A DNA stretch of 64,000 nucleotides from Rheinheimera sp. A13L. Its GTDB lineage: Bacteria > Pseudomonadota > Gammaproteobacteria > Enterobacterales > Alteromonadaceae. Positions within the stretch are counted from its first letter, which is position 1, and each line of letters begins with the position of its first letter. Both the position numbers and the translations under genes were made by a program. A model generated the notes under the pieces. That model ran no database searches. It had not been told where the DNA came from and saw nothing but the letters and a program-made list of their open reading frames with translations. The stretch is from assembly GCF_000217935.1 (NCBI RefSeq), contig NZ_AFHI01000010.1, positions 1 through 64,000 of the forward strand, read 5' to 3'. Below, piece by piece: positions 1-64,000 of this stretch.

Positions 1-24
1 CTTGAGCCGGTTTTTTTTCAGGGG

Positions 25-768
25 TTATTTCTGTTGTGCATCCAGTGACTGGCCATTCACGGCTGTGCTGTCATCACTCATTAAATACAAATACAACGGC
101 ATAATTTGCTCCGCTGTAGGCAAACTCAACTGATCTTCACCCGGATAGGCTTTGCTACGCATTTTGGTACGGGTAGCGCCAGGATTAATTGCATTGATTC
201 TTAGTGTTGACCCTTCATACTCAGCAGCCATCAGTTGCATTAAACCTTCGGTGGCGAACTTTGATACGGCATAACCGCCCCAGTAGGCTCTGGCCTGACG
301 ACCGACGCCTGAAGAAGTAAAAACAACTGAACTCTGTGGCGCTAATTTTAACACTGGGATCAGAGCCTGACTCATCAACATCGCTGCTGTGACATTGACC
401 TGTAAAATATCCTGCCAGGTGGGCAAATCAAGATGTTCAAAAGGGCTCAATACCCCTAACAATCCAGCGTTGTGCAGTACTCCGTCCAATTTACCAAACT
501 CAGCTTTAATAGTGCCTGCCATGTCCTGATAGTGTTTGGCTGTTGCACCTTTTAAATCCAGCGGAACAATAGCGGGTTCTGGCCAGCCAGCTGCCACTAT
601 TTCATCGTACACCGCTGTAAGTTTGGACGTGGTTTTGCCCAGCAGGATAACAGTAGCGCCGTGTTTGGCGTAACAAAGCGCAGCTGCTTTGCCTATGCCG
701 TCGCCAGCGCCTGTTACCAGAATAACTTTGTCTGCCAGTGCTTGAGGCTTAGCTTGATAATTAAACAT
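25..768 (-). CDS. yciK: YciK-type SDR oxidoreductase
   Basis: Short-chain dehydrogenase/reductase, 247 residues from the ATG at 768. The Rossmann glycine motif TGAGDGIG lies near residue 20, a NAG motif (HNAG) mid-protein, and the catalytic Y-x3-K appears as YAVSK. Length and N-terminus (MFNYQAKPQALADKVILVTG) fit the YciK subfamily, a cytoplasmic NAD(P)H-dependent reductase whose physiological substrate is not settled. The frame stays open upstream to a TTG at 843, but that would add 25 residues that the family lacks, so the inner ATG is preferred; no strong Shine-Dalgarno is visible. The neighbour downstream lies outside the window. Confidence 0.85.
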   Translation of the reverse strand: MFNYQAKPQALADKVILVTGAGDGIGKAAALCYAKHGATVILLGKTTSKLTAVYDEIVAAGWPEPAIVPLDLKGATAKHYQDMAGTIKAEFGKLDGVLHNAGLLGVLSPFEHLDLPTWQDILQVNVTAAMLMSQALIPVLKLAPQSSVVFTSSGVGRQARAYWGGYAVSKFATEGLMQLMAAEYEGSTLRINAINPGATRTKMRSKAYPGEDQLSLPTAEQIMPLYLYLMSDDSTAVNGQSLDAQQK

Positions 769-987
769 AAAAAGGGGTCCCAGACGTTGAAAAACGGCGG
801 CAGCATACCTGCTCTGTACTAATTTTGCACCTTTCTTCAACAAGCTTGAATTTGAGCTAGCGAATTTTTTCTGATTGGGTTAAGTTTAACTGGTCGTAGC
901 TGTTAAAGGCTAACATCACAAAACGAATGACTCCTTTAGGTAACTACAGGGGCAGAATAAGAAAAATACAGGACACGGGGAGAAGAT

Positions 988-3384
988 ATGAACAAGCTTT
1001 TGCTTAGCTTTGCTATTGCCAGTGCGTTAGGTTTAGCCGGTTGTGGTGGCGAATCACTGGACGAAATTAAAGAAGATACTCAAACAGGTGGTGAGGTTCA
1101 AATCCCTTTATCACGTGTAGTCTATGACCCAGCCAACGGTGTGTTATCACCACCTAACGATTTATTATTACAAGGCACCACTGATGGTACTTTGTTTATG
1201 CCGGGCGAAAAAGATGCAGCAGGCGCACATCTTGCTGCTCCTAACTATGCAGACCCTTCAACGGCCTTAGGCGCGTTAGATGGCTGGTCAACACAAAACC
1301 CATTTACCATTGCACTGAGCTTTACCTCTGGTGTCAGCTTAGATGCAGCCAGTGTGCAGCAGCCTGGTTCAGTTTACTTAGTGGAAACCCTGATGGGCGA
1401 CCCGGCATCACCAGATGCAGATTGTCGTGCTGTACCTCGGGGCGCTGCTTGTAAAGCTGTTGGCAGTCTGACCTTTGGTGTTGATTATGTGACCCGTGCC
1501 AGCGGCAACAGCGTTGCTGTTATCCCGTTAAAGCCATTAAAACCTGCGACCACTTATATTCTGGTGTTCACTGATGCGTTAAAAGACAGTGAAGGCCGTT
1601 CTGTTGCACCTTCCAGCAGTTATGAGTTGGTCAAGCAGGACATCAATACTAAGCCATTAGGCACAGCTGCTCAGTTGGCTTTACAAGGCGTCATTAACAG
1701 TTTTGAAAATGCAGTCTCTGCACAGTCGATTAACAAAGCCGGCATTATCTACACTGCTGCTATCACTACCCAGTCTACAGCTCCGGTATTTGCCACTATT
1801 AAACAGTTAATGGCACCAAGTCCGTTAAATAACAACACTCCTCCTTCAGTAGCTCTTGCTGATACTGGTGCTGTGGTTTCGGATTTATTGTTCCCGGGAC
1901 AAACTGTAGCGGATAGTCTGGCTGATCCTCGTTTTATTTTTAAACTGGCTAAGTTATACAGCGGTACTATTAACCTGCCGTATTATTTGGGGGCAGCAAC
2001 TGCAGAAAATCCAATGGCTCCTTTAAGTACCCGCTGGATGGCCCGTTGTGACTCAGGCGCAATTATTGCTTCATTAACAGATGCACAAAAAACAGCCTTA
2101 GAAGGCAGTATTACTGATCCGGCTCAGGCGGGGAATGATGCCTTCTGTAATGCCGCTTCAAATGGCGCTTTACGCGATTTTGGTCTGGATAAACAACGTC
2201 ACCTGACCAAGTTTAACGTGATCCCCAAAGTAAACAGCACTCAAACTTTAGCAGTGCAGGTCACAGTACCTGATGAGGTTCGCGGTGCCGCTTTAGGTTT
2301 GGTGAAACCAGCAGCAGGCTGGCCTGTGGTGATGTTACAACATGGTATTACTTCGAAAAAAGAAGATATGCTTGCCATCACCGGTGCTTTATCTGCCCGC
2401 GGTTTTGCCACTATTGCGATTGACCATCCGTTACATGGCAGCCGTGGTTTTGGTCCATTAAACGCTAGTAATGGTAATGCAACTGTCTATATGAACCTGT
2501 CGAACCTGTTGGTGACCCGTGACAATTTACGTCAGAGTATCGCTGATATGCTGGGCTTACGTTTAGGCATGAACTTTAACAACCAACCTGGCTTGTTAAA
2601 TACTCAGGACGTCCAGTTCTTAGGTCATTCTTTGGGTGCAATCTCTGGTACTGCTATGGTGGCTTTGGCCAACAGCACAACAGGCAGTGCTCAGTTGGAT
2701 GCTTTGTATAACATTCGCTCAGCTACCTTAGCTATGCCTGGTGGTGCTGTGGCTAACTTCCTGTTGGAGTCAGCTTCTTTTGGTCCTACCATTAAAGCCA
2801 GCGTATTGTTAGGTGCTGGTGGTGCCACTGCTCAGGGTTACATTGACTTTGCCACCAACAATGCCTGTGGTGCAGGTCAGAGTGCCCCTTATGCGGCGTG
2901 TTTTAATGACTTTGCTCAGGCGCTTGCCGTATCTAATCCAGCGGCACTGGCAACATTAAACGCTTCGTTCTCGTCTTTTGCTTTTGCAGCTCAGACAGTA
3001 ACAGATGCTGGCGATCCAAATAACTATGCTTCTATGCTGGTGGCTTCTGAAACCCCAACTTATATCATTGAAGTGGTAGGCAACGGTTCGGATCAGTTAC
3101 CAGACCAGGTGATCCCAAATCGCTCTGCTGCTATGCCTCTGGCCGGCACTGAGCCTCTGGCTGCTTTATTAGGTGCTTCAGCTTTAAGTAACGTGGCTGG
3201 TACTTATCCAGTGACGGGCACAGCCTTAAGCCGCTTTATTGCGGGTAACCACAGCTCTATCCTGAGCCCTGAGGGCAGTGCTGCAGCGACAGCTGAAATG
3301 CAAGGCCAAAGCGTAAGCTTCTTTATGGGTCGTGGTGCAGGTGTTGTGGTCACCAACGGTGCTGTAATGGCTCCAGCTAACTAA
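988..3384 (+). CDS. VolA/Pla-1/cef-type extracellular lipase lipoprotein
   Basis: Predicted surface lipoprotein lipase of 798 residues. The N-terminus is a lipoprotein signal peptide with lipobox LAGC followed by glycine and acidic residues (no Asp at +2, so outer-membrane sorting is likely). The N-terminal half resembles the bacterial virulence-factor lipase N-terminal domain (Ig-like, VVYDPANGVLSPPND). The C-terminal half is an alpha/beta hydrolase with an oxyanion region (VVMLQHG) and nucleophile elbow GHSLG, Ser548; the histidine near the C-terminus (AGNHSSIL) is a plausible catalytic base. Known relatives are VolA lysophospholipase of Vibrio and Pla-1 of Aeromonas. A GGGGAGA-like ribosome site precedes the ATG. 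Monocistronic, with its own terminator. Confidence 0.85.
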   Translation: MNKLLLSFAIASALGLAGCGGESLDEIKEDTQTGGEVQIPLSRVVYDPANGVLSPPNDLLLQGTTDGTLFMPGEKDAAGAHLAAPNYADPSTALGALDGWSTQNPFTIALSFTSGVSLDAASVQQPGSVYLVETLMGDPASPDADCRAVPRGAACKAVGSLTFGVDYVTRASGNSVAVIPLKPLKPATTYILVFTDALKDSEGRSVAPSSSYELVKQDINTKPLGTAAQLALQGVINSFENAVSAQSINKAGIIYTAAITTQSTAPVFATIKQLMAPSPLNNNTPPSVALADTGAVVSDLLFPGQTVADSLADPRFIFKLAKLYSGTINLPYYLGAATAENPMAPLSTRWMARCDSGAIIASLTDAQKTALEGSITDPAQAGNDAFCNAASNGALRDFGLDKQRHLTKFNVIPKVNSTQTLAVQVTVPDEVRGAALGLVKPAAGWPVVMLQHGITSKKEDMLAITGALSARGFATIAIDHPLHGSRGFGPLNASNGNATVYMNLSNLLVTRDNLRQSIADMLGLRLGMNFNNQPGLLNTQDVQFLGHSLGAISGTAMVALANSTTGSAQLDALYNIRSATLAMPGGAVANFLLESASFGPTIKASVLLGAGGATAQGYIDFATNNACGAGQSAPYAACFNDFAQALAVSNPAALATLNASFSSFAFAAQTVTDAGDPNNYASMLVASETPTYIIEVVGNGSDQLPDQVIPNRSAAMPLAGTEPLAALLGASALSNVAGTYPVTGTALSRFIAGNHSSILSPEGSAAATAEMQGQSVSFFMGRGAGVVVTNGAVMAPAN

Positions 3385-3401
3385 TAGCTCAACCTCTGTA
3401 A

Positions 3402-3428
3402 AGCCCGGCTCTGATGCCGGGCTTTTTT
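3402..3428 (+). terminator. Intrinsic terminator of the lipase gene
   Basis: Stem AGCCCGGC/GCCGGGCT with a short loop and a run of six T. The T-run passes directly into the family A repeat at 3429. Confidence 0.85.
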
Positions 3429-3625
3429 ATGTCCAAGGATGGACGGTATGTCGCAACTGTCGGGAACATTGTTGTGACGATGTCCAAGGATGGACGGTAT
3501 GTCGCAACTGTCGGGGTGATAACGGTCTTTCGAAATGCCAACAGTTTGGCATTTCGCCGTTATCACGCCTTCGCCTCTGGCGCAGGCCGGAAGTTTGTTG
3601 TGACGATGTCCAAGGATGGCACTGC
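3429..3625 (+). repeat. Family A structured repeat, copy 1
   Basis: Begins right after the terminator T-run. Contains two tandem units 51 bp apart (starting 3429 and 3480), each opening with ATGTCCAAGGATGGAC, a short hairpin presenting GGA in its loop, then GTCGCAAC, which can pair (one G-U) with GTTGTGAC at 3471-3478. Next comes a long hairpin at 3516-3566 (arms GTGATAACGG / CCGTTATCAC with an inner CGAAATGCCAA stem), then a small CGCC-TCT-GGCG hairpin and CCGGAAG. A third ATGTCCAAGGATGG occurs at 3606. Short open frames crossing it on both strands follow the repeat and are not credible genes. The 3626-3732 remainder is the sohB leader. Confidence 0.85.
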
Positions 3626-3732
3626 GCTGCAGTTCCAATGCTGACATCAAACCCAGCTATCAGGGTCAGAGCATATTTTCGACACAATCACCGCCATCAA
3701 GTTACAATGCCTGTAGTTTTTCTTGAGAAGGA

Positions 3733-4722
3733 ATGGAAGTGGAATTTTTATATCAATACGGTTTATTTTTAGCGAAAACAGCCACAGTGGTGATTGCTGT
3801 CGCAGTTATTGTTGCTGTTGTGCTGTCTGCTAAACAAAAAGCTAAAAAGGGTGAACTGGAGTTTAACGATTTATCAGAAGATTACGCTGATTTAACTGCT
3901 GATTTACAGCAACAGTTGCTGGATAAAAAGGCGTTTAAGGCCTGGACTAAAAACCAGAAACAAAAGGACGAGCCAAAAGAGCGGCTTTTTGTACTGGATT
4001 TTAATGGCAGTATGGATGCACATGAAGTAGAAGCACTACGTGAAGAAGTCACAGCTGTGCTTGCTGTTGCAACGGAAACAGATGAAGTGCTGATCCGCTT
4101 AGAAAGCCCGGGTGGGGTAGTGCATGGTTATGGTCTGGCGGCTTCCCAGCTTGACAGAATTAAGCAGCAAAATATCCGCCTGACGGTAGCTGTCGATAAA
4201 GTAGCAGCCAGCGGTGGTTATATGATGGCCTGTATTGCCGACCGTATTTTAGCTGCCCCTTTTGCCATTGTCGGCTCTATTGGCGTGGTAGCTCAATTAC
4301 CAAACTTCCATAAGTTGCTTAAAAAAAATCATATAGATGTGGAGCAGTTCACTGCAGGTGAATTCAAACGCACTGTGACCGTATTCGCTGAAAATACAGA
4401 CAAAGGCCGTGAGAAGTTTCAGCAAGAACTGGAACAAACCCATATTTTATTTAAAGATTTTGTGTTTAAACACAGGCCTGTGCTGGTGATGGATCAGGTG
4501 GCGACAGGGGAGCACTGGTTTGGTTATCAGGCCCTGGATTTAAACTTAATCGATCAGTTACAAACCAGTGATGACTATCTGGTTCAGCAATTTAAAACCA
4601 AAAAGGTTGTGCAGGTGAAATACCAGCTTAAACGCAAACTGGCGGAAAAAGTCGGTTTGGCGGCAAGCTCTGCGCTGACTGCCAGCCTGAACAAATTGTC
4701 GCAACTTAGTTTCTGGCGTTAA
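3733..4722 (+). CDS. sohB: SohB, S49-family inner-membrane peptidase
   Basis: Signal-peptide-peptidase-like serine protease, 329 residues, close along its length to E. coli SohB. Residues 10-32 form an N-terminal membrane anchor; the S49 domain follows. The likely catalytic dyad is Ser160 in VAASGGY and Lys212 in GEFKRT, 52 residues apart as in the enterobacterial protein. The active site is expected on the periplasmic side. The ATG follows a GAGAAGGA ribosome site. tpm starts 3 bp after the stop, so the two are probably co-transcribed. Confidence 0.93.
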   Translation: MEVEFLYQYGLFLAKTATVVIAVAVIVAVVLSAKQKAKKGELEFNDLSEDYADLTADLQQQLLDKKAFKAWTKNQKQKDEPKERLFVLDFNGSMDAHEVEALREEVTAVLAVATETDEVLIRLESPGGVVHGYGLAASQLDRIKQQNIRLTVAVDKVAASGGYMMACIADRILAAPFAIVGSIGVVAQLPNFHKLLKKNHIDVEQFTAGEFKRTVTVFAENTDKGREKFQQELEQTHILFKDFVFKHRPVLVMDQVATGEHWFGYQALDLNLIDQLQTSDDYLVQQFKTKKVVQVKYQLKRKLAEKVGLAASSALTASLNKLSQLSFWR

Positions 4723-4725
4723 TGC

Positions 4726-5376
4726 ATGCAAGCGGAATTTTGGCACAATTGCTGGCAGAATCAACGTATAGGTTTTCATCAAAGTGAAATCCATCCACTG
4801 CTGCCTGTGCTGTTTTCGCAGTTAAATCGGGACAGTTCCAGCGCTATTTTTGCGCCTTTGTGTGGTAAAAGTCTTGACCTGTGGTGGTTGGCACAACATG
4901 GCAAAGTGACTGGGGCTGAGCTGTCAGAGCTGGCTTGTCAGCAGTTTTATCAGCAACAGGGACAAGAGTTTTCTGCTTCTCCATACAACGAATTTCAGCA
5001 CTTTAGTCATCCGGCTGTTGATATCTGGCAAGGTGACTTTTTCGCCTTAAAGCCAGAGCAGTTGGGTTATATAGGGTTGATTTATGACAGAGCAGCTCTT
5101 ATCGCTTTGCCTGAGCAGATGCGTAAAGACTATGTGCAGCAGTTAAAGCAACTCTGTCAGGGGCCTGTCTCTTTAGTGTTATTGAGTCTGGAGTATCAAC
5201 AAGATGAAATGTCTGGTCCGCCATTTTCGGTGACAGAGCAGGAGGTCAGAAGCTTATTTGATTTTGCATCCTCCATACAGCTGGTGGCGGTTCGTAATCT
5301 GACAGGACGACCTTTTGCTCAGCGTCAGTTTAAGGTCAGCCAACTGCTGGAAAAGGCATTTTTAATCCAGTGGTAA
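4726..5376 (+). CDS. tpm: Thiopurine S-methyltransferase
   Basis: SAM-dependent methyltransferase of 216 residues, usual length for bacterial TPMT. The N-terminal FWHNCWQNQRIGFHQSEIHPLL and the SAM-binding region FAPLCGKSLDLWWLA are family hallmarks (the long stretch is residues 5-26). In gammaproteobacteria the enzyme is linked to methylation and detoxification of tellurite/selenite and thiopurines. It starts 3 bp after sohB and is probably translated from the same message. No terminator of its own is obvious: the convergent symporter terminator at 5581-5610 works in both directions and would end this transcript after it crosses repeat copy 2. Confidence 0.9.
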   Translation: MQAEFWHNCWQNQRIGFHQSEIHPLLPVLFSQLNRDSSSAIFAPLCGKSLDLWWLAQHGKVTGAELSELACQQFYQQQGQEFSASPYNEFQHFSHPAVDIWQGDFFALKPEQLGYIGLIYDRAALIALPEQMRKDYVQQLKQLCQGPVSLVLLSLEYQQDEMSGPPFSVTEQEVRSLFDFASSIQLVAVRNLTGRPFAQRQFKVSQLLEKAFLIQW

Positions 5377-5400
5377 ATTTCAGGTAGTGAAAACAGTTAG

Positions 5401-5580
5401 AATCGTAGCAACAAGCATCCGGCCTGCGCCAGAGGCGAAGGCGTGATAACGGCGAAATGCCAAACTGTTGGCATTTCGAAAGACCGCTATCACCCCGACA
5501 GTTGCGACATACCGTCCATCCATGGACATCGTCGCAACAATGTTCCCTACAGTTGCGACATACCGTCCATCCATGGACAT
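5401..5580 (-). repeat. Family A structured repeat, copy 2
   Basis: Same modular element as at 3429, read on the minus strand so that it follows the symporter terminator. From 5580 downward: ATGTCCATGGATGGAC twice (51 bp apart), stem GTCGCAAC/GTTGCGAC (perfect Watson-Crick here), the long hairpin at 5493-5443 (GTGATAGCGG / CCGTTATCAC, one G-U pair), then the CGCCTCTGGCG hairpin and CCGGATG. The far end degenerates near 5401. Confidence 0.85.
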
Positions 5581-5610
5581 AAAAAAACGCCGCAATTTGC
5601 GGCGTTTTTT
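5581..5610. terminator. Bidirectional terminator between tpm and the symporter gene
   Basis: A7, stem ACGCCGCAA/TTGCGGCGT, T6. It can end the symporter transcript on the minus strand and tpm on the plus strand. Its minus-strand T-run abuts repeat copy 2. Confidence 0.85.
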
Positions 5611-5624
5611 CTTAGAGGCGAAAC

Positions 5625-6932
5625 TTAAGAGTTTCTTCCTGCATCCGGGTTGTTAAAACACTCTGCATCAAATTGATTTTCGCTTTTGGCGATAAGACAG
5701 GACACCATAGCATCCCCTGTCACATTCACTGCTGTGCGGGTCATATCCAGTAAACGGTCCACGCCAATAATCAAGGCAATACCCTCCACTGGTAAGCCCA
5801 CTTGCTGCAATACCATGGCCAGCATAATTAAACCTACACCAGGCACACCTGCAGTGCCGACAGAAGCTAAAGTGGCGGTCAGAATCACCATCAGGTAGTC
5901 CATAGTGGTTAAATCAACCTGAAACACCTGAGCGATAAATACAGTCGCCACACCTTGCATAATGGCTGTGCCATCCATATTGATGGTTGCACCTAAAGGG
6001 ATAGTGAATGAGGCAATACTGTTGCTGACCCCCAGTTTTTTGGTGGTTGTTTCCATATTGACCGGAATGGTGGCATTACTGCTGGACATGCTAAAACCAA
6101 ACAAAGCGGCATCTTTCATTTTGCGGAAAAACATCAGAGGGTTTAAGCGACCTAAAACAGAGATAAATAAGCCATAAACAACAAAACCATGGAAAAACAA
6201 TACAAAAAGCACAGTACTAAAATACCAGCCCAGGCTTTCCAAATTTTTCAAATCTAAAGTGGTAAATAGTTTGGCCATCAGGAAAAACACACCATAAGGT
6301 GCCAGAGCCATCATAAAACCAACCAGTTTCATCACCACTTCGTTTAAGTCATTAAACAAAGCCCGCACTCTGGAACCCGCTTCTCCCGTTAAAGCAACGG
6401 CTAAACCAAAAAGAACTGAAAACACGATAATCTGCAGCATTTCCCCTTTCGCCATGGCTTCCACCGGATTACTTGGGAACATATTGATAAAAACCTGAGT
6501 AATAGAGGGGGCTTGTTGCACACTAAATTGTGCATCTGCAGTCATTTGTACTCCTGTTCCGGGGGAAACCAGAAGTGCAAAAAAGATAGCCAGAGCTATA
6601 GCAACAGCTGTGGTCAGAATATACAAACCAACAGATTTACCGCCAAGGCGACCCAAGGTGCTGCCATCACTCAATGAACTGGTACCGCAGACCAGAGAGA
6701 CAAAAACCAGCGGCACGACCAGCATTTTTAAGCTGGCGACAAAAATTTGTCCACCTGCGTGAAAAATACCGTCGACAAAAAAGGCCCGCAAGCCAAGCTC
6801 TGCGCCAAACAAACTTAAAGTTCGTTCTGCTTCACCTGCTAACAGGAATTTAAAAAAAGCACCGACCAGTATGCCCAGCGCCATACCAATCAAAATACGT
6901 GGGGTTAGACCTAGTTTCTTTTTTGCAGTCAT
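5625..6932 (-). CDS. Dicarboxylate/amino acid:cation symporter (SLC1/DAACS family)
   Basis: Inner-membrane secondary transporter, about 435 residues from the ATG at 6932. It carries the family signatures: a serine-rich re-entrant loop SSSNATIPVNMET, and the substrate/Na-binding motif INMDGTA, with multiple hydrophobic helices. Members import glutamate/aspartate or C4-dicarboxylates with Na+ or H+; the substrate cannot be read from sequence. The frame extends to an ATG at 7022, but the additional 30 residues are polar and atypical, whereas MTAKKKLGLTPRILIGM matches family N-termini. Monocistronic. Confidence 0.85.
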   Translation of the reverse strand: MTAKKKLGLTPRILIGMALGILVGAFFKFLLAGEAERTLSLFGAELGLRAFFVDGIFHAGGQIFVASLKMLVVPLVFVSLVCGTSSLSDGSTLGRLGGKSVGLYILTTAVAIALAIFFALLVSPGTGVQMTADAQFSVQQAPSITQVFINMFPSNPVEAMAKGEMLQIIVFSVLFGLAVALTGEAGSRVRALFNDLNEVVMKLVGFMMALAPYGVFFLMAKLFTTLDLKNLESLGWYFSTVLFVLFFHGFVVYGLFISVLGRLNPLMFFRKMKDAALFGFSMSSSNATIPVNMETTTKKLGVSNSIASFTIPLGATINMDGTAIMQGVATVFIAQVFQVDLTTMDYLMVILTATLASVGTAGVPGVGLIMLAMVLQQVGLPVEGIALIIGVDRLLDMTRTAVNVTGDAMVSCLIAKSENQFDAECFNNPDAGRNS

Positions 6933-7100
6933 TTTTATTTTATTATCAGCCCGGAAAATGCCGCTTAGCCTAACAGTTTGTGAGTCAAAAGAAAAACCGC
7001 AACTGACGGAATTATTTTGCATCTGGACTTAGCCCACTGCATAAGTTTCGACTAAGCTAGAATAATTACAATAAGTTAGCGCATCCAATGGAGAGTCCAG

Positions 7101-9305
7101 ATGCTTAGAGTCAGGTGCTACTTTGTCGTCGTTGTCTTGTTCTTGTTAGCTGGGTGTGGTGGGGGGGGCACTATTACTGATGATGGCGACGGTGGCGGTA
7201 CAACCGAAGTGATCAGCATCAGTCTGGTATTGACGAATGCATCCGCTGCGGTGTCCGCAGAGGTAAGTAAAGCTCAGCCCCTGACATTAACAGCGACTCT
7301 CACTTCGTCAACAGGCCGCTCTATGGCGGGTCAACTGGTGACTTTTAGTTTTAACGATGCACTTTTAGCTAACTTTAATAATGAGGCCGGCACGGCTCAA
7401 ACCAACAGCAATGGTGTTGCTGTAATAGGTGTGCTGGTGGGAACCAAAAGTGGCGCCGGTACTATAGCGGCTACTTTAACCGGTGGACAATCCAATACCA
7501 TTAGCTTTGCTTCAGCTGGCGATGCGGATGATGTAGAACCTGAAAAACCGGTCGGGTCACTGCGCTTAATTGCCGACACCCTGCAGTTAGGCTCAGGCAG
7601 CACAGCACAAGTGGCTTTGTCTGCTGTTGTTCTGGATACCAGCAACGTATTGCAACCCGGAGTCACAGTGCAGTTCAGTTCCTCTTCAGGTGAACTGCAA
7701 GTGGTAAGCGCTATTACTGAAACTGATGGTGTAGCCAAAGCCATTTTATCCAGCAGCGTGGATCCATCCTTACGCACTATTACAGTGACAGCAGCAGTCG
7801 GGGATAGGATCGCCACTGTGGATGTCAATGTGGTGGGCACGACCATTCTTATCAGCGCACCACGTTCTATGGTGTTGTCTGACGAAGTGACTATTACCGC
7901 GGATCTAACTGATTTTGACGGCAAAGGTATTCAGGGGCGGACCTTAACTGTAACTTCTGCTTTAGATAACCCCATCACCAGTACTTCGCTGGTGACTGCT
8001 GGCAATAGCGGTCGGGTCTCTTTTACCTACAGAGCAACGCAGGGCGGCACAGATGAACTTCGTGTGACTGGTTTAGGGGCCACTGCAGTTGCACCTATCA
8101 GTATTCAATCCGACCAGTTCCAGTTTTTAAATACCAACCTAATTGAAGTGCCGCTGGGCACAGAGCAGCAACTCACAGTAGAGTGGCTGGTGAATAATTT
8201 ACCTAATACGAATAAAGCTCTGAATTTGACCACCACCAGAGGCACTTTGGGATTGCTGACGGGAAACCTGACCCAGGTGTCTGTTGATCAAACTACAGAT
8301 CTGCAAGGGCAAGCTTCAGTTCTGGTAGCGTCCAGCTTTGCAGGTTTTGCCAATATAGCGGCAACAGAAATTCGCCCAGGCGCTACTGATTTATTAACGA
8401 CACAAACCCAGATTGAATTTGTTGCCACTGTGCCTGATACAGTCGGGGTTTCAGCCTTTCCAGCTCAGTTAGGGCCTGGTGAGCAAAGTGTGGTGCGTGC
8501 AGTTGTCAGGGATGCAAATAATAACCCGGTGAAAAACCGCACTGTCGCTTTTACGCTGGATGGTGCTCCTGGTGGGCAAATTAATCCGGCAACTGCTATT
8601 ACAGATTCGCAAGGCCTGGCCAGTACCGTATTTACAGCGGATAACACCACAGGTGCAGGTACAGGGGCCAACTTAAGCGTATTGGCGACAGTGCTGAATA
8701 CAACACCTGTGGTCAGTGGCAATACGCCGGTTTCTGTCGGGACCCGAACCCTGTTTTTTCGCTTTGGTACAGGTAACTCTGTTGCAGAACCCAGTGTTTC
8801 GTTGTTTAGAAAAGAGTTTTCTGTTTTAGTGACTGATTCGTCAGGCAACCCAGTGGCCGGTCAGCAGCTTAACGTTTCTGTATTGCCATTGAGTTACAAC
8901 AAGGGTTTTTGGATGGCAGTACCGGATCTGATTGAGTTCGAATACTGGGATCCGGTGATCACCAGTGTTGACTGTCAAAGTGAAGATGTAAACAACAATG
9001 GTATTTTGGACCAAGGTGAGGATTTTAATGGCGATGGTCAATTAACGCCTGGCAATGTGGCTACAGTCCCCCGTACTATCCAGGCAGACAGCAATGGCAT
9101 TGCCACCTTCGATTTAACCTACCCTAAAGATATAGCGCCATGGACAAGGTTGTTGTTGTCGGTAACAGGCTTTGCCGATGGTTCAGAAAATGTTTCCAGT
9201 CGTGAATTCAGGACTACTGTGTCAGGTAATTATGTGGCTGACGAAACTGCTGCTCCTGCCAGAAATCCTTTTGGGATTAACGCCAGTTGTGCGAACACCT
9301 TTTAA
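7101..9305 (+). CDS. Large Ig-like (Big_1/invasin-type) lipoprotein
   Basis: 734-residue secreted lipoprotein. The signal peptide ends in lipobox LLAGC, followed by a glycine/aspartate-rich linker. The body is a series of about five to six beta-rich repeats with the alternation typical of bacterial Ig-like group 1 domains (…TDSQGLASTVFTADN, …TNSNGVAVIGVLVGT). Near residues 625-650 an EF-hand/dockerin-like acidic loop occurs (DVNNNGILDQGEDFNGDGQ), suggesting calcium binding. Likely anchored in the outer membrane and exposed or adhesive; specific role unknown. A GGAGAG ribosome site precedes the ATG. A run of eight G at 7161-7168 lies just after the lipobox codons (see findings). Confidence 0.75.
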   Translation: MLRVRCYFVVVVLFLLAGCGGGGTITDDGDGGGTTEVISISLVLTNASAAVSAEVSKAQPLTLTATLTSSTGRSMAGQLVTFSFNDALLANFNNEAGTAQTNSNGVAVIGVLVGTKSGAGTIAATLTGGQSNTISFASAGDADDVEPEKPVGSLRLIADTLQLGSGSTAQVALSAVVLDTSNVLQPGVTVQFSSSSGELQVVSAITETDGVAKAILSSSVDPSLRTITVTAAVGDRIATVDVNVVGTTILISAPRSMVLSDEVTITADLTDFDGKGIQGRTLTVTSALDNPITSTSLVTAGNSGRVSFTYRATQGGTDELRVTGLGATAVAPISIQSDQFQFLNTNLIEVPLGTEQQLTVEWLVNNLPNTNKALNLTTTRGTLGLLTGNLTQVSVDQTTDLQGQASVLVASSFAGFANIAATEIRPGATDLLTTQTQIEFVATVPDTVGVSAFPAQLGPGEQSVVRAVVRDANNNPVKNRTVAFTLDGAPGGQINPATAITDSQGLASTVFTADNTTGAGTGANLSVLATVLNTTPVVSGNTPVSVGTRTLFFRFGTGNSVAEPSVSLFRKEFSVLVTDSSGNPVAGQQLNVSVLPLSYNKGFWMAVPDLIEFEYWDPVITSVDCQSEDVNNNGILDQGEDFNGDGQLTPGNVATVPRTIQADSNGIATFDLTYPKDIAPWTRLLLSVTGFADGSENVSSREFRTTVSGNYVADETAAPARNPFGINASCANTF

Positions 9306-9349
9306 TAGGTGTTGAGCGGCTTTCGTTGTAAAACAATACGCAAAAAAGT

Positions 9350-9373
9350 AAGGCGGATTAAGTATCCGCCTTA
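9350..9373 (+). terminator. Probable terminator after the Ig-like lipoprotein
   Basis: AAGGCGGAT/ATCCGCCTT stem with a weak T-rich tail (TTATTTATT). It may serve either strand, since astB converges on it. Confidence 0.55.
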
Positions 9374-9444
9374 TTTATTCAGGTTTATGTAAGCCTCTCT
9401 CCAGGCGGCAGTTATTCTCGTTGGCCGCTTAAAGTGTCAGGCAC

Positions 9445-10788
9445 TTAATTACGCTGGAACTGATACACAGAACCTAGTTTTAAGATTTGTGTCAGTTCAT
9501 CCAATGCCTGACGACTTTCAATCAGCAATTGCGGATCGGCTAAATCAGCTTCGCTGATCTGGTCACGATAGTGTGTATCCACCCACTGATTTAACCGGAC
9601 AAACAAGCTGTCGTTCATCAGCACGGCCGGATTCACTGCCTGATGCTCAGCAGCACTCATTGCTACGCGCAGGCGTAAACAGGCTGGACCGCCGCCATTT
9701 TGCATACTTTGCTTTACATCAAAATAATGCACCTGACGTACTGGTGTGCCACGACCAGTCAGTTGTTCCAGATAGGCAGACACAGTGTCGCTGTCTCGGC
9801 ATTCTGTTGGCGCAATAATGGCCATATCGCCGTTTGGTAAGGTGACTAACTGGGTGTTAAACAGATAGGTTTTTACTGCTTCAGACACTGAAACTTCTGA
9901 AGTTTTTACTTCAATAAAATGCAAATCTGCAGCTGTGCCAAACTTACGGCGAATTTCATCCAGCTTGCTTTGGGTATCAACAAAAGCCTGCTCATGGAAA
10001 AACAACACGTTTTGGTTGCCAACCGCAATCACGTCATTGTGAAAGACACCCTGATCTATCACATCCGGATTTTGCTGCATCATCACAGCGCCGTTTTCAG
10101 ACAAGCCATGCAGGCGGGCGACCGCTTCACAGGCCTCCAGTGTATGACGGGCAGGAAAGCGTTTTGGCGCAGGTTTTGATGAATCAAAGGCATAACGACC
10201 ATAAACAAACAATTCAACACCAGCATCACCATAGGCGCTGCATAAGCGGGTATGGTTCGCTGCGCCTTCGTCACCAAAGTGATCGTTGTCCGGCAAATGT
10301 TGATGATGCGCAAAATGTTTATCATCACTGAACATGGCCTTGAGGATCCGACCTGTGGTTAAGGGTTCCAGTGAACGGTGAAACTTATTGGTTAAGTTTG
10401 CCGGGGTAAAATGAATTTTACCGTCCGCTGTGTCTGCACTGGGTGAAATAGTGGCGGCGTTGGCTGTCCACATACTGGAGGCAGAGCAGACGGCTTTGAG
10501 CACAGCTGGCGCTTGTTTTGCCGCTTTACTAATGACTTCACTGTCAGTGCCGGTGAAACCCAAACGTCTTAAGGTATAGACGTCAGGGCGCTCTTGTGGA
10601 GCCAAAACGCCTTGAACTAAACCAAGTTCGGACAAGGATTTCATCTTCTGCAAACCCTGCTTAGCGGCTTGTTTTGGACTTGAGGTATTTTTGGCGTTAT
10701 TTAGCGAGGCAACATTGCCGATGGATAATCCGGCATAGTTGTGCGTCGGCCCGACCAGGCCGTCAAAATTTGCTTCAAAGAACTTCAT
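9445..10788 (-). CDS. astB: N-succinylarginine dihydrolase
   Basis: Second enzyme of the arginine succinyltransferase (AST) pathway: converts N2-succinyl-L-arginine to N2-succinylornithine, two ammonia and CO2 in the cytoplasm. 447 residues, exactly the family length, with the diagnostic N-terminus [15 protein letters not shown] and a conserved [13 protein letters not shown] near the C-terminus that includes the catalytic cysteine region. The other ast genes are not in this window, so it is either separated from them or the operon lies elsewhere. Upstream lies the tandem family B repeat. Confidence 0.95.
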
Positions 10789-10860
10789 TTTTGCTTTATT
10801 CCTTCATTTTTTGGGAAGGGGCTCTGCTTTTATTATTATTGCGGCCGTTGCTTCATTTTA

Positions 10861-11150
10861 TCCCTGCGTACTTAAAGCTACAGCGTTGTTGACTGCGCTA
10901 CTCGCCCCAGTCACATAGGACCTCTATGCTCCTGGGGTCTCGCTCGCTTGTCGCCTAGCTGTCACTTCAATTACTTTGGGTAATATCCCTGCGTACTTAA
11001 AGCTACAGCGTTGTTGACTGCGCTACTCGCCCCAGTCACATAGGACCTCTATGCTCCTGGGGTCTCGCTCGCTTGTTGCCTAGCTGTCACTTCAATTACT
11101 TTGGGTTATATCCCTGCGTACTCAAAGCCACAACTTTGTTGACCACCTTA
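10861..11150 (+). repeat. Family B repeat, 2.3 tandem copies, 125-bp period
   Basis: Units start at 10861, 10986 and 11111 (TCCCTGCGTACT), exactly 125 bp apart. The first two are almost identical; the third decays after about 40 bp. Each full unit contains a hairpin CCCCAG-TCA-CATAG ... CTATG-CTC-CTGGGG with a symmetric internal loop. They fill most of the 554-bp gap between divergent astB and topA; the remaining 11151-11342 is the topA leader, without an obvious gene. Confidence 0.85.
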
Positions 11151-11342
11151 CGGCGAGCCGTTTTGCTGCGGCTTTGGCTACTTTATGCAGGTCCCGCTGA
11201 TTTATTCAGCGAAAAGTCACTAAATTGTGACCTTCTGGCATAATAATGAACTTATTCTCTTGTCACAACTTGAGTTTGCGGATATACGTTAAAAAAGAAG
11301 TGCCCACCGGCACGCGAAAAGGTCAGGGATCTCAATCATAAA

Positions 11343-13940
11343 ATGGCGAAATCACTAGTCATAGTCGAATCACCGGCGAAAGCTAAAACCATCAATAAAT
11401 ACCTGGGAAACGATTTTATCGTTAAATCCAGCGTAGGTCATATCCGCGATCTGCCCACCAGCAGTAACAAAGATAAGGTCAAAGAAGACAAAACTAAGCT
11501 CAGCAAAGAGCAAAAAGAGTATCAGGCTCTGGTTGAACGTATGGGGATAGATCCAAACAACGACTGGCAAGCCCGTTACGAAATTTTGCCCGGCAAAGAG
11601 AAGGTCGTCAAAGAGCTGAAAGCTCTGGCTGAAAAAGCTGACACTGTTTATCTGGCAACAGACTTAGACCGCGAAGGGGAGGCTATTGCCTGGCACCTTC
11701 AGGAAATTATTGGTGGCGAGCATCAGAAGTTTAAGCGGGTGGTGTTTAACGAAATCACTCAAAACGCTATAAAAAATGCTTTTGTTGAACCAGGTGAAGT
11801 CAATCAGCACCGCGTCAATGCTCAGCAAGCCCGTCGCTTTTTAGACAGGGTTGTTGGTTTTATGGTTTCCCCATTGCTGTGGAAAAAAGTAGCCCGTGGC
11901 TTATCCGCTGGTCGTGTGCAGTCTGTGGCTGTGCGTTTAGTGGTGGAGCGTGAGCGTGAAATTAAAGCTTTTGTGCCTGAAGAATACTGGACTGTTGCTG
12001 CGGATACGCAAACCAATGCAGGTGTAACGCTGCAGCTGGACGTAGCTAAACAGGCTGGAAAAGCCTTCAGACCTGAAAATAAAGCCCAGACCGATGCTGC
12101 TGTGGCTGTGTTGCAAAAAGCAAGCTATGAAGTCATTGAGCGTGAAGATAAGCCATCGAGCAGTAAAGCTCAGGCGCCTTTTATTACCTCAACCTTACAG
12201 CAAGCCGCCAGTACCCGTTTAGGTTATGGTGTGAAAAAAACCATGATGCTGGCACAGCGTTTGTACGAAGCCGGTCATATTACCTATATGCGTACCGACT
12301 CAACCAACTTAAGTGTGGATGCGCTGACCGCCTGTCGTGACTATATTGAACAAAATTTTGGTACTAAGTATTTGCCAGAGCAGCCATTAAGTTATGGTAG
12401 CAAAGCCAATGCTCAGGAAGCGCACGAAGCCATTCGTCCATCTGATGTTTTTGTTTTGGCAAGCAGCCTGCAGGATATGGAAGCCGATGCCCGTAAACTC
12501 TATGAGCTGATTTGGCGCCAATTTGTGGCCTGTCAGATGCCTTCTGCACAGTATGATGTCACAGTGATCACTGTGGCTGCAGCTGATTTTGAATTAAAAG
12601 CCAAAGGCCGGGTATTACGTTTTGATGGCTGGACTAAAGTGCAACCAGCTCAGAAGCGCAAAGACGAAGAAGAGCTGGAATTACCGGATGTAAAACCGGG
12701 TGAAGTATTGAAGTTGGAACAGTTAGCGCCGGCTCAGCATTTTACTAAACCTCCGGCTCGTTTTAGCGAAGCCAGTTTAGTAAAAGAGCTGGAAAAGCGT
12801 GGAATAGGTCGTCCTTCCACTTACGCCGCCATTATTTCGACTATTCAGGAACGTGGTTATGTCAAAGTAGACAACCGTCGTTTCTACGCTGAAAAAATGG
12901 GTGAAATTGTGACCGACCGTTTAGTCGAAAACTTCGGCGATTTAATGAGTTACGATTTTACTGCCAATATGGAAGTGCGCCTTGATGACATAGCTCACGG
13001 TGAACTGCAATGGCGTAAAGTATTGGATCAGTTTTATGGCGATTTCTCTCAGCAGTTAAAAACCGCAGAATCGGATCCAGAGCAGGGCGGCATGCGCACT
13101 AATCAGTTTGTACTGACGGATATTGCCTGTCCTACCTGTGGTCGCCAGATGGGGATCCGCACCGCATCCACAGGTGTGTTTTTAGGTTGTTCAGGGTACA
13201 ACCTGCCGCCAAAAGAACGTTGCACCACCACTATGAATTTAACGCCTGGTGATGATGCGGTGGAAGTGGCAGATGAAGATGAATTAGAAACCGAAATACT
13301 GCGTCATAAAAAACGTTGTGCTAAATGTGGCACCGCCATGGATCATTACCTGATTGACGAGCAGCGTAAGCTGTATGTCTGCGGTAATAACCCGGGTTGT
13401 GACGGTTATCTGGTTGAAGCTGGTCTATTTAAGCTTAAAGGTTATGACGGCCCACTGATCGAATGTGAGAAGTGTGGTTCGGATATGCAGCTGAAATCAG
13501 GCCGTTTTGGTAAATACTTTGGTTGCACCAACGACAGTTGCAAAAATACCCGTAAACTTTTGAAAAGTGGTGAAGCTGCACCACCAAAAGAAGATCCGGT
13601 GCATTTGCCTGAGCTCAAATGCGAAAAATCAGAGACCTACTTTGTGTTGCGTGATGGTGCTGCAGGCTTGTTCCTCGCTGCCGCTACTTTCCCTAAATCC
13701 AGGGAAACACGAGCGCCACTGGTGTCTGAATTAGCGCGTTTTAAAGATCGTCTTGTGCCGAAGTTCCATTACCTTGCTGATGCTCCTGCGGCTGATGCTT
13801 CAGGCAATCCAACCATCATCCGCTGGAGTCGTAAGACCAAGCAACAGTATGTGATGACGGAAAAGGATGGCAAAGCCACTGGCTGGTCGGCCTGGTACGA
13901 AAATGGCCGCTGGGTTGTGACTAAGGAAAAAGAAAAATAA
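11343..13940 (+). CDS. topA: DNA topoisomerase I
   Basis: Type IA topoisomerase that relaxes negative supercoils. 865 residues. The TOPRIM domain carries [15 protein letters not shown] at the N-terminus (Glu9) and DLDREGEA at residues 107-114. The active-site tyrosine is Tyr315 in [10 protein letters not shown]. The C-terminus has three four-cysteine zinc ribbons (for example [24 protein letters not shown]) and a final TopA-type ribbon without cysteines, as in E. coli. Full length, stand-alone, with a strong terminator 15 bp downstream. Confidence 0.97.
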
Positions 13941-13952
13941 TTTCATAGTAAT

Positions 13953-13979
13953 AAAAAAGGCGCCTCAGGCGCCTTTTTT
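13953..13979. terminator. Bidirectional terminator between topA and a convergent gene
   Basis: A6, stem AGGCGCC/GGCGCCT with loop TCA, T7. Symmetric, serving topA and the minus-strand gene that ends at 13981. Confidence 0.9.
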
Positions 13980-13980
13980 A

Positions 13981-14742
13981 TTACCATTTACGTTTCGGAG
14001 CGAACAGCACATCCAGATCATTGTTTTCCTGTTCGGCTTTTTTCTGTCTGTCGCGCAGGTTACCTTCTTTTAATTCAGTCGCTATATCTTCAAGTATGGT
14101 CATTACTTCACTTTTACGAGTGGTGATGTAATCGTCCGAGTGAGCACAGTTTGACATAGTGGTGAGTGCTTTTTCATAACACTGACGGGCTGAGCCCAGC
14201 ATGTTGCCTGCTCTTGCCTGATTGCCTCTTTTAATCTGGCTTTCCACATTAATACGTAATTGCAGCATTTCCAGTCGTCTGTCTTCCTGCACTACGGTTT
14301 GGGTGTCTATATTACCGCGGGCATGTTCGCTGCGCAAAATAGTCCGCAGTTTTTTAATGCCCTGAATCATGCCAATAATCTGTTTGTCATTATCTGGCAT
14401 GGTTAAGCCTTCGACCGCCATATCTCCAGCTGCTGTATCGTTTAAACGGGCTTCTGTCTCGCCAATACGTTTTTTCAAATCCTTCGAATTGGGTTCCAGT
14501 TCAAGCATAGCTTTGAGTGTAACCGCTATACGTTTGAGCAACATTTGCATGATGCCTTTTGTCATGGGGACATTGGCAGCATTCAGCAGAATGTCTTCTG
14601 TTTCTTCCAGCAAAGTGCGGAGTTTAGAAAACTCTGCTCTTTTCAGCGCGGCTAGCCGCTCTTTATGCTGCTGTACTGCGTTGACAATCACGGCGATAAT
14701 CACCAGTGCAACAACCAGCACAATAATAATAGTAAAAAGCAT
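13981..14742 (-). CDS. Membrane-anchored coiled-coil protein of unknown function
   Basis: 253 residues. Residues 3-23 are a single N-terminal transmembrane helix (TIIIVLVVALVIIAVIV); the rest is charged, helix-rich and probably coiled-coil (HKERLAALKRAEFSKLRTLLEETED), with a C-terminal basic tail. No catalytic motif is recognisable. A CGGAG ribosome site precedes the ATG. It lies 92 bp downstream of, and in the same direction as, a histidine kinase gene, so a functional or transcriptional link is possible. I do not recognise a named family. Confidence 0.7.
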   Translation of the reverse strand: MLFTIIIVLVVALVIIAVIVNAVQQHKERLAALKRAEFSKLRTLLEETEDILLNAANVPMTKGIMQMLLKRIAVTLKAMLELEPNSKDLKKRIGETEARLNDTAAGDMAVEGLTMPDNDKQIIGMIQGIKKLRTILRSEHARGNIDTQTVVQEDRRLEMLQLRINVESQIKRGNQARAGNMLGSARQCYEKALTTMSNCAHSDDYITTRKSEVMTILEDIATELKEGNLRDRQKKAEQENNDLDVLFAPKRKW

Positions 14743-14833
14743 CCAAACTCCGTTGCCCCCGGATTCATCGGGGTATTTCAGCTGTGGCCTGATTTTAAGC
14801 CGGGCTTTGAAAAATATCTATGTTAAGTGCAAA

Positions 14834-15526
14834 TCAGGGTAAATACAGGCTGAACATAGCTCCGCCATACAAACCCCCATTATTTAAACGAATAAAACCA
14901 GTTTTACCATGATTTTTGTGCGCTTTGGCGATTAACCCTGCAAAAAACAGGCCTAAGCCTGTGCGGCCAGCCGCTAAATTTAAATCTTTCATCAGCGTAT
15001 CGGCATTTTCAAGCATAAATTCAGGATAACCTGGGCCATCATCATGCAGTTCTATCGCCAGCCCATGTGCTGTCAGCTCTGCCCTTAATAACAATTTGCT
15101 TTTGGTGTAGCGCAACGCATTCACGAACATATCGTTAAGCAAGTTGCTGATCAGATCGCTGTCAAAATACCAAAGTAAATCGCTGCCATCCTGAACTTCG
15201 ACCTGAATATCTTTCTGACTGATGTACATTTCATTTTTCAGAAGAATTTCTTCAAACAAATCAGAGATATAATACTGGTCAATTTGCAAAGGTAACTGGT
15301 TCTTTTCGATACGGTATAAGGACAACAGTTGCAACAGATTGATATTGAGTCTGTTGGCTTCGTAATGAATACGGGACAATTCTTCCCGGCCGTTGCTGTC
15401 CAGTTGTTGCTGCTCTTGTTGCAGGTTATCAATGGATTGGATCAATAAACACAAGGAGTTTTTCATATCATGTGCAGCTGACGCCAGCACTGTCGCAAAG
15501 TCGATGGATGAGTCTGAAGTTGACAT
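14834..15526 (-). CDS. Small soluble histidine kinase, orphan
   Basis: 230 residues with no transmembrane or input domain. The dimerisation/phosphoacceptor helix holds His19 in ASAAHDMKNSL; the HATPase_c domain follows, with N-box (DMFVNALRYTKSK), G1-like DDGPGYPE and G2-like GRTGLGLFFAG. All ATP-lid elements look intact, so it should be active. No response regulator is adjacent; the REC-TPR protein at 59838 is also an orphan, but linking them is speculation. Divergent from cysB with 158 bp between. Confidence 0.8.
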   Translation of the reverse strand: MSTSDSSIDFATVLASAAHDMKNSLCLLIQSIDNLQQEQQQLDSNGREELSRIHYEANRLNINLLQLLSLYRIEKNQLPLQIDQYYISDLFEEILLKNEMYISQKDIQVEVQDGSDLLWYFDSDLISNLLNDMFVNALRYTKSKLLLRAELTAHGLAIELHDDGPGYPEFMLENADTLMKDLNLAAGRTGLGLFFAGLIAKAHKNHGKTGFIRLNNGGLYGGAMFSLYLP

Positions 15527-15681
15527 ACAGTCCCCGATGATCCCGTTGTACCGCCATTGAGAAGCAAACAGCAGTTTTTTTAGTTACTATTGGTTATATA
15601 TTCCAAGTAAATCAAAATAAGTTGGAATATCCAGATGAATATGTATAGTGTTTATAGCATATGCCAAGAACGGATCACTGA

Positions 15682-16662
<981 letters not shown>

Positions 16663-16679
16663 GTCGGTTTGATAGAACA

Positions 16680-16704
16680 AAAGGGCCTTGATGGCCCTTT
16701 TTTA
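16680..16704 (+). terminator. Terminator of cysB
   Basis: AAAGGGCC/GGCCCTTT stem with loop TTGAT and six T. Confidence 0.9.
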
Positions 16705-16871
16705 ATACTTAACATTTAATATTTAATCTGAATGGACAAATTCTTGCCACAGCCCGGATTGATCCACAAATGCTCTGCCTCTAAACAGCGCTGCTGTCTT
16801 TTTAACGCACGTATTTTTACCAATATGAGGGAAGCCGCGGTTATGTACTAACGCATGTTATTTTTTTGTTT

Positions 16872-16895
16872 GGGTGTCCAGATGTTTACATGGCT
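16872..16895 (+). promoter_or_regulatory. Possible MetJ-like box array upstream of metR
   Basis: Three consecutive octets can be aligned to the MetJ met-box AGACGTCT; the middle one (AGATGTTT, 16880-16887) matches 6 of 8, the flanking ones 4 and 5 of 8. This lies about 90 bp before metR, a place where MetJ control is known in enterobacteria. The remainder of the 319-bp gap (16663-16981) shows only the cysB terminator and AT-rich DNA. Weak evidence. Confidence 0.2.
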
Positions 16896-16981
16896 AATAT
16901 TGATGTTTATGCTAAACAGAGACAAACAAATGAATTGCATGGTTAGTATGAAGAAAACTTTTGTTATAAAGGAATGGGCAG

Positions 16982-17860
16982 ATGATTGATTTAAAACTGC
17001 TGCGTACCTTACAGGCGTTGCAGCAGAGCGGCACTTTAGTGGCTGCTGCTGATCAACTGTGCCTGACGCAGTCGGCCTTATCGCATCAGCTTAAAGAAGC
17101 CGAATCCTATCTTGGCGCTGCACTTTATCTGCGTAAAAGCCAGCCTGTATCATTTAGTCCCCAAGGTCAGCTGTTATTGGAGTTGGCAGCCCAAGTCCTG
17201 CCCTTAGTGGCGCAGGCTGAAACTCAGCTCAAAGGCAAAAGCTTAAGCCGTATTCGATTGGCAGTGGAATGCCATGCTTGTTTTCATTGGTTAATGCCAG
17301 CTGTGAAAGCTTTTGGGCTGTTGCAACCTCAATGCCCGGTCGAGTTTTCTGCTGAAATTGAACACAACGCTTTGGATGCCTTGTTAAGTGATGAACTGGA
17401 TTTAGTGCTGACCACAGACCAACGTGAGCTTGCAGGTTGTTATTTTGAAGCTTTGTTTGAGATGGAATTATGCCTTGGAGTCAGTGCTGATCATCCACTG
17501 GCATTGCAGCCTTTTATCACAGCGCAGCAGCTAAAACAGAACACTTTATTAGGTTATCCATTGCCTTTGGATCGGCAGGATTTATACCGTTATGTGCTGG
17601 CTCCGGCAGGTTTGGAGGCAAAGTTCAGAACTGTGGCGCAAAGCAGTCAGATTTTGCAGCTGATTGCAGCAGGGCAGGGAGTTGCGTTATTACCGAGATG
17701 GCTGATGGAACCTTATCGTGCTCAGGGGCTGTTGGCTGTTGTGCCTATAGGGCAGCACGGTTTATTCAGAACTATGTATGCAGTCTGTCGGCAGGGGCAG
17801 CAAGAAGCCAACCCGCTGCGACAGTTGTTAGAGCAAATTAGCCTGCATCAACCTTCGTAG
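16982..17860 (+). CDS. metR: MetR, LysR-type activator of methionine biosynthesis
   Basis: 292 residues; N-terminal HTH with [13 protein letters not shown] and [15 protein letters not shown], then the LysR effector domain with [13 protein letters not shown], which matches the MetR homocysteine-responsive domain. In relatives it activates metE/metH/glyA with homocysteine as coregulator. Unlike in enterobacteria, no metE is divergent here. The last 13 bp overlap the end of convergent queC, so neither gene has a terminator between them. AAAGGAATGGGCAG precedes the ATG. Confidence 0.85.
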
Positions 17861-18525
17861 GCTAAAGGATCTGTTGCGTTATTCAGTTCAAAAGCTTCGA
17901 GGCGTTCCTGACAAGAGCCACATTTACCGCAGGCTTTTTCACGGCCGTTGTAGCAGGTCCAGGTTTTGCTGTAATCCAGTCCCATGGCTAAACCATCGCG
18001 TAAAATTTCGATTTTGGTCTGGCTTAAGTAAGGGCTGACAATGTCTACAGGCTCGTAGTTAGCCACCTGGCAAACTTCATTCATTTTATGCACAAAATCA
18101 GGACGGCAATCCGGATAAATAAAGTGATCACCAGAATGAGCACCGTAATACACAGCACGGGCATTCAGCGACACCGCATAACCAACGGCTAAAGACAATA
18201 AAATCATATTGCGGTTTGGCACCACAGTGGATTTCATGGTGTCGGCAGCGTAGTGGCCTTCGGGAATTTGAATATCTTCATGAGTGCTGTCTGGCGCCAT
18301 CAGGCTAGAACCGGCCAGTAACTGATTAATCGCAGAAATATCCACCACTTTATGCGGAACCCCTAACTCTTCACAAACACTGCGGGCACAGACCAGTTCT
18401 TTAACATGGCGCTGACCATAGTTAAAAGACAGGGCATAGACTTCATGACCATCAGCTATGGCTTTATGCAACACGGTAAATGAATCCATACCGCCGGAAT
18501 AGATCACAACAACTTTTTGCGGCAT
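17848..18525 (-). CDS. queC: 7-cyano-7-deazaguanine (preQ0) synthase
   Basis: ATP-dependent conversion of 7-carboxy-7-deazaguanine to preQ0 in queuosine synthesis. 225 residues. The PP-loop SGGMDS is at residues 10-15; the C-terminal zinc-binding cysteines are in [15 protein letters not shown]. Divergent from queE, which makes its substrate, with an 87-bp shared promoter region. Confidence 0.95.
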
Positions 18526-18542
18526 CTGTCAGGCTCTCTCGC

Positions 18543-18548
18543 TATAAT
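18543..18548 (+). promoter_or_regulatory. Candidate -10 box of queE
   Basis: Perfect TATAAT in the short queC-queE interval, 65 bp before the queE start. No convincing -35 hexamer is seen at the expected spacing. Confidence 0.3.
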
Positions 18549-18612
18549 AGGCAAAATTTCGGGCGCGCATTGTACTGTATCTGAGCCTGTAGCTAAAGGA
18601 AAACCCCACAAA

Positions 18613-19278
18613 GTGTATAAAGTAAACGAGATTTTCGAGACCATTCAGGGTGAAGGCAGTTACACTGGCACTCCTGCTATTTTTCTGCGTTTACAAGGCT
18701 GTCCTGTAGGCTGCTCCTGGTGTGACACCAAACAGACCTGGGAAATCGATCCGGAACTGCAACTGAGCCCTGCGGCTATTTTAGAGAAAAAAGCCGACTC
18801 GGATCACTGGTGCAGTTTATCTTCAACCGAAGTGCTTCAGTTGTTTGCCGACAAAGGCTACCGCGCTAAACATGTGGTGATCACAGGTGGCGAGCCTTGT
18901 ATGTATGATTTACGGCCTTTGTGTGAACTGTTGCATTCTGTCGGATATTCCACTCAGATAGAAACCAGCGGTACCTTTGAAATTCTCGCGCCGCAAAGCA
19001 CCTTTGTCACAGTTTCGCCAAAAGTGAATATGAAGGGGGGCTACGAAGTGCTGCGTACCGCACTCGAACGCGCTAATGAAATTAAGCACCCTGTGGCTAT
19101 GGAAAAACATATAGAGGAGCTATTGGAGCTGCTACAGGGTCTGGATTTAACCCATACACTGGTGTACCTGCAGCCGATCAGTCAAAAAGCCAAAGCCACC
19201 CAGCTTGCTATTGAATTCTGTAAACAGCACAACTGGCGTTTAAGTGTTCAAGTGCATAAATATCTGGGCATTAATTAA
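18613..19278 (+). CDS. queE: 7-carboxy-7-deazaguanine synthase
   Basis: Radical SAM enzyme converting 6-carboxytetrahydropterin to CDG in the queuosine pathway. From the GTG at 18613 the protein is 221 residues, matching E. coli QueE from its first residue (YKVNEIFETIQGEG). The radical-SAM cysteines are in CPVGCSWCDTK; ITGGEPC is the SAM-binding loop. The frame is open to 18517, overlapping queC on the other strand, but those 32 residues do not resemble the family, so the GTG start (AAAGGA about 12 bases upstream) is chosen. Confidence 0.92.
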   Translation: MYKVNEIFETIQGEGSYTGTPAIFLRLQGCPVGCSWCDTKQTWEIDPELQLSPAAILEKKADSDHWCSLSSTEVLQLFADKGYRAKHVVITGGEPCMYDLRPLCELLHSVGYSTQIETSGTFEILAPQSTFVTVSPKVNMKGGYEVLRTALERANEIKHPVAMEKHIEELLELLQGLDLTHTLVYLQPISQKAKATQLAIEFCKQHNWRLSVQVHKYLGIN

Positions 19279-19301
19279 ATCCCGCATTGATGCAGCAAAA
19301 A

Positions 19302-19892
19302 TTAACTTAGTTCTTCCAGACTGTCTTCCAGCCAGAGTTCCAGATCTTTGGCTGTGTCAGTCAGCTCCTGCTGCAGCCACTGACGTTTTAAATGAGGTGT
19401 CAGGGGTAACAGCTCCATCCAGCGTGACACCAGCCAGCATAAATTGTCAGGTTCTGGCTGCGGGTAGAGTGTGGCCAATTCAGGGTATTGTTTAAACACC
19501 AGCTGTAATTTATGCCACAACAGCTGCTGTTCAGCGCTGGTGTTCTGTGCTGTCCAAAATGGGACCTGAGTCAGTTCTGCCACATGCAACTGGTCGTATT
19601 CCTGCCACCTTTTGCTGATGTGATAACGGCCTGTCCCCTCGACAGTAATGCCAAGCAAACCATCAGGCAATTGCTCAAAATCAACAATAGACACCAGTGT
19701 GACTTCAGGGCAAATTCTGTCCTGATGATGCTGGCTCACTAAAGAATTAATACTGGCGATGGCAAAGGGCCTGATGCCGCTGCTGGCGTCTTTCATAAGG
19801 CGTAAATAACGGGGTTCGAATAAACGCAAACGCATTCTGCCTTCAGGCAGCAGCAGGGTATTCAATGGAAATAAAGCTATTGTAGGGTTCAT
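19302..19892 (-). CDS. LON N-terminal (substrate-binding) domain protein
   Basis: 196-residue stand-alone LON substrate-binding domain: LFPLNTLLLPEGRMRLRLFEPRYLRLM at the start is the hallmark of the family (residues 7-33). There is no ATPase or protease domain, so it is not a Lon protease. Such proteins are widespread in proteobacteria with uncertain function, possibly protein binding in quality control. Convergent with queE (24 bp), and upstream of it on the same strand is the DUF2069-bepA group. Confidence 0.85.
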   Translation of the reverse strand: MNPTIALFPLNTLLLPEGRMRLRLFEPRYLRLMKDASSGIRPFAIASINSLVSQHHQDRICPEVTLVSIVDFEQLPDGLLGITVEGTGRYHISKRWQEYDQLHVAELTQVPFWTAQNTSAEQQLLWHKLQLVFKQYPELATLYPQPEPDNLCWLVSRWMELLPLTPHLKRQWLQQELTDTAKDLELWLEDSLEELS

Positions 19893-19947
19893 AACCGCAT
19901 GTCGTTAACTACTCTGCGGTTATGTACGCTGGCGTTGTTACTTTAGA

Positions 19948-20376
19948 TTAGTCTTTGATGCTTCTTATTGGATCATCTTTTAATTTAGGGATTTTTAAAC
20001 CCAGCTCTCTGCCTCTGTTACGGGCGTAATAAGTGCAGCCAACAAACATCAGGCAAGAAAACACTAACTCTACCAGTGCCAGCAAAAATTCTGTGCCTGA
20101 ACTTATCCACAAATGGGTCAGGCTGTGGATCATATACAGCATGACAATAAAGTTCGCCCAGGCAAAGGTATAAGCTTTGCCGGTGATCATGCCCCAAAGC
20201 GGAAACCACAAAGGTGTCCACAACAGAGCAAGCAGAACCTTGGCACTGCCAAGTTCTGGTGGGGCGAGCCATAAAACCCAGAGGGGGATCAGCAGAAAAA
20301 GCCCGCTAAAGCCAAGACGGCCAAGCCAAAGATAAAGACGGGTGGAGGAGGCCATAGCGACAGAAGAGTTTGTCAT
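19948..20376 (-). CDS. DUF2069 inner-membrane protein
   Basis: 142 residues with about four hydrophobic helices and a charged C-terminus (KLKDDPIRSIKD). It sits last in a bepA-arsC-wrbA-DUF2069 run, an arrangement conserved in Shewanella and relatives. Its start overlaps the wrbA stop by 4 bp (ATGA), suggesting translational coupling. Function unknown. Confidence 0.8.
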   Translation of the reverse strand: MTNSSVAMASSTRLYLWLGRLGFSGLFLLIPLWVLWLAPPELGSAKVLLALLWTPLWFPLWGMITGKAYTFAWANFIVMLYMIHSLTHLWISSGTEFLLALVELVFSCLMFVGCTYYARNRGRELGLKIPKLKDDPIRSIKD

Positions 20377-20960
20377 AAAGTACTGAATCCAGAAGTTTTT
20401 AATGCGATAGCGGCTAATGCCAGACGTTTGCCAAATTGAAGCGCCAGTTGATGCTCATCTTTACTTAAGCTGTCTGAAGCAGATAAACCACTGACATGAC
20501 TTGGACCATAAGGAGTGCCACCAGTTTGGGTATGATGCAGCTCTGGTTCAAGGTAAGGCAAGCCAACAATCAGCATACCGTGATGCAATAAAGGCAACAT
20601 CATGCTGAGTAAATTGGCTTCATTACCACCATGCATGCTGCCAGAGGAGGTAAAGACACCGGCAGGTTTGTCCGTTAATGCACCTTTTAGCCACAGACTA
20701 CTGGTGTTATCCCAAAAGGCTTTCAGTGGTGCAGCCATATTGCCAAAACGCACCGGACTGCCAAAAGCAAAGCCGTCAGCATCCAGCAAGTCCTGCTCTG
20801 TCACAACCGGATGAAGGCCTGGCACTGAACCGTCTAAAGCCGGCACAGTCCGCAGCATCACTTCAGCGCCGGCTTGTTGGGCACCAATAGCAATTTTTTC
20901 AGCTAAAGCGGTAACAGAACCATGACGGGAATAATACAAAATCAGTAACACAGCTTTCAT
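20373..20960 (-). CDS. wrbA: WrbA-type NAD(P)H:quinone oxidoreductase
   Basis: Flavodoxin-like FMN enzyme that reduces quinones by two electrons to avoid radical formation. 195 residues. The phosphate-binding loop YYSRHGSVTALA is near the start and FGSPVRFGNMAAPLKAF and TSSGSMHGGNE are FMN/WrbA signatures. It overlaps arsC upstream and DUF2069 downstream by 4 bp each, so the three are translationally coupled. Confidence 0.92.
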   Translation of the reverse strand: MKAVLLILYYSRHGSVTALAEKIAIGAQQAGAEVMLRTVPALDGSVPGLHPVVTEQDLLDADGFAFGSPVRFGNMAAPLKAFWDNTSSLWLKGALTDKPAGVFTSSGSMHGGNEANLLSMMLPLLHHGMLIVGLPYLEPELHHTQTGGTPYGPSHVSGLSASDSLSKDEHQLALQFGKRLALAAIALKTSGFSTL

Positions 20961-21304
20961 GCCAGCAGTGCCAGCATTTTATCGGCAGGACGGGCTATTA
21001 CAGCTTTGCTGCCCACCTGTAACACTGGTCTTTCCATCAGTTTTGGATGAAGTACTATAGCTTCAATCAATTGCTGTTCGGACAATACAGGATTGGCCAG
21101 ATCCAGCGCTTTGTATTCATCTTCTTTGCTGCGCAATAAATCACGGACAGGTAGCTGCAGCGCTTGAAGTAAAACGCTCAGTTCATCAGCAGATAAAGGC
21201 TGGTCCAGATAATAACGGATGGAAAAATCTTTACCGCTTCGCTCCAGCAGTGCTAATGCTTCACGACTTTTTGAACAACGATTGTTGTGGTATAGCGTAA
21301 TCAT
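20957..21304 (-). CDS. ArsC-family protein (YfgD-like)
   Basis: Thioredoxin-fold protein of 115 residues; CSKSREAL holds the single conserved cysteine of the glutaredoxin-dependent arsenate-reductase family, and the C-terminal RP motif region (ERPVLQVGSKAVIARP) is present. With no arsB or arsR nearby and the constant position next to bepA, it is the YfgD type, whose arsenate activity is unproven. Overlaps wrbA by 4 bp. Confidence 0.85.
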   Translation of the reverse strand: MITLYHNNRCSKSREALALLERSGKDFSIRYYLDQPLSADELSVLLQALQLPVRDLLRSKEDEYKALDLANPVLSEQQLIEAIVLHPKLMERPVLQVGSKAVIARPADKMLALLA

Positions 21305-21320
21305 AAATAGTGCCTTGAGT

Positions 21321-22781
21321 TTATAAACGTTTCAGACGGTTTAATTCGGTTTGCCATTGTTTTTTCTTAGCTTCAATCCGTCTGTTTTCTAAGCTGTTAT
21401 TTGGCTCCAGATGATTTAACGCCTCGTTTAAGTCATCTATGGCTTTAGGGTAGATTGCCATTTGGTAATATAACTCAGCTCTTGCTTCGTAATAACGTGC
21501 AAAATCTTCCATCGCTTTGTAGGTATCTGCCAGCATTTCATAAGCTGGGAAAATATCATTTTTGTAATAAAGTAAGTTACGCAGCAAGTGAACGGCCAGT
21601 CGGTAGGCTTTGCCCTGAATGGCGGCATTGGCGTAATTCAGAGTCACCACCTGGTTATTAGGTTTGAGCAGGTACTGTTGCTCCAGCATGGTCATGGCTT
21701 GTTCAGCCTTACCTTGTGCCAGCAAAATATCAGTATAAGCGTCTATGTAATACAAATTATCCGGTTCTTGCTGACGCAGCTTAGTGATAATTTGATCTGC
21801 TTTTTCCACTTGCTTGTCATCAAAATAAGCTAAAGCCAGGCCATACTGATTGGCTTTGGTATTGCCGCCAGGTTCGGCCAGCTTGCGTAAAAAATAGCTC
21901 TGGGCGTCTTTGCTTTTGTAGTGATAGCGCGCCATTACGCGGGCTTTGGCCAGTGCATAATCCTGACTGTCTGCAACAAAACGTTTAGGGTATTGTTCGG
22001 CTCTTAAACGTGAATCGGCAACCCGGGATTGTGACAAAGGGTGAGTGTATAAAAAAGCCAGCTGAGTATTGGCAAAACGGCTTTTTTCCGCCAGTTTATT
22101 AAAAAACTCAGGCACAGCATAAGGGTTATAGCCGGCATCGGCCAACAGCTGAATACCTATACGGTCTGCTTCCTGCTCGTTACTGCGGGTAAAATTGATT
22201 GCACTTTGTTGCGCCAGTCCCTGAGCGGCCATAATACCTGCCATGCCAGCTTCAGGATTGACTGTTGCCAGCAGAATTGAGCCTAAAATACCTGCGAGTG
22301 TTAATGGGCCATTTTGCGAACGGGCTTCGACAGAGCGGGCTATATGGCGCTGCGTGACGTGAGAAATTTCGTGTGCTATCACAGAGGCAAATTCACTTTC
22401 GCTGTCTGACACAGCCAAAGTGCCGGTATGGGACACTATATTGCCGCCGAGCGTGGCAAAAGCGTTGATGTTTTTATCATTCACCCAATAAAACCGGAAC
22501 GGAAATTTAACGTCCTGAGCTTTAGCTACCATTTGGTTGCCCATCGCATTCAGGTATTCATCCAATAAAGGGTCATACACCATAGGCAACTGGCCTTTGG
22601 TCTGGCGCATCATCACGTCGCCTAACTGCTTCTCTTTATCCGGTGTTAAGGTGGAAAAGGCATTGCCACCAATGTCAGGTAATGCATTATTTGCCTGAAC
22701 TGAAGTTACAGAGGCCAGAGCTAAACATAAACTGAACAGGCTCAGCTTCACGAGTTGTGTTTTTACTGCAAATTGCTTCAT
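21321..22781 (-). CDS. bepA: BepA, periplasmic M48 metalloprotease/chaperone with TPRs
   Basis: Handles misfolded LptD and BAM substrates at the outer membrane. 486 residues: Sec signal peptide (residues 1-30, ending ASVTSVQA), M48 zinc site HEISH with the third ligand in EQEADRIG, a loop near the active site, and C-terminal TPR repeats (residues about 310-470). First gene of the bepA-arsC-wrbA-DUF2069 unit, 16 bp ahead of arsC. Confidence 0.93.
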   Translation of the reverse strand: MKQFAVKTQLVKLSLFSLCLALASVTSVQANNALPDIGGNAFSTLTPDKEKQLGDVMMRQTKGQLPMVYDPLLDEYLNAMGNQMVAKAQDVKFPFRFYWVNDKNINAFATLGGNIVSHTGTLAVSDSESEFASVIAHEISHVTQRHIARSVEARSQNGPLTLAGILGSILLATVNPEAGMAGIMAAQGLAQQSAINFTRSNEQEADRIGIQLLADAGYNPYAVPEFFNKLAEKSRFANTQLAFLYTHPLSQSRVADSRLRAEQYPKRFVADSQDYALAKARVMARYHYKSKDAQSYFLRKLAEPGGNTKANQYGLALAYFDDKQVEKADQIITKLRQQEPDNLYYIDAYTDILLAQGKAEQAMTMLEQQYLLKPNNQVVTLNYANAAIQGKAYRLAVHLLRNLLYYKNDIFPAYEMLADTYKAMEDFARYYEARAELYYQMAIYPKAIDDLNEALNHLEPNNSLENRRIEAKKKQWQTELNRLKRL

Positions 22782-23082
22782 TTATTTTTGAACTCAGTCA
22801 TACCGGCTTTAAACACAGGCAATTTTAATTCACTTGGTCTGCTTACCCCAGCTTTTTTTGATAAATCTGTAACCGCAACACAGAGATAGATGATCTTGAA
22901 GTTGCATCAGGGTATTTATCAAAGCCAGGGTAAAACGGAGTCTACAGTGGTTCAGTTAAATGTGGGTAAGCCACTGATTAATTTCACTGTCTTTGGCAGA
23001 AAAAAACCGACGAAGTTCAACACAATCTGTTTTTTAACAAAATGCAGAGCTTACCCCGTGAAAGATAAGCCCTGCGATACTA
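22782..23082 (-). other. Intergenic region with a hairpin behind the TonB-receptor gene
   Basis: 301 bp without a credible gene. A hairpin at 23044-23075 (GCAGAGCTTA / TAAGCCCTGC, one mismatch) stands just downstream of the receptor stop on the minus strand and may act as a terminator, though its T-run is poor. The rest should hold the bepA promoter. Confidence 0.45.
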
Positions 23083-25098
23083 TTAAAAACTCAGGCTAAG
23101 TCCCAAAGAAACTGAACGGGGCAATGCAGGTTCAAAAGCACGTCCATTGGCCTGATTGACCACAACAGCACCGACATAGTTTTTATCGGTCAGATTGTCC
23201 AGACCCAACCAGTAGCTCAGTTGCATTGCAGGCAAAGTGGATCCGCCCATCAGCTTCAGGTGATACACAGTAGACGAAGGGGCAAACAGCAGGTTTTGAT
23301 CGCTGGTTGCTACTTTGCTGCGATACAAAGTGTCCAGTTGCAGCATCCATTCAGAGCTTTGGAACGGCATCCAGCTGATTTGCCACTGGGCTTGTTGTTT
23401 GGCGACACCAGGCAGCAATTTACCGTCCAGATCGCCTTGCACAAAACTGGCATTGAGTTGGGTCAAAGTCCATTGATGTTGCCATGAAGCAGAAGCAAAC
23501 CATAATGCTGACAGCTCGACGCCGGTCCGTTTTGTTTCGCTGGCATTACGGTAGCTGGTGCGACCGCCGAAGGACCTGTCTACCACTAACTCGTTTTCAC
23601 TTTCAACCAAAAACACGGCCACGCTGGAGCGCCAGTTGTTTTGCTGCCATTTATTCCCCAGTTCCCATTGCTGATTGGTGCTGGCTTTTAATCCCAAATT
23701 CAGGCCATCGCTATTACTTTGGTAGGCCATTTCAGTAAAAGTTGGGGTTTCAAAGCCTCGTCCTGTGCTGATATACCAGGATAAATGCTCAGATTGAGCA
23801 AAATTAAGGGCTAAAGCCGCTGAGGTTTTGCCAAACGAAGTGGAGCCGCTGTCGTCCGGATTTTGTGGCGTGATATAAAAATCTGTCACATCAAAATCCA
23901 GTTCAGATCGGCGCACACCGCCACTGAGTTGCCAGTCAGGGTTTACATCCCAGACAAAACGGCTGTACAGATCAGCTGATTGTACTTCGCCTTCTTCATC
24001 GCGGCGCAAATCACCTTGTATACCCTGATTATTGACATAACCCCGGCGTTCATCTGTGCTTTGTTCCAGAGCGCCGCCAACACTTAAACGAAGCTGCTTA
24101 AACTGCCAACTGTAGGATGCATCCAATCCCTGATAAGGCCGGCTTAAATCAATCACGCCGCCAGCCGAAGTGGGGGCTGCACCATCAAAACCTAAATACT
24201 GACCTACATCACGTTGACCAGACCAGGCGGCCAGCTGCCAGCTTTGTCTATCCAGTTGCTGCGACAGGTTCAGGCTCCATTGCTGTTGTTTGCTAAATTT
24301 ACGGGTATCAAAAGTCAGCGCATTAGCGGCTGTCTGGCGAGGGTTGTCCTGCCACTCCTGTGCAGTTAACCCCAGTGGATCCTGCAATAAAGGATCGTAA
24401 GACCAATCGTAGCGCAGTTGCAGTTTTAGCTCGTTATCAAAAGCACTTTGCCATAACCACTGCGCTTGTTGCTTTTTTGCATTGCTGTGTGGACGTGAGC
24501 TTTGTAATTCTGCATTCTTCAGGCTAAGTGAAGTCGCATGCTTGCCCTGCACTAAAGCGCCGGATAGTAGCTGTTGGCGGGCAAACTGGCTGTGGCTTAG
24601 TTGCACTGAAGCAGAGTTTTCTGTTGGCCAGCGGCTTTGCAACGCCACTACACCACCGGCTGCATTGCCATACAAGACAGCAAGAGGGCCTGTCAGCACT
24701 TCAACGGATGCCAGCTGATCCAACAACACTGAACTAAGCTGACCCTGACCATCCGGGCTGGACAGCGGAATACCGTCCTGCAACAAGCGAATGCCCCGAA
24801 TGCCAAAACTGCTACGGCTACCAAAACCTCTGGCACTTAACCGGCTGTCCTGAGCATAGTTGGCTCTGCTGTCGGCCTGAATGCCGGGAATATGTTGCAA
24901 TAAAGCGGCGGCATCTATTTGCAGCGAAGGGTTGTTAAAGTCTTTACGAAAACTACTGGCAGCACTGCCCATCCACGGAGATTGCTGCGCCTGAGCTGTG
25001 ATCACAATGATTTCATCAGGAAGTCTGTCTTCTGCGCTTAAGGCGACAGAAAAAAAACTGAGCGCCAGAGCGCTCAGTTTAAAAGGTAAATAATTCAT
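23083..25098 (-). CDS. PqqU/YncD-like TonB-dependent receptor
   Basis: Outer-membrane TonB-dependent transporter, 671 residues from the ATG at 25098. Signal peptide at residues 1-22, TonB box-like DEIIVITA, plug domain with NYAQDSRLSARGFGSRSSFG (kept here only as the marker SARGFGSRS) and a beta-barrel ending in F. Many short blocks match E. coli YncD, now known as PqqU, the receptor for pyrroloquinoline quinone: FGIRGIRL, DGQGQ, LYGNAAGGV, GRGFETPT, GGRTSYRNA, NGRAFEP. It lies 16 bp downstream of a PQQ-dependent dehydrogenase gene, which supports PQQ as substrate. A longer start at 25149 would overlap that gene and put 17 residues before the signal peptide. Confidence 0.85.
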   Translation of the reverse strand: MNYLPFKLSALALSFFSVALSAEDRLPDEIIVITAQAQQSPWMGSAASSFRKDFNNPSLQIDAAALLQHIPGIQADSRANYAQDSRLSARGFGSRSSFGIRGIRLLQDGIPLSSPDGQGQLSSVLLDQLASVEVLTGPLAVLYGNAAGGVVALQSRWPTENSASVQLSHSQFARQQLLSGALVQGKHATSLSLKNAELQSSRPHSNAKKQQAQWLWQSAFDNELKLQLRYDWSYDPLLQDPLGLTAQEWQDNPRQTAANALTFDTRKFSKQQQWSLNLSQQLDRQSWQLAAWSGQRDVGQYLGFDGAAPTSAGGVIDLSRPYQGLDASYSWQFKQLRLSVGGALEQSTDERRGYVNNQGIQGDLRRDEEGEVQSADLYSRFVWDVNPDWQLSGGVRRSELDFDVTDFYITPQNPDDSGSTSFGKTSAALALNFAQSEHLSWYISTGRGFETPTFTEMAYQSNSDGLNLGLKASTNQQWELGNKWQQNNWRSSVAVFLVESENELVVDRSFGGRTSYRNASETKRTGVELSALWFASASWQHQWTLTQLNASFVQGDLDGKLLPGVAKQQAQWQISWMPFQSSEWMLQLDTLYRSKVATSDQNLLFAPSSTVYHLKLMGGSTLPAMQLSYWLGLDNLTDKNYVGAVVVNQANGRAFEPALPRSVSLGLSLSF

Positions 25099-25114
25099 GT
25101 AGAGGAGGTTCTCA

Positions 25115-26227
25115 TCACTGTGGTGATAAACGTAATAACTTACCGTCATTTTCGTCTGTCAGCAGATACACTGCGCCATCTGGTCCTGCCTGCACGTCAC
25201 GAATGCGGGAACCGATACGAATACGTTCTTCATGGCTGACTTTATCGCCTGTCAGTTCTAAACGTACCAGTTGACCAAATTTAAGCGAGCCTACTAACAG
25301 GTTGTTTTGCCAGCCATTGATTTGACTGCCAGTGTAAAAACTCATACCACTTGGGGCTATGGATGGCACCCAGTAATGCAATGGTTGCTCTAAACCTTCT
25401 TTAGTTTTTTGGCCTATCACACCACCACCGTATTCTTCACCATAAGTGATCACAGGCCAGCCATAATTTTTACCTGCAGCTGCTATATTAATTTCATCGC
25501 CGCCCTGAGGACCGTGTTCGTGAGTCCATAACAAGCCGGTTTGTGGGTGAATGGCTGCACCTTGAATATTGCGGTGTCCATAAGACCAGACATCGGCTTT
25601 GGCATCAGCCTGGCCTGCAAAAGGATTACCGGCAGCAACTGAACCATCTTTATTCACTTTCACTACTTTACCAAAGTGGCCTGACAGTTTTTGAGCGTCA
25701 TCACGACGTGAACCTCTATCACCCAAAGTGATAAACAATTCTCCTGCAGGAGTAAACACCAAACGGCCACCGTAATGGTGGTTGCTGTTAATGGCTTCAG
25801 CCTGACGGAAAATGACCTTCAGCTGTTTTAAGCTCTTGCCATCCAGTACGGCACTGGCAACTGCTGTCGCATTGACACCACCATCGCGAGGTTCACTGTA
25901 ACTGATGTAAATAGTTTTGTTTTTGGCAAAATCCGGATCAAGCACCAGGCCTAATAATCCACCCTGGCCTTTGGCATGCACAGCTGGCACGCCTTGAATC
26001 GGCTCACTTTTTTCGCCGGTTTTGCTGATGTAACGTAAAGTGCCAGTGCGTTCTGTAACAAGGAAAGAGCCATCTGGCAAAAATTGCATGGCCCATGGGT
26101 GGCTCAATCCGGAAGACAGCGTTTGCATGTCCAGTGTTACTTTTTCAGTTTTTAAGGATTCAGCCAGCAGGGGCTGAGTGGTCAGACTAAGTCCGACAAT
26201 CAGGCTGAACAGGGATAATTTACGCAT
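25115..26227 (-). CDS. PQQ-dependent aldose sugar dehydrogenase (YliI-like)
   Basis: Soluble periplasmic six-bladed beta-propeller that oxidises aldose sugars using pyrroloquinoline quinone. 370 residues with a cleavable signal peptide (cut after PLLA). Family motifs: HPWAMQFLPDG, LVTERTG, FITLGDRGSRRDD, YGHRNIQG (active-site His/Arg region), THEHGPQGGDEIN and GKNYGWP. Upstream partner of the PqqU-like receptor. No pqq biosynthesis genes are in the window. The substrate sugar is unknown. Confidence 0.88.
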   Translation of the reverse strand: MRKLSLFSLIVGLSLTTQPLLAESLKTEKVTLDMQTLSSGLSHPWAMQFLPDGSFLVTERTGTLRYISKTGEKSEPIQGVPAVHAKGQGGLLGLVLDPDFAKNKTIYISYSEPRDGGVNATAVASAVLDGKSLKQLKVIFRQAEAINSNHHYGGRLVFTPAGELFITLGDRGSRRDDAQKLSGHFGKVVKVNKDGSVAAGNPFAGQADAKADVWSYGHRNIQGAAIHPQTGLLWTHEHGPQGGDEINIAAAGKNYGWPVITYGEEYGGGVIGQKTKEGLEQPLHYWVPSIAPSGMSFYTGSQINGWQNNLLVGSLKFGQLVRLELTGDKVSHEERIRIGSRIRDVQAGPDGAVYLLTDENDGKLLRLSPQ

Positions 26228-26330
26228 ACCACGGATCCTTTTTTAAACAGATTAAAAAATTGAGCATAAAGGATACCGTAAAAAAGTACCGAAAATGCGG
26301 CTGGTATCCAGATGGACAGGACTAACGGGG

Positions 26331-26804
26331 TTAAGCCTGACCTTTCAGGTAAGCCAACACCACATCATGGTGATTACTGGTTTTAAAGTTATCAAATACC
26401 TGACTGACATTGCCATCTTGCTCAATAAGGAAGCTGATACGGTGAATACCGTCATAAACTTTCCCCATAAATTTCTTTTCACCCCAAACCCCAAAGGCTT
26501 CTGCAGCTTTGTGATCTTCATCACCCAGCAAAGTAAAGTTTAACTGCTCTTTTTGTTCGAATTTCGCCAAACGGGCAGGCGCATCAATACTAATACCTAC
26601 AACTTGGACATTAAAATTCGCCAATTGCGTTTTACTATCGCGTAAACCACAGGCCTGTACTGTGCAGCCTGGTGTCATAGCTTTAGGGTAAAAATAGACC
26701 AATACACGACTTTGTTTTAATAAAGTGCTGAGCTGTACCATCTGACCTGTCTGGTCTGGCAAACTAAAATCCGGCGCCTGTTGTCCTGCGGTTAATCTGT
26801 TCAT
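26331..26804 (-). CDS. bcp: Thioredoxin-dependent thiol peroxidase (BCP)
   Basis: Peroxiredoxin of 157 residues that reduces H2O2 and organic hydroperoxides. The peroxidatic cysteine is in TPGCTVQACGLRD and the second cysteine five residues later is the resolving one in E. coli-type BCP. Directly downstream of gcvR on the same strand (23 bp), an arrangement shared with E. coli. Confidence 0.92.
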   Translation of the reverse strand: MNRLTAGQQAPDFSLPDQTGQMVQLSTLLKQSRVLVYFYPKAMTPGCTVQACGLRDSKTQLANFNVQVVGISIDAPARLAKFEQKEQLNFTLLGDEDHKAAEAFGVWGEKKFMGKVYDGIHRISFLIEQDGNVSQVFDNFKTSNHHDVVLAYLKGQA

Positions 26805-26827
26805 CGTTTTTCCTTTTCACTTTCTGT

Positions 26828-27355
26828 TTATAGCTGAGCTTCAAAACACCCTGTCAGTTGAAGCTGTTCAAGTAAGACAAACAGGTCCTGCTTAATCAGT
26901 TCAATCTGCGCACCTTGCGGCAACTGTACCGTCATAGTGCAATGGTTTAACAGCTGCTGAGTTTTAGCGTCCGTCAGCGTTTCAGTTCGCAGCGCACCTA
27001 TATGGATCTGATGATTGGCAAGCAAAGTGGTGATAGCACCCAAAGTGCCCACTTTATCTTTACCTGTGTATTCCAGCACATAATGTGCGCTTACCGCTGC
27101 GGTGGGCTGAGCAGATGTACGTTTGGTCATGGTGAGCAGATCAAGTTCAAAACCTAATCCAGGCAATAAATGTTCTATGCGGCTGATGGCCACTGCATCA
27201 CCGGATAACAGCATAATAAAAGTGAATTCGTTGCCAAAAATAGCCATACGGCTATCGACTATATTGCAGTTACAGTCTGTAACCAGACGCGCCAGACGGC
27301 TGACCAACCCTGTTCTGTCTGCACCTATTGCAGTGACGACCAATTGTTGTGGCAT
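26828..27355 (-). CDS. gcvR: GcvR, glycine cleavage system repressor
   Basis: 175 residues made of two ACT domains (residues 5-75 and 90-165), without a DNA-binding motif. In E. coli GcvR binds glycine and the activator GcvA to control gcvTHP. N-terminus VVTAIGADRTGLVSRLARLV is typical. Divergent from dapA and immediately upstream of bcp, the E. coli-type order. Confidence 0.88.
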   Translation of the reverse strand: MPQQLVVTAIGADRTGLVSRLARLVTDCNCNIVDSRMAIFGNEFTFIMLLSGDAVAISRIEHLLPGLGFELDLLTMTKRTSAQPTAAVSAHYVLEYTGKDKVGTLGAITTLLANHQIHIGALRTETLTDAKTQQLLNHCTMTVQLPQGAQIELIKQDLFVLLEQLQLTGCFEAQL

Positions 27356-27497
27356 GCTAAGTTGATGTCTCTGAATGAAAAACGGCTGCGAAGTTTAGCA
27401 TATTTAGCGTAAATTTCACCTGTGTGACAGTCCCTTGCTTGTGTTTGTTGTCGTGCGTCATTACCATAGGCAGCCTGAAAATTATGGAGCCTTTAGC

Positions 27498-28379
27498 ATG
27501 TTTAGCGGAAGTATTGTTGCTTTGATCACCCCTATGGGTCCTGATGGTGCTGTGGATTATGGCAGCCTGAAGAGGCTGGTGGATTTCCATCTAAGCAATC
27601 AAACTGACGCATTGGTGATTATGGGCACTACTGGCGAGTCCGTTACTTTAAGTTTTGCCGAACAATTAGCAGTGCTCAAGGCTGTTCTTGAACAGGTTGA
27701 TGGCCGTATTCCCGTGATCGCAGGCAATGGCTCGAACTCAACTGCTGATGCGGTGGACAAGACCAAAACCTTATCGGCATTACCCATAGCAGGTTTTTTA
27801 ACCGTCACGCCTTATTACAATAAACCTATGCAAAAAGGCATGCTGGCGCATTATCAGGCCGTTGCTGCCGCCACTGACAAGCCTGTTATTTTATATAACG
27901 TGCCTGGTCGTACCGGCGTGGATCTATTGCCGGAAACTGTGGCTGAACTGGCAAAAACCCCGAACATTGTGGGTATTAAAGAAGCAACGGGTTCTATGCA
28001 ACGTCTGGCGCAATTACAGGCTTTGTGTCCGGCAGATTTTTTATTATTCAGTGGTGACGATGCAAGTTGCTGCGAATTTATGTTAAAAGGTGGCCATGGC
28101 GTCATTTCGGTGACCACCAATATAGCGCCTGCTTTGATGGCCCAGATGTCAAAAGCAGCGATAGAAAAAAATACAGAATTGGCAACGCAGCTCGATCACA
28201 AGCTTCAGGGCTTACATCATCAGTTGTTTATCGAAGCCAATCCTATTCCGAGTAAGTGGGCACTGCTGAAAATGGGGTTAATTGCTGATGATATGGCAAG
28301 ATTACCTTTAACCCGATTGGAACCAATTCATCAAAGCGTAATCGAACAAGCGCTGAAACAAGCCCAGATTAATGTGTAG
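27498..28379 (+). CDS. dapA: 4-hydroxy-tetrahydrodipicolinate synthase
   Basis: Condenses pyruvate with aspartate semialdehyde in lysine/diaminopimelate synthesis. From ATG 27498 it has 293 residues, the usual length. Lys161 in GIKEATG forms the Schiff base, Tyr133 lies in YNVPGRTG, and GTTGES (residues 43-48) binds the substrate carboxylate. The frame opens further upstream (27435), but MFSGSIVALITPM is the family N-terminus and ATGGAGC lies 8 bases before it. bamC follows 10 bp after the stop, the usual dapA-bamC unit. Confidence 0.95.
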   Translation: MFSGSIVALITPMGPDGAVDYGSLKRLVDFHLSNQTDALVIMGTTGESVTLSFAEQLAVLKAVLEQVDGRIPVIAGNGSNSTADAVDKTKTLSALPIAGFLTVTPYYNKPMQKGMLAHYQAVAAATDKPVILYNVPGRTGVDLLPETVAELAKTPNIVGIKEATGSMQRLAQLQALCPADFLLFSGDDASCCEFMLKGGHGVISVTTNIAPALMAQMSKAAIEKNTELATQLDHKLQGLHHQLFIEANPIPSKWALLKMGLIADDMARLPLTRLEPIHQSVIEQALKQAQINV

Positions 28380-28389
28380 GAGTTTTATA

Positions 28390-29454
28390 GTGCAGTATTG
28401 GATCCCGGCAAGCTTAGCTGCCTCGTTATTAATTTCTGGTTGCTCTTTATTCCCTGAAGATGCTGCTGATCAAGCGGCTCCAGAGGCAAAACCAGTGGCT
28501 GAGTTACAAGTTCCGGCTGGTTTAGCCGCTGCGAAAAGACCGGCACAATTTGATATTCCTCCAACGCCAAACGCTCCAGTGACGGAAGTGGAGCTGAAGT
28601 CGCCTATGCAGGTGCTGGCTCTTGCAACCAATAGCAGAGTGGAAGAAGAAGAAAAAGAAGCACGGATTTGGTTTGAACGTTCAGAGTTTTCCGGTGAGTT
28701 ATTGCCTTACCTGAAAAAGAGTCTGCAGGATTTTGGTCAGGAAAAACAAATCGAAATTACGCAAAAAGATCAGGACGCATTAGTCTTTGAGACCGGTTGG
28801 GTCAGCCGTTTCGAAGAAGAAGGTTTCTGGTTATGGAAGAACATGGTCGAAAAAGAGCAAAGTCGTTTCCTGATGGTATTTGAACCTAAAAGCCATGGTC
28901 GCTCTGTAGGTGTGCGGGTCCAGTTACTTCAGCACCGTTTTATTGACAAAGATTCTAAACTGTCTGCGATAGCGCAAAAACGTGAAGAAGTTTACTTCCT
29001 CAATCGTTTTGTAGATAAAGTGGCTACGGTAGAACTGGCGCAGATTAGACAGAAAAAAGCTCAGTCACGTCAGATCACTCTGACCACAGGATTTGATGCT
29101 GAAGGCAATGCGGCCATGCTAACAGGCCAGTCTATTGATGTAGCCTGGTCACAGTTAGAACTGATGTTTGAACAGAATGGATTTTTGGTTAACGATTTGG
29201 ATAGAACCAAGTACACTTTTTTCCTGACTTATCAGCAACCTGAAGCGGGCTTCTGGGATTCATTGTGGGGTAGTAAAGAGACTATTGCTGTGCCTTTGAC
29301 TCCTGGTGACTATCAGTTAGTGCTGACAAAAGCAGACCTTGGCACCAACCTGAGCTGGCGTGATAGCTCAGGCAAAGTATTGTCTGCCGATCAAATCACG
29401 GCTTTGCATCAGACTCTGGTGCAAATAATCAGAAAAGATAATATAGAGCTGTAA
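28390..29454 (+). CDS. bamC: BamC lipoprotein of the outer-membrane assembly complex
   Basis: 354 residues from a GTG at 28390 preceded by AGGAG. Lipobox ISGC, then an unstructured acidic/proline-rich N-terminal stretch that in E. coli contacts BamD, followed by two helix-grip domains (residues about 95-210 and 225-350). The reading frame overlaps the dapA stop if begun at 28372, but the GTG gives a proper signal peptide. Translationally close to dapA (10 bp). A terminator and repeat copy 3 lie downstream. Confidence 0.9.
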   Translation: MQYWIPASLAASLLISGCSLFPEDAADQAAPEAKPVAELQVPAGLAAAKRPAQFDIPPTPNAPVTEVELKSPMQVLALATNSRVEEEEKEARIWFERSEFSGELLPYLKKSLQDFGQEKQIEITQKDQDALVFETGWVSRFEEEGFWLWKNMVEKEQSRFLMVFEPKSHGRSVGVRVQLLQHRFIDKDSKLSAIAQKREEVYFLNRFVDKVATVELAQIRQKKAQSRQITLTTGFDAEGNAAMLTGQSIDVAWSQLELMFEQNGFLVNDLDRTKYTFFLTYQQPEAGFWDSLWGSKETIAVPLTPGDYQLVLTKADLGTNLSWRDSSGKVLSADQITALHQTLVQIIRKDNIEL

Positions 29455-29580
29455 TAGCTTGCTTGCAAACAAGTGAAAGCTGAATGCATTTGTGCCTGTT
29501 TCCAAAGTCCTATGCAGCTGTCTGACAAAGTGTAGGTAGTGTGTAAAGTCAAAGCCGGATGACTCCGGAGCCAGATTTAA

Positions 29581-29607
29581 AAAAAACCACCTGCGGGTGG
29601 TTTTTTT
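29581..29607 (+). terminator. Terminator after bamC
   Basis: A6, stem CCACC/GGTGG extended by A-T pairs, loop TGCG, T7. It ends 127 bp after bamC and abuts repeat copy 3. Confidence 0.85.
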
Positions 29608-29780
29608 ATGTCCATGGAAGGACGGTATGTCGAAAATGCAGGAGCATATTTTCGACGATGTCCATGGAAGGACGGTATGTCGAAAATGCAGGGTGATAGC
29701 GGTCTTTCGAAATGCCAACAGTTTTGCATTTCGCCGCTATCACGCCTTCGCCTCTGGCGAAGACCGGAAGCTTGTTGCAA
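29608..29780 (+). repeat. Family A structured repeat, copy 3
   Basis: Same modules as at 3429: two tandem units 51 bp apart starting ATGTCCATGGAAGGAC, with stems GTCGAAAATGC pairing with GCATATTTTCGAC (29644-29655 region), then the long hairpin at 29693-29743 (GTGATAGCGG / CCGCTATCAC), then CGCCTCTGGCG and CCGGAAGCTTGTTGC. The stem sequences differ from copies 1 and 2 by paired changes. Confidence 0.85.
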
Positions 29781-29969
29781 CTATCAGCAGCCTTCTTTGA
29801 ACAGAGTCTGACAGCAAGCATCAAAAACTACTGTATCTGCGCCAAGCGGTGCAGGATGAATAAAATAACGCTATGATTAGGCTCAATTTAATTGCCTTCA
29901 AAAGCAAATAAAAGGCAGCAGATACTGAGTCAGCTGTATGAGCTGAGCATTTTTGTCGGCATCAGCTCT

Positions 29970-30190
29970 GTTGTTTTGTATGCCAACTAAGCGGACGGCT
30001 GGCTTCATAACCTTATAATTTCAGCAGAAATAGGTGTTGTTGCTATTCTGTTGGCGATCCTGATGCGCTTATCAGGTAAAATAGCACGCTTATGAGGGCA
30101 AACCTGGTGATTCGGCTTATTATGGCGGCTATCTCCATTGAGTTTATCAGTCTTGGCTTAAAGGGTATTTTCCCTGTTTTAGCTGGTTAA
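29970..30190 (+). pseudogene. Remnant of a multi-helix membrane protein, possibly MarC/UPF0056 family
   Basis: Between repeat copy 3 and the DUF2066 gene, a reading frame runs from about 29993 (GVVAILLAILMRLSGKIARL), then shifts frame at 30091 and continues as MRANLVIRLIMAAISIEFIS to the stop at 30188. The joined sequence (hydrophobic helix, basic turn, helix, GLKGIFPVLAG end) resembles the C-terminus of MarC/UPF0056 proteins. The 5' part is missing or unrecognisable. The rest of the 762-bp gap 29455-30216 holds the bamC terminator, repeat copy 3 and about 190 bp with nothing recognisable. Confidence 0.4.
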
Positions 30191-30216
30191 GAGTATTAGC
30201 AGGTTAAGGGTAAAAG

Positions 30217-31338
30217 ATGAGATTACTTAGTGCTGTATTATGTTTGATAGCGTGTATGAGTGTTGCGCACGCAAAACAATTGACTGATTTGTATCAGTCC
30301 GTTGTGCCTGCAGGTCAAAGCCAAAGTGCCTGGCAACAACAGGCACTGGCGCAGGTCTTGGTGAAAGTGACAGTTAATCCTCAAGTGATTGAACAAGCGG
30401 CTATCAAAGCCGAGCTGAAAAATGCCGGTAACTATATTAAAACCTTTGCTGCAGTCAGTTCAGAGCAGGGGCCTGCATTAAAAGTAGGGCTGGACGAGCA
30501 AAAAGTGCAGCAGTTGTTAAGTCAGCACCAGATCGCGATTTGGGGCAGCAGACGCCCTGCCATCGTACTCTGGGCTGTGGAGCAAACCTCTGAAAGCCGG
30601 GTATTTATGCAAGGTGCTGCTCATCCTGTGTTGGAGCATTTAAAGCAACAGGCCTTGGCTATTGGTTTACCGTTAGATTTACCTACCGCCAACGATGCCT
30701 ATGTGCCATCCTTGACCCAGGACGATGTATGGGCTGGTAACTGGTTGCTGATTGAGCAGGCTAGTTTGCCTTTTAACGCGGATCAAACGCTGATTTTGTT
30801 GTTCGATCAGCCTTCTGCCGATCAATACAGATTAACCTGGCAAGGTTATGAGGCTGGTCAGTTGGTCAGCAATGAACTGCTGGCCAGTTCACAGCAAGCA
30901 TTAGCCAGTCAGTTTTTAACAGCTTTGACAGCCCAACTTGCCGGTAAATTTGCGGTTCAGTTAGGCAGTCAGCAGGGAGATATTGAGCTTGAGCTGGATA
31001 TCGAAGGCCTCACTAACTTTGTTGATCAGGTCAAGGTCCAGCAGCTATTGGGAGCTATGTTGTCGGTAAAACAAGTCACAGTGCAGGAACGTAAAGCTGA
31101 TTTATTGAAGTTTAAAGTGCAATTGGCGGCAGACCGCAGTGCCTTTATTAATTCTTTATCGCTGGAACGCCGTTTCCAATCGCTGCAAACCCAGGCTGAA
31201 CACATCACTCCAATCGAATCAACAGATGCAGCGGACGAGCTGTTTTCTGAAATGGCGGCAGAAATGGCAAAAGAGGCAGCAGAGCCAGTGCCAGAAGCTT
31301 TACCTGCCGTATTACGTTACAGGTATATTCCGAACTAA
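30217..31338 (+). CDS. DUF2066 periplasmic protein
   Basis: 373 residues with a Sec signal peptide (cut after VAHA). The region up to about residue 330 is the DUF2066 domain (LYQSVVPAGQSQSAWQQQAL marks its start). No enzymatic motif is visible. The stop overlaps the start of hda by 1 bp (TAATG), and DUF2066-hda adjacency is conserved in Shewanella-like genomes. Function unknown. Confidence 0.82.
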   Translation: MRLLSAVLCLIACMSVAHAKQLTDLYQSVVPAGQSQSAWQQQALAQVLVKVTVNPQVIEQAAIKAELKNAGNYIKTFAAVSSEQGPALKVGLDEQKVQQLLSQHQIAIWGSRRPAIVLWAVEQTSESRVFMQGAAHPVLEHLKQQALAIGLPLDLPTANDAYVPSLTQDDVWAGNWLLIEQASLPFNADQTLILLFDQPSADQYRLTWQGYEAGQLVSNELLASSQQALASQFLTALTAQLAGKFAVQLGSQQGDIELELDIEGLTNFVDQVKVQQLLGAMLSVKQVTVQERKADLLKFKVQLAADRSAFINSLSLERRFQSLQTQAEHITPIESTDAADELFSEMAAEMAKEAAEPVPEALPAVLRYRYIPN

Positions 31339-32045
31339 TGACTCCGGTGCAATACACTCTGGCAGTGACGCTGCCGGAAGATGAAACTCTTGATACCTTC
31401 TATGGGGCTGAAACCAGCCCTGTGGTAGGTTATATCAAACATTTTTTAACCACTCCCTTTGAACATCGACTGCCTTTGTATTTGTTCGGTGCCAGCGGCA
31501 GTGGCAAATCACATTTGTTATACGCAGCTTGTGTGCAGGCGCAGGAGCTGGGTTTAACCAGCCAGTTGCTGAGTCTGGAAGATTTTAAAGCCTGGAGTCC
31601 CCGTATTCTGGATCAACTGGAAGAACTGGATGTTGTCTGTCTGGATAATATTCAGGCGATAGCTGGGGATATCAGTTGGCAGGTGGCGGTGTTTGATTTG
31701 TACAACCGCATGACAGAGCAGGGCAAAGCTTTGATTATTGTTGCCGATCAGGCACCAACTGAACTGGGTATTACCTTGCCGGATTTAGTCTCACGCTTGC
31801 AGGCCTGCACCAGTTTTCAGTTGCGTTTATTAGGCGACGAAGATAAACAAAAACTGCTGCAACAAAAGGCCCGTTTACGTGGCATGGAGCTGCCGGACGA
31901 AGTGGCACGCTTTTTACTCAACCGTCAGCAACGTGATATTAGAGAGCTGGTGCAAATTCTCGATTTACTGGATAAAGCATCCATAGTGCATCAGCGTAAG
32001 CTGACCATTCCTTTTGTCAAAGATATGCTGAGCTTATCTCACTGA
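31338..32045 (+). CDS. hda: Hda, regulator of DnaA inactivation
   Basis: AAA+ protein that works with the DNA-loaded sliding clamp to stimulate DnaA-ATP hydrolysis. 235 residues. Walker A GASGSGKSH near residue 50, Walker B VVCLDNIQAI, and arginine-finger/sensor-2 region DLVSRLQAC and KARLRGMELPDEVARFL. The N-terminal QYTLAVTLPEDETL sits where the clamp-binding motif occurs in E. coli Hda. Overlaps DUF2066 by 1 bp. Confidence 0.92.
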   Translation: MTPVQYTLAVTLPEDETLDTFYGAETSPVVGYIKHFLTTPFEHRLPLYLFGASGSGKSHLLYAACVQAQELGLTSQLLSLEDFKAWSPRILDQLEELDVVCLDNIQAIAGDISWQVAVFDLYNRMTEQGKALIIVADQAPTELGITLPDLVSRLQACTSFQLRLLGDEDKQKLLQQKARLRGMELPDEVARFLLNRQQRDIRELVQILDLLDKASIVHQRKLTIPFVKDMLSLSH

Positions 32046-32052
32046 TTATTAG

Positions 32053-33198
<1,146 letters not shown>

Positions 33199-33211
33199 GC
33201 GGGAGCAGATA

Positions 33212-35599
33212 ATGAAATTCAGTGAATCCTGGTTACGTGAGTGGGTCAACCCGCAGTTATCGACCAATGAGTTAGCAGAACAAATTTCGATGGCCGGTCT
33301 GGAAGTAGACGGTGTCGAGCCTGTTGCCGGTGAGTTTAGCGGTGTTGTAGTGGGCCATGTGGTTGAATGTGGTCGTCATCCGGAAGCCGATAAGTTACAA
33401 GTCACTAAAGTCGATATTGGCTCTGGCGAATTATTAGATATCGTCTGTGGTGCAGCCAACTGCCGTCAGGGCTTAAAAGTGGTGGTTGCGACAGTAGGCG
33501 CTGTATTGCCTGGCGATTTTAAAATTAAAGCCGCTAAGTTACGTGGTCAGCCGTCCAACGGTATGTTGTGTTCTTTGTCTGAGCTTGGCATGGCCGAAAG
33601 TTCAGAAGGCATTATTGAACTGCCTGCTGATGCGCCGCTGGGGCAGAATATTCGTCAGTACCTGACGCTGGACGACAATGCCATTGAAGTGGATTTAACG
33701 CCAAACCGTGCTGATTGTTTAGGCTTAAAAGGCTTAGCCCGCGAAGTAGGTGTGCTGAATAACTTAGACGTCAAACAGCCGGACATTGCCGCTGTTGCTG
33801 CTACTATCAGCGACATCAAAGGCATTCAGTTATCAGCGCCTCAGGCTTGTCCACGTTATTTAGGCCGTGTGATTCGTAATATCAACACAGCGGCTGTCAC
33901 ACCTTTGTGGATGGTGGAAAAATTACGTCGCTCTGGCATCCGCTCTATTGATGCTGTGGTGGATGTGACCAACTTCGTATTGCTGGAGTTGGGTCATCCA
34001 ATGCACGCTTTTGATTTAGCAAAAATCGAAGGTGATATTGATGTGCGTATGGCCAAAGACGGCGAAAAACTGGTGCTTTTAGACAGTAACGAAGTGACGT
34101 TAAAAGCCAATACACTGGTGATTGCAGATAGCGAAAAAGCGCTGGCTATGGCTGGTATTTTTGGTGGTTTACACAGTGGTGTCACCAAAGACAGCACCGA
34201 TATTTTCCTTGAAAGCGCATTTTTCTCTCCGGTTGAAATGGCAGGTATGGCCCGTCAATACGGTTTGCATACAGATGCATCACACCGCTATGAACGTGGC
34301 GTCGATCCAGAGTTGCAACGCACAGCCATGGAAAGAGCAACAGCTTTGTTGTTAGCTATTGTTGGTGGTGAAGCAGGCCCTGTGGTGGAAGCTGTGTCAG
34401 ATCAGCACCTGCCAAAAGCTGCACAAATTTCGTTAAGCCGCGCTAAGTTGGACCGTATTTTAGGTATCAGCATAGCGACAGAGACTGTGACTGAAATTTT
34501 CCAGCGTTTAGGTATGCAGGTTGAAGTGTCAACTGACCAGTGGCAGGTGACAGTACCAAGCTACCGTTTTGATATCTCAATCCCTGAAGATTTAATCGAA
34601 GAAGTAGCGCGGGTTTACGGCTACAACAATATTCCTAATGTAGCGCCACAAGCTGCGCTTGCGATGAGCAAACATCAGGAAAGTCGTATTTCTGTCCACA
34701 GCTTACGTGACTTGTTAGTCGCCCGTGGTTATCAGGAAGCTATTACTTATAGTTTTGTTGATCCTAAGGTGCAGGACGCTTTATTCCCAGGTCAGGCGGC
34801 TTTGGTATTACCTAATCCAATTTCGGTTGATATGTCGGCGATGCGGTTAAACCTGTGGCCGGGTTTATTGCAAGCTGTGCAATACAACCAGAACCGTCAG
34901 CAAAACCGTATTCGTTTATTCGAATATGGCCTGAAATTTATCCCTGATGCGAACGCTGAAGGTGGTGTACGTCAGGTGCCGGTTTTAGGGGGCGTGATTG
35001 TTGGCAGTTATGGCAACGAACATTGGACCATGGCTGAGCGGGCCGTTGATTTTTATGATGTTAAGGGTGATGTGGAGGCGCTGTTAAGCTGCACTTCAGC
35101 TACAGAGTGTTTTACTTTCGCTACAGGTCAATACAGCGCCTTACATCCGGGTCAAACGGCTCAGTTAAACCGGGATGGTAAAGCTGTAGGTATACTTGGC
35201 GCCTTGCATCCGGAAGCGGAACGCAAATTGGGTATCAAAGGCAAAGCCTTTTTATTTGAAGTTGAGCTGGAAGCATTTGGTGATAAACATATTGTTTTAG
35301 CTCAGGAAACTTCAAAATATCCTGCAAACCGTCGCGATTTAGCTATTGTTGTGAAATCTGATGTGCGTTTTTCAGATATCCTTGCTACTATTAGAAAAGT
35401 TGGCGGAAATCAATTAGTTGACCTAAAATTGTTTGACGTCTACACAGGGCAGGGTGTAGCACAAGGCCATAAGTCATTGGCTATAGCTTTAACCTTGCAG
35501 GACAAGGCGCGAACGCTTGAAGATAAAGATATCCAACAGGTTATCTCTTCCGTGGTCGAGGTGCTGAGCAAAGAGTTCAACGCAACGTTGAGGGATTAA
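33212..35599 (+). CDS. pheT: Phenylalanyl-tRNA synthetase beta subunit
   Basis: 795 residues, full length. N-terminal OB-fold tRNA-binding domain (residues 40-150, [19 protein letters not shown]), B3/B4 editing domain (about 210-370), B5 domain (400-475) and the C-terminal anticodon-recognition fold ([15 protein letters not shown] to the end). Follows pheS by 13 bp and precedes ihfA by 2 bp, the conserved pheS-pheT-ihfA operon. Confidence 0.96.
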
Positions 35600-35601
35600 G
35601 A

Positions 35602-35898
35602 ATGGCGCTTACCAAAGCCGATTTAGCAGAACGTTTATTTACCAAGTTTGGCATCAGCAAGCGCGATGCAAAATTAATAGTCGAATCTTTTTTTGAAGAG
35701 ATCCGCATTGCTTTGGAAGCAGGCGACCAGGTAAAACTGTCAGGTTTTGGTAATTTTGACCTGCGGGTAAAAAACCAAAGGCCAGGCCGTAACCCAAAAA
35801 CAGGTGAAGATATTCCTATCTCAGCCCGTTGCGTGGTGACCTTCAGACCTGGCCAGAAGTTGAAAAGCAGAGTCGAAGTAGGCACCGCCAAGAAGTAA
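35602..35898 (+). CDS. ihfA: Integration host factor alpha subunit
   Basis: 98-residue nucleoid protein that bends DNA sharply as the IHF heterodimer. The HU/IHF beta-arm signature is [23 protein letters not shown] (residues 61-83), with Pro64 at the intercalating position. Last gene of the pheST-ihfA operon, followed by a strong terminator. Confidence 0.96.
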
Positions 35899-35915
35899 TG
35901 CCTTATCTAGTGGTT

Positions 35916-35950
35916 AAAAAAGGAGTGTACCTTCAGGGCACTCCTTTTTT
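35916..35950 (+). terminator. Terminator of the pheST-ihfA operon
   Basis: AAAAAAGGAGTG / CACTCCTTTTTT stem with an 11-base loop and continuing T-run. Beyond it, 35951-36174 is AT-rich promoter DNA for the protease gene. Confidence 0.9.
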
Positions 35951-36174
35951 ATTGTAAAAACTCCCTTTAAGACTGTTCTGATCAGGTCCTGGTGTTGCAA
36001 CTACAACTCTTACTGTACAAAAAGTCACAAGTTTTAATAAATTCAACCAATTGTAAAGAATATATAATAAATATATAACAATAATATAAAGACTAATCTT
36101 TATGCCTTGCTAAGTTTTGAGCCGCAGGATGCAACTTCACATCAAGGACTTCAAAATTCTTACAAGGTACACAT

Positions 36175-37761
36175 ATGAAAAATAGAAACAAAGTACTGTT
36201 ACTGGGAACTGCTGGTTGTTTTGCTTTATCCTTAACTTCAGTGGCTGTCGCTGCTGCGGTGGATGGACCAGAGTTTGTCACTGCTGCCAGTGTTGCTGCA
36301 ATTGATCCAAGTGATGACAGTACCAAACGTTACATCGTTAAATATAAAGATGGCAGCACAGGCTCTTTACAAAACGGCGCTCAGTCTGCTGCTGCATTTT
36401 CAGTGCAAAGAGCTGAAACCTTTGCGCGTAAATACAAAGGCAAAGTGATCAAACACTTAAGTTCAGTGAAATCCAGTGTGCTGGAATTAAATCCACGTCA
36501 GTTACAAGCCATGGTGTCGGATCCGGAAGTGCAGTACATCGAAGTGGATCAAAAGCGTTATCTGTTTGATGTTATTACACCCATGGCGCAAAGCACACCT
36601 TATGGCATTTCAATGGTTCAGGCCAATCAGGTCAGTGATAACAACGCGGCTAACACCCCGGTTTGTGTTATTGACACTGGCTATCGTCTAAATCATGTCG
36701 ATTTACCGAGCTCAGGTGTGACAGGCTTTGCGTTTTCAGGCCATGGCAGCTGGTCCACAGATGGCAATGGTCACGGTACTCACGTGGCAGGCACTATGGT
36801 CGCACTGAATAACAATGACGGTGTAGTGGGGGTCTTACCTTCAGGTCAGGCTGGGGTTCATATTGTTAAAATATTTAACGACTCAGGCAACTGGACTTTT
36901 GCTTCTGATCTGATTGATGGTATTCAGTCTTGTCAGAATGCTGGTGCTAAAGTGGTCAATATGAGTTTAGGAGGCGGAAGTTCCAGTCAGACTGAACAAA
37001 GCGCCATGACTAATTTCTACAATGACGGCATGTTACTGATTGCTGCCGCAGGCAATGCCGGTAATACCAGCTTGTCTTATCCTGCATCTTATGATGCTGT
37101 AGTTTCAGTGGCTGCTGTGGATTCAAACCGTAATCTGGCCAGTTTCTCCCAGCGTAACGCTCAGGTGGAATTAGCAGGCCCTGGTGTGGCTGTGAGTTCA
37201 ACCTGGAACAATGGGGGCTACAACAGCATCAGCGGTACCTCTATGGCTTCTCCGCATGTTGCCGGTGTGGCTGCTTTAGTCTGGAGTAACCATCCACAAT
37301 GTACAGCACCGCAAATTCGTAGCGCTTTACAAGCAACAGCACAAGACAGAGGTACGGCTGGTCGTGACAACTCATTTGGTTTTGGTATAGTTCAGGCCAA
37401 AGCTGCAGTGGATTATCTGACCGCCAATGGTTGTAGCGGCGGTGGTGGTGGTAACCCTCCTCCTACAGGTGGTGAAACTTATCCTAATCTCTCCGCCACT
37501 ACGGGCAACTGGTTACGGGGTTCTTACGTTATCCCATCTGGTGTCAGCACCTTAACCTTTACCATAGCAGGTGGTTCAGGTGATGCAGATTTGTATGTGC
37601 GCTACAACAGCCAGCCAACAACCAGCCAATACAACTGCCGACCATACTTAGACGGTAATGCAGAGCAGTGTACTATCACGAATCCGCAAGCAGGTACCTG
37701 GCATGTTGGTATCAGAGCTTATTCGACTTTTAGTGGTGTAACTTTCAGTTATTCTTACTAA
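36175..37761 (+). CDS. Secreted subtilisin-like serine protease with PPC domain
   Basis: 528-residue S8 family preproprotein. Signal peptide about 1-27; inhibitor I9 propeptide about 51-128; catalytic domain with Asp167 (VIDTGY), His203 (GHGTHV), oxyanion Asn294 (AAGNAG) and Ser356 (GTSMASPH); glycine/proline linker at about 435; C-terminal pre-peptidase PPC domain (TIAGGSGDADLYVR) that is often removed during maturation. Probably exported via the type II pathway as in other marine gammaproteobacteria. Monocistronic with its own terminator. Confidence 0.93.
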   Translation: MKNRNKVLLLGTAGCFALSLTSVAVAAAVDGPEFVTAASVAAIDPSDDSTKRYIVKYKDGSTGSLQNGAQSAAAFSVQRAETFARKYKGKVIKHLSSVKSSVLELNPRQLQAMVSDPEVQYIEVDQKRYLFDVITPMAQSTPYGISMVQANQVSDNNAANTPVCVIDTGYRLNHVDLPSSGVTGFAFSGHGSWSTDGNGHGTHVAGTMVALNNNDGVVGVLPSGQAGVHIVKIFNDSGNWTFASDLIDGIQSCQNAGAKVVNMSLGGGSSSQTEQSAMTNFYNDGMLLIAAAGNAGNTSLSYPASYDAVVSVAAVDSNRNLASFSQRNAQVELAGPGVAVSSTWNNGGYNSISGTSMASPHVAGVAALVWSNHPQCTAPQIRSALQATAQDRGTAGRDNSFGFGIVQAKAAVDYLTANGCSGGGGGNPPPTGGETYPNLSATTGNWLRGSYVIPSGVSTLTFTIAGGSGDADLYVRYNSQPTTSQYNCRPYLDGNAEQCTITNPQAGTWHVGIRAYSTFSGVTFSYSY

Positions 37762-37785
37762 TAAAAAGTTATTTTCGTGCTGATA

Positions 37786-37813
37786 AAAGCTGCGCCTTAT
37801 GGCGCAGCTTTTT
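37786..37813 (+). terminator. Terminator of the subtilase gene
   Basis: AAAGCTGCGCC / GGCGCAGCTTT with loop TTAT and five T. The following 37814-38056 holds an imperfect inverted repeat around CCACTGGCA/TTGGCACAG ending in T6 (about 37851-37896) and the promoter of the next gene. Confidence 0.9.
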
Positions 37814-38056
37814 GCCGTCCAGAAAAATGCTCCGGTCAGTGCGCAGAGCCACTGGCACCCATCCGGGCATTGGCACAGTGTTGGCCGTTTTTTAACCGAC
37901 TTTGTTATGCAGGCTATAGTCACTGTGTTCCGATCTGAACAAAGGCTCCTGACTAGTGTGTTACTACCAAATATTTTAACTTGCAGTGATCCAATGAAGC
38001 TGCTGATCTGTAAACAAATCTAGTCATCTCCGTGATCTTCTTTGTGAGTCAGTATT

Positions 38057-38998
38057 ATGAGTATCCAAATTGGTGTCAGCGCTTGTGTGCTTGGACAAAA
38101 AGTGCGTTTTGATGCCGGCCATAAAGCGTCAGACTTCTGCAACAGCACTCTTGCTCCTTTTGTGTCTTATGTGCCGGTCTGTCCTGAACAGGCCATAGGC
38201 TTAGGTGTACCTCGTCCAGCTATTCGGCTGCAGCTCAATGCGGATCAGCAAGTGAGATTAGTAAACAGCAAAGACAGCAGCATCGATCACACCGACACCA
38301 TGGCACAATTTACCGACAAATTGCTGCCGGAATTAAAGCAGTTGTCTGGTTACATTGTCTGCGCCAAATCACCCAGCTGCGGTATGGAGCGGGTGCGTTT
38401 AAATGATCAGCATGGCAATCAGTTAGGCAAAGTTGGAGTCGGTGTTTTCACGCAGAAGCTGATGCATAGCTATCCCTGGTTACCTGTAGAAGAGGATGGC
38501 CGTTTACTTGACAGCAATTTAAGGGAAAACTTTGTGACCCGCATTTTCGCCTGTCACGACTACCAGCAAATGCTGCAATCGGGTTTTACTGTCGGTAAGT
38601 TAGTGGCCTTTCACAGTCGTTATAAGTTTCTGGTGATGGCGCATAGTCCAACAGCTTATCGTGAACTAGGTCGCTTGGTGGCTCAGGCGAAACTTTTTGC
38701 TCCAGATGAATTGGCACAGCGTTATTTACTGGATTTAATGCAGGCTTTAAAACAACAAGCGACCCGCAAACAGCAAGCCAATGTGCTGATGCATTTGCAG
38801 GGCTTTTTTAAGAAAATGCTCAGTAGCGAAGCCAAGCAGGAATTGCTGAAGCTGATCCATAAATACCGGCAGGGTCATTTGCCCTTACTGGCACCTTTGA
38901 CACTATTGCGCCACCATTTGTCGCAACATCCGCATCAGTATGTGGCGGCGCAGCAGTATCTGCAGCCTTTCCCCGATGAACTGGGGTTACGCGCCTGA
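38057..38998 (+). CDS. DUF523-DUF1722 protein (YbgA-type fusion)
   Basis: 313 residues. N-terminal DUF523 (residues 3-145) has conserved cysteines (GVSACVLGQKVRFD, CAKSPSCGMERV, VCPE); C-terminal DUF1722 (about 185-300) matches YbgA (FHSRYKFLVMAHSP, YRELGRLVA). The fusion commonly sits next to photolyase genes, as here, and a DUF523 domain with clustered cysteines suggests an Fe-S or thiol role, but its activity is unknown. The stop overlaps a 26-codon ORF (TGATG), see the next entry. Confidence 0.82.
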   Translation: MSIQIGVSACVLGQKVRFDAGHKASDFCNSTLAPFVSYVPVCPEQAIGLGVPRPAIRLQLNADQQVRLVNSKDSSIDHTDTMAQFTDKLLPELKQLSGYIVCAKSPSCGMERVRLNDQHGNQLGKVGVGVFTQKLMHSYPWLPVEEDGRLLDSNLRENFVTRIFACHDYQQMLQSGFTVGKLVAFHSRYKFLVMAHSPTAYRELGRLVAQAKLFAPDELAQRYLLDLMQALKQQATRKQQANVLMHLQGFFKKMLSSEAKQELLKLIHKYRQGHLPLLAPLTLLRHHLSQHPHQYVAAQQYLQPFPDELGLRA

Positions 38999-39131
38999 TG
39001 AATATGACATTTTCTTTGGATTGGCTGCTTAGTGATCTGCAGGCATTTCTTCCCGATGAACTGGGGTTACGCGCCTGATGAAAAACACAGCATTTTCTCT
39101 TGTCTGGTTGCGTAATGATTTGCGTGTTTAT
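38972..39131 (+). repeat. 80-bp junction duplication with a 26-codon relay ORF before phr
   Basis: A 31-bp segment (end of the DUF1722 gene plus TGATGAA) is perfectly repeated at 38972 and 39052. The 50 bp between the copies encodes, from ATG 38998, MNMTFSLDWLLSDLQAF, a diverged form of the phr N-terminus (MKNTAFSLVWLRNDLR), and then runs into the repeated LPDELGLRA and stops at 39078. Both junctions keep the TGATG stop/start overlap, so a ribosome could pass gene 1, the 26-residue ORF, then phr. Most simply a remnant of a phr start left by duplication or recombination. Confidence 0.8.
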
Positions 39132-40511
39132 GACAATCAGGCCTTGTTTGAAGCTTGTCAGTCCGGTTTGCCTGTGGTTGCGCTTTTTGTTGCAACACCT
39201 GATAGCTGGCAGCAGCATTTTATGGCGCCCATCAAACAAGATTTTATTCGTCGTCGTGTTGTGCAGTTACAAACTGAGCTGGCGTTGCTGAATATTCCTT
39301 TACTGGCGGTTGAAGGCAGCCATTACGATGCTTTACCTGCGCTGCTGCAACAATTTATCGACGCTGGGGCAGAAGCTTTATATGGCCATAATGAATACGA
39401 ATTACGGGAACGGCTTCGCGACAACAAGGTCAGCGCCACTTTTGCTGATGCCGGCAAAACCAGCTTTTGGTTTGACCGAAAAGCTGTTATGCCACCAGGT
39501 TCAATCTTAAGTAAAACCGGGGGTATTTATCAGATTTTTACACCTTTTAAGAAAACCTGGCTGGCGCGTTTGCGTGAAACCGGTGTGCGCTGCTTCCCTA
39601 AGCCCAAAGCTTTAGCTGACGTAACGCTGCAATTGCCTGCGTTACCGACGATGCAACGAGGGGATGGCAGTTCAGCAGCTTATGGGGTGGAAGAGCTGAA
39701 GGTTCTGGAGCAAATGCGGCAGTTTTGTCGTGACAAAGCGGCTTTTTATCAAACAGAGCGGGATTTTCCGGCTTTAGATGGTACTTCTTCTTTGTCGGCT
39801 TATCTGGCGATAGGGGTTGTATCTGCTCAGCAGTGCATCAGTCGTTTGCAACTGGAAGCGGCGAGCGACTGGGACAGAGAAAAATCAGGGGCTTCAGTCT
39901 GGCTGTCTGAACTGGTATGGCGGGATTTTTATCATCATATTCTGATGGCCTTTCCGGATTTGATTAAACACAAAGCCTTCCAAAAAGACACAGACGGTAT
40001 TGTCTGGCCTAATAATCCGCAGCTGTTTCAGGCCTGGTGTGAGGGCAAAACCGGTTATCCGATAGTGGATGCTGCTATGCGTCAGTTGAATCAAACCGGC
40101 TGGATGCACAACAGGTTACGCATGATAGTGGCCAGTTTTCTGGTGAAGGACTTACATATCGACTGGCGCTGGGGTGAGCAGTATTTTATGTCGAAGCTGA
40201 TTGATGGTGATTTTGCTGCCAATAATGGTGGCTGGCAATGGGCCGCTTCTACAGGCACAGACGCTGCACCTTATTTCCGCATTTTTAATCCTGTGACTCA
40301 AAGTGAACGTTTTGACCCGGACGGCGTATTTATCAAGGCTATGCTGCCAGAGCTTGCTGATGTGCCAAAAAAGCAAATTCACTGGCCACATCCTTTGCCG
40401 CTGTGGAGTGACTATGTCAAACCCATGGTGGACCACAGCAAAGCAAGGCTTCGCACCTTAGAGTTATTTCATACTGTTAAAAAACCGCAGGATAAGTCTG
40501 ATCATGAATGA
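39078..40511 (+). CDS. phr: Deoxyribodipyrimidine photolyase
   Basis: Light-driven repair of cyclobutane pyrimidine dimers, 477 residues. N-terminal antenna-binding alpha/beta domain (FSLVWLRNDLRVYDN) and C-terminal FAD domain with WQWAASTGTDAAPYFRIFNP and RMIVASFLVKDLHIDWRWGEQYF regions; the tryptophan-rich electron path is present. Class I type with the E. coli-like length. The start overlaps the preceding mini-ORF (TGATG), and the end overlaps the SnoaL-like gene by 8 bp. Confidence 0.95.
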   Translation: MKNTAFSLVWLRNDLRVYDNQALFEACQSGLPVVALFVATPDSWQQHFMAPIKQDFIRRRVVQLQTELALLNIPLLAVEGSHYDALPALLQQFIDAGAEALYGHNEYELRERLRDNKVSATFADAGKTSFWFDRKAVMPPGSILSKTGGIYQIFTPFKKTWLARLRETGVRCFPKPKALADVTLQLPALPTMQRGDGSSAAYGVEELKVLEQMRQFCRDKAAFYQTERDFPALDGTSSLSAYLAIGVVSAQQCISRLQLEAASDWDREKSGASVWLSELVWRDFYHHILMAFPDLIKHKAFQKDTDGIVWPNNPQLFQAWCEGKTGYPIVDAAMRQLNQTGWMHNRLRMIVASFLVKDLHIDWRWGEQYFMSKLIDGDFAANNGGWQWAASTGTDAAPYFRIFNPVTQSERFDPDGVFIKAMLPELADVPKKQIHWPHPLPLWSDYVKPMVDHSKARLRTLELFHTVKKPQDKSDHE

Positions 40512-40968
40512 ACACCAAGCGACAGAACGGCTGGATGAATTTTTGAGCTTTTACAATAACCTGAGCCAGAACAACTTAGACTCACTGCATCACTTGTATG
40601 CGGCTAACGTTGAGTTTATCGACCCCGTTCATCATATGCTGGGGCTGGAGCAGTTACAGCAGTATTTTTCTCACGCTTATGCCAGATTAAGCAGTTGTCA
40701 TTTTGTCGCCACCTCAAAAATAGCGAATGAAAGTCAGGGCTGCCTGAGCTGGATCATGACTTTTACCCATGATGCTATTGGCAATGGTAAAGCGATTTCT
40801 GTGCATGGCTGCTCAGTCGTGCACTGGGACAGCGAAGGCAAAATTGCGTACCACAGAGACTATTACGACTTAAATGAAATGGTACTGGAACATATTCCGC
40901 TGCTGGGTTGGGTCACAAAAAAAATTAAGCAAAAAATGGCGAATAACGCTTCAACCCAAACAACGTGA
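40504..40968 (+). CDS. SnoaL-like/NTF2-fold protein
   Basis: 154 residues with the cone-shaped NTF2 fold pattern (NLDSLHHLYAANVEFIDPVHHMLGLEQLQQYF is residues 21-52, typical of the SnoaL-like family). Family members near photolyase-cfa clusters are common; function unknown. Overlaps phr by 8 bp. Its last codons lie in family B repeat DNA. Confidence 0.8.
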   Translation: MNEHQATERLDEFLSFYNNLSQNNLDSLHHLYAANVEFIDPVHHMLGLEQLQQYFSHAYARLSSCHFVATSKIANESQGCLSWIMTFTHDAIGNGKAISVHGCSVVHWDSEGKIAYHRDYYDLNEMVLEHIPLLGWVTKKIKQKMANNASTQTT

Positions 40969-41195
40969 AGTTGCAGGGAGGCGACAAGTAATCGAGGCCC
41001 CTGGAGCATAGAACCACTATGTGACCGGGGCCAGTGACCGCAGTCAAGGAAGCTGCGGCTTTACGTAAGAACGGCCTTTACCCAAACAACGTGAAGTTGC
41101 AGGGAGGCGACAAGCAATCGAGGTCCTGGGAGCATAGGCCACTATGTGACCGGGGCGAGTAAGCGCAGTCAACAATGCTGCGGCTTTAAGTAGGA
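40954..41195 (-). repeat. Family B repeat, two copies in inverted orientation
   Basis: Units begin at 40954 and 41080 (ACCCAAACAACGTGAAG), 126 bp apart, and are reverse complements of the 10.9-kb units: hairpin CTGGAGCATAG ... CTATGTGACCGGGG. The first copy overlaps the last codons of the SnoaL-like gene; together they separate it from the FAD oxidoreductase gene by 235 bp in an otherwise tightly packed cluster. Confidence 0.8.
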
Positions 41196-41203
41196 AGGGT
41201 AAA

Positions 41204-42457
41204 ATGAAAATTGCAGTAGTAGGTGGCGGTATCTCCGGCATGATCAGCTGGTATTTGTTGCAGCGCCAGCATGATGTAACCTTATTTGAAGCTGGCTCTT
41301 ATCTGGGGGGCCATACCGCCACAGTGGATGTGCAGGTCGAAGGGAAAGACTATGCCATAGACACAGGTTTTATTGTGTTTAACAACTGGACTTATCCGCT
41401 GTTTAATAAGTTTTTAGCCGAACTTAAGGTGGAATCACAGCCCACCCAAATGAGTTTTTCGGTGAAAAAAGCCGATACGGGTCTGGAATACAATGGTCAT
41501 ACGCTGTCGACTTTATTTGCCCAGCGTCGCAATCTGTTTCGCCCTTCATTTTGGCGTATGCTGCTCGATATTGTCCGGTTTAACAAATTGGGTAAAGCAC
41601 TGCTGGAGCAAAACCATCCTGATCTGGACTTACTGATTGACGAGTTTCTGGCCAAACACAACTTAGGCAAAGAACTTCGGAATGACTATTTATTGCCGAT
41701 GGGGGCCGCCATCTGGTCGTCAGGCCTTGCCGATATGCCGTCATTTCCACTGCGGTTTTTCCTGAATTTCTTCAAAAACCATGGTTTGCTGAATGTGGCT
41801 GACAGGCCACAGTGGTCAGTGATTAAAGGCGGATCGCGCCAATATGTGCGTGCTTTGCTTAATCGCCTTAATCCAGAGCAGGTACAGCTTAATAGTCCGG
41901 TAAAATCAGTCACACGACATGCAGATGGCGTTACGCTGGAGTTTACTGATGGACGCACAGAGTCTTTTGACCAGGTGGTCTTTGCGTGCCATAGCGATCA
42001 GGCTCTGGCGCTGTTAAAAGACCCGACAGAGGCAGAGCGTCAGGTATTAGGCGGTATTGCATATCAAAAGAACGAAGTGATTCTGCATACAGACCAACGC
42101 ATTTTACCCAAACGCAAAGCGGCCTGGGCTGCCTGGAATTACCATCTGACTGGTGACGCTTCCAGTCATGCCACTTTAAGTTACAACATGAATATTCTGC
42201 AGGGCATTGAAGCCCCAGTGACTTTTGTGGTGACGCTGAACCATAGTCAGGCCATAGATCAGAGTAAAATTTTAAAACGTTTTCAGTACGATCATCCGGT
42301 CTTTAACCACTGCACTATTGCAGCACAGCAACGCCGTGCTGAAATTAATGGTGTCAATAATAGCTGGTTTTGTGGAGCTTATTGGTATAACGGTTTCCAT
42401 GAAGATGGGGTGCGAAGTGCAGTGGATATAGCCCATGCCATGGGAGTGGAGTTTTGA
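41204..42457 (+). CDS. FAD-dependent amine-oxidase-type oxidoreductase
   Basis: 417 residues. The dinucleotide-binding motif VVGGGISGMISWYLL starts at residue 5 and GGHTATVDV follows, as in the amine-oxidase/desaturase superfamily. In Cfa-linked clusters this enzyme type is proposed to oxidise or desaturate fatty-acyl chains; the substrate here is unproven. It is translationally coupled to DUF1365 (4-bp overlap) and hence to the Cfa-like gene. Confidence 0.85.
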   Translation: MKIAVVGGGISGMISWYLLQRQHDVTLFEAGSYLGGHTATVDVQVEGKDYAIDTGFIVFNNWTYPLFNKFLAELKVESQPTQMSFSVKKADTGLEYNGHTLSTLFAQRRNLFRPSFWRMLLDIVRFNKLGKALLEQNHPDLDLLIDEFLAKHNLGKELRNDYLLPMGAAIWSSGLADMPSFPLRFFLNFFKNHGLLNVADRPQWSVIKGGSRQYVRALLNRLNPEQVQLNSPVKSVTRHADGVTLEFTDGRTESFDQVVFACHSDQALALLKDPTEAERQVLGGIAYQKNEVILHTDQRILPKRKAAWAAWNYHLTGDASSHATLSYNMNILQGIEAPVTFVVTLNHSQAIDQSKILKRFQYDHPVFNHCTIAAQQRRAEINGVNNSWFCGAYWYNGFHEDGVRSAVDIAHAMGVEF

Positions 42458-43209
42458 TCCCATCAGGTCATGCGGTATTAACAGGTGAAGTAGGGCATAA
42501 GCGCTATCTGCCCAAAGTACATGGTTTTGATTATCAGGTGCATTACTTCTGGCTGGATCTGGACGAACTGGACCGCATTCCGGCTAAAGGCTGGTTATGG
42601 TCAAAAGCACGACTTGCGGCCTGTAGTTATCGTCGTGCTGACTATTTACCCGGAGCTGCAGATTTAACAGAAGCCGTGCGGCAAAAAGTACGGGATTTAG
42701 GTTTTACAGGCGCTGTAGCTAAAGTCTGCATGATGAGCCCGCTGGCGAACTGGGGTTATTACTTTAGCCCTCTGACGTTGTATTACTGCTTTAATGCTAC
42801 AAAACAGCTGGTGGCCTTGTTGGCTGAGGTGAGTAACACCCCATGGAATGAACGGCATTATTATCTGGTGCCTGTTGCTGACGCAGAGCGCTCTCATTAT
42901 CAGCATGATAAAGCCTTTCATGTGTCGCCTTTTAATCCTATGGATATGCAATACCACTGGACGGTGCTGGCTGATGCAGAGCAACTGGAATTAAGTATCA
43001 CGAATTTTAAAGCAGAACAAAAAGTGTTCAGCGCCTGGTTCCATCTGGCTGTGCAGCCTTTTAATCTGAGTTTGCTTAAAAGCTTACTGATCCGCCGTCC
43101 ATGGCAAAACGTACAAGTGATGACCCGAATTTATTGGCATGCGATGAAACTGCTGTTCAAAGCAGTACCTGTGTATGGCCACCCTAAGTCAAAGGAAACA
43201 CCAAGATGA
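42454..43209 (+). CDS. DUF1365 protein
   Basis: 251 residues, starting at a TTG that overlaps the preceding stop (TTGA) behind GGAGTGGAG. Conserved blocks HRRYLP-like HKRYLPKVHGFDYQVHYFWLDLDEL and the lipid-cluster signature NPMDMQYHW identify DUF1365, almost always found between an FAD oxidoreductase and a Cfa homologue. Function not established. Ends with an ATGA overlap with the next gene. Confidence 0.85.
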   Translation: MIPSGHAVLTGEVGHKRYLPKVHGFDYQVHYFWLDLDELDRIPAKGWLWSKARLAACSYRRADYLPGAADLTEAVRQKVRDLGFTGAVAKVCMMSPLANWGYYFSPLTLYYCFNATKQLVALLAEVSNTPWNERHYYLVPVADAERSHYQHDKAFHVSPFNPMDMQYHWTVLADAEQLELSITNFKAEQKVFSAWFHLAVQPFNLSLLKSLLIRRPWQNVQVMTRIYWHAMKLLFKAVPVYGHPKSKETPR

Positions 43210-44450
43210 CGGTTTCTATTACCGGACAATGCCCTTTTCAAAATTTAAGTTGGTTTGATAAAACCTGTCGTACTTTGGTACTGAAACAGCTCAACCAGCT
43301 GCAATACGGCGCTATTTTACTGGTCGAAGGCCAGGAACAAACCTTGCTGGGCGATGGAAGAGGGGAATTGCAAACAACACTTACTGTATTGGATCCGGAT
43401 TTTTATCAGAAACTTGCCTTTGCAGGTTCTGTCGGGGCCGGCGAATCCTATATTTTGGGTCAGTGGCGCTGTGATCATTTAACAGTGCTGGTGCAATTGC
43501 TGGCTCGTAATGCGTCTCTGCTGGATAAACTCGAGTCGGCATGGGCGCGCTTAAGTAAACCTGCCTTAAAGTTGCTGGACTGGCGTAATCGCAATACTAA
43601 AGAGCAGTCACGCAAAAATATTTCAGCGCATTACGATTTAGGTAATGCCATGTATCAGTTGTTTTTAGACCCAAGCATGATGTACTCCAGCGCTGTTTAT
43701 GAAACTGAAAGCTGCACACTGGAGCAGGCACAGCTGAACAAGCTGAAATCTATTTGTGACAAGCTACAGTTAAAACCCAGTGATCATCTGATAGAAATTG
43801 GCACTGGTTGGGGCAGTATGGCTATTTTTGCCGCCCGCAATTACGGCTGCAAAGTCACCACTACTACTATTTCCCGTGAACAACATGACTATGCGGCACA
43901 ACAAATCCGTGAAGCTGGATTGGAATCACAAATTACCTTGTTATTTCAGGATTACCGGGATTTAACCGGTACTTACGATAAGCTGGTGTCTATAGAAATG
44001 ATTGAAGCTGTGGGCGATGAGTTTTTAGATCAGTATTTTGCCAAATGCTCAAGTTTACTCAAAGACGATGGTTTGATGGTGTTACAGGCCATCACCATAG
44101 CCGATCAGCGCTACAGCCACTATGTCAAAGAAGTTGATTTTATTAAACGCTACATTTTTCCCGGCGGTTGTTTGCCATCGATACAGCGCATGAGTAATGC
44201 AGTGGCAAACTACACGGATTTAGCTCTGCGTCAGGTACAGGACATAGGTCTGGACTATGCCCGAACCTTGCAGGACTGGTGTCACAATTTTATGGCGTCA
44301 CGCGATAAATTACATCAATTGGGCTATGACGATCAGTTTATCCGTCTCTGGCATTTTTACTTGTGTTACTGCGAAGGCGGCTTTTTGGAGAGAGCCACCA
44401 GTGCTGTGCATTTAGTCTTCACTAAACCTTTGAATAGGAACAAAATCTAA
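43206..44450 (+). CDS. Cyclopropane-fatty-acid synthase-like methyltransferase
   Basis: SAM-dependent methyltransferase acting on phospholipid acyl chains, 414 residues. SAM motif I LIEIGTGWGSMAIFAA; SAHYDLGN and SSAVYE are the Cfa signatures; the C-terminal YCEGGF is conserved. It may make cyclopropane or methylated (furan-precursor) fatty acids: in a FAD oxidoreductase-DUF1365-Cfa operon a product other than a plain cyclopropane is possible. Overlaps DUF1365 by 4 bp (ATGA). Confidence 0.88.
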   Translation: MTVSITGQCPFQNLSWFDKTCRTLVLKQLNQLQYGAILLVEGQEQTLLGDGRGELQTTLTVLDPDFYQKLAFAGSVGAGESYILGQWRCDHLTVLVQLLARNASLLDKLESAWARLSKPALKLLDWRNRNTKEQSRKNISAHYDLGNAMYQLFLDPSMMYSSAVYETESCTLEQAQLNKLKSICDKLQLKPSDHLIEIGTGWGSMAIFAARNYGCKVTTTTISREQHDYAAQQIREAGLESQITLLFQDYRDLTGTYDKLVSIEMIEAVGDEFLDQYFAKCSSLLKDDGLMVLQAITIADQRYSHYVKEVDFIKRYIFPGGCLPSIQRMSNAVANYTDLALRQVQDIGLDYARTLQDWCHNFMASRDKLHQLGYDDQFIRLWHFYLCYCEGGFLERATSAVHLVFTKPLNRNKI

Positions 44451-44515
44451 CTTTTCGTTGCTTATTAAAGCGCGGTCGTCTATAACTTTCTACGTATTAA
44501 TGTAGTAGAGTCTGT

Positions 44516-46915
44516 ATGACGACCGTGACCACTTCACTGCCCCAAACTGATATCAGTGTTCTTCACGCTCAACTCCAGCTGTTACAGCAAGAAAATGCCA
44601 GACTAAGCTTAATTAATCAGTTTGCCATTGATCTGCATGAGTTGACGGGCGCGGATGACATTCTTAATTATGCTGCAAAACATGTCGTGGCAGGCTTAGG
44701 CTTTGTCGATTGTGCTATTTTTATTCTGGCACCGGATCGACAAACACTGGTGCGTAAAGCAGGCACAGGTACCCGCGATTTACCTTCCCATTTAGGCATA
44801 GCTGAATTAAAAATTGGTCATGGACTGGTGGGTTATGCCGCCAGCACTAAAGCGTCTGTGCTGGTGTCTGATACCCGGAATGATCCTCATTATCTGGCTG
44901 ATTTAGTGCCCAGCTTGTCGGAGCTGGTTGTGCCTATTCTGGATGGTGATGAGGTGTTGGGGGTGATTGACTGTGAACACTCTCATATTAATTATTTTAC
45001 CCTTGAACATCAGCAAATTCTTGAAGTGGTGGCCTCTATTCTGGCCAGTAAACTTCGAAAGGCGCAGATGCTGGATACTCTCGAGTCGTCAGTCAGTAAA
45101 CTTGAATATGCAGAGCGCTTACAAAAAGCCTTATACGAAATAGCCTCCTTCTCTTATTTTGCCAACGATTTCTCCGGTTTCTACAAAAGAATGCATCAAA
45201 TCGTGAATTCACTGATTTATGCGCCAAACTTTTTTATTGCTTTGTACGATGATGAAGCCGAGTTGCTACAATTTCCATACTTCGCCGATACCGAAGATGA
45301 TTTACATCCCGATCAGGTCTTTGGCAAAGATGTACTGGAACACAGCCTGACGGGCCATGTGTTTCGCTCCAATAAGCCGTTATTGATCCTGCGGGAAGAG
45401 ATAGCGGCCTTTGAGCAAGAGTATGATGTTAACTCATATGGTTCTGAGCCTGAAGCCTGGTTAGGTGTGCCTTTTCAGTCCAGTGAAACAGTGCGTGGTG
45501 TAGTGGTGGTGCAAAGTTATGTCGCCAATATTCAATACACAGAACGTGATCTGGAGCTGATGATTTTTGTCTCCCAGCATATCTCCAACGCGCTGGAGCG
45601 GGTATTCTCCGAAAAACGTTTACAGCATCAGGCATTACATGACGCTTTAACGGCTTTACCCAACCGCAGTCTGTTGATGGACAGAATTGGTCAGGCGTTT
45701 AAACGAATGCAACGTTTTCCAGCCAACCATCTGGCGGTGATGTACCTGGATTTAGACCGTTTTAAAACCGTCAATGACACTTTAGGTCATCAGGTCGGCG
45801 ATGATTTTCTTATTCAGGTTGGACGGGTGCTGAAGCAATGTATGCGTCAGACCGATACACTGGCACGTTTAGGCGGCGATGAATTTGCCGTGGTACTGGA
45901 GGATGTGGCAGGGCTCTCTGATGTCACAGAGGTAGCCCAACGTATTATTCAGGCGCTGCAGCAACCTTTATTGGTCGGGGAGCATACGCTGCTAACCTCT
46001 TGCAGTATTGGCATAGCGCTGGCTAATTCAGGGGATCAGCTGCAGTCAGCGGACGAGCTTATTCGCCGCGCTGATATCGCTATGTATCAGGCCAAACAGG
46101 ATGGCCGTGGTGTCTACCGTATTTATTCAGCAGATATGCAGGCGCAGGAAAGTCAGGAGTTCAAATTAGGGCTGGAAATTAAAGCGGCTTTGGCGCAGCA
46201 GCATTTTATGCTGCATTATCAGCCTATTATCTGCCTGGAGACAGACGACACTCTGGGCTTTGAGGCGTTAATTCGCTGGACTCACCAGACTCAGGGCGTG
46301 ATCACGCCGGATCAATTTATTCCTTTTGCCGAAAAAAACGGCTTGATAGGGCTGATCGACCATTATGTATTGTCGCAAAGTATCGAACAAATCCGTCTGT
46401 GGCGACAAAATTACGGCACGCCTTTTTATGTCAGCGTTAATGTATCAGGTCTGGCATTCTCAGAGCCTGATTTTGCCACTGCAGTGATCCAGAAACTGGC
46501 GGACGCTGATGTTCCAGCCCGTTATCTGGCGATAGAAATTACAGAGCGGGCTTTGATTGAAAATATCGATCAGGCGCGTTTGTGCTTAAAACAGCTGCGT
46601 CAGCATGGGGTGAAAGTACTGCTGGATGATTTTGGCACCGGGTACTCCAGTTTAAGTTATCTGAATGAATTTAAACTGGACGTGCTAAAAATTGACCGCT
46701 CTTTTATTGCCAATATGAAACCCCGGATCCAGGATAACCCTGTGGTTAATACTGTGATTGCTTTAGCTAAAACTTTGAATTTAAAAGTAGTGGCAGAAGG
46801 AGTGGAAACCAGTTTACAGCGGCAGTTATTAAAAGAACTGGGTTGTGATGCCGGGCAGGGCTATTGGTTTGCTAAGGCTTTGCCTGCAGCCGATGCAATC
46901 AAATGGCTACGTTAA
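44516..46915 (+). CDS. GAF-GAF-GGDEF-EAL cyclic-di-GMP protein
   Basis: 799 residues, soluble. Two GAF sensor domains (about 35-185 and 205-365), GGDEF domain (375-535) with intact GGDEF at 453-457 and the RxxD inhibitory site at 444-447, and an EAL domain (545-795) with EAL at 583-585, NVSG, ITERALIE, DDFGTGYSSL, KIDRSFI and AEGVET all present. Both synthesis and hydrolysis of c-di-GMP are therefore possible, with product inhibition. Follows the lipid cluster at 65 bp. A family B repeat follows the stop. Confidence 0.92.
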   Translation: MTTVTTSLPQTDISVLHAQLQLLQQENARLSLINQFAIDLHELTGADDILNYAAKHVVAGLGFVDCAIFILAPDRQTLVRKAGTGTRDLPSHLGIAELKIGHGLVGYAASTKASVLVSDTRNDPHYLADLVPSLSELVVPILDGDEVLGVIDCEHSHINYFTLEHQQILEVVASILASKLRKAQMLDTLESSVSKLEYAERLQKALYEIASFSYFANDFSGFYKRMHQIVNSLIYAPNFFIALYDDEAELLQFPYFADTEDDLHPDQVFGKDVLEHSLTGHVFRSNKPLLILREEIAAFEQEYDVNSYGSEPEAWLGVPFQSSETVRGVVVVQSYVANIQYTERDLELMIFVSQHISNALERVFSEKRLQHQALHDALTALPNRSLLMDRIGQAFKRMQRFPANHLAVMYLDLDRFKTVNDTLGHQVGDDFLIQVGRVLKQCMRQTDTLARLGGDEFAVVLEDVAGLSDVTEVAQRIIQALQQPLLVGEHTLLTSCSIGIALANSGDQLQSADELIRRADIAMYQAKQDGRGVYRIYSADMQAQESQEFKLGLEIKAALAQQHFMLHYQPIICLETDDTLGFEALIRWTHQTQGVITPDQFIPFAEKNGLIGLIDHYVLSQSIEQIRLWRQNYGTPFYVSVNVSGLAFSEPDFATAVIQKLADADVPARYLAIEITERALIENIDQARLCLKQLRQHGVKVLLDDFGTGYSSLSYLNEFKLDVLKIDRSFIANMKPRIQDNPVVNTVIALAKTLNLKVVAEGVETSLQRQLLKELGCDAGQGYWFAKALPAADAIKWLR

Positions 46916-46918
46916 ACA

Positions 46919-47035
46919 CTTCGTACTTAAAGCTGCAGCGTTGTTGGCTACGCTACTCGCCCCAGTCACATAGGACAACTATGCTCCTGGGGTCTCGCTC
47001 ACTTGCCGCCTAGCTGCAACTTCAATTACTTTGTG
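46919..47035 (+). repeat. Family B repeat, single copy
   Basis: Unit in the same orientation as at 10.9 kb, from TTCGTACTTAAAGC to AACTTCAATTACTTTG, with the hairpin CCCCAG-TCA-CATAG / CTATG-CTC-CTGGGG. It begins 4 bp after the stop of the GGDEF-EAL gene and its end carries the stop codon of the minus-strand CvfB-like gene (47022-47024). Confidence 0.85.
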
Positions 47036-47870
47036 TTTGGTTTAGGCGGATGGCCTCTGCTTCAATAACGATTTGGCCAGCTTTATATAAAGCACCTATG
47101 GCTTGCTTAAACATCTTTTTACTGACACCAAACTCACCGTAAATTTGCTCCGGCGTGCTTTTATCCGATATCGGCAAGCTGCCGCCTTTGTGCTTTAGGC
47201 GCTCTAAAATCACATCAGTAAAAGCCTGAGCTTTTTCATAACCAGGTTTGTCCAGCATCAGATCAATACGGAAGTCGTCACGCATTTTCTGCACATAAGC
47301 TGTGCCTTTGTAGCCGATACGCAGGGGTTTAAATACCTGATTTTTATACAATAAGCCCCAGTGCTGATGATCCACTACTACTTTGTAGCCAAGATCAGTC
47401 TGAGACGCGACATAAAACTGTACTTCATCGCCTGGTTGATAATCCGGCGTGTCTTTGCCTATGTATCTGTCCAGCTTGGCTGAGGCGACAATGCGGTTAC
47501 TTTTATCAACATAACAGTACACCAGATAATATTTATCCAGTTGCATCGGAATTTGTTGTTCGCTAAAAGGCACCAGTAAGTCTTTTTTCAGACCCCAGTT
47601 TAAAAAGGCACCTACTTTGGTGATAGCTACAGCTTTGAGCTGTGCAACCTGACCGACCATCACATAAGGTTTTTCTGTAGTGGCAATCAGCTGATCTTCA
47701 GAGTCCAGATACAGCAGTACTTCAAGCACTGTACCAATCTCTGTGCCAGCAGGCACATAACGTTTAGGTAATAAAATATCACCCCAGCTTAAGCCATCTA
47801 AGTAAACGCCAAATTCGACCTGCTTTTTGACGGCCAGTTTGTTCAGTTTGCCTAAAGCGAGTTGGGTCAT
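47022..47870 (-). CDS. CvfB-like S1/OB-fold RNA-binding protein
   Basis: 282 residues from ATG 47870 (CGGAG seven bases upstream). Successive S1-like/OB domains (VEFGVYLDGLSWGDILLP, GAFLNWGLKKDLLVPFSEQ) and a C-terminal winged-helix (GEFGVSKKMFKQAIGALYKAG) match the CvfB family, known in Staphylococcus as a virulence-related RNA-binding regulator. The frame extends upstream to 48017 but overlaps yaeQ and lacks homology there. The last codons and stop come from a family B repeat. Confidence 0.85.
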   Translation of the reverse strand: MTQLALGKLNKLAVKKQVEFGVYLDGLSWGDILLPKRYVPAGTEIGTVLEVLLYLDSEDQLIATTEKPYVMVGQVAQLKAVAITKVGAFLNWGLKKDLLVPFSEQQIPMQLDKYYLVYCYVDKSNRIVASAKLDRYIGKDTPDYQPGDEVQFYVASQTDLGYKVVVDHQHWGLLYKNQVFKPLRIGYKGTAYVQKMRDDFRIDLMLDKPGYEKAQAFTDVILERLKHKGGSLPISDKSTPEQIYGEFGVSKKMFKQAIGALYKAGQIVIEAEAIRLNQTQSN

Positions 47871-47874
47871 GTGA

Positions 47875-48441
47875 TTACTCCGATGCCAGCAAGGCTGGGG
47901 TTGACTGTTGAATAAATTGTAGTTGGACCTGTACGCTTTGGGCTGAATTGCCAAACCAGATCTGGCCTTCATTAATAGTGCATTGTAGCTGCATGCTTCT
48001 GTCGCATAATTTCGCAAGCTCTGCTGTATCCGCAGGAGACACCGCTACTATGGTCAGGTTTTTTAACTGACTCAACGCTTTTTGCTCCGAGCTGTACCAT
48101 TTATCGACAGCAGTACCGCCGTAAGCGAGCAGTAACAATTGTTGAGTTTTATGACTGGCGCGGCGTAAACGTTTTTCTTCCGGCAAACCCAGCTCAACCC
48201 AGAGCTGATAATCACCTGTCAGATTTTGGCGATACAAAGCCCCTTCATCCTCATCAGAAATACCTTTACCAAAGCTCAAATCTTCATGGGCACACAAGGC
48301 AAAAGCCAACAAACGTAACATCATACGCTCTGTGGTTTCAGAAGGGTGCTGGGCAAGTGTCAGGTTATAGTCCTGATAATGATGGCGTGACATATCCGCC
48401 ACAGCAAGGCTTGCTTTAAAAATGGTCGCCTTTAAGGCCAT
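47875..48441 (-). CDS. yaeQ: YaeQ family protein
   Basis: 188 residues from ATG 48441, closely resembling E. coli YaeQ throughout (MALKATIFKASLAVADMSRHHY..., HPSETTERMMLRLLAFAL, LWVELGLPEEKRLRRAS). The fold is PD-(D/E)XK-like; the family was linked to RfaH-independent transcription of toxin genes but function is unclear. It runs directly into the CvfB-like gene (4 bp gap), so they are probably one transcription unit. Confidence 0.9.
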   Translation of the reverse strand: MALKATIFKASLAVADMSRHHYQDYNLTLAQHPSETTERMMLRLLAFALCAHEDLSFGKGISDEDEGALYRQNLTGDYQLWVELGLPEEKRLRRASHKTQQLLLLAYGGTAVDKWYSSEQKALSQLKNLTIVAVSPADTAELAKLCDRSMQLQCTINEGQIWFGNSAQSVQVQLQFIQQSTPALLASE

Positions 48442-48531
48442 AACAAATCCGCAGTACAAATCAAAAGGGCGCTAGTGTACCTTGTTCGTCGGAATAATGC
48501 AGCTTGTGTGAATAGCCTGAGGTGAAGCTGC

Positions 48532-48732
48532 TCAGGCTTGCAGTTGATGCTGCAGTTTTTGCCGCAGTGCTATACGGTTCCAGGCTTTTTCATGAAAGAA
48601 GTAAGCGACAGTATTGATCGCAGGCTCTATAGTCGCGACTAAACCACCCACCAGCAAATCACCAGTTAACAGGTAAGCTACGCTAAAAGCCACAGTAAAA
48701 TGCAGCACGGCAAAAGTCATTGTTTTTAACAT
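48532..48732 (-). CDS. DUF2061 small membrane protein
   Basis: 66 residues with two hydrophobic helices (residues 2-22 and 26-45) and AFSVAYLLTGDLLVGGLVATIEPAINT, which is the DUF2061 signature. GGAG lies 7 bases before the ATG. Function unknown. Confidence 0.85.
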   Translation of the reverse strand: MLKTMTFAVLHFTVAFSVAYLLTGDLLVGGLVATIEPAINTVAYFFHEKAWNRIALRQKLQHQLQA

Positions 48733-48883
48733 GGTATGGCTCCAAAGATCTGAATGTTCATCAAGCTTAGCTTGCTGTACTTGGCATCGAAAACGAATTA
48801 ATCCAATCGCCGTTATCGTTTTTTATGTTCAACCGATCTTAAAACCACAGGTATGCGTATTAAAGCAGTAACAGGAGCATAAA

Positions 48884-49252
48884 ATGAAATCACTTGAAGT
48901 TTTTTACGATGGCGGCTGCCCTTTGTGCCGACGGGAAATTGCTTATTTTCGTGCTTTGAAAAGCCGGGTGCCTGTGATCTGGCTGGATTTAACCGATTTA
49001 AATGCAGAGCTGCCAACAGAGCTGGACAGATGTAGCGCGCTGCAACGCATGCATGTACGGGTTGACGGACAGAGCTATTACAAAGGGGCAGCTGCTTTTG
49101 CCATGCTCTGGTCGCAGTTTGCGTATTGGCGTATGCTGGGGCTGTTTTTAAGAATTCCGCCCTTTACCTGCTGCGCTGACTGGCTTTATCGCATTTTTTT
49201 GAAGATAAGACCGCATCTTCAGCGCTGGGTACGAACACAGGAGAAACCCTGA
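48884..49252 (+). CDS. DCC-family (DUF393) thiol-disulfide oxidoreductase-like protein
   Basis: 122 residues; the DCC motif is VFYDGGCPLCRREIAYF near the N-terminus (CxxC in a thioredoxin-like setting). Predicted thiol-disulfide chemistry, substrate unknown. Overlaps the next gene by 1 bp (TGATG). Confidence 0.85.
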   Translation: MKSLEVFYDGGCPLCRREIAYFRALKSRVPVIWLDLTDLNAELPTELDRCSALQRMHVRVDGQSYYKGAAAFAMLWSQFAYWRMLGLFLRIPPFTCCADWLYRIFLKIRPHLQRWVRTQEKP

Positions 49253-49551
49253 TGGGGTTAGATTGTCGTGAACTTTTGGATGTCAAAGAGTATGAGTTTT
49301 TAATCAACTGGTTTATGCGTCAGCAAAAGCAGCACCAGTTGGCTGAATTGAACGAACCATACAGTTATGATGGCTATTCTTTGTATGATCAAAAAGTGAA
49401 TCAGCTGATTGCTGAAGCCAGCATCGCCTTTGTAGAGACGTTCCAGCGGGAAGCACCAGCTTTGGTTTTTACTAATTTATTTCATTTGGCTGAGCTTGAA
49501 TTGCAGGGCAAACGTGATCGATTGATCAAAGCGCCAAAAAGGCTTCAATAG
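49252..49551 (+). CDS. Small protein coupled to the DCC-family gene, unknown
   Basis: 99 residues, acidic/basic mixed, largely helical in appearance (EYEFLINWFMRQQKQHQ), no membrane segment or known motif. Its ATG overlaps the DCC-family stop, so it is very probably expressed and functionally linked. I do not recognise the family. Confidence 0.65.
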   Translation: MGLDCRELLDVKEYEFLINWFMRQQKQHQLAELNEPYSYDGYSLYDQKVNQLIAEASIAFVETFQREAPALVFTNLFHLAELELQGKRDRLIKAPKRLQ

Positions 49552-49562
49552 GTGTATGCAAT

Positions 49563-49588
49563 AAAAAACCACCGCTCGGTGGTTTTTT
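49563..49588. terminator. Bidirectional terminator
   Basis: A6, stem CCACCG/CGGTGG with loop CT, T6; 12 bp after the plus-strand gene and 18 bp beyond the yejM stop on the minus strand. Confidence 0.9.
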
Positions 49589-49605
49589 AAAGCCTTGTTT
49601 TGCAG

Positions 49606-51114
49606 CTACTGCTGTTGCACCCGTTTTAATGCGTCGGTCAACTGAGGGATATCCAGTTTTTCATTCAGTGGTACCAGAGTACCTGCAGACCAAACACTGT
49701 AACTGCCATCATCCCGCACTAAAATCATTTTGTCCTTTTTAAAACTGACCATCTGGTGAGGTAATAAATTCAGCTTTGGATAAGCAGAAGGTGTAAACCA
49801 GTTATCACCAGGCCAGTTGCTGTGGCAGCCAAGTTGGGCCAACAGAGTAGGGATCAGATCCAGATGTTGGGTCACTGTATTGGATATAGCCCTATGCAAA
49901 GCAGGCCAACGGCTGTAAAGCTGAGCTGGTGCCAGGTCAAATTGTGAATCTCTGGCCTGCAGAGTCAGCACCAGTAGCTGTTGCCCTTGATCTGGCTGAG
50001 TTAAGTCTGCTGCTAAATCGCTGCTGAACTTGATCTGCAATGGCGCCGCTGCATCCGGGCTTAAAGCTAACCAGGGCAGTAGTTGTTGGAATTGTGCGTC
50101 ACTGGCGCTGATGCTCAGTTGTCCTGCTGGCAATTGCTCCATCCAGACCGGAGCTTGCTGTAAAGTAACATCCATGTCTTTATTCAGCTGCATGCTGCCA
50201 TAGAGTAAATTCAGCAAGGCACTGGGGGCTTCAACAGGCGCAAAATGCAGCGGGTGTGCTTTGAAGTTGTGTTGTTCCAAAAGTGCTGTATCAGAAGCAG
50301 ATAAAGCGGGCACAATCAGTACTGTAACGGCTTCAGTCTGTTGATTGACGCATTGCAGAGTTTCGGGTTCACGCCAGTTGGTCGGGCGTTGCAACTGCTC
50401 TGCTTTGGTTTCCTGTAAACGGGATAAATCCAGCACATTGTATTTGGCTAAAAAAGTATTGGCTGTCGCAGGATAAGTAAAAGGCAACACATTGTCTTGT
50501 TTCAGCACATCCAGATCCAGTTGAGCATCAGCCCAAATATGTAAGCTGTGACTGGTGACAAAACAACCTAAAAACAGATAAAGCGCGGGTTGACCTAAAC
50601 CAGAGGCCTGCAGTCGTGGCACCTTTTTCCAGCATAAGTTACTCAGCACTAACTCTATCGCCAGCAATAAAGCAGCCACTACAGAGGTGATCAGAATAAA
50701 ATTACGCAGATTAGTCACCACCTGCTGGCGTAATAAATCTATGGTTTGTTCGCTGGAGGCGCTGCCGACATGGTAACCAAGGGCCTGATAGACATAAGCG
50801 TCAAAAATTAACGCGACCAGGCCTAAGGTGGCTAAAGCTGCGGCTATACCCCGCACATGGCGCTGGTATGGAAAAATAAGAGTGACAGGGAATATCGTCA
50901 GAATAAAAAACAAAAAACATAAAAAGGCGGTGTGGCCCAGCCAGTTGGTTACCAGATACAACCAGCCGGTGATGCTTTGTGGCAAAGGTTCTGCCCACCA
51001 GTAGGCTGATGTGATCACCAGCGCCAGCAGGATATTAAAAAAAGTAAACCAGTGACCCCAGTTCAGCAGGCGGTTTACTTTATTGACCAATGACAGGTTT
51101 TGTTCCAGCACCAT
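49606..51114 (-). CDS. yejM: YejM/PbgA-like inner-membrane protein with degenerate periplasmic domain
   Basis: 502 residues from ATG 51114. The N-terminal DUF3413 region has five membrane helices (about 20-40, 60-90, 100-120, 145-170 and one more), as in E. coli YejM, which controls LPS synthesis through LapB/FtsH. The periplasmic sulfatase-like domain is shorter than in E. coli (586 aa in total) and lacks the canonical metal-site start IDSWR, replaced by LIVPALSAS; the tail (HLDLIPTLLAQLG, LVRDDGSYSVW) still matches. Regulation of LPS does not require sulfatase activity, so it may still function. Directly follows yejL. Confidence 0.82.
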   Translation of the reverse strand: MVLEQNLSLVNKVNRLLNWGHWFTFFNILLALVITSAYWWAEPLPQSITGWLYLVTNWLGHTAFLCFLFFILTIFPVTLIFPYQRHVRGIAAALATLGLVALIFDAYVYQALGYHVGSASSEQTIDLLRQQVVTNLRNFILITSVVAALLLAIELVLSNLCWKKVPRLQASGLGQPALYLFLGCFVTSHSLHIWADAQLDLDVLKQDNVLPFTYPATANTFLAKYNVLDLSRLQETKAEQLQRPTNWREPETLQCVNQQTEAVTVLIVPALSASDTALLEQHNFKAHPLHFAPVEAPSALLNLLYGSMQLNKDMDVTLQQAPVWMEQLPAGQLSISASDAQFQQLLPWLALSPDAAAPLQIKFSSDLAADLTQPDQGQQLLVLTLQARDSQFDLAPAQLYSRWPALHRAISNTVTQHLDLIPTLLAQLGCHSNWPGDNWFTPSAYPKLNLLPHQMVSFKKDKMILVRDDGSYSVWSAGTLVPLNEKLDIPQLTDALKRVQQQ

Positions 51115-51118
51115 AAAG

Positions 51119-51343
51119 TTATTGTTTCTTGCTGTTGACGGCGTCTTTGAGCGCCTGACCAAAATGAGTCACCACATCCATACGCTGAGCAGCAGGAACA
51201 CTGGTATTGATAATATGACTGATGGTATTGCCTAAACACATCAGGCTTAATTCCGTCGTCGCATCCTCTGCACGTAATTGCTCCAGCAGAGTGTTAACGA
51301 TCTTTTCAATTTGGTCGGTCGAATACTTTGATACAATAGGCAT
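51119..51343 (-). CDS. yejL: YejL family protein
   Basis: 74 residues from ATG 51343, matching E. coli YejL (MPIVSKYSTDQIEKIVNTLLEQL, LSLMCLGNTISHIINTS, AQR). Small soluble helical protein of unknown function, always paired with yejM. The frame extends to 51442 but upstream residues overlap the yejK promoter on the other strand. The yejM start lies 5 bp after the stop. Confidence 0.92.
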   Translation of the reverse strand: MPIVSKYSTDQIEKIVNTLLEQLRAEDATTELSLMCLGNTISHIINTSVPAAQRMDVVTHFGQALKDAVNSKKQ

Positions 51344-51414
51344 GAAGGTCTCTGCTCGAAATAAAATGGAACAGCGGGGAATACTAGCAGAATTAGCTGA
51401 GAACAGGAAAATAT

Positions 51415-52449
51415 ATGTCCGTCGATGTGTTGCATCTGGCAATAAATTTTATCGAAAGTACTGAAAGTGAGCAGTTGCAGGCGCAATTTCGTCAGGAGTT
51501 GGTGCCGGTATCGCAATCTGTGGCGCATTTAATCGAGCAACTGCATTTAGCCTATAACGGCAAACCAGCCAAGGGCTATGCAACTTTTGCCGACGACTTA
51601 CAGGACAGAATGGCGCTGCCTTTAGCAGAGTGGCAAGCGCAGGAACGCAGTTTTCTGCAGCTGGCAGAACAAGCCACCAGTCAGTTGGTGGTGCAATTGG
51701 TACAGCATCAAATTCAGGAAACCGGCTATTTTATGCTCTGTCATTATCGGTATCTGGCGACGGAATATGTGTTGGTGACTTTATTAGGCAGTAAAGATCA
51801 CTTCAGTGTGACACCGGATTTATTACTTTCCACCGATCAGCATCTGGATATAGCCCGGATGCAGCTGGCAGCTCGTATTGATTTAACCGAATACCAAACC
51901 AGCCCAGAGCAAAACAAGTACATTTCCTTTATTCGTGGCAGAGCAGGACGTAAAGTCGCTGACTTCTTCCTCGACTTTTTAGGTTGTGCTGAGGGCATGG
52001 TCGCTAAAGAGCAAAGCAAAGTGGTGTTGGCTTCTGTTGAAGAGTATTTATCGGCCTCTGATTACGATGCCAGCGAAAAGTCGGCAGTGCGTAAACAAGT
52101 TTATGAGTACTGTGAAGAACAAACCAAACAAGGCCTGGATGTGCATTTACAGGAACTCTCGGCCACGATCGACAGCAGTGACGCCCGCGCTTTTACTGAT
52201 TACTGCGCAGAGCAGAATATTGAAGTACCTGACCAATTCCCGGTTGATGTCAAAGAGTTAAAAACCCTGGTGAAGTTTTCAGGTGCTGGTGGTGGCGTCA
52301 GTATCAGCTTTGAACAAAAGCATTTAGGCGAACGTATCCGCTACGATATAGAAAAAGATCTGCTGATTATTCAGGGTGTGCCGCCGAACTTAAAAGATCA
52401 GCTGCAACGCTTTTTAAAAGGTTTTTCCAGCTTTGATAACAAAGGCTAA
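51415..52449 (+). CDS. yejK: YejK/NdpA nucleoid-associated protein
   Basis: 344 residues, close to the 335-345 of the NdpA family. N-terminus VLHLAINFIESTESEQL and SFIRGRAGRKVADFFLDFLGC are typical. Associates with the nucleoid in E. coli; its biochemical role is unclear. Divergent from yejL across 71 bp. Confidence 0.92.
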   Translation: MSVDVLHLAINFIESTESEQLQAQFRQELVPVSQSVAHLIEQLHLAYNGKPAKGYATFADDLQDRMALPLAEWQAQERSFLQLAEQATSQLVVQLVQHQIQETGYFMLCHYRYLATEYVLVTLLGSKDHFSVTPDLLLSTDQHLDIARMQLAARIDLTEYQTSPEQNKYISFIRGRAGRKVADFFLDFLGCAEGMVAKEQSKVVLASVEEYLSASDYDASEKSAVRKQVYEYCEEQTKQGLDVHLQELSATIDSSDARAFTDYCAEQNIEVPDQFPVDVKELKTLVKFSGAGGGVSISFEQKHLGERIRYDIEKDLLIIQGVPPNLKDQLQRFLKGFSSFDNKG

Positions 52450-52467
52450 AACGCCAGCCGAAAAATG

Positions 52468-52725
52468 CTAGTCAGTGCCACCACCGCCATCAGAGCCACC
52501 CTCTGATGAGTTGTGGTGGTCAGTATCAAGCTGTTTGTTCTTGTGTACTTCTGTACCGCTGCCCGCCACTATAGTTCCGGTGACACCACCTTCAGTGGTC
52601 TTTTTCTGTTTGATTTCTTTTCTCGGTTTTACCTGCTGGCGTTTTTTATTCAGACGCAGCAACCACAAATTACCCAGCACCAGGCCAAAAATAATAAGCA
52701 GCATCCACCATAGGTTTAGGGTCAT
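52468..52725 (-). CDS. DUF2897-like small membrane protein
   Basis: 85 residues: one N-terminal helix (WWMLLIIFGLVLGNLWLL) and a long charged, glycine-rich tail (VTGTIVAGSGTE ... GGGGTD). The N-terminus resembles DUF2897. It converges on yejK and is the downstream member of the M15-dapE-yffB operon (3-bp gap). Function unknown. Confidence 0.65.
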   Translation of the reverse strand: MTLNLWWMLLIIFGLVLGNLWLLRLNKKRQQVKPRKEIKQKKTTEGGVTGTIVAGSGTEVHKNKQLDTDHHNSSEGGSDGGGGTD

Positions 52726-52727
52726 AT

Positions 52728-53402
52728 TTAATCCTTACAAATAGTGCAGACATAACGCTGAAAAATCAGCGGCAGATGTTCAAGCAACAATGCTTTATCC
52801 GGCAGTTCACTTTGAGTTATAGCTTGAGCCAGCATGTTGTGCTCAAAGGACTTTAAATAACCCTCGGCCAAAGGACGATAGCTTAAATGCCAGGCCTCTT
52901 TTGCTACGCCGCCTTGATCGTATAAATAAGGCCGGAAAAAGCCAAAGTCGGCAGCACGTTGCTGCAGCCACTGATCCAAAGCATAAAAAGGACCACCTGG
53001 TTGATACTCTGCATCCAGTAATTGCACCTGATAATCAGCCGCTACTGCTGCCTTGTCAAATACATCCAGATCCGTGCCCCAATGATGGCGGCTGGCGCCG
53101 GGCAAAGCAGAGTACAATAAAATAGCTTCCACTTTGGCAAAGCCAGTTAAGCTATGGATATCAACCTGTTGCTGTGCTTTATTGTAGACAGGGCGCTGAC
53201 CTGTATATTTAGCTGTCCAAATTCTCGCCTGCTGGGCAAAAGAGCGGTACGACGAAACCAAGGCCAATTCGATGCCATCCAAAGCCGCAGCCTGTTGCAT
53301 CTGCAGATAAGCTGCTTTGACTTGTGGCATTAATCGATGCTTCAGCTCCAGTTCGACCAGAGCTGATTCGTCAAAGCCTGTCAGAAGCTTAGCTACATTC
53401 AT
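52728..53402 (-). CDS. M15-family D-Ala-D-Ala carboxypeptidase-like protein
   Basis: 224 residues; VanY-type zinc peptidase fold with [13 protein letters not shown] (His and Asp ligands) and EAWHLSY (Glu general base and His ligand). No signal peptide is evident, so a cytoplasmic or unusually exported role in peptidoglycan or peptide hydrolysis is possible. It overlaps dapE by 4 bp on the same strand. Confidence 0.85.
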
Positions 53403-54532
53403 TTGGCGACCAGATGCTGCAATATATGCTGATACATATCGGCTAAAGGTTCCAAATCAGCCACTGCCACGCATTCGTTTATTTTATGAATGGTGCCATT
53501 ACAAGGACCGAGTTCCAGCACCTGAGCGCCTGTAGGCGCGATAAAACGACCATCTGAAGTACCGCCCGAGGTTTCCAGTGATGGTGCAAAGCCTTTTACC
53601 TTGTGCACTGCATGCACAGCGGCAGCCACCAGCTCACCACTGTCGGTCAGGAAAGGCAGGCCATTAAAGACCCAGTCGATACTGTAGTTCAGGCCATGCT
53701 GATCCAAAATCGCCAGAACCCGCTGTTGCAATTGTTCTGCTGTCACTTCAGTGCTGTAACGGAAGTTAAAGGTCAGTTGCACATCGCCAGGCACTACATT
53801 AGTGGCACCGGTGCCAGCATGAATATTGGAGATCTGAAAACTGGTGGCAGGGAAATAAGCATTGCCTTGATCCCAGACGGTTTGTGCTAATTCCGCCAGC
53901 GCAGGAGCTGCTTTATGAATAGGGTTGTCCACCAGGTGTGGATAAGCCACATGGCCCTGAATACCTTTGACCGTCAGATAACCTGTTAAAGAACCGCGAC
54001 GGCCATTTTTAATCACATCGCCCAATTGTTGGCTGCTGGATGGCTCACCCACTAAACACCATGTTATTTTTTCCTGACGGCTTTCCAGTACTTCAATGAC
54101 ACGTTTGGTGCCATTGATAAATGGGCCTTCTTCATCGCTGGTAATTAAAAAGGCAATATCACCAGTAAGCTCCGGATTACTGGCTAAAAAACGCTCTGTC
54201 GCTACCACCATAGCGGCCAGGCTGCCTTTCATATCCGCAGCGCCACGGCCGTATAACATGCCATCACGAATTTCAGGTGCAAATGGCGGGCTGGTCCATT
54301 GATCCAGTGGTCCTGTTGGTACTACGTCTGTATGACCGGCAAAACAAAATAAGGGTTTCCCCTGACCTCTGCGCGCCCATAAATTCAGTGTGTCTTCAAA
54401 AAACATCGACTCAATAGTAAAACCTAAAGCTTCAAGACGTTGTGCCATTAATTGCTGGCAACCGGCATCTTCCGGAGTGACCGACTGGCGGCTGATTAAG
54501 TCTTTGGTCAGATCTAGTACTGCTGTGCTCAT
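53399..54532 (-). CDS. dapE: Succinyl-diaminopimelate desuccinylase
   Basis: Zinc M20 enzyme of lysine/DAP synthesis, 377 residues. Metal site [12 protein letters not shown] and [13 protein letters not shown]; catalytic Glu in SDEEG; dimerisation domain (about 180-290); C-terminal GGTSDGRF. Overlaps the upstream YffB-like gene (ATGA) and the downstream M15 gene by 4 bp each, giving one translationally coupled unit. Confidence 0.96.
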
Positions 54533-54882
54533 GCGGAGATCCCAAAAATTGTCTGATAATTTTTTTCTGAAAAACCAAGATGAAAAGCGCCATTGTGCTC
54601 AAGTACGGGTCGCTTTATCAAGGCCGGTTGCGCCAGCATCAGTGCCACGGCTTTTTCAGCCGTCATGTTGTCTTTGTCTGCATCCGGTAAGGCTCTGTAG
54701 GTAGTACCTTTGGTATTGAGCAATTGTTGCCACTGCAACTGCTGCATAAATTCTGCTAAAAGTGCTGCACTGATCCCATCCTGACGATAATCAATATACT
54801 GGTGCGGCAGTTGTTGCAGCTCCAGCCATTTGCGGGCTTTTTTGATAGTGCCACAATTTTTGATGCCATAAATGCGGGTCAT
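54529..54882 (-). CDS. yffB: Spx/MgsR-family protein (YffB-like)
   Basis: 117 residues from ATG 54882. [17 protein letters not shown] holds the single-cysteine ArsC-fold motif; KRPVLEHNG is the C-terminal RP motif. E. coli yffB likewise precedes dapE, so this assignment rests on sequence and order. Glutathione-dependent thiol reductase activity is suspected for the family. The frame runs further upstream (55152) but that stretch belongs to the neighbour. Confidence 0.88.
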
Positions 54883-54895
54883 AAAGCCATAAGTC

Positions 54896-55423
54896 CTAAG
54901 CGCTAACCAATTGAATAGCCAACAAGTCATCCTGTAGCGCCTGATGATAACCTGCACGGCAATGAATACTATGAATTTTGGAGTGGGGGGCAATACGTAA
55001 AAACAACCCGAAGCTCTGACCAGGCTGACTGAGCAGCGCCTTATCGTAATGCAGTAAGGCTTGTCCTGCCTGAACCTTAGTGTGCTCGCCGACCAGCCAG
55101 TGAAACCCCAGGCCCTGTTTATCCTGACAATAAAGTGGAAAATCCAGCACAAGTTTCAATCCGCTGGAGTGGATAAACTGAAGATGTTGGCCTGTCTGAT
55201 TTTTCCGGCTGAACAAGGCTGTAAAGGGGCTGTATAAAGTAGTGCCACGTAATTCAAGCCAAAGCCCGTCGCCCTGTAAGCCTGATACCATCAGGGGATC
55301 TGTACTGTCCATACGGTTGTGGCTGAACGCATCGACCGGACTTCTGATCCGTAACTTTAACTGTGGATCCAGGCTGGTATGCCAGTGCAACAGGCTAAAA
55401 GGGCTGAACATGGGCAAAAACAT
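54896..55423 (-). CDS. Degenerate PTS EIIA-Glc-like protein
   Basis: 175 residues with an almost ungapped match to the sugar-PTS EIIA (Crr) fold: SPVD near residue 28, DPLMVSGLQGDGLWLEL (43-58), SPFTALFS, QHLQFI with His80 at the place of the EIIA accessory histidine, GLGFHWLVGEHTKVQAG (104-120) and QALLHYDKALL. The residue at the phosphorylated-histidine position is Asp94 (LVLDFPL), so it cannot be a normal phosphocarrier. Extends beyond the EIIA core by an N-terminal segment and a 45-residue tail. Member of the yffB-dapE unit, upstream end. ATG at 55423 or 55411; no good ribosome site. Confidence 0.7.
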   Translation of the reverse strand: MFLPMFSPFSLLHWHTSLDPQLKLRIRSPVDAFSHNRMDSTDPLMVSGLQGDGLWLELRGTTLYSPFTALFSRKNQTGQHLQFIHSSGLKLVLDFPLYCQDKQGLGFHWLVGEHTKVQAGQALLHYDKALLSQPGQSFGLFLRIAPHSKIHSIHCRAGYHQALQDDLLAIQLVSA

Positions 55424-55481
55424 TTAAAGGAATATGGCTTGATAGTAACGAAAAAAACAGAATTTGGCGAAGACTTCCTGT

Positions 55482-55508
55482 AAGCCGGATTATTTTTCCG
55501 GCTTTTAG
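55482..55508. terminator. Possible terminator/hairpin in the gap before yfbV
   Basis: AAGCCGG / CCGGCTT stem with a T-rich loop and weak T-run. No gene ends next to it on the plus strand. Confidence 0.4.
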
Positions 55509-55655
55509 TCAGGCGGCAGAACTTGTGCAGAGTAGGGCAGTCAAACAAAATAAGGTATTTCCTGGGTTTGAATATAAAAACGTCATGAAAAGCTGATAAA
55601 CAACAGTCATATTTGATGACAAAACCATGTAAGCCTTATGCATTCTTTGTTACTG

Positions 55656-55678
55656 TTGTCCACAGATTCTGTGGATAA
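55656..55678. other. 23-bp near-palindrome with back-to-back DnaA-box sequences
   Basis: Two 11-bp arms around a single T: TTGTCCACAGA and TCTGTGGATAA. The right arm contains TGTGGATAA, the reverse complement of the consensus DnaA box; the left arm is one base from it. It lies in 600 bp (55424-56024) with no credible gene, AT-rich and with several TTTAACTG-like words. No origin context (no dnaA, gidA or cluster of boxes). Confidence 0.6.
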
Positions 55679-56024
55679 CTTTGTGTGTTGTTATGTTTAA
55701 CTGCTTTAACTGTTTGAATTTAATGGTTAAATACTAATGGCACAAAATTTGTTTAGTTTGGCCTTTAGCAAATAGTTGGGCAAAGGCAGGAAACTGATAG
55801 TTTTCATCTTCAATCTGAAACTTTTGCCGTAAAACATTTGAGCTTTGTTTGTTTCAAAAATGTTGATATTAGCCGTGTTTGATCAGTTAACCAGAGAATA
55901 TTTTAAGGTCAGGCCGATTTTACCTTTAGTTTCAGCCAAAGCTGGACGATAGTAAGTACAGGGGGTAGACTCCGAACGAACGACCTTGTGGTAAATACAC
56001 CCATCATCAAGAGGAGTGCCTGCG

Positions 56025-56468
56025 ATGTCAGCTACGTTTTCGACACTCAAAGCGGGGATGCAGTACAGCCGTGACTGGCCTGTGGTACCTCAATTAAATG
56101 CAGTTTTTCCGGAAAACAAAATTATCCGCATGACAGTATTTGCGCAAAAAACATTGCCTGTCATCGCAGTGTTGGGTGCAGTTGTGCAGTTTAACCAGCT
56201 TGGCTCAAGCCAATTGCCGCTGATCCTGACCATGATGCTGTTTATTTTATCTATGCCGTTTCAGGGCTGGTATTGGCTGGGAAAAAGAGCGCAAACTGAA
56301 TTGCCGCCTGGCCTGAGTAGCTGGTATGGTGAAATTAAACAGAAGATGCAGGCGCAGGGGCTACAAACCCAAAACCCACAACACAAATTGCGTTATGCAG
56401 ATTTGGCGTTGCTGCTCAAACAGGCTTTTGGGCAACTGGATAAGACCTTTCTTCGCGACTGGCTGTAA
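56025..56468 (+). CDS. yfbV: YfbV (UPF0208) inner-membrane protein
   Basis: 147 residues from ATG 56025, with GAGGAG eight bases upstream; the earlier GTG at 56016 lies inside that ribosome site. Two membrane helices (about 44-62 and 68-85) in the UPF0208 pattern (LKAGMQYSRDWPVVPQLNAVFPENKIIRMT at residues 8-37). In E. coli it helps separate the Ter and Left macrodomains. Function at the molecular level uncertain. Confidence 0.88.
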   Translation: MSATFSTLKAGMQYSRDWPVVPQLNAVFPENKIIRMTVFAQKTLPVIAVLGAVVQFNQLGSSQLPLILTMMLFILSMPFQGWYWLGKRAQTELPPGLSSWYGEIKQKMQAQGLQTQNPQHKLRYADLALLLKQAFGQLDKTFLRDWL

Positions 56469-56482
56469 GCCAGTCGTCCTCT

Positions 56483-57103
56483 TTATTTTTCGGACAAATA
56501 AATTCGCCGAGAATAGGTATAGACCCACTCTGGTTTGTAAATGACCAGCAGGGTCATCGCCATGCCATTAAGCAAAGCTTCCGGCAAAGCCGCCAGTGGA
56601 ATAAAAATTAAGTAACTGTCGTAGAGTTGATGCGCACTGTACTGATCCGCGTGATACCAGGCTTGCAGCAGCATAAATACTACCAGAGCCAAAGCGCTGT
56701 TTAAAAAAGCCGCAACAAATAAATAGACAAACAAGTGTCGCTTCAAATAATAAAAACAGAGCAGGTAAACAGCATAATTCAGCGCCAGTACCAACCAGCC
56801 AGAGGCTAAAGCCCAAAGCAATTGATCCAGGCTTTGGGTGTTCATCAGCCATTGCAGCGCCATCACCAGCACAAACAGCAGGCAGCTTAAGCGCAAACCA
56901 AACAACAACACCAAAGTGGTCAGTGCCAGAAAATGAATGGATAAGGCATCCAGTACAGCGGCGTCGGTTTGCCATAACAAAGCAAGCACGCAAACACTGG
57001 CCCCGGCTACAGGCCAGGGCACTGCTTTATGCGGCAATTCGCGCCAGAAGTCGCGGTTGAGTACCAAGCCCGCAAACAACAGCAGGCAAAATGCCGCCAG
57101 CAT
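56483..57103 (-). CDS. CbiM-like energy-coupling-factor permease component
   Basis: 206 residues, about six hydrophobic helices. The C-terminus (PEALLNGMAMTLLVIYKPEWV) is the conserved CbiM-family end and the N-terminal half has IHFLALTTLVLLFGL. Such stand-alone proteins are annotated as ECF transporter permeases, but no ATPase or cobalt-specific partner gene is nearby, so the substrate is unknown. Follows xthA by 3 bp on the same strand. Confidence 0.72.
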   Translation of the reverse strand: MLAAFCLLLFAGLVLNRDFWRELPHKAVPWPVAGASVCVLALLWQTDAAVLDALSIHFLALTTLVLLFGLRLSCLLFVLVMALQWLMNTQSLDQLLWALASGWLVLALNYAVYLLCFYYLKRHLFVYLFVAAFLNSALALVVFMLLQAWYHADQYSAHQLYDSYLIFIPLAALPEALLNGMAMTLLVIYKPEWVYTYSRRIYLSEK

Positions 57104-57106
57104 CAG

Positions 57107-57919
57107 TTAGCTCAGATCAAAAGTAGACCAGACAGGTGCATGATCAGAAGGACGCTCTGAGGCTCGCAGTTCATAATCTACGTCACTTTCTGTACACAAA
57201 GCGGCTAAAGGTGGAGTCGCCATTACCACATCAATACGCAGGCCTCTGTTGTCATCAAAACCTTTAGAACGGTAATCAAACCAGCTGTATTTTTCGGTTG
57301 CATCCGGATGCAAAGCACGGAAGGTATCTATTAAACCCCAGCCTTTTAATGTTGCCAGCATTTCACGTTCTTCCGGTAAAAATGAACATTTCCCTTCTTT
57401 TAACCATCGTTTGGCATTGGCTGCACCTATGCCTATATCCAGATCTTCAGGGGAAATATTAATGTCACCAATGACGGCGACATAATCATCCGGGCTGTGG
57501 TGGTTGATTAAATACTGCTGCAGGTCGGCATAAAATTTCTGTTTGGCCGGGAATTTAGTTTCATGACTGCGGTTTTCACCTTGCGGGAAATAGCCGTTTA
57601 ATAAGGTCAGGGTTTTACCATTGTCCAGCGCAAAAGTACCAATCAGCATACGACGCTGGGCATCAGGAGCATCTGTTGGGAAGCCGTACAACATCGACAG
57701 TGCTGGTTTTTTACTTAGAATAGCCACACCGTAATGGCCTTTTTGACCAAAATAATACAAGTGGTAGCCAAACTTCTGCATATCTTCCAGTGGAAATTCA
57801 TCATCATGCACTTTAATTTCCTGCAAGCCGACAAAATCAGGGGAATGTTTGGCCAGTAAGGCTTCGATTTGATGAGGTCTGGCGCGTAAGCCATTTATAT
57901 TAAAAGAGATAATTTTCAT
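57107..57919 (-). CDS. xthA: Exodeoxyribonuclease III / AP endonuclease
   Basis: 270 residues from ATG 57919. Endonuclease/exonuclease/phosphatase fold: [17 protein letters not shown] (metal-binding Glu), [13 protein letters not shown], and the catalytic SDHAPVW. Cleaves AP sites and degrades one strand of duplex DNA in base-excision repair. The frame is open to a GTG at 57937 but the family starts at [10 protein letters not shown]. Confidence 0.95.
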
Positions 57920-57987
57920 GATGATGCTCTGGTCCACATAAGAGTAATAGCCTTTGAGCTCTATACTAGCATTTTGTCTGCCCTGAC

Positions 57988-58746
57988 GTGAACCGCTGCT
58001 TGCTCAGTCAGCCGACAAACTTTAAGCTATGCCTTTGCTTTGATGAGTCTGATGCTGTGAGTTCTGAGTTACCTGCCTATCAGTTAAAGTTTTCCGCCAG
58101 AAGACGTAGTGTTCAACTGAAAATTCAGTCAGGACAGCTATGGGTGTCTGCACCAACAGGCTGCGATCTGCAATTTATTCAGCAGCTTATACAGCAAAAA
58201 AAGGACTGGATTGATAAACACCTGAGTCAACAGCAACACACTACTGAACCCGGCTGGCTGGCGCAGCGACAAATTCCTTTATTCGACGATAAACTAAAGC
58301 TCAAAATTGTACAGGATACAGTCAACCAGTTTAGTCTGGACGGCGACTGTTTATGGCTGCAGTTATCAAGCCGAAACAAAAACCAAAGCCAGAGCAAATG
58401 GATAGAAAAGCTGGTAACCGAATTTTATCTGCAGCAGGCGAAGCTCTGGTTTGAGCAGGAAGTGCAACTTCGGCAGCAACAGATGTCGCTTTCCAGCCGC
58501 GAAGTGCGGGTGTGTAATTTCAAAGCCAAGTGGGGCAGTTGTGACTCATCCGGTGTACTGAGTTTTAACTGGCGCTTACTGATGGCTCCTGTGTGGGTGG
58601 CTCAGTATGTGGTGGTGCATGAACTGGCACATTTGGTCCATATGAATCACAGCAAAAGTTTTTGGGCTTTAGTCAGTCAGTTTAATCAGGACGCTGCCAA
58701 AGCACGGCTTTGGTTAAAACAAAATCAGCACTGGATGCAGTTGTAG
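57988..58746 (+). CDS. DUF45/YgjP-like zinc metallohydrolase
   Basis: Up to 252 residues. The C-terminal zinc site is [19 protein letters not shown] (HExxH plus a later His); [21 protein letters not shown] is a conserved family block. Homology begins at [20 protein letters not shown], so the true start may be the GTG at 58057 (229 residues) rather than the GTG at 57988; neither has a strong ribosome site. A TATACT -10-like box at 57962 would give a short leader. Cellular role unknown. A small frame of 19-nt spacing separates it from divergent xthA (69 bp). Confidence 0.8.
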
Positions 58747-59070
58747 TTTTCCAATCACCGCAGTTTGAACCAAAGTGATGTACCAGAAAAAAAGAAAGCC
58801 GACCCATAAGGCCGGCAAAGTTTACATCTTGGGAGAATAGAAAGGATGATTCACTAAGTCAGACTCTGGTCGTTGCAAAAGATTCCATTTTATTTTTGTT
58901 TTTTTGATCTCTGTGCTTTTCTTTGCAGTTTGTTGGGGTTAAAGCGCAACAGATGCTTTCCAGCGGGCGGTGTTTTCTGTTTTAATTCGCAGCAACCTCA
59001 CTTGGACAGTGAAACTAATCAACAGCAAATTGGCCAGTCAGAGCCGATATTTTCTTTTCAGGACCACAAC
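58747..59070 (+). other. Intergenic region upstream of deoC
   Basis: 324 bp with no credible gene. A short inverted repeat (AAAGCCGAC ... GGCCGGCAAAG, 58794-58819) follows the DUF45 gene without a T-run. The open frame that crosses this stretch into deoC is low-complexity and unlike any DeoC N-terminus. No CytR/DeoR-type operator was recognised. Confidence 0.5.
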
Positions 59071-59805
59071 ATGACGAATCCTCTGCGTATACAACAGCTA
59101 ATGAAGCTGGTCGATTTAACCCGTTTAACGGATCAGGATAACGCTGACGCTATGCAGCAATGGCTGGAACAGGATTTAGCCCATGCAGTAATTCTGCCTG
59201 CTGCTGTCTGTGTCTACCCGGCTTATCTGGCGCAGGTGAAAAGCTTTTTGCAGCAGCGCCAGTTTTCAGTACAGCTGGCTACTGTAGTGAATTTCCCGAC
59301 CGGGGCTTTGCCTTTACCAGAAGTGCTGGAGCAAATTCGACAGGCCTTAGCTGCTGGTGCTGATGAAATTGACTGTGTTTTGCCTTACCAAACTTTGTTG
59401 TCTGGCCAGACAGAGCAGGTTCGACAGTTTTTAGCTGAGGTTCGAAAAGCCACGGCAGGTGTTTGTTTAAAAATCATTATTGAATCTGGCGAGTTATTGA
59501 CCTGCCAGCAAATCAGCAAAGCCACTGAGCTGGTGGTGCAGTCGGGCGCCGATTTTGTCAAAACATCGACAGGTAAAGTCAAAGTGGGCGTCACTGAAGA
59601 AGCGGCCCGTATTGTGTTGGCTGTGATTGCCGCTTCTGATCGTCCTGTTGGTTTCAAAGCCTCTGGTGGTGTGCGTTCAGTGGAGTTTGCATTAAAGCTG
59701 GTGGGGTTATTCGAAGAGCTTACAGGTCACCTGGCCACTCCTGAGTTTATGCGTTTAGGCGCAAGTGCGTTGCTGAATGATTTAAGCCAACAACTGGATT
59801 ATTAA
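59071..59805 (+). CDS. deoC: Deoxyribose-phosphate aldolase
   Basis: Cleaves 2-deoxyribose 5-phosphate to acetaldehyde and glyceraldehyde 3-phosphate. 244 residues from ATG 59071, with CAGGA nine bases upstream. The Schiff-base lysine is Lys164 in FVKTSTG; Asp101 (DEIDCVLPY) and Lys134 also match. Stands alone, without deoA, deoB or deoD, so regulation is likely separate from a deo operon. Its terminator overlaps the convergent REC-TPR gene's end. Confidence 0.93.
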   Translation: MTNPLRIQQLMKLVDLTRLTDQDNADAMQQWLEQDLAHAVILPAAVCVYPAYLAQVKSFLQQRQFSVQLATVVNFPTGALPLPEVLEQIRQALAAGADEIDCVLPYQTLLSGQTEQVRQFLAEVRKATAGVCLKIIIESGELLTCQQISKATELVVQSGADFVKTSTGKVKVGVTEEAARIVLAVIAASDRPVGFKASGGVRSVEFALKLVGLFEELTGHLATPEFMRLGASALLNDLSQQLDY

Positions 59806-59819
59806 AATTGGTTTGATTG

Positions 59820-59857
59820 CAGCCGCGGAAAGGCTATTTAGCGGCTGTAACGTTTTT
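59820..59857 (+). terminator. Terminator of deoC, overlapping the end of a convergent gene
   Basis: GCAGCCGC / GCGGCTGT stem, 14-base loop, then AACGTTTTT. It lies across the stop codon of the minus-strand response-regulator gene. Confidence 0.65.
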
Positions 59858-61526
59858 CTTCTTTGAGTTTATTAAACTGCAGCAATAATTCCTGATGGCG
59901 CACTCTGTGGTGTTCCGGCAGTGGCATATTGTCGACAATTCTGAAGGTCTTACGGCACTTTTCCGCCAGCTCGAGCGGTTTTTTCCGTTTTGGGTCTGCC
60001 ATCATCTGTATGGCAGTCTGAATATAGTTCAGCGCGCTGCCTGTGTTCATTGGAGCAACTTCCAGGGCTTGTTCAAAACGGATCAACGCCTGTTCGTAAT
60101 TACTTTCTTTGTAGAACTGAATACCTTGTTTATTGAGTTCGTTAAAGCTGGCCTGACGGCTTAATGAACGGCTTTGTTGTTCACTGAATAATTTTTCCAG
60201 TATAGGGTCAATGGCACCGGACAAGTTTTGTAGTTTCTCCACCAGTGCTGATGCCTGTTCAAACTCACCAATCTGGTTTAGCAGCAGCACCGCATCTGCT
60301 GCACAGTGCGGTATAGGTGGCATTTCGTCTGGTTTTTCCGGATCGATCTCAGGGTTCATTTGAGCGGCGACGCGATCAGAGACTGTGGCGAAGGTTTTTT
60401 TCGCCAGATACTGCTGACCACTTAAAGACTCCAGACGGGCCTGACATAAGGTTTCAAACAAATCAAAATCAAAGTCACGAATAACTGTATCTTCACGTTT
60501 CGCTCTGTGAATAGCCATCAGGGCTTCCTGCTGGTATTTATTACGCTGATTCAACTCTTCAGAGCGGGAAGCAGCGTCTATTACAGTGCGGATATAGTTC
60601 AGCAAATGCACCACTTCCTGACGGGCAGAACGTCTGGTAATTTCGTAAATTTGTTTGCTGGCTTGCACCAGATTGGCCAAATCGTCCATTTCTCTGGCGA
60701 TGTCCATCAACAAATTTTGTCGGCTGACAGAAAACGGAGAAATAACAATGGCTTGAGTGATTACCACCATGGCTTCTTCCATCAAACCCTGAGCAATTAA
60801 GTTGCGGGCTTTCAGATCATAAGCTTCGGAAAAATACCTGTTGGTATCAATAGCCTCGTCACAAAGCTCTAAACTTTCCTCATAACGCTCCTGCTCAAAA
60901 CACAAACGGGCTTGCAGCAATAAAGCCCAGTTCGTGCGGCTAAAAGCCAGAGTTTCTGACAGCAGAGCTTCAGCTTCCTGATACTGTTTTAGTTTTAAAT
61001 GAGTTTCAGCCTGAATACGGCCGCACAACGAATGATAACGACTTGCTTGTTCACGTTCCTGTTTACAGGCTTCGATCACCAGTTCAGGCTGTTCATCAAA
61101 CATGGCCTGATAAATAGGCGCAAGTTGCTTTTTCTTATTCTGAATTTTAACCAGACGGGTGCGTAATACACTTTGTGAAAAAGGTTTGATAATGTAGTCG
61201 TCAGGTTCTGCTTCAACAGCACCCACCACCATAGGCACCTGATTTTCTCCTGTGACCAGCATATAAACAGCAGCAGGGTGCAGCAGTTTTTTCTCGCGTA
61301 AATCTTCTAATAACTGACGGCCGTTTTTGCCTGAACCTAGGTTGTAATCGACAAATAACACATCATAAGAGCCGTGCATGCATTTCCATAATGCCTGTTC
61401 ACCGGTTAGAACAAAGGCAATATTGGTCGCTCCCATCGAATACAGTATGCCTTTGAGCAATAACTGGAAGGGACGTTGGTCATCAACAATAAGGACTCGA
61501 AGATTTTCGAGAGTTTTGTACGACAT
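59838..61526 (-). CDS. Response regulator with TPR repeats (REC-TPR), orphan
   Basis: 562 residues. REC domain at 1-125 with acidic pocket Asp15/Asp16, phosphoacceptor Asp60 (LFVDYNLG), Thr92 and Lys114 (IIKPFS). The remainder (about 140-555) is helical with TPR-like repeats (ALIRFEQALEVAPMNTGSALNYIQTA). No DNA-binding or enzymatic output, so protein-protein signalling is likely. No kinase adjacent; ends within the deoC terminator. Confidence 0.85.
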   Translation of the reverse strand: MSYKTLENLRVLIVDDQRPFQLLLKGILYSMGATNIAFVLTGEQALWKCMHGSYDVLFVDYNLGSGKNGRQLLEDLREKKLLHPAAVYMLVTGENQVPMVVGAVEAEPDDYIIKPFSQSVLRTRLVKIQNKKKQLAPIYQAMFDEQPELVIEACKQEREQASRYHSLCGRIQAETHLKLKQYQEAEALLSETLAFSRTNWALLLQARLCFEQERYEESLELCDEAIDTNRYFSEAYDLKARNLIAQGLMEEAMVVITQAIVISPFSVSRQNLLMDIAREMDDLANLVQASKQIYEITRRSARQEVVHLLNYIRTVIDAASRSEELNQRNKYQQEALMAIHRAKREDTVIRDFDFDLFETLCQARLESLSGQQYLAKKTFATVSDRVAAQMNPEIDPEKPDEMPPIPHCAADAVLLLNQIGEFEQASALVEKLQNLSGAIDPILEKLFSEQQSRSLSRQASFNELNKQGIQFYKESNYEQALIRFEQALEVAPMNTGSALNYIQTAIQMMADPKRKKPLELAEKCRKTFRIVDNMPLPEHHRVRHQELLLQFNKLKEEKRYSR

Positions 61527-61629
61527 TCAGCAAACCTATCGATTCAATTATCGCAAGTGTTGATAATATGTTTGATTTTAGCAAGGAAAATTTAGAGACT
61601 TATTTTTGAACTGCAACGCAGGAAGAAAA

Positions 61630-61714
<85 letters not shown>

Positions 61715-61825
61715 ACAAGTGTGGAGCGCATCTTATCAAAAAACATTTTGATGTAAAGGAAATTACTCAACTTTTTTGTCTGACTGCCGATAAAGCAAAC
61801 AATATGATGTTTTTGTGCAGATTTT

Positions 61826-62284
61826 ATGCTGATAAATGAGTGGCAAACCGGTATCCGGTTAAATAAAGCAATACAGCAACAACAGTTCAGTGATTTTTCG
61901 CTGTGGCTGGCTTTTTTATCGCCTGCCGTAGATGAGTTTGCTCAGTTTTATACGCCGGATACAGAAAGTGCCAGATTCCAACCGGATCTGTATCAGCAAC
62001 TGGGTATACAGCAGGCCAGGCCTTTTAGTTTTCAACCACAAGACGAGCAACATTTAAAACAACAGGCCACCGCCTTTCAGCAAGGAGGGGCTGTTGCTCT
62101 GCGTTTAATGCATTCGTTGCAAGGCGCACCTTTGGTGATGGAAGACAATAAACATAAGCTGCCGGATGAGGTGAAATCAGGCTTAAGTTTGCATGCAAGA
62201 CGTCACTTAGTGCAGCAAAAACCAGAAATGATGCAGGCCGATCCTACTGCTTTGTATGAAATTTTAAATCAGCTGCATGGCTGA
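61826..62284 (+). CDS. Small protein of the VC2046/SO_2500 type, unknown function
   Basis: 152 residues, hydrophilic, with ATG 61826 about 110 bp beyond the tRNA. The N-terminus (LNKAIQQQQFSDFSLWLAFLSPAVDEFAQF) resembles a short gammaproteobacterial family of unknown function; I recall it as VC2046/SO_2500 but cannot check. No motif, signal or membrane segment. It converges on ychJ (8 bp). Confidence 0.6.
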   Translation: MLINEWQTGIRLNKAIQQQQFSDFSLWLAFLSPAVDEFAQFYTPDTESARFQPDLYQQLGIQQARPFSFQPQDEQHLKQQATAFQQGGAVALRLMHSLQGAPLVMEDNKHKLPDEVKSGLSLHARRHLVQQKPEMMQADPTALYEILNQLHG

Positions 62285-62291
62285 TGTTCAT

Positions 62292-62801
62292 TTAAATATT
62301 GTGTCGGCATTTCTTAAATTTAAGGCCACTGCCACAGGGACAAGGATCGTTACGGGATAACCGGACTACAGGATGTTCTGTTAATACGCCACTGCAATAC
62401 ACCCAGCGGCCTTGTTCCAGTTCAAAATCTGATACTTCATCCAGCAGTTCTAATTTATCACCTGCCAGATAAGAGGCAATAAAATGCACCTGGTTGCTTG
62501 TTAACTTTTGATTGGGTCCTTTGGATCCTGAAAGTATTTTTAGCCCAACAAAATGCACGGCTTTGGCGAAGTCAGCAATATCTGCTTCGCTGTGCAAGGC
62601 CCGGGCTTTAGAATGGTAAGTCTGTACTATATAGCTGTAACACAGCGGATTTTTATCATGATGGCAATAGGCACTGTAACGTGAACGCATCAGTTGTTCC
62701 GGGCTTTGCGCCACAGCCAGGTTAAAGATCAGGGGCTCACAACAGGCGTTAAAGGTATTACCTGAACCGCAATAACATGGAAAAGACAACACAACCGCCA
62801 C
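62292..62801 (-). CDS. ychJ: YchJ family protein with SEC-C motifs
   Basis: 169 residues from a GTG at 62801. Zinc-binding SEC-C motifs at both ends (CYCGSGNTFNACCEP near the start and CPCGSGLKFKKC at the end) flank the central YchJ domain. Function unknown; SEC-C motifs suggest binding to a protein partner such as the SecB-like site. Solitary. Confidence 0.9.
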   Translation of the reverse strand: MAVVLSFPCYCGSGNTFNACCEPLIFNLAVAQSPEQLMRSRYSAYCHHDKNPLCYSYIVQTYHSKARALHSEADIADFAKAVHFVGLKILSGSKGPNQKLTSNQVHFIASYLAGDKLELLDEVSDFELEQGRWVYCSGVLTEHPVVRLSRNDPCPCGSGLKFKKCRHNI

Positions 62802-62957
62802 TTTGTTTACTCACTCTGCTTCAGATACGTCACTAAAAGCCTGAATATACAGCTTCTATGAAATACATCAATTAATCACCTTTATCAGAGCCTAGTGTAA
62901 GCAAAATGGTTGCCAGGGCCAAGCCGGTTATTAGTTAGGTCCGGCTTCAGGCCTGTA

Positions 62958-63428
62958 TTAGTGGCTGACAGCAATACGCTGATTTATATTCTGAGACTGT
63001 GTTGTGTCATTGCTTAGCTGGTAAAAACAGGTTTGGTGTTGTTCTGCCAGTTGCTGATAATGCTGCAAAGAGCTTTCGCTGAACTGATCTTGCCATACCA
63101 CCACTGCGCTACACGTGCTGCTGCTTAAGGCGTCACTCAATACTGTATGAATATTGCTGATTTGTTTTTGCTGGATCACCAGTACTTTGGACATATCTAG
63201 ATCAAAACCACTAAAAGTCGATTTATCCGGTAACTGATTTGGTGCCAGTAACAGCACCCAGCCTGAATGTTGTTGATGCTGCTGAATAATAAACAGCAAT
63301 TCAGGCAAGGCCAGTTGACCAGCAGTCACCTGCAATTTTTGATAAAAAGCCGTTTGACCGGTTTTATGCTGTGACTGATTTGGGTTCAATGAAGAGTAGG
63401 TCTGAACTGCTTTATTTAAATTCAACAT
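62958..63428 (-). CDS. sulA: SulA-like SOS cell-division inhibitor
   Basis: 156 residues; the central part resembles SulA (GQLALPELLFIIQQHQQHSGWVLLL, LDMSKVLVIQQKQ, SAVVVWQDQFSE), which binds FtsZ and blocks septation after DNA damage. Sequence identity to the enterobacterial protein is low, so the call leans also on two LexA boxes 16 to 46 bp before the ATG. Followed by a gap of 156 bp from ychJ. Confidence 0.8.
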   Translation of the reverse strand: MLNLNKAVQTYSSLNPNQSQHKTGQTAFYQKLQVTAGQLALPELLFIIQQHQQHSGWVLLLAPNQLPDKSTFSGFDLDMSKVLVIQQKQISNIHTVLSDALSSSTCSAVVVWQDQFSESSLQHYQQLAEQHQTCFYQLSNDTTQSQNINQRIAVSH

Positions 63429-63443
63429 AGTGACGCTCCAGTA

Positions 63444-63474
63444 CTGTTTGTATTTACAGTGTATGGATATACAG
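63444..63474 (-). promoter_or_regulatory. Two overlapping LexA (SOS) boxes upstream of sulA
   Basis: CTGTTTGTATTTACAG at 63444-63459 fits CTG-N10-CAG exactly. Reading the other strand, CTGTATATCCATACAC at 63474-63459 is a second box with one mismatch in the last arm. They lie just before the sulA ATG at 63428, where repression would cover the promoter. Confidence 0.8.
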
Positions 63475-63553
63475 TAGTTTTCTGTTGTTTAAAAAGCAAG
63501 CTCTTTTTATAAAGTTTTTGGCGGTTTTTTACTCTTTTGAAAAAGGTGAATTG

Positions 63554-64000
63554 TTACCTATTGTTTTGTAACGTAATTTTTTCAAAGCGTTCTGCGGCTA
63601 ATTGCTGAGCCTGCTGTTGGTCCAGCACAGTTAAGTGTTTACACAGTACTGTACAGGCTTGTTCTGCTGTACTGTCCTGTTGTAAAGCTGCCAGAATAAA
63701 CCAGCTGTAGGCAAAAACTGCTGACTTAGGTACTCCAGCCCCTTTTAAGTAACAGTGGCCTAACTGAACCTGGGCCTGTAAATGACCAGCATAAGCTGCA
63801 CGACAATAAAAGGTAGCAGCCTGGTGTGTTTGTTGTTCTGATAAAGCAAGGGCCTGTTGAAACAACTGCTCTGCTTCTTGTTGATCTGTATGCAAAGTGT
63901 CGTTCTGAACAGTCAAAGCCGGGTCATTTTGCGGTAAGTACGACAGCATACTTCCTGGTGATTGCAACAAAACCTGCAGTAGCTGCTGATGTTCTTTCAA
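63554..64000 (-). CDS. Sel1-like repeat protein (partial, runs off the window)
   Basis: At least 148 residues; the frame starts at a TTG at the window edge with no ribosome site, so the real start probably lies outside. AAYAGHLQAQVQLGHCYLKGAGVPKSAVFAYSWFILAA is a Sel1-type TPR-like repeat (residues about 67-105). Sel1 proteins mediate protein-protein contacts; role unknown. It is upstream of, and on the same strand as, sulA. Confidence 0.65.
   Translation of the reverse strand: MKEHQQLLQVLLQSPGSMLSYLPQNDPALTVQNDTLHTDQQEAEQLFQQALALSEQQTHQAATFYCRAAYAGHLQAQVQLGHCYLKGAGVPKSAVFAYSWFILAALQQDSTAEQACTVLCKHLTVLDQQQAQQLAAERFEKITLQNNR

Follow-up and report, generated by a model that had tools for sequence, protein, structure and literature searches.

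Terminator-abutting twin-hairpin repeats in Rheinheimera and other gamma-proteobacteria as candidate CsrA-binding RNA elements

The window analysed here, a stretch of 64,000 nucleotides from Rheinheimera sp. A13L (contig NZ_AFHI01000010.1), contains three copies of a hairpin repeat, each adjoining an intrinsic terminator, and all three lie where the original prediction had placed them (Table 1). The shared modules of the prediction were likewise found in the sequence, both the GTGATA hairpin of 51 nt and the CGCCTCTGGCG module, and so were the stem variants that it listed. Each unit of the repeat comprises two hairpins, H1, with a short stem and a loop of the form ANGGAN or AGGAN, and S, with a longer stem and GGA usually in the loop. 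H1 reads ATGTCC-A(N)GGA(N)-GGAC and is followed by the linker GGTAT and by stem S (GTCGCAAC...GTTGCGAC and variants), whose apical loop is UGU-NGGGA-ACA or UGC-AGGA-GCA; RNAfold on four isolated short units returned essentially this structure. Tandem units are spaced at 49-54 nt. The 51-bp period claimed earlier holds for the basic unit of copies 1 and 2, but copy 3 has a unit of 50 nt. Within the aligned 51-nt unit the two GGA motifs stand 26 nt apart, with 25 nt more to that of the next unit. The last unit may carry a long insert made of the GTGATA hairpin and the CGCCTCTGGCG hairpin, and in all three copies this insert (H3 and H4) replaces the S loop of the last unit. H4 is GCCTTCGCCTCTGGCG(A/C)AG(G/A)C; CGCCTCTGGCG is the core of this longer hairpin, which reads GCCTTCGCCTCTGGCG(A/C)AGGC in most copies. 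GGA is absent from both strands of H3 and H4 in the window. Copy 1 together with its terminator (3396-3618) has a folding z-score of -7.3 against 200 dinucleotide shuffles, none of which folded as low. The short unit of copy 3 has the same sequence in L001.

Table 1. Positions of the three repeat copies and their adjoining terminators in the window.
Feature	Position	Strand	Details
Intrinsic terminator of upstream gene	3400..3428	+	Gene 988-3384; terminator scan 3400-3425: 10 pairs, 7 G-C; T-run adjoins array
Copy 1, short unit	3429..3479	+	H1 loop AAGGAT; S GTCGCAAC/GTTGTGAC, loop CGGGA; 83.7 bits (model R1)
Copy 1, long unit	3480..3605	+	H1 3480-3495; S arms 3501-3508 and 3597-3604 around H3 3516-3566 and H4 3567-3587
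Copy 1, trailing partial H1 (ATGTCCAAGGATGG)	3606..3619	+	
Bidirectional terminator beside copy 2	5581..5610	-	Between convergent genes 4726-5376 (+) and 5625-7022 (-)
Copy 2, short unit	5530..5580	-	H1 loop ATGGAT; S loop AGGGA; 88.3 bits (R1)
Copy 2, long unit	5405..5529	-	H3 5443-5493; H4 5422-5442
Terminator hairpin and T-run (AACCACCTGCGGGTGGTTTTTTT) 5' of copy 3	29580..29607	+	By eye; absent from the list of the simple scan
Copy 3, short unit	29608..29657	+	H1 loop ATGGAA; S GTCGAAAA/TTTTCGAC, loop AGGA; 80.1 bits (R1)
Copy 3, long unit	29658..29781	+	H3 29693-29743; H4 29744-29764; S arms unpaired (GTCGAAAA/GTTGCAAC)

A second repeat family is also present in the window. Its tandem units of 125 nt (TATCCCTGCGTACTTAAAGC...), 87-98% alike, occupy 10859-11143 and 46914-47038, with an inverted partner at 41162-41204; at 40954-41199 lie kindred repeats with a spacing of 125-126 nt.

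The repeat described in Table 1 is widely dispersed. A GGA-bearing pattern finds 23 copies of H1 in the window genome and none with the reversed control. A covariance model, R1, built from 12 units and applied at E up to 0.01, gave 28 matches there, which by our own grouping fall into 16 sites, two of them weak (27.0 and 21.4 bits). The search of Rheinheimera with a covariance model of the copies' family, as had been proposed, yielded matches in all 22 genus genomes searched; within the family R1 matched in 57 of 147 genomes and 25 of 52 genera, and at the level of the class a model from a wider unit set, R2, matched at E up to 1e-4 in 57 of 369 genomes and 46 of 272 sampled genera, these spread counts being lower bounds since stricter filters apply in searches of more than 40 genomes. 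R1 includes GGA and its matches are therefore biased on the loops, so a loop-blind pattern with both loops left open (ATGTCC N6 GGACGGTATGNCG) was run over species genomes and 113 stretches were used. The 159 pattern matches listed, which include tandem and orthologous units, come from Rheinheimera, Bowmanella, Lacimicrobium, Aliiglaciecola, Sedimenticola, Thiolapillus, Thiohalomonas, Methylophaga, Stenotrophobium, Dokdonella and others. A single match in a Gemmatimonadaceae record (L254), with the loop CCAAAT, looks like chance. Carriage by plasmids or phages was considered and rejected: one 108-nt query had no match in either the plasmid or the phage collection, and of nine viral contigs that carry the pattern R2 confirms three.

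The original prediction had described the stem changes among the three copies as compensatory. This is correct for the short unit of copy 3, but in the long unit of that copy the pairing of S is lost (GTCGAAAA versus GTTGCAAC), and the long unit of copy 2 has a single mismatch in the S stem (GTTGCTAC). Three copies on their own are thin evidence for covariation; 87 distinct rows, drawn from the window genome and its relatives, make it solid. These rows derive from R1 matches in 66 of 115 loci, which gave an alignment of 98 rows with long and partial units included. Pairing holds in 96.3% of the 1187 cells of the distinct rows, as against 75.7% in shuffles, a count that leans towards structure because the alignment was fitted to it and that leaves in the kinship among rows. 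Changes on both sides occur in 14 of the 15 pairs, double-change cells number 230 (55.7 in shuffles), the covariation score is 0.461 (0.142 in shuffles), and none of 500 shuffles reaches any of the five covariation values. Sliding the partner lowers the paired cells to 27-52%; given these slides and the raw list of units, the covariation does not rest on the structure-fitted alignment alone. Among the H1 stems seen are GTCC/GGAC, GTAC/GTAC, GTTC/GAAC, GCCC/GGGC and CTAC/GTAG, with CCGCC/GGCGG in inverted units. H1 closes with a C-G pair in 83 of the 86 rows with letters and with U-G in the other 3, while its remaining three pairs vary in both partners. Abundant homologues carry paired changes of this kind; the first outcome named as refuting the prediction did not occur, and the proposed selection on structure is supported. 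Whether this structure is RNA or single-stranded DNA had been left undecided; the loops and the nearly constant C-G closing pair point to RNA.

The attachment to intrinsic terminators proposed for the three copies also extends to the wider set. For this purpose 102 first units were retained from the 159 listed matches, after exclusion of those with a unit upstream, near the end of a stretch, or repeated. In 78 of the 102 the eight bases 5' of the unit include five or more T, as against 58 of 1920 control ATGNCC sites in the same DNA, the other 24 first units having fewer than five; a T-run together with a hairpin stem of at least 5 pairs precedes 69 of the 102 and only 6 of the 1920 controls. 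The orientation is biased: among 69 arrays, some of them orthologous and a few being clusters in which the model had overlooked the unit upstream, the T-run is 5' in 51 and 3' in 7, and an A-run is 3' in 2. A same-strand open frame of at least 80 codons ends no more than 250 nt upstream in 80 of 93 cases. In the window genome 15 sites were inspected (all 16 minus one weak site); at 13 of these at least five T stand directly 5' of the first unit, and at 11 a same-strand frame of at least 100 codons ends 40-164 nt upstream, the remaining sites having a short unconvincing frame (three) or lying at a contig end (one). Judged by eye, the upstream frames are presumably a dicarboxylate symporter, rpsI, an AmpE-like gene, three TonB receptors, an NhaC-like and an FtsH-like gene. 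Terminator stems vary from site to site; the terminators are part of the genes and not of the repeat. Promoter-like sites are about as frequent as expected in one scan (3 found, 3.7 expected) and number 3 against 1.6 in another.

An outer stem of at least 7 pairs formed by the flanks was seen in 3 of 12 tested units without a T-run (3.3% with shuffled partners) and in 1 of 39 with a T-run, 51 units being usable in all, and was rejected as a general feature on these counts. Palindrome-forming flanks do surround the units in L178, L202 and L231, and hairpins other than terminators may serve as landing sites in L202 and L178. By eye, the flanking palindrome of L202 resembles a GTAGGTCGGGCT (GTAG-type) REP.

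Comparison of single sites indicates how arrays may come and go. Of the 22 genus genomes, 21 yielded the gene that neighbours copy 2, one locus (L157) ending before the intergenic region. At the 20 readable loci an array is present by eye in four: that of the window genome lies on the minus strand, those of L158, L161 and L164 on the plus strand. Seven close relatives (L154, L155, L156, L159, L160, L162 and L163) show by eye a bidirectional terminator that is recognisably the same, with no array beside it, the neighbouring gene of L154 being 95% identical to that of the window; nine distant relatives have terminators of different sequence and, again, no array. Because arrays occur at this terminator in two orientations, at least two events must have taken place there, and at this one site compared an array gained at the terminator is the straightforward reading. 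No target duplication is apparent by eye at the copy 2 site. At the AmpE-like gene, the only site so measured, the first unit of four relatives is identical to that of the window genome at 50-51 of 51 positions, as compared with 77-92% for the upstream coding sequence and 80-95% for the last 40 nt before the array. Such identity fits purifying selection, and homogenisation between copies could account for it as an alternative. Unit number differs between species at apparently one site, and degenerate units occur in L158 and L164. L001 (contig C27) and a locus of genome G019 (L069), from two species, show apparently the same terminator followed by arrays with different stem variants, which looks like concerted change or replacement of the whole array. 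In L091, L095 and L098 the long module is an inverted unit, matched by R1 on the other strand, so that its GGA loops would face the opposite transcript. The TCC loops of these inverted modules are complementary to the GGA loops of sense units, and kissing-loop pairing between the two is conceivable.

The loops, on which the original prediction did not remark, are the most telling feature of the element. Among the 159 listed matches of the loop-blind pattern, H1 has the loop NNGGAN in 152; position 1 is A in 157, positions 3 to 5 are G, G and A in 155, 156 and 158, and the remaining positions vary (position 2: T 75, G 67, A 10, C 7; position 6: T 93, A 39, C 15, G 12). Restricting the matches listed to first units leaves this picture in place, with NNGGAN in 98 of 102 and A at position 1 in 100. 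Similarly, for S among the matches listed, an unpaired GGA is present in 116 of 139 distinct segments (45.3 in dinucleotide shuffles) and GGA lies in 99 of 130 apical loops, often as NGGGA or AGGA rather than AYGGAY. According to published work, the CsrA/RsmA site is an ANGGAN hexaloop in which A and GGA are contacted and N is variable, the SELEX consensus is RUACARGGAUGU, and stems mostly have four or fewer pairs (PMC7652899, PMC3791407). The element, with ANGGAN hexaloops or GGA loops on short stems, agrees with the published site, and some units contain GUACAGGAUGUAC (for example L056) or GGUACAUGGAUGUACC (L061). Since the loops are of the A-N-GGA-N kind with free N positions, and since the closing pair is nearly always C-G while the other H1 pairs covary, an RNA bound by CsrA/RsmA is indicated. 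On comparison with the published site, CsrA protein probably binds the units, and this is the step of the mechanism for which the inference is strong. A tblastn search with an E. coli CsrA query gave no match for csrA in the retrieved loci, which make up a small part of any genome.

The element was compared with described RNA families. An Rfam scan of the window at gathering score reports only a tRNA; no Rfam family matches the copies at that threshold, in keeping with the earlier statement that no named element with this layout was known. At 20 loci, scanned at E up to 5, tRNAs, a cspA-like stretch, one TwoAYGGAY just below cut-off and otherwise weak sub-cut-off matches were obtained, some of the last spanning a terminator and the first unit, and RF01731 did not match at the element. 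Our partial coverage of the literature on REP, terminator-linked repeats and CsrA/RsmA sites revealed no description of it.

TwoAYGGAY is the nearest described motif found, and it has already been proposed to bind CsrA (PMC4333381). It shares with the element paired neighbouring hairpins with loops of A-N-GGA-N type, occurrence in gamma-proteobacteria and several copies per genome. The two differ in that TwoAYGGAY (RF01731) possesses an outer stem and its stems are longer, whereas the element has a terminator upstream and often tandem units. Set beside AYGGAY, the H1 loops of the matches listed read NNGGAN in 152 of 159 but often have G at position 2. At E up to 0.001 the RF01731 model (43 bits) matched in none of the 22 genus genomes, 14 control genomes being likewise unmatched, while its search over the class did detect the TwoAYGGAY family. 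Identity with TwoAYGGAY was rejected, as RF01731 is unmatched at the element both in these genomes and at the 20 loci. Both models match in 11 of 369 class genomes. TwoAYGGAY lies side by side with the element in L128 (39.7 bits) and L342, and on one contig (C8 of G249) the two are about 70 nt apart on opposite strands; among 30 loci fetched for RF01731, R2 matches in only one, beside the RF01731 match and not on it. The element and TwoAYGGAY may therefore have a closer connection than these comparisons of models reveal.

The CsrB/CsrC and RsmX/Y/Z RNAs are sRNA genes with their own promoter and a 3' terminator (PMC11882849). They have repeated hairpins with GGA in the loop, as does the element, and serve as CsrA decoys. 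Unlike these genes, the element occurs as several arrays per genome after the terminators of other genes, and the terminator is 5' of the array. RF00018 (CsrB) has no match at gathering score in the 22 genus genomes, and the only match in the window genome (C45:7083-7323, 42.4 bits, cut-off 71) is not at an array; CsrB identity was rejected on these results. CsrB-like RNA below the Rfam cut-off is present in 21 of the 22 genus genomes, with one or two matches each, and the arrays would not be the sole sponge because this RNA lies elsewhere. By its sequence the element appears as sponge-like parts without CsrB/Rsm gene structure. What seems to be new is the dispersed, terminator-abutting and often tandem form of these predicted CsrA-type hairpins.

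Several other explanations were weighed. The units could belong to a selfish REP/BIME-type hairpin element acting as single-stranded DNA and spread by a hairpin-recognising tyrosine transposase, the loops being read as DNA with no role for CsrA. The units are indeed dispersed, tandem and partly inverted, an array appears to have been gained at a terminator, and the palindromic flanks of L178, L202 and L231, one of them reminiscent by eye of a GTAG-type REP, would suit such a history, which also predicts the inverted long modules that a pure read-through sponge does not. REP/BIME with RAYT resembles the element in its dispersed palindromic units, sometimes in both orientations; the element differs in having no GT(A/G)G head and no RAYT flanked by units among 30 loci. 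In our alignments A1, A2 and A3 no such head precedes the palindrome, and GGTAT, GGTAC or TTTTAT stands there instead. The linked RAYT/IS200-type gene that had been suggested was not found: scanning flanks of about 1.5 kb at 30 of the 37 PF01797 matches in the 22 genus genomes produced one weak match (15.3 bits, E 0.013), and a RAYT/IS200 origin was rejected on this result and on the presence of other repeats beside the RAYT-like gene of the window genome. That gene (L025:1289-2082, contig C64) codes for 197 aa and falls just under the PF01797 cut-off; the repeats on its two sides look like GTAG-type REP palindromes and are unlike the element. Moreover, conservation lies in the loops and the C-G closing pair, there is no GTAG foot, and the free N positions agree with the published CsrA contacts. 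We consider the REP/BIME-type explanation unlikely. Intrinsic terminators are also insertion targets of group IIC introns. Insertion beside DNA stem-loops (PMC10190682) is the point of likeness to these introns; an intron with maturase would need far more length than the element has, and the likeness is confined to the landing site.

The hairpins could instead back up the terminator or protect the 3' end, halting or stabilising read-through RNA, with CsrA optional and titration absent. Their sense orientation directly after T-runs and the frames upstream (at least 80 codons in 80 of 93; at least 100 codons 40-164 nt away at 11 of 15 window genome sites) fit such a role, but simple hairpins need neither ANGGAN loops nor a second GGA loop per unit, and we regard it as distinctly unlikely. 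That the loops, some of which read GGA, AGGA or even AGGAGG (L048), pair with the anti-Shine-Dalgarno of 16S rRNA as a ribosome-binding decoy and not with CsrA appears highly improbable: among the matches listed, T at position 2 is about as frequent as G, position 6 is G in 12 of 159, and the 5' A is present in 157 of 159, features that are poor for such pairing and right for CsrA. Neutral relics, ancient hairpin repeats held alike by gene conversion only, are favoured by the variation in unit number at apparently one site and by some degenerate units (L158, L164); however, compensatory changes in 14 of 15 pairs and near-fixed loops across many genera require selection, which makes this account very unlikely.

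The preferred reading, to which we give a probability of about one half, is that of a dispersed, terminator-targeted hairpin module that would bind CsrA in read-through RNA. The element would be a dispersed non-coding RNA element of tandem twin-hairpin units, in which the two GGA loops of a unit, about 25 nt apart, could fit both RNA sites of one CsrA/RsmA dimer. It would enter the genome directly 3' of intrinsic terminators, on the T-run side and in fixed orientation, plausibly through a hairpin-targeting mechanism, for and against which we see even chances, and its unit number would then grow or shrink. Read-through transcripts would carry the array and bind CsrA. As the GGA strand of the array is present only in RNA that has run past the terminator, the array could be a decoy dosed by read-through; the likeliest effect would be that CsrA is titrated, the array serving as a decoy or sponge in step with read-through from the upstream gene, with a local influence on the 3' end as the alternative effect. 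Several points speak against this reading: array RNA may be rare because the arrays lie behind terminators, H3 and H4 of the window contain no GGA, inverted long modules occur in some relatives, and 24 of the 102 first units have fewer than five T before them. What the analysis itself establishes is the layout, the covariation, the loop consensus, the junction with terminators, the difference in array presence at one site and the breadth of occurrence. While CsrA binding is the best-supported step, sponge function and mobility are weakly indicated, and transcription by read-through together with a sponge effect is put forward tentatively, as somewhat short of an even chance. It is a speculative and rather doubtful extension that class-wide, self-dispersing modules behind terminators turn read-through RNA into CsrA decoys, so that the leakage of many genes feeds global Csr control, with the terminator hairpin possibly being the DNA target.

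The relatives in many gamma-proteobacteria suggest an unrecognised and probably spreading reservoir of putative CsrA-binding sites. If CsrA binds the arrays, many gamma-proteobacterial Csr regulons would include a hidden sink of sites outside the CsrB/C genes, and this sink would be linked to how efficiently other genes terminate, among them in the window genome, by eye, rpsI, an ftsH-like gene and TonB receptors. Terminator-exact landing would add a new case of a mobile module that finds its target by an RNA stop signal.
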